DNA of 11,533 nucleotides, taken from contig JACPQY010000019.1 of NCBI GenBank assembly GCA_016190245.1, positions 1-11,533 of the forward strand, written 5' to 3'. Below are positions 1-11,533 of this stretch, piece after piece. The notes below the pieces were generated by a model. The model was not told the origin of the DNA, made no database searches, and saw only the letters and a program-made list of their open reading frames with translations. A program made the translations under genes and the position numbers. Positions within the stretch are counted from its first letter, which is position 1, and the number at the start of each line of letters is the position of its first letter. Source of the DNA: Nitrospirota bacterium (lineage in GTDB: Bacteria; JACPQY01).

Positions 1-12
1 AGGATGGCATGG

Positions 13-58
13 GGCCATGATAGGTTGCGGCCCAGGAAGGGCCGCATGGAACATGGCC
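13..58. repeat. nested hairpin, copy 1
   Basis: Outer arms GGCCATG (13-19) and CATGGCC (52-58) enclose inner arms TGCGGCCC (26-33) and GGGCCGCA (39-46) with an AGGAA loop. Both stems are perfect. Six unpaired bases on the left (20-25) and five on the right (47-51) separate the two stems. The strand is undecided because the element is palindromic. Confidence 0.75.
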
Positions 59-128
59 TTCACGGGTGCGTCCGAACGATCCGCGGAAACATGCCAAAGG
101 CCAGCAGCCAAGGAACCACTTCCAATAG

Positions 129-193
129 CGTCCGAAGAAGCGGACCGACCTGCCCGCCGTACCAGCTCTGGCGGGTCGGAATCGGCCCCCACG
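129..193. repeat. dispersed repeat, copy A (matches 7140-7218)
   Basis: It shares CGTCCGAA, CGACCTGCCCGC, CTCTGGCGGGTCGGAATCG and CCCCACG with 7140-7218 in the same order and strand. The other copy carries an extra segment of about 14 bp. CCCGCC and GGCGGG form a hairpin around an 11-base loop. Confidence 0.75.
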
Positions 194-230
194 ACACGCC
201 TGTAGACGCACCTTGCCACGGAGGGCATGG

Positions 231-276
231 TGCCACGAGATGAAGCCCCGCAGGATGCGGGGCATGTAACGTGGCA
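231..276. repeat. nested hairpin, copy 2, covarying with copy 1
   Basis: Outer arms TGCCACG (231-237) and CGTGGCA (270-276) enclose GCCCCGCA (245-252) and TGCGGGGC (256-263) with a GGA loop. A further outer pair, GCATGG (225-230) and CCATGC (280-285), extends it. Compared with copy 1, five base pairs are exchanged on both sides, so pairing is kept while sequence changes. Confidence 0.75.
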
Positions 277-427
277 TTCCCATGCGTCCGGGACTGTGGA
301 GCGAGGGCGTGCAACGCCCCGCGGTCAGAATCGCCCCCTACACGGGCGTTCCACCCAAAGGGTGCGTGCGCCTCCGTCGGCGGTCACACCTTGTCAACGG
401 AATAAGGTTGCGCGTGCGCGACCCACC

Positions 428-455
428 TTGCGGGCGCCCTTCGTTTTGCTACAAT
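428..455 (+). promoter_or_regulatory. probable sigma-70-type promoter of efp
   Basis: TTGCGG (428-433) and TACAAT (450-455) are separated by 16 bp. A start of transcription 6-8 bp after the -10 box would fall at about 461-463, leaving only two to four bases before the efp ATG at 465. No Shine-Dalgarno sequence is visible there. Confidence 0.6.
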
Positions 456-464
456 GCCGCATCC

Positions 465-1028
465 ATGATCCCCGCCACCCAGATCAAAGTCGGCATGATC
501 ATCTACTACGATGGCAAACTCTGCCGCGTGGCCAACGTGGAGCACATCACGCCCGGCAACTGGCGCGGGATGGTTCAGATGAAGATGAAATCCATGTCGA
601 CGGGGAGGATGCTCGATCACCGCTTCCGCTCGGAAGATCTCGTGGAGGTCGCAACCCTCGAGAGAAAAGACATGGAGTATCTCTACGAGGAGGGGGAATC
701 GTTCATTTTCATGGACACGGCGACCTACGATCAAATCCCCATGCCGAAAGCCATCGTGGGCGAGGCGGCCAACTACATGCTGCCGAACATCAAGATGACC
801 GTGAGCTTCTGCGACGGGAACCCGGCACTCGTTGAACCCCCCAATTCGGTGGTTCTGACGGTTGTATCTACCGACCCGCCGCTCAAAGGGGCCACGCAGT
901 CGGGCTCGAAGAAGCCCGCCAAGCTGGAGACAGGCCTGATGATCCAGGTGCCCCAATTCATCGTGGCCGGTGAGCGAGTCCTGGTGGACACGCGTGACAA
1001 CACCTTCCTGGAAAGGGCAAAGGATTGA
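465..1028 (+). CDS. efp: elongation factor P
   Basis: Cytoplasmic translation factor that binds between the P and E sites and rescues ribosomes stalled on polyproline stretches. The 187 residues match the family length. The N-terminal KOW-like barrel (residues 1-62), the central OB domain with a YEEGESFIFMD segment, and the C-terminal OB domain ending VDTRDNTFLERAKD are all recognisable. The frame is open upstream to 282, but the ATG at 465 gives the canonical N-terminus (IPATQIKVGMII), and the extra 61 residues would be unlike any EF-P. The conserved tip loop reads PGNWRG (residues 30-35): Asn32 stands where E. coli has lysylated Lys34. No modification enzyme (EpmA/B, EarP) is encoded in the window. 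A promoter lies immediately upstream, and dtd follows after 116 bp on the same strand. Confidence 0.95.
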   Translation: MIPATQIKVGMIIYYDGKLCRVANVEHITPGNWRGMVQMKMKSMSTGRMLDHRFRSEDLVEVATLERKDMEYLYEEGESFIFMDTATYDQIPMPKAIVGEAANYMLPNIKMTVSFCDGNPALVEPPNSVVLTVVSTDPPLKGATQSGSKKPAKLETGLMIQVPQFIVAGERVLVDTRDNTFLERAKD

Positions 1029-1144
1029 AGAAGGCCGGGCCTACGCCGGGGGGAGTGGGCGATGGTGGCGTGGAGGGAGAACGAGCACACAGGTCGGAGC
1101 CGGCGCTCCCGATCTGAATCACGAGCGGCCGCCCGGGGGGGGAC

Positions 1145-1590
1145 ATGAGGGCGGTGATCCAGAGGGTGAAGACGGCCCGTTGTGTCATTGACGGGCGGAC
1201 TCACAGCGAGATCGGGCGCGGCCTCGCCGTGCTGCTCGGCGTGCGCCGGGGAGACTCCGATGAGGATGCCGCCTGCTTGGCGGGAAAGATCGCCCACCTG
1301 CGGATTTTTCCGGACGAGAAAAGCCAGTTCCAGCGCTCCGTCCTCGATGCCGGGGGCGAGGCCCTCGTGATCTCGCAGTTCACCCTTCACGCCGATGTTG
1401 CCAAGGGGCGGCGACCCAGCTTCGACGGCGCCGAGAAGAGCGGGATGGCCAACGCCCGCTACGAGGAGTTCGTCAAGCGTCTCAGGTCCGAGGGAGTACC
1501 CGTGAAAACGGGCGTCTTCGGTGCCATGATGGACATCGAATTGACGAACGAGGGACCCGTGACGCTGCTCTGTGATTCGGAGAAGTTGAA

Positions 1591-1594
<4 letters not shown>
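1145..1594 (+). CDS. dtd: D-aminoacyl-tRNA deacylase
   Basis: Cytoplasmic proofreading enzyme that hydrolyses D-aminoacyl-tRNA (and glycyl-tRNA(Ala)), keeping D-amino acids out of translation. The 149 residues match the family. The N-terminus MRAVIQRVKTARC, the SQFTL motif near residues 77-81 and the Gly-cisPro motif in NEGPVT near residues 136-141 are all present, so it should be active as a homodimer. The ATG at 1145 gives the standard N-terminus. It is preceded by a run of eight G (1135-1142) only two bases away, which is a poor ribosome-binding site by spacing. The stop (1592-1594) overlaps the GTG start of the next gene by four bases. Together with efp this makes a translation-quality pair, probably co-transcribed; I see no terminator between them. 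Confidence 0.95.
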
Positions 1595-3015
<1,421 letters not shown>

Positions 3016-3021
3016 GGAAGC

Positions 3022-3133
3022 GGTCGAGTGATCGGGTGGGCGAGTGGACGAGTGGACGAGTGACTCAGTGATCGGGCGACCAGGAAGGCCGGCGAGCAAC
3101 CCTCGGATCACTCGTCCACCCGTTCACTCGACC
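3022..3133. repeat. head-to-head octamer array forming a long inverted repeat
   Basis: Seven 8-bp units of the type CGAGTGNN run from 3025 to 3080 on the + strand. At least three more run on the - strand from 3130 down to 3107. GGTCGAGTGA (3022-3031) pairs with TCACTCGACC (3124-3133), and the match continues inward over about 25 bp with two mismatches. It lies just after the activator's stop codon and could act as a terminator-like or mRNA-stabilising structure, though there is no T-run. Confidence 0.75.
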
Positions 3134-3185
3134 ACCGGTCCACGTCTGATTTGACGCATCGCGTCATGCTCCCGCCTCCGTCGGG

Positions 3186-3214
3186 GTGACGTCGGCCCCG
3201 GCTTCCGATATAAT
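3186..3214 (+). promoter_or_regulatory. probable sigma-70-type promoter of the cyclase-kinase operon
   Basis: GTGACG (3186-3191) and a perfect TATAAT (3209-3214) are separated by 17 bp. Transcription would start at about 3220-3222. An ATG at 3222 opens a 67-codon frame ending at 3425, eight bases before the preferred GTG of the cyclase gene. Confidence 0.6.
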
Positions 3215-3432
3215 CCCCCGCATGGCCCCGCACCTATTCTTGTCCGAAAATGCCGGACCAGGCCGAATCGGCTTTGGAGTCGGTGACCCCATGGGCCGTG
3301 CGGATGCCGCCCATGTCTTTTCTGTTCACATTTTCGGGCCATGTGGTCAGACAGCCGGATGGGTCGGTCCGGGGCGCGGCCGGGGTACTTTCACCCGCAC
3401 GCAGGCCGCCCGACGACAAGGATAGGTGCGGC

Positions 3433-4458
3433 GTGGAACCCGCGTCGGGCGGCATCGGGGTGCTCGTCGTGGACGACGAGGAAGGCGTGCGCCGCTCTAT
3501 CCAGCGCGCCCTCCGGCACGAGGGGTATTCCGTGCACACGGTGGAGGACGGTCTCAAGGCCATTGATTTCGTCCGGCAGTCCAACGGCATCCAGATTGTC
3601 ATCTCCGACCTCAAGATGCCCGGTCTCGACGGCATCCAGACCCTCACCCGCGTCGGCGAGGTCCGCCCGGATCTCATCCGCATCGTTCTCACCGGCTACG
3701 CCACGCTCGAGAGCGCCATCCAGGCCACGAACAACGGGGTAGACGGATTCCTCACGAAACCCTTCGAAAACGACGAACTGCGCGCCCGGATCCGAGATTT
3801 CTATCTCAAGAAGAAACTCAGCCAGCTCGTCTCGCCCCAGATCCTCACCCACATTCAAAGGGACCCCCACCTGCTGGCGCCGCGCCGCCAGGAGGCCACG
3901 ATCCTCTTCGTGGACATCCGCGGCTTCACCACGGCCTGCGAGAACGCCGACCCCGAGGCCCTTTCCCACGATCTCGAACACCACTACTACTCGCCCGTCG
4001 GCGACACGATCCTCCGGCACAACGGGATCATCGACAAGCACATCGGGGACGGGATCATGGCCATCTTCGGCGCCCCTGTCTCTCTGGGCGACGATGCCTT
4101 GCGAGCGGTGAGGGCCGCCGCGGAGATTCGCGATGGGGTCGCCGATCTCAACCAGCGCCTTGCCGGCCAGTCCGATTCGCGCGGGCTCCAAGGGCTCCGT
4201 CTTGGACAGGGGATCTCCACGGGGCGCGTGGTGGCCGGACTTCTCGGCTCCCAACACAAGAAAGAGTACACGGCGCTCGGCGCAACGGTGAACCTGGCCG
4301 CCCGCCTCGAAGGGCTGGCGGCGCCGGGGCAGGTGCTCCTCTCCGAAGCAACCGCCCAAGGCTGCGGGGCGGCGCTTGAGACCCGGGCCGTCGAAGGGCT
4401 CAAGGTGAAAGGTCTCGACCACCCCGTGACCGCCTACGAATTGACCCGAGTGAGGTAG
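3433..4458 (+). CDS. response regulator with class III adenylate cyclase output
   Basis: Predicted cytoplasmic enzyme converting ATP to cAMP under control of a phosphorylated receiver. Numbered from the GTG at 3433 (341 residues), the receiver spans 8-125 with acidic pair D14/D15, phosphoacceptor D59, T87 and K109 all intact. A linker with KKKLSQLVSPQIL leads to the cyclase domain (about 153-325). Metal ligands D161 (FVDIRGFT) and D206 (HIGDG), adenine-selecting K202 and T280, and transition-state N287 and R291 are present; the Lys/Thr pair is typical of class IIIb adenylate cyclases. The frame is open upstream to an ATG at 3250, which would add 61 residues with no recognisable domain. I prefer 3433 because AAGGA (3418-3422) lies ten bases upstream and the receiver begins at once. 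The kinase gene follows after 11 bp. Confidence 0.9.
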   Translation: MEPASGGIGVLVVDDEEGVRRSIQRALRHEGYSVHTVEDGLKAIDFVRQSNGIQIVISDLKMPGLDGIQTLTRVGEVRPDLIRIVLTGYATLESAIQATNNGVDGFLTKPFENDELRARIRDFYLKKKLSQLVSPQILTHIQRDPHLLAPRRQEATILFVDIRGFTTACENADPEALSHDLEHHYYSPVGDTILRHNGIIDKHIGDGIMAIFGAPVSLGDDALRAVRAAAEIRDGVADLNQRLAGQSDSRGLQGLRLGQGISTGRVVAGLLGSQHKKEYTALGATVNLAARLEGLAAPGQVLLSEATAQGCGAALETRAVEGLKVKGLDHPVTAYELTRVR

Positions 4459-4469
4459 GCGCGCTCCAC

Positions 4470-7100
4470 GTGGAGCCGCACGACCACGAGGCGCATCGGT
4501 TCACGGGGCCCGACGCGCCGGGCTTCCCGCGCCTGCGCCTCGCCTCGGTCCTTCTCATCTCGGCCCTCCTCATCCCGCTGACAGCGCTGAGCCTGTACGA
4601 TTCCATGTCCCGTCTCAATCGGCCCTTCCACGGCTTCCTCACCCTCCCCAACGGAATCGTGCTGTACAGCGGCCTCCCGAGCTGGACGGGCCGCCAAGCG
4701 GAGTTGAGCGCGAATGACCGCATCGTGCGGGTGGGCGAACAACCGCTCACCGGGACAACGCGAGCGCAGTTCCAGGAAGCGGTCGAAACTGCACACGCCG
4801 TGGGCCGACCCGTCCAGTACGCTGTGGAACGCGAGGGTCGCCCGTTGCGCCTCATCATCCCCACGATGGAATTCAGCGGGCACGACTGGTTTCTTTCGAT
4901 CGGGGCACTCCCCTGGATCGCCACCATCTACCTGCTTCTGGGGCTCGGGGTCTACCACCGCCGTCGGCATCTCCCCGCCGCTTTCCCGTTTTTCATCGTC
5001 GTCGCCGGCATTGGGGCCGGCTTCCTGGCGCTGTACGACTTCGCCCTCGGACACCGCTTCCCGGCCCTCTCCATGATCTTCCACGCCACCTTCCCGCTGG
5101 CGGTGACGACCGGATATCTTTACGTCCCCTTCACCCTGCCGCTCCGCCCCGGACTGCGCCGGGCATGGCTCATCGGCCATGCCCTTCTCTCGCTCGTTCT
5201 CACCCTGGCCATGTGGCTCACCTTCCGCCGTGCCGTGTCCGCCTACCAGGTCACTGCCGGAATCACCACGGCCTACGGCGGCCTGGCCCTCCTGTGTCTT
5301 GGAGCCACCGGCCTCTACAAATGGAGATTCTCCCCCAACAGCCTCGACCGCCAGCGCGCAAAGGCCCTGAACGTCGGCGGTTGGCTGGCCTTCGGCCCGT
5401 CGCTCATTCCGGCCCTCATCATGCGCCTGACGGACGCGAACATCCCCCTCGGTCCCCTCCTCCTCTTCACGGTGGCCTATCCCGTCTCCATCGGCTATAG
5501 CATCGTCCGCTACAACCTCTTCACAATGGACCGCCTCGTGGCGCAGGGCATCTCCTACGCCATCGCCTCCATTCCCGTGGTGATTCTCTATGGCGCCAAC
5601 CTCGTTCTTCTCTTCTGGCTGACGGACGAGGTGGGCATCGGCTACGCATTCGGATTCGCGTGGCTCGTCTTCTTCGCCACGCTCATCCTCGCCAACCCGA
5701 TCCAGCGGAGGATTAGCCGATGGATCGCGCGACGCCTCGGGGCGGACCCGACCTACCAGAAGGCGATCGAGGAGGTTAGCGCCCGCCTGACCCACATGCT
5801 GGACGTGAAGGAGATCCTTTCACAGGTGCTGCGAACCGTCGTCCGATCCATGAACCTCACCCACGGGATCATCATGCTCCCCGCGCCCTCGGGCGACGAT
5901 TTCAAGACGGCGCTGGCTGAGGGCGATCCTCCGCCAGGCGTGGAAAACCTCACGCTGATGAAGGACACCGAGCTCATTCTCCTCTTGCGTTCCTTCCGTC
6001 GCGAGATCACGAGCTTCGAGATCCGCGAATCGCCCAATCTCCGGGGCTTCTGCCCCTCGTGCGTGCCCGCGCTGCAGGCCCTGCAAGCCACCGTGATCGT
6101 CCCCATCATTTTTCAAGAGGACCTCAAGGGCATCCTGATTCTCGGCGGCAAAAAGGACGGCGGCCACTTCTCGCAGGAAGACATGGAGGCGCTGCGCACG
6201 ATCGCCAACCAGGCCGCCATCTCGCTCCAGAACGCGATCTCGTACCAGACCATCAAGGTGCTTAACCTGAGCCTCGAAGAGAAGGTGCACCAGCGGACGC
6301 GCGAACTCGAAGAGGCCCTCGATCAGAAAGAGCGAACACAGGACGAACTGGTGCGGTCCCAGAGCCTCGCGGCCATCGGCGAACTCGTCGCCGGTGTCGC
6401 CCACGAAATCAACAACCCGCTCTCCAGCGCCTACAGCCTCGTCCAGAGCATCGTCGAGGAGTTGGGCGACGGCGGCCGACCGACCGAGCCGGCGACGACG
6501 GAATCCATGGCCGATGACCTGCGTTTCGTTCTCAAGGAACAGAAACGCGCGCGCGACATCATCCGGAGTCTGCTTGACCTCTCGCGCCAGTCGGAGAGCT
6601 ACACGGAGAAGATCCAGCTCAATGACGTGATCGAGGACGCGCTCCGGGTCCTCTACAACACGTACAAGAACAGTCCTGTCACGATTGTGCGCACGTACGC
6701 CCCGAATCTTCCGGCCATCCAGGGAAACTTCTCGCAGCTCGGCCAGGTGGCCATCAACATCATTCAGAACGCCCTGCAGTCGCTCCCTTCAGAAGGCGGC
6801 CGAATCGAAGTCGGCACGAGCGTGCACTCCGCGGACGGGCATCCGCCGGGCGATCGTCTCGCCGGACCCTCGGCCGTGTTTTTCTGCACGGACAACGGCT
6901 GCGGCATCCCCAAGGACACCCTCCTGAGTATCTTCAAGCCGTTCTTCACGACCAAACCGGTGGGCCAGGGCACGGGGCTGGGGCTCTACATCTGCCACCA
7001 GATCGTGAGCCGCCACGCCGGCGCCATTCGAGTCGAGAGCGAACCGGGCAAGGGAACGACGTTCCGAGTGGAAATCCCCGTCAGCCCGTCTCCGGCATGA
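4470..7100 (+). CDS. membrane sensor histidine kinase with PDZ-like, multi-TM and GAF domains
   Basis: Inner-membrane sensor kinase of 876 residues. In order: a first membrane helix (about 23-44); a PDZ-like segment (about 60-132, with a turn reading SANDRIVRVGEQPLTG), probably periplasmic; a run of about eight hydrophobic helices (about 141-415); a GAF domain (about 448-591); a coiled coil (592-625); a HisKA domain with phosphoacceptor His645 in VAHEINNP; and an ATPase domain with N767 of the N box, DNGCGIP (808-814) and GQGTGLGL (832-839). All catalytic motifs are intact, and there is no attached receiver. The GTG start lies 11 bp after the cyclase stop, so the two are likely one operon and a sensor-regulator pair. 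The presumed ligand or stimulus cannot be read from the sequence. The GAF domain may bind a small molecule or only transmit the signal. Confidence 0.92.
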   Translation: MEPHDHEAHRFTGPDAPGFPRLRLASVLLISALLIPLTALSLYDSMSRLNRPFHGFLTLPNGIVLYSGLPSWTGRQAELSANDRIVRVGEQPLTGTTRAQFQEAVETAHAVGRPVQYAVEREGRPLRLIIPTMEFSGHDWFLSIGALPWIATIYLLLGLGVYHRRRHLPAAFPFFIVVAGIGAGFLALYDFALGHRFPALSMIFHATFPLAVTTGYLYVPFTLPLRPGLRRAWLIGHALLSLVLTLAMWLTFRRAVSAYQVTAGITTAYGGLALLCLGATGLYKWRFSPNSLDRQRAKALNVGGWLAFGPSLIPALIMRLTDANIPLGPLLLFTVAYPVSIGYSIVRYNLFTMDRLVAQGISYAIASIPVVILYGANLVLLFWLTDEVGIGYAFGFAWLVFFATLILANPIQRRISRWIARRLGADPTYQKAIEEVSARLTHMLDVKEILSQVLRTVVRSMNLTHGIIMLPAPSGDDFKTALAEGDPPPGVENLTLMKDTELILLLRSFRREITSFEIRESPNLRGFCPSCVPALQALQATVIVPIIFQEDLKGILILGGKKDGGHFSQEDMEALRTIANQAAISLQNAISYQTIKVLNLSLEEKVHQRTRELEEALDQKERTQDELVRSQSLAAIGELVAGVAHEINNPLSSAYSLVQSIVEELGDGGRPTEPATTESMADDLRFVLKEQKRARDIIRSLLDLSRQSESYTEKIQLNDVIEDALRVLYNTYKNSPVTIVRTYAPNLPAIQGNFSQLGQVAINIIQNALQSLPSEGGRIEVGTSVHSADGHPPGDRLAGPSAVFFCTDNGCGIPKDTLLSIFKPFFTTKPVGQGTGLGLYICHQIVSRHAGAIRVESEPGKGTTFRVEIPVSPSPA

Positions 7101-7124
7101 GGCGGGGCGCGAAAGACCTGGTAG

Positions 7125-7144
7125 GGACGGATTCTCATCCGTCC
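7125..7144. repeat. perfect hairpin leading repeat copy B
   Basis: GGACGGAT (7125-7132) and ATCCGTCC (7137-7144) form an 8-bp stem around a TCTC loop, 24 bp after the kinase stop codon. The hairpin overlaps the left end of the dispersed repeat at 7140-7218. It may serve as a factor-dependent or attenuating end of the kinase transcript, but no T-run follows. Confidence 0.65.
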
Positions 7145-7218
7145 GAACGCGGATCGACCTGCCCGCGGCCCGGCAGGCCCGCCGTACCAACTCTGGCGGG
7201 TCGGAATCGATCCCCACG
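7140..7218. repeat. dispersed repeat, copy B (matches 129-193)
   Basis: Collinear with 129-193, sharing CGTCCGAA, CGACCTGCCCGC, CTCTGGCGGGTCGGAATCG and CCCCACG. It has an extra GC-rich segment near 7165-7178. GGATCGA (7151-7157) and TCGATCC (7207-7213) form an outer inverted repeat. Confidence 0.75.
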
Positions 7219-7275
7219 TCTCTCTCGGCTTGGTCTCGCCCATCTCGGCAGGTCGGGGCGCGGTGGCGAACACGC

Positions 7276-7871
7276 TCAGTACGCCACCCAGAACCCAACG
7301 CCCAGGCGCCCTCGCCCGGCAAGCGGCATGAAGCCGGCCCGCAATTCCATCTCGTATCCCGTCGGGGGCCCCTCGCTGTAGCGCCGGGCCGCGTCGTCGG
7401 CGTCGAGAAGATCGTAGAGAGCCAGGGCGGCCCAGCCGATCCCACCCATCAGGGCCACGGACCCCTCTCCCGAATTGGGCGCGCGTCTGTCCTCGATCGC
7501 ACCGTCGAGCGTACCGAGCGTCCACGCCAGGAAGAGCACACGCCCCATGGACATCAAGAAGGCGTGCTCGTACTCTTCGGCGTAGAAGTGACCGGCGGAA
7601 GGCCCGACGGAAAGTCCCGCCCCCGCCAGCACTTTTCCCAGTCCCTCTGCCACGGAATCGTCGCTCGCGATACCCTGCGCGAGGAGGCCGCCGCCCCCCC
7701 CCCGGCGAGCAGCGTCGTCCCATAGGCCCAGGCTCGCGAGATCCCCACACTCTTCTGCTCGCTCTGCGCCCACGCGACCCTTGGTCCCGCCACGATCGCA
7801 ACGATCACCGCAACTCGCGCGGGAGCGATCCATCGCCAACGCGTTCCTTTGCCAGCCGGACGCTGGTCCAC
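7276..7871 (-). pseudogene. exported protein of unknown function, frame broken at a G10 tract
   Basis: Two overlapping leftward frames make one sensible protein if joined at ten consecutive G on the minus strand (plus-strand C at 7694-7703). The upstream frame, from GTG at 7871, has a basic start, a hydrophobic stretch and a cleavage-like AWA-QS: a Sec signal peptide. It then reads to LLAGGG and loses sense. The second frame continues LLAQGIASDD through hydrophobic segments (MSMGRVLFLAWTLG; ALMGGIGWAALALYDLL) and ends LRAGFMPLAGRGRLGVGFWVAY with an aromatic last residue, as in outer-membrane strands. One extra G, or two fewer, restores a protein of about 198 residues. I do not recognise the family. 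The cause could be phase variation, a sequencing error or true decay. The gene diverges from the TPR gene. Confidence 0.6.
7694..7703 (-). repeat. G10 homopolymer inside a coding region
   Basis: Ten uninterrupted G (minus strand) sit exactly where the reading frame of the exported-protein gene breaks. Eleven or eight G would give an open frame. Tracts of this kind are prone to slipped-strand mispairing and also to sequencing error. Confidence 0.85.
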
Positions 7872-7997
7872 AGACTCAGTCTATCACATCGCACGACCCC
7901 TTGTTGAGCGAAAAACCTCATGGTAATCTACGCTTACGGGGCCGGTTGGCGAGTACCCGGTTGACTACGGGTGTGTGTGGGGAGGTGAGTGATCGCT
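7872..7997. other. divergent intergenic region
   Basis: This 126-bp gap between the leftward exported-protein gene and the rightward TPR gene must hold both promoters. Only weak -35/-10 candidates can be read (TTGAGC at 7904-7909 with TAATCT at 7924-7929, at a short 14-bp spacing), so I do not assign one. The strong ribosome-binding site of the TPR gene lies at 7979-7988. Confidence 0.5.
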
Positions 7998-8483
7998 GTG
8001 GACGAGGAATCCCTCAAGAAACGTGCGCTTGAGTTGTGGCAGGAGGGCCTGCGCGCTCAAATGGAGGGCAACCTCGACCAGGCGATCGAAATCTATGCGC
8101 GCTCCATCGAAATCTTCCCCACCGCAGAGGCCTACACGTTCCGCGGATGGGCGTACAGCTTTAAGAATCGCATCGATGAGGCCATCCAGGAATGCCTCAA
8201 GGCCATTGAGGTGGACCCCACGTTCGGAAACCCGTACAACGACATCGGCTCGTACTATATTCACAAGGGGAAACTCGACGATGCGATCGAGTGGCTGGAG
8301 AAGGCAAAGAAGGCCACGCGGTATGAACCCCGCCACTTCCCCTACATGAATCTCGGGCGGATTTACTCGGCGAAAGGGATGATTCTAAAGGCTATTCAGG
8401 AATTCGAAGAAGCGCTCAAGATTCAGCCCGGTGAGCCCACGTGCACGAAGGCGCTGCGGCAACTGCGGGCGGGCTTGAACTGA
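7998..8483 (+). CDS. tetratricopeptide repeat protein
   Basis: Small helical-repeat protein of 161 residues, very probably a cytoplasmic protein-protein interaction module; no signal peptide or membrane segment is visible. About four TPR units follow one another from residue 7: one with QAIEIYARSIEIFP, one with EAIQECLKAIEVDP, one with DAIEWLEKAKKATRYEP and one with KAIQEFEEALKIQP. There is no enzymatic domain. I choose GTG at 7998 because AGGTGA (7983-7988), part of a near-perfect Shine-Dalgarno sequence GGGGAGGTGA, lies nine bases upstream; an in-frame GTG at 7989 would be too close to it. The gene stands alone, divergent from the broken exported-protein gene and convergent with flgE. Its partner cannot be inferred. 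Confidence 0.88.
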   Translation: MDEESLKKRALELWQEGLRAQMEGNLDQAIEIYARSIEIFPTAEAYTFRGWAYSFKNRIDEAIQECLKAIEVDPTFGNPYNDIGSYYIHKGKLDDAIEWLEKAKKATRYEPRHFPYMNLGRIYSAKGMILKAIQEFEEALKIQPGEPTCTKALRQLRAGLN

Positions 8484-8488
8484 AAGCC

Positions 8489-8593
8489 GTGAATAGTGAA
8501 GGGTGAAGAGTGAAGTGAGGGCCGCTCGGACTTGGGGACCGCCCCCCGACCATCCCGAATCCTACACTTTACTCTTCACTCTCTACGCTTCAC
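8489..8593. repeat. head-to-head heptamer array forming an inverted repeat between convergent genes
   Basis: Four 7-bp units of the type GTGAANN run on the + strand (8489-8516). Five related units (GTGAAGC, GTAGAGA, GTGAAGA, GTAAAGT, GTAGGAT) run on the - strand from 8593 to 8559. The arms 8503-8517 and 8565-8579 are complementary at 14 of 15 positions. The array fills the gap between the TPR gene stop and the flgE stop, where a bidirectional terminator would be expected. Confidence 0.78.
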
Positions 8594-8603
8594 GCTTCCC
8601 GCG

Positions 8604-9878
8604 TCAGCGCGTGAGATCGAGGACCTCGCGAACGAGGTCGTCGGAAACACCAACCATCCGCAGATTGGCCCGGTAGGCGCCCTGCTCACGGAGCATCTGA
8701 ACAAGCTCCGTCGAGAGATCCACATTCGAGGTCTCGAGTCCGCCCGAGACGACGGAACCGGCGACGCCCGATCCCGGCTCACCGAAGAGGGGCGCCCCGG
8801 ATGCGCCCGAGGCCGCGAACAGGTTGCCACCGATGGGGCTGAGGCTTGAGGAGTCCGCGAAGGTGGCGACAGCAACACGCGCGAAGGCCGTGGTCGTACC
8901 CGAACTCGAGTGCGCGATCAGCGCCCCCGAGGCGTCCACACTCACACCGGTGATGGCCCCATAGGGGGAGCCGTCATGATTCACGCCCGTGACCACGCTC
9001 TCGCCCGCGAACTGCGTAGCGCCGTCCAATCCCGTGCCGAACGACTGCGTGGGCGTGCCGAAGGAGATGGCCACCTGCTGCTCCTCGGAGGATCCGCCAA
9101 AGGAGAAGGTTGAGTCCGTTGTGGTCGAGTCGAACAGGGCGCCGTCGCCCCGGAATCTGAGGGTGCCTGACGCCTGCACGCCCGGTGTGCCGCCCTCGCT
9201 CGTCACGGCGAACCAGTCCCAGCGGTTGAGCTGCACGCTCTGGCCGCTCCCGTTCTCGAAGGCCGATTCCGTGCCCACCTTCCTGAAGTAGAACTCGACG
9301 GGCTGCTCGCCACCCTGGCGGTCAACGACCGTGGCGGAGGTGGCGAAATTGCTCGTGCCCGCGGCGTTCGCGGGGTCGAAGGGTACCGTAGGTGGCTCGG
9401 CGTTCGGGTCAAGGTTGAGGCTGAATTTCATCTCCGTGGTCGGGCGGACCCCCGCGCCCGCGCCGGGCATGCGGACGTCGGCGGGCACACCGCGAGTCGC
9501 CCCCGTTGTCGGATCCACGGAGAAACCCTGGACACGGTTCCCGTGCGGGTCCACGAGGTACCCTTGGGCATCCACATGGAACTGCCCAGCGCGTGTGAAG
9601 GCGACCCCGCCCTCTGGCGACCGGACGGCGAAGAATCCCCCGCCCATGAGGGCCAGGTGCGTGGCGATCCCCGTGGGTTCGACGCCCGAGCCGCCGATCT
9701 CGCTGGCTACGCGGGCCACGTCCACGCCGAGCCCGGTGGACAGAGTGGACAGATCCGTCCTGCCGCGCGCGAAGCCGGCGGTGTTGACGTTCGCGAGATT
9801 GTTCGAGGTTACGGAGAGTTGCCGCTGAAAACTCGAAAGGGCTGTAAGGTTGATGAGGCTGCTGGGAATCCCTATCAT
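8604..9878 (-). CDS. flgE: flagellar hook protein FlgE
   Basis: Structural subunit of the flagellar hook, exported by the flagellar type III system and polymerised outside the cell. The 424 residues include the N-terminal rod/hook signature (SNNLANVNTAGF, near residues 25-36), the FlgE/FlgF/FlgG-type core (LALMGGGFFAVRS with FTRAGQFHVDAQGYLVDPHGNRVQGF, about 78-125), a long variable Ser/Gly/Thr-rich middle, and the C-terminal helix (GGLETSNVDLSTELVQMLREQGAYRAN). The length and inserted middle domain favour FlgE over the roughly 260-residue FlgF and FlgG. There is no N-terminal signal peptide, as expected. The start region lacks a clear ribosome-binding site. No other flagellar gene is in the window: neighbours are a TPR gene (convergent) and a nucleotidyltransferase gene (divergent), so it is isolated from any flagellar operon. 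Confidence 0.88.
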   Translation of the reverse strand: MIGIPSSLINLTALSSFQRQLSVTSNNLANVNTAGFARGRTDLSTLSTGLGVDVARVASEIGGSGVEPTGIATHLALMGGGFFAVRSPEGGVAFTRAGQFHVDAQGYLVDPHGNRVQGFSVDPTTGATRGVPADVRMPGAGAGVRPTTEMKFSLNLDPNAEPPTVPFDPANAAGTSNFATSATVVDRQGGEQPVEFYFRKVGTESAFENGSGQSVQLNRWDWFAVTSEGGTPGVQASGTLRFRGDGALFDSTTTDSTFSFGGSSEEQQVAISFGTPTQSFGTGLDGATQFAGESVVTGVNHDGSPYGAITGVSVDASGALIAHSSSGTTTAFARVAVATFADSSSLSPIGGNLFAASGASGAPLFGEPGSGVAGSVVSGGLETSNVDLSTELVQMLREQGAYRANLRMVGVSDDLVREVLDLTR

Positions 9879-10016
9879 GACCGCGAGGAGCCGCTTGATG
9901 CCCGCCGAGCGGAGAAAACCCCTTCCCCCATGTCTCTCATCATCGGAATTCTAACAGGAAACTTGAGCTTCGGCGTTCGTTTCTGGCCTTGACTTCCTAC
10001 GGCGTGGTCGCATAGC
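9879..10016. other. divergent intergenic region, flgE / nucleotidyltransferase
   Basis: This 138-bp gap must contain the start signals for both genes. Rightward, TTGACT (9989-9994) and a weak CATAGC (10011-10016) are 16 bp apart and abut the GTG at 10017. Leftward, TCAA (9992-9989) and GCCGAAGC (9974-9967) loosely resemble a flagellar sigma-28 promoter, with 14 rather than 15 bases between them. Both are tentative. Confidence 0.35.
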
Positions 10017-10769
10017 GTGGCCTGCGTTGTGACAACCGTCACCCTTGAGTCCCGATTCGAGGCCTCGATCGAGGAGGTGGTGCGGACCGTCCGCGATCTC
10101 TTCGGCGGCGATCTCGTGAGTATCACCCTTTTCGGCAGCGCCGCGCGGGGGGATTTCGATCCGAAGCGATCCGACCTCAACCTCCTGATCGTGCTCAAGG
10201 AGGTGGGCTACGCGGAGTTGTCACGGCTCGCCCCGTTCGTGCCGCGATGGCATCGCCGCCGAATTGCCACGCCGGTCGTGGTCAGCCCGGAGTACCTGAG
10301 CGGGGCCACAGACGTTTATCCGATCGAGCTGCTGGAGATGCGGCTCGGCCGGCGCGTGCTTTACGGCGAAGACGTCCTTGCCGGCGTCGAACCCTCTCGC
10401 GAAGCGATCCGGCGGCAGTGCGAACAGGACGCCCGCGGAAAACTCCTGCACCTTCGCCAAGTCCTGCTCGAAACCGGACTCAAGCCGCGCCGTCTCCTGG
10501 AGGCCATGGCGGTATCCGCCTCCGCCTTCCTGCGGATCGGCCGCTGGCTGTTGCATCTGCGCGGCGGCGAGCCACTCACAACCGCGGACGAACTCCTCCG
10601 AACGCTACGAGCAGAGACGGGCCTCCCCCTCGAAGGCATCGCCGCCGCCGCGCGGATCCGCTCCGGCGATCTCAAACCTCGCCGGGCGGAGATCCCCAAG
10701 CTCTTCGAAAACTACCTATCCGACGTCCTCGCCCTGACACAATACGTCGATCGCCTGGCCACGAACTGA
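10017..10769 (+). CDS. nucleotidyltransferase-fold protein, MNT type
   Basis: A 250-residue protein with a polymerase-beta-like nucleotidyltransferase domain (about 15-125) followed by a helical C-terminal region (about 130-245). The signature ITLFGSAARGDFDP (36-49) is intact, but the metal motif, normally Asp-x-Asp, reads SDLNLLIVL with D53 followed by N55, so one carboxylate is missing. It may be a catalytically altered subfamily rather than an active transferase; the substrate is unknown. No adjacent HEPN gene is visible, so a classic MNT-HEPN toxin pair is not supported, although the C-terminal helices could play such a role within one chain. The GTG start lacks a ribosome-binding site; a second in-frame GTG at 10029 would fit a promoter ending at 10016 better. 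The next gene starts six bases after the stop. Confidence 0.8.
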   Translation: MACVVTTVTLESRFEASIEEVVRTVRDLFGGDLVSITLFGSAARGDFDPKRSDLNLLIVLKEVGYAELSRLAPFVPRWHRRRIATPVVVSPEYLSGATDVYPIELLEMRLGRRVLYGEDVLAGVEPSREAIRRQCEQDARGKLLHLRQVLLETGLKPRRLLEAMAVSASAFLRIGRWLLHLRGGEPLTTADELLRTLRAETGLPLEGIAAAARIRSGDLKPRRAEIPKLFENYLSDVLALTQYVDRLATN

Positions 10770-10775
10770 GGCAGG

Positions 10776-11533
10776 ATGATGCGCCGAGGCCGGATCAGCG
10801 GGGCAGGCGTGGCGCTCGCGGCCACAAGTCTCGCCGTGGCCTTGGTGGGTGCCGACGGCGCCTTGGCCGCAACGTCGTTCGATGTGGTCCCCTTTCGGAA
10901 CTACATCACCGACGAGGCGCAGGTGGTCCCCGATCCCCTCGAGCAGGAACTGAACGCTCTGCTCCGTCGCCTGCAAGAGCGGACAGGCGCCCAGATCGCC
11001 GTGGTCACGGTCAAGACCACCGGTGGGATCCCGGCGGCCGACTACGCCGTGGAGTTCGGCCACCGCTGGGGAGTGGGATCCAAGGAGAAGGACAACGGCG
11101 TGGTCTTCCTGACGGCGGTGGACGATCGCGAGATGTTCATCGCCACCGGCTACGGCGTGGAAGGGATTCTGCCGGATGGGAAGGTCGGAAGGATTCGCGA
11201 TGAGGAGGTCATCCCTTCCTTCAGAAATGGCGACGTCGCAGGCGGCATCGCCGGCGGAACCCTCGCCCTCGCTCGCGAGATTGCCGCCGCTGAGGGGATC
11301 GCCCTTGAAGAGCTGGGAGCCGCCTCCCCGCGCGCCCAGAGCGGAAGGCGTCGTCCCCCGCAACTCCCCATCATGGGGATTCTGCCCTTCCTGCTTCTCT
11401 TCGTAGTCCTGCCGCTCCTCTTCCGACGCCGGCGGCGGTTCGGTTTCTTCCCTCCCCTCCTCCTTGGCGGCGGCATGCGCGGCCCCTGGTTCGGTGGTGG
11501 ATTCAGCGGAGGGGGCTTTGGAGGGGGATTCGG
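10776..11533 (+). CDS. TPM-domain (YgcG-like) secreted membrane-anchored protein, 3' truncated by window
   Basis: The open frame starts at ATG 10776 (or 10779) and reaches the window edge without a stop, 252 codons seen. It has a basic N-terminus and hydrophobic core with cleavage-like ALA at residues 29-31 (signal peptide). A TPM domain follows (about 42-168), with TGAQIAVVTV, WGVGSKEKDNGVVFL and FIATGYGVEGILPDG segments. Next come a membrane segment (about 200-217), an RRRRR cluster, and a Gly/Phe-rich tail (GGGFSGGGFGGGF) as in other YgcG-like proteins. The TPM domain should face the periplasm. The family is linked to envelope and photosystem assembly or acid-phosphatase activity, but its role in bacteria is not settled. 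The stop of the nucleotidyltransferase gene lies six bases upstream, with GAGG at 10768-10771, so the two are probably co-transcribed. Confidence 0.88.
   Translation, partial: MMRRGRISGAGVALAATSLAVALVGADGALAATSFDVVPFRNYITDEAQVVPDPLEQELNALLRRLQERTGAQIAVVTVKTTGGIPAADYAVEFGHRWGVGSKEKDNGVVFLTAVDDREMFIATGYGVEGILPDGKVGRIRDEEVIPSFRNGDVAGGIAGGTLALAREIAAAEGIALEELGAASPRAQSGRRRPPQLPIMGILPFLLLFVVLPLLFRRRRRFGFFPPLLLGGGMRGPWFGGGFSGGGFGGGF

What the first reader, a model, noticed from the sequence alone, without database searches (positions are those of the whole stretch)
13..276. Two nested hairpins related by five compensatory base-pair changes
The segments 2-60 and 220-278 align without gaps. Within 13-60 there are 16 differences, and ten of them form five double changes that keep pairing: 13/58 G-C to T-A, 18/53 T-A to C-G, 29/43 and 30/42 G-C to C-G, 32/40 C-G to G-C. 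Most remaining changes fall in loops or spacers; only the 26/46 pair is lost, and one pair (252/256) is gained. Two copies 218 bp apart evolving under structural constraint suggest either a structured RNA or a palindromic mobile repeat whose fold matters more than its sequence. It lies upstream of efp with no gene in between.
Basis: partly seen in the sequence, partly recalled or inferred. Interest (0 to 1): 0.65.

Follow-up and report, generated by a model that had tools for sequence, protein, structure and literature searches.

The report
Self-nesting hairpin elements with built-in guide
The two look-alike hairpins are copies of a tiny (about 66-70 base) mobile DNA element, present more than a hundred times in this genome and dozens of times in its one known relative, that lands inside the loops of other hairpins (its own copies included) next to a two-base target that matches a two-base guide inside the element.

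Summary
In detail: 16 differences in 13-60 and five double, pairing-preserving changes. The two copies belong to a dispersed family: 119 covariance-model hits in this 3.3 Mb MAG and 91 in the only same-family genome held (150 candidates scored in each). None was found in 114 more distant genomes, nor in GTDB, IMG/VR, phage or plasmid sets. Covariation is strong: 98.8% of cells paired, 61 two-sided against 3 one-sided changes. The unit is two hairpins with GGA loops sharing a middle strand. A dinucleotide XY (CC, CA, TC or TA) borders both ends; its reverse complement lies between the hairpins. Removing the element restores a host hairpin, and intact empty hosts exist, including that of window copy 2. 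So it inserts 3' of XY inside hairpin loops, and the target matches the internal guide (56 of 63 independent sites against 27 by permutation). It nests in its own loops. Orientation is random relative to genes, so an RNA role is unlikely. Best reading: a non-autonomous single-strand DNA element working like IS200/IS605/REP (HUH) elements. The transposase was not identified; none of 15 Y1 genes is flanked by copies.

The parts
1..58 (+). Copy 1 of the element; left end lost because the contig starts here. Loop A AGGAT 1-5, 3' arm of hairpin A 6-12, guide GG 13-14, hairpin B 13-58 (inner stem 27-33/39-45, loop AGGAA 34-38), right-end dinucleotide CC 57-58
   Evidence: Sequence and fold; 12 further identical copies show the missing left end preceded by GGTAGCCGCACC or a close variant
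59..70 (+). Right arm of the host hairpin of copy 1 (TTCACGGGTGCG)
   Evidence: Empty host GTAGCCGCACCC^TTCACGGGTGC found in G001
202..205 (+). GTAG foot of the REP-like host hairpin of copy 2
   Evidence: Sequence; empty hosts GTAGGGACGCATTCCTATGCGTCC at L281:9853 and L139:278
205..210 (+). Left arm of host hairpin of copy 2 (GACGCA), ending with target dinucleotide CA 209-210
   Evidence: Pairs with 283-288; empty host found
211..276 (+). Copy 2 of the element (66 bp), ending with CA 275-276
   Evidence: Covariance-model hit 206-281, 89.4 bits; ends set by the empty host
209..232 (+). Hairpin A of copy 2: arms 209-217 and 224-232, loop ACGGAG 218-223
   Evidence: Covarying pairs
231..232 (+). 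Internal guide dinucleotide TG, reverse complement of CA at 209-210 and 275-276
   Evidence: Three-way covariation over 150 copies, permutation test
231..276 (+). Hairpin B of copy 2: outer arms 231-237/270-276, inner stem 245-251/257-263, loop AGGAT 252-256
   Evidence: Covarying pairs; fold
277..288 (+). Right part of host hairpin of copy 2 (TTCCCATGCGTC)
   Evidence: Empty host found

Best explanation
Both hairpins are copies of a very small mobile DNA element of about 66-70 bp. It consists of hairpin A and hairpin B on one strand, each with a GGA-containing loop. Between them, immediately 5' of the hairpin B palindrome, lies a two-base guide Y'X'. It can pair with the dinucleotide XY just 5' of the element (closing hairpin A) or with the same XY at the element's 3' end (closing hairpin B). 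Shown here: dispersal, covariation, clean insertion 3' of XY, insertion into unpaired parts of hairpins (GTAG-foot REP-like hairpins, ordinary intergenic hairpins, its own copies), and agreement of guide and target dinucleotide in four specificities (CC, CA, TC, TA). Inferred: the GGA strand is mobilised as single-stranded DNA by an HUH (Y1-type) transposase acting in trans, which recognises the GGA hairpins and chooses both cleavage sites, and so the next target, by guide pairing, as IS200/IS605 elements and some TnpA_REP enzymes do. In this window each copy sits in a GTAG-foot REP-like hairpin, so copies also spread as passengers of the host repeat. Confidence in the mobile-element, loop-insertion and guide parts is about 0.85; in the HUH part about 0.5.
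For: Dispersal: 119 hits in this genome, 91 in the same-family genome. Structure: 61 two-sided against 3 one-sided changes, 98.8% of cells paired. Guide: CC/GG/CC 72, CA/TG/CA 22, TA/TA/TA 10, TC/GA/TC 9 of 150 distinct copies; left XY matches guide at 56 of 63 flank clusters, permutation mean 26.8, maximum 40 of 20000. Loop insertion: joined flanks form stems of at least 7 at 24 of 63 clusters against 3.9 expected; empty hosts in the same genomes. Nesting: 25 of 165 copies lie in another copy; the same loop takes CC-type copies at ATCC^T and TC-type copies at ATC^CT. Single strand: G.T 27 against A.C 10 on the GGA strand with no orientation bias to genes (12 against 13). Known parallel: guide-directed cleavage-site choice by IS200/IS605 and a TnpA_REP, redirected to CC or GA by guide changes (PMC8266576).
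Against: No transposase-bearing copy found: none of 15 Y1 genes in the two genomes is flanked by the element, and a search through hairpin A gave no longer copy. The guide is two bases, against four in known systems. XY at both ends could formally be a 2-bp target duplication. One amplified group (CC/GA/CC, 17 copies) breaks the rule. About half of the flank clusters show no clear host hairpin. Replication-strand bias is not significant.
Confidence: 0.75

Rival explanations
1. A structured RNA or dispersed CsrA/RsmA-binding repeat: transcribed copies present two GGA loops and act as CsrA-binding sites or a sponge, as CsrB and RsmZ do.
For: GGA in loop A 141/149 and loop B 123/140 while stems vary; one csrA gene in the genome; a sub-threshold Rfam match to PrrB_RsmZ, E 0.17.
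Against: Sense and antisense to neighbouring genes equally often (12 to 13); no Rfam match at gathering score; clean insertion into host hairpins and nesting are features of mobile DNA.
Confidence: 0.08
2. The double changes are made by mutation, not by selection on a fold: template switching corrects one arm of a quasi-palindrome from the other, and copies are merely passengers of amplifying REP-like repeats.
For: Two-sided changes far outnumber one-sided ones (61 to 3), as correction would give. Many copies do travel inside GTAG-foot hosts (flank clusters of 14, 17 and 24 members).
Against: Correction does not explain why loops keep GGA, why G.T exceeds A.C mismatches, why the host dinucleotide matches the guide, or why there are 63 flank clusters. 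It may contribute to arm homogeneity.
Confidence: 0.08
3. Mobility through RNA: the element RNA inserts into loops of other RNAs by guide pairing (like reverse splicing) and is then reverse transcribed, as has been suggested for Allomyces double-hairpin elements.
For: Strand-specific folding of the GGA strand, guide pairing to the left flank, insertion into loops. The RNA route for Allomyces is cited in PMC2800124.
Against: No sense bias relative to transcription; no catalytic core or reverse transcriptase linked to the copies was found (not searched for systematically).
Confidence: 0.07

Closest known systems
IS200/IS605 family and its non-autonomous (MITE-like) derivatives
   Same: Hairpins at the ends on one strand; cleavage sites chosen by pairing with an internal guide 5' of a palindrome; insertion 3' of a short target
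   Different: Guide and target of two bases, one guide shared by both ends, total length about 66-70 bp, targets in hairpin loops, no transposase-bearing relative found
REP/REPIN sequences with RAYT (TnpA_REP)
   Same: Dispersed intergenic palindromes; cleavage at dinucleotides such as CT or CA, selectable by the guide in one system (PMC8266576); the hosts here carry the GTAG foot
   Different: The element itself lacks GTAG, has two hairpins and sits inside REP-like hairpins
Double-hairpin elements of fungal mitochondria, yeast mitochondrial GC clusters, sponge RHE
   Same: Very small double or single hairpins, mobile, merging with each other; GC clusters are flanked by AG or ACT repeats (PMC4478555)
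   Different: There stems are kept and loops vary (PMC4478555, PMC2800124); here loops keep GGA, stems covary, and a guide matches the target
CsrB/RsmZ-type CsrA-binding RNAs
   Same: GGA in hairpin loops with a matching loop motif
   Different: Dispersed inserted DNA copies in both orientations; no Rfam membership

Membership tests
IS200/IS605-type (HUH) element | Internal guide 5' of the palindrome complementary to the cleavage/target site | tested here: met
   56 of 63 flank clusters match; permutation mean 26.8; four specificities. Two bases only
IS200/IS605-type (HUH) element | Insertion 3' of the target without further duplication | tested here: inconclusive
   Empty and filled hosts agree, but XY at both ends could also be read as a 2-bp duplication
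IS200/IS605-type (HUH) element | A relative that carries a Y1 transposase between the same ends | tested here: not met
   15 Y1 genes, none with these ends
IS200/IS605-type (HUH) element | Single-strand, strand-specific activity | tested here: inconclusive
   G.T 27 against A.C 10 on the GGA strand; GC-skew bias not significant
REP/REPIN | GTAG foot 5' of the palindrome | tested here: not met
   Absent from the element; present in the host hairpins of both window copies and many others
REP/REPIN | RAYT gene flanked by copies | tested here: not met
   Covariance model over the 15 Y1 loci: only one copy, about 0.7 kb beyond one gene
Mitochondrial double-hairpin elements | Two small hairpins, mobile, non-coding | tested here: met
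Mitochondrial double-hairpin elements | Conserved stems and variable loops (as described in PMC4478555 and PMC2800124) | tested here: not met
   GGA loops kept, 22 and 24 distinct stems
CsrB/RsmZ RNA | Rfam covariance model at gathering score | tested here: not met
   16.2 bits against 44 for PrrB_RsmZ; none at gathering
CsrB/RsmZ RNA | Transcribed in the GGA sense and bound by CsrA | not testable with these tools
   No RNA or binding data; gene orientation is neutral
Integron attC site | Cassette array with an integron integrase | not tested
   Copies are dispersed over most contigs, unlike an array; integrase not searched

The most novel reading that the evidence does not exclude
A new class of minimal single-strand DNA mobile element: two GGA hairpins sharing one two-base guide. 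It targets hairpin loops (its own included) and has switched target specificity in nature (CC, CA, TC, TA) by changing the guide, so that nested copies record guide-directed insertion one base apart in the same loop. It is mobilised by an enzyme not yet recognised.
Probability: 0.45. Interest if true: 0.8.

Novelty: new variant of a known kind. Interest (0 to 1): 0.66.

Why it matters
Guide-directed choice of target by HUH transposases rests mainly on biochemistry and engineered changes (for example PMC8266576). This family appears to be a natural series of guide switches in which each guide is found next to its matching target, with empty and filled sites in the same genome. It also shows a mobile element that lives in hairpin loops and nests in itself, which explains how complex multi-hairpin intergenic regions and assembly breaks arise. 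Each copy is an inexpensive test substrate of about 70 bases.

Tried and rejected
Rfam search: no match at gathering score. The Y1 genes as carriers: the intact ones mostly have other inverted ends such as GGGGTCAAG or GGGACGTTG (one search was a failed script). CsrA sponge: GGA loops and a csrA gene are present but there is no orientation bias. Replication-strand bias by GC skew: inconclusive. Search for longer, gene-bearing copies through hairpin A alone gave solo hairpins and nested copies but no cargo gene. Exact-pattern scans of GTDB contigs and IMG/VR, and distant blastn of plasmids and phages: nothing (own and near genomes are left out of these sets). Taxonomy through EF-P: best identities only about 42%, to unrelated bacteria, so the lineage remains unnamed. 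The first MAFFT alignment (A1) shifted four rows by one base in hairpin A and was replaced by A2.

Full report
CHECK OF THE OBSERVATION. The two segments align exactly as described, offset 218, with 16 differences in 13-60. The five double changes and the one lost pair are as listed. Both strands of both copies fold better than dinucleotide shuffles (DNA parameters, z from -3.0 to -5.5). The window starts inside copy 1 because it is the beginning of contig C4 of an 86-contig, 3.29 Mb MAG.

A DISPERSED FAMILY. Blastn of 1-62 against the own genome gave 42 places, 13 of them identical, many at contig ends, as expected if the repeat breaks the assembly. Blastn of 206-286 gave 56 matches, partly the same places. 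I aligned 29 distinct copies (A2). The structure has hairpin A (4+4 pairs around a T-T mismatch) and hairpin B (5+7 pairs). In it 98.8% of cells are paired, 10 of 20 pairs show two-sided changes, and 61 cells are two-sided against 3 one-sided. The covariation score is 0.327 against 0.096 for shuffles and at most 0.049 for slid partners. A covariance model (R1) found 119 hits in this genome and 91 in the one same-family genome held, G001. It found none in the other 114 genomes of the relatives search; those listed are related only at the level of domain. Only 150 candidates per genome were scored, so the counts are lower bounds.

ANATOMY. In 150 distinct copies from both genomes, the dinucleotide XY just 5' of the element, the dinucleotide between the hairpins and the dinucleotide at the 3' end vary together: CC/GG/CC (72), CA/TG/CA (22), TA/TA/TA (10), TC/GA/TC (9). 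The main exception is CC/GA/CC (17 copies, nearly all in one host context that has amplified as a composite). The middle dinucleotide lies directly 5' of the hairpin B palindrome. It can close hairpin A with the left XY or hairpin B with the right XY. Both loops keep GGA (141 of 149 short loops in A, 123 of 140 in B), mostly as ANGGA or AGGA, while the stems take 22 and 24 different forms.

INSERTION SITES. If the element (from CCTTGCC to the right XY) is removed, the flanks join into a hairpin far more often than when right flanks are permuted among copies. Stems of at least 7 occur at 24 of 63 flank clusters against 3.9 expected; the mean is 5.87 against 4.13 +- 0.16. A stricter geometry gave the same result. 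Examples: CCCTCTCCC^TTTCAGGGAGAGGG, GGGAGGACC^TTCAGGTCCTCCC, CGCAGGCCATC^CTGGCCTGCG, GCGGACATCC^TGTCCGC. Unoccupied hosts exist in the same genomes: GTAGCCGCAGCC^TTCAGGCTGC, GTAGCCGCACCC^TTCACGGGTGC, CGGGCTNNAAGCC^CGCG and, for window copy 2, GTAGGGACGCA^TTCCTATGCGTCC. In the window, the host of copy 2 is GTAG 202-205 with arms in 205-210 and 277-288. Both window copies thus sit in hairpins with a GTAG foot, the hallmark of REP sequences (for copy 1 this is inferred from its identical sister copies, since the contig starts inside it).

GUIDE AND TARGET. The left XY belongs to the host: it is part of the host stem or loop and is present in empty hosts. Its agreement with the guide therefore reflects target choice. 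It agrees at 56 of 63 clusters; permuting the guides gives a mean of 26.8 and a maximum of 40 in 20000. Nested copies give a natural test: 25 of 165 copies lie within another copy, 24 of them antisense to it. The loop ATCCT (the other strand of AGGAT) takes CC-type copies at ATCC^T and TC-type copies at ATC^CT. The internal loop takes CA-type copies at CA^TTGCATGG and a TA-type copy at the TA (L258).

DNA OR RNA. My codon-based gene calls (checked by eye against the window's genes) place 59 of 63 clusters outside called genes. In tandem contexts the GGA strand is sense 12 times and antisense 13 times. That argues against an mRNA or ncRNA role. Among imperfect pairs, G.T on the GGA strand exceeds A.C 27 to 10 (p = 0.008; incidences are not fully independent), which suggests that the strand carrying GGA is the one that folds. 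Together these point to single-stranded DNA. A tilt of copies towards the G-rich strand is not significant (46 to 29).

MECHANISM. IS200/IS605 transposases choose cleavage sites by pairing them with a guide 5' of the palindrome. A TnpA_REP enzyme cleaves at CT or CA and can be redirected to CC or GA by changing its GTAG guide (PMC8266576). The element here has this layout in miniature. I therefore propose excision and insertion of the GGA strand by an HUH enzyme in trans, with hairpin loops as single-stranded targets. The enzyme is not identified. The 8 and 7 Y1 genes of the two genomes are not flanked by copies, and most carry other inverted ends; one copy lies about 0.7 kb beyond the L246 gene. 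Copies then also multiply as passengers of the host REP-like hairpins.

LIMITS. E-values and counts depend on a model that includes the XY pairs. Flank clusters are only approximately independent. The 2-bp direct repeat could formally be a target duplication, though a duplication alone would not match an internal guide. Only two genomes are known to carry the family, both drafts, from an unnamed deep lineage. No expression or transposition data were available.

Noticed in passing
L250 (G001 C5, around 35110-35430): A short Y1 transposase gene (157 aa, RAYT-like length) is flanked on both sides by arrays of inverted GGGAGCATCT/AGATGCTCCC hairpins, as in a classical REPtron; GTAGGGGAGCATCTTCAGATGCTCCC repeats occur in both genomes.
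   Followed up: partly
L067-L074, L246-L249, L252: Most longer Y1 genes (roughly 220-340 aa) carry their own terminal inverted repeats of two kinds, GGGGTCAAG-like and GGGACGTTG-like; several have what looks like a C-terminal helix-turn-helix (read by eye).
   Followed up: partly
L253, L254, L255, L256: Solo hairpin A units (for example CCATGCCGAGGACGGTATGG) at the tip of other hairpins without hairpin B, and the inner stem of hairpin B in many G001 copies matches the hairpin A pattern, so the element may descend from a duplicated single GGA hairpin.
   Followed up: no
C82:6132-6207 and C82:7201-7276 (L032): Two inverted copies sharing the same private mutations flank a gene that looks like a TetR-type regulator, as if a pair had been duplicated or had converted each other locally.
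   Followed up: no
window 1; also ends of C82, C44, C24, C12, C46, C37: Many contigs of this MAG end inside or next to a copy, so the repeat limits the assembly.
   Followed up: no
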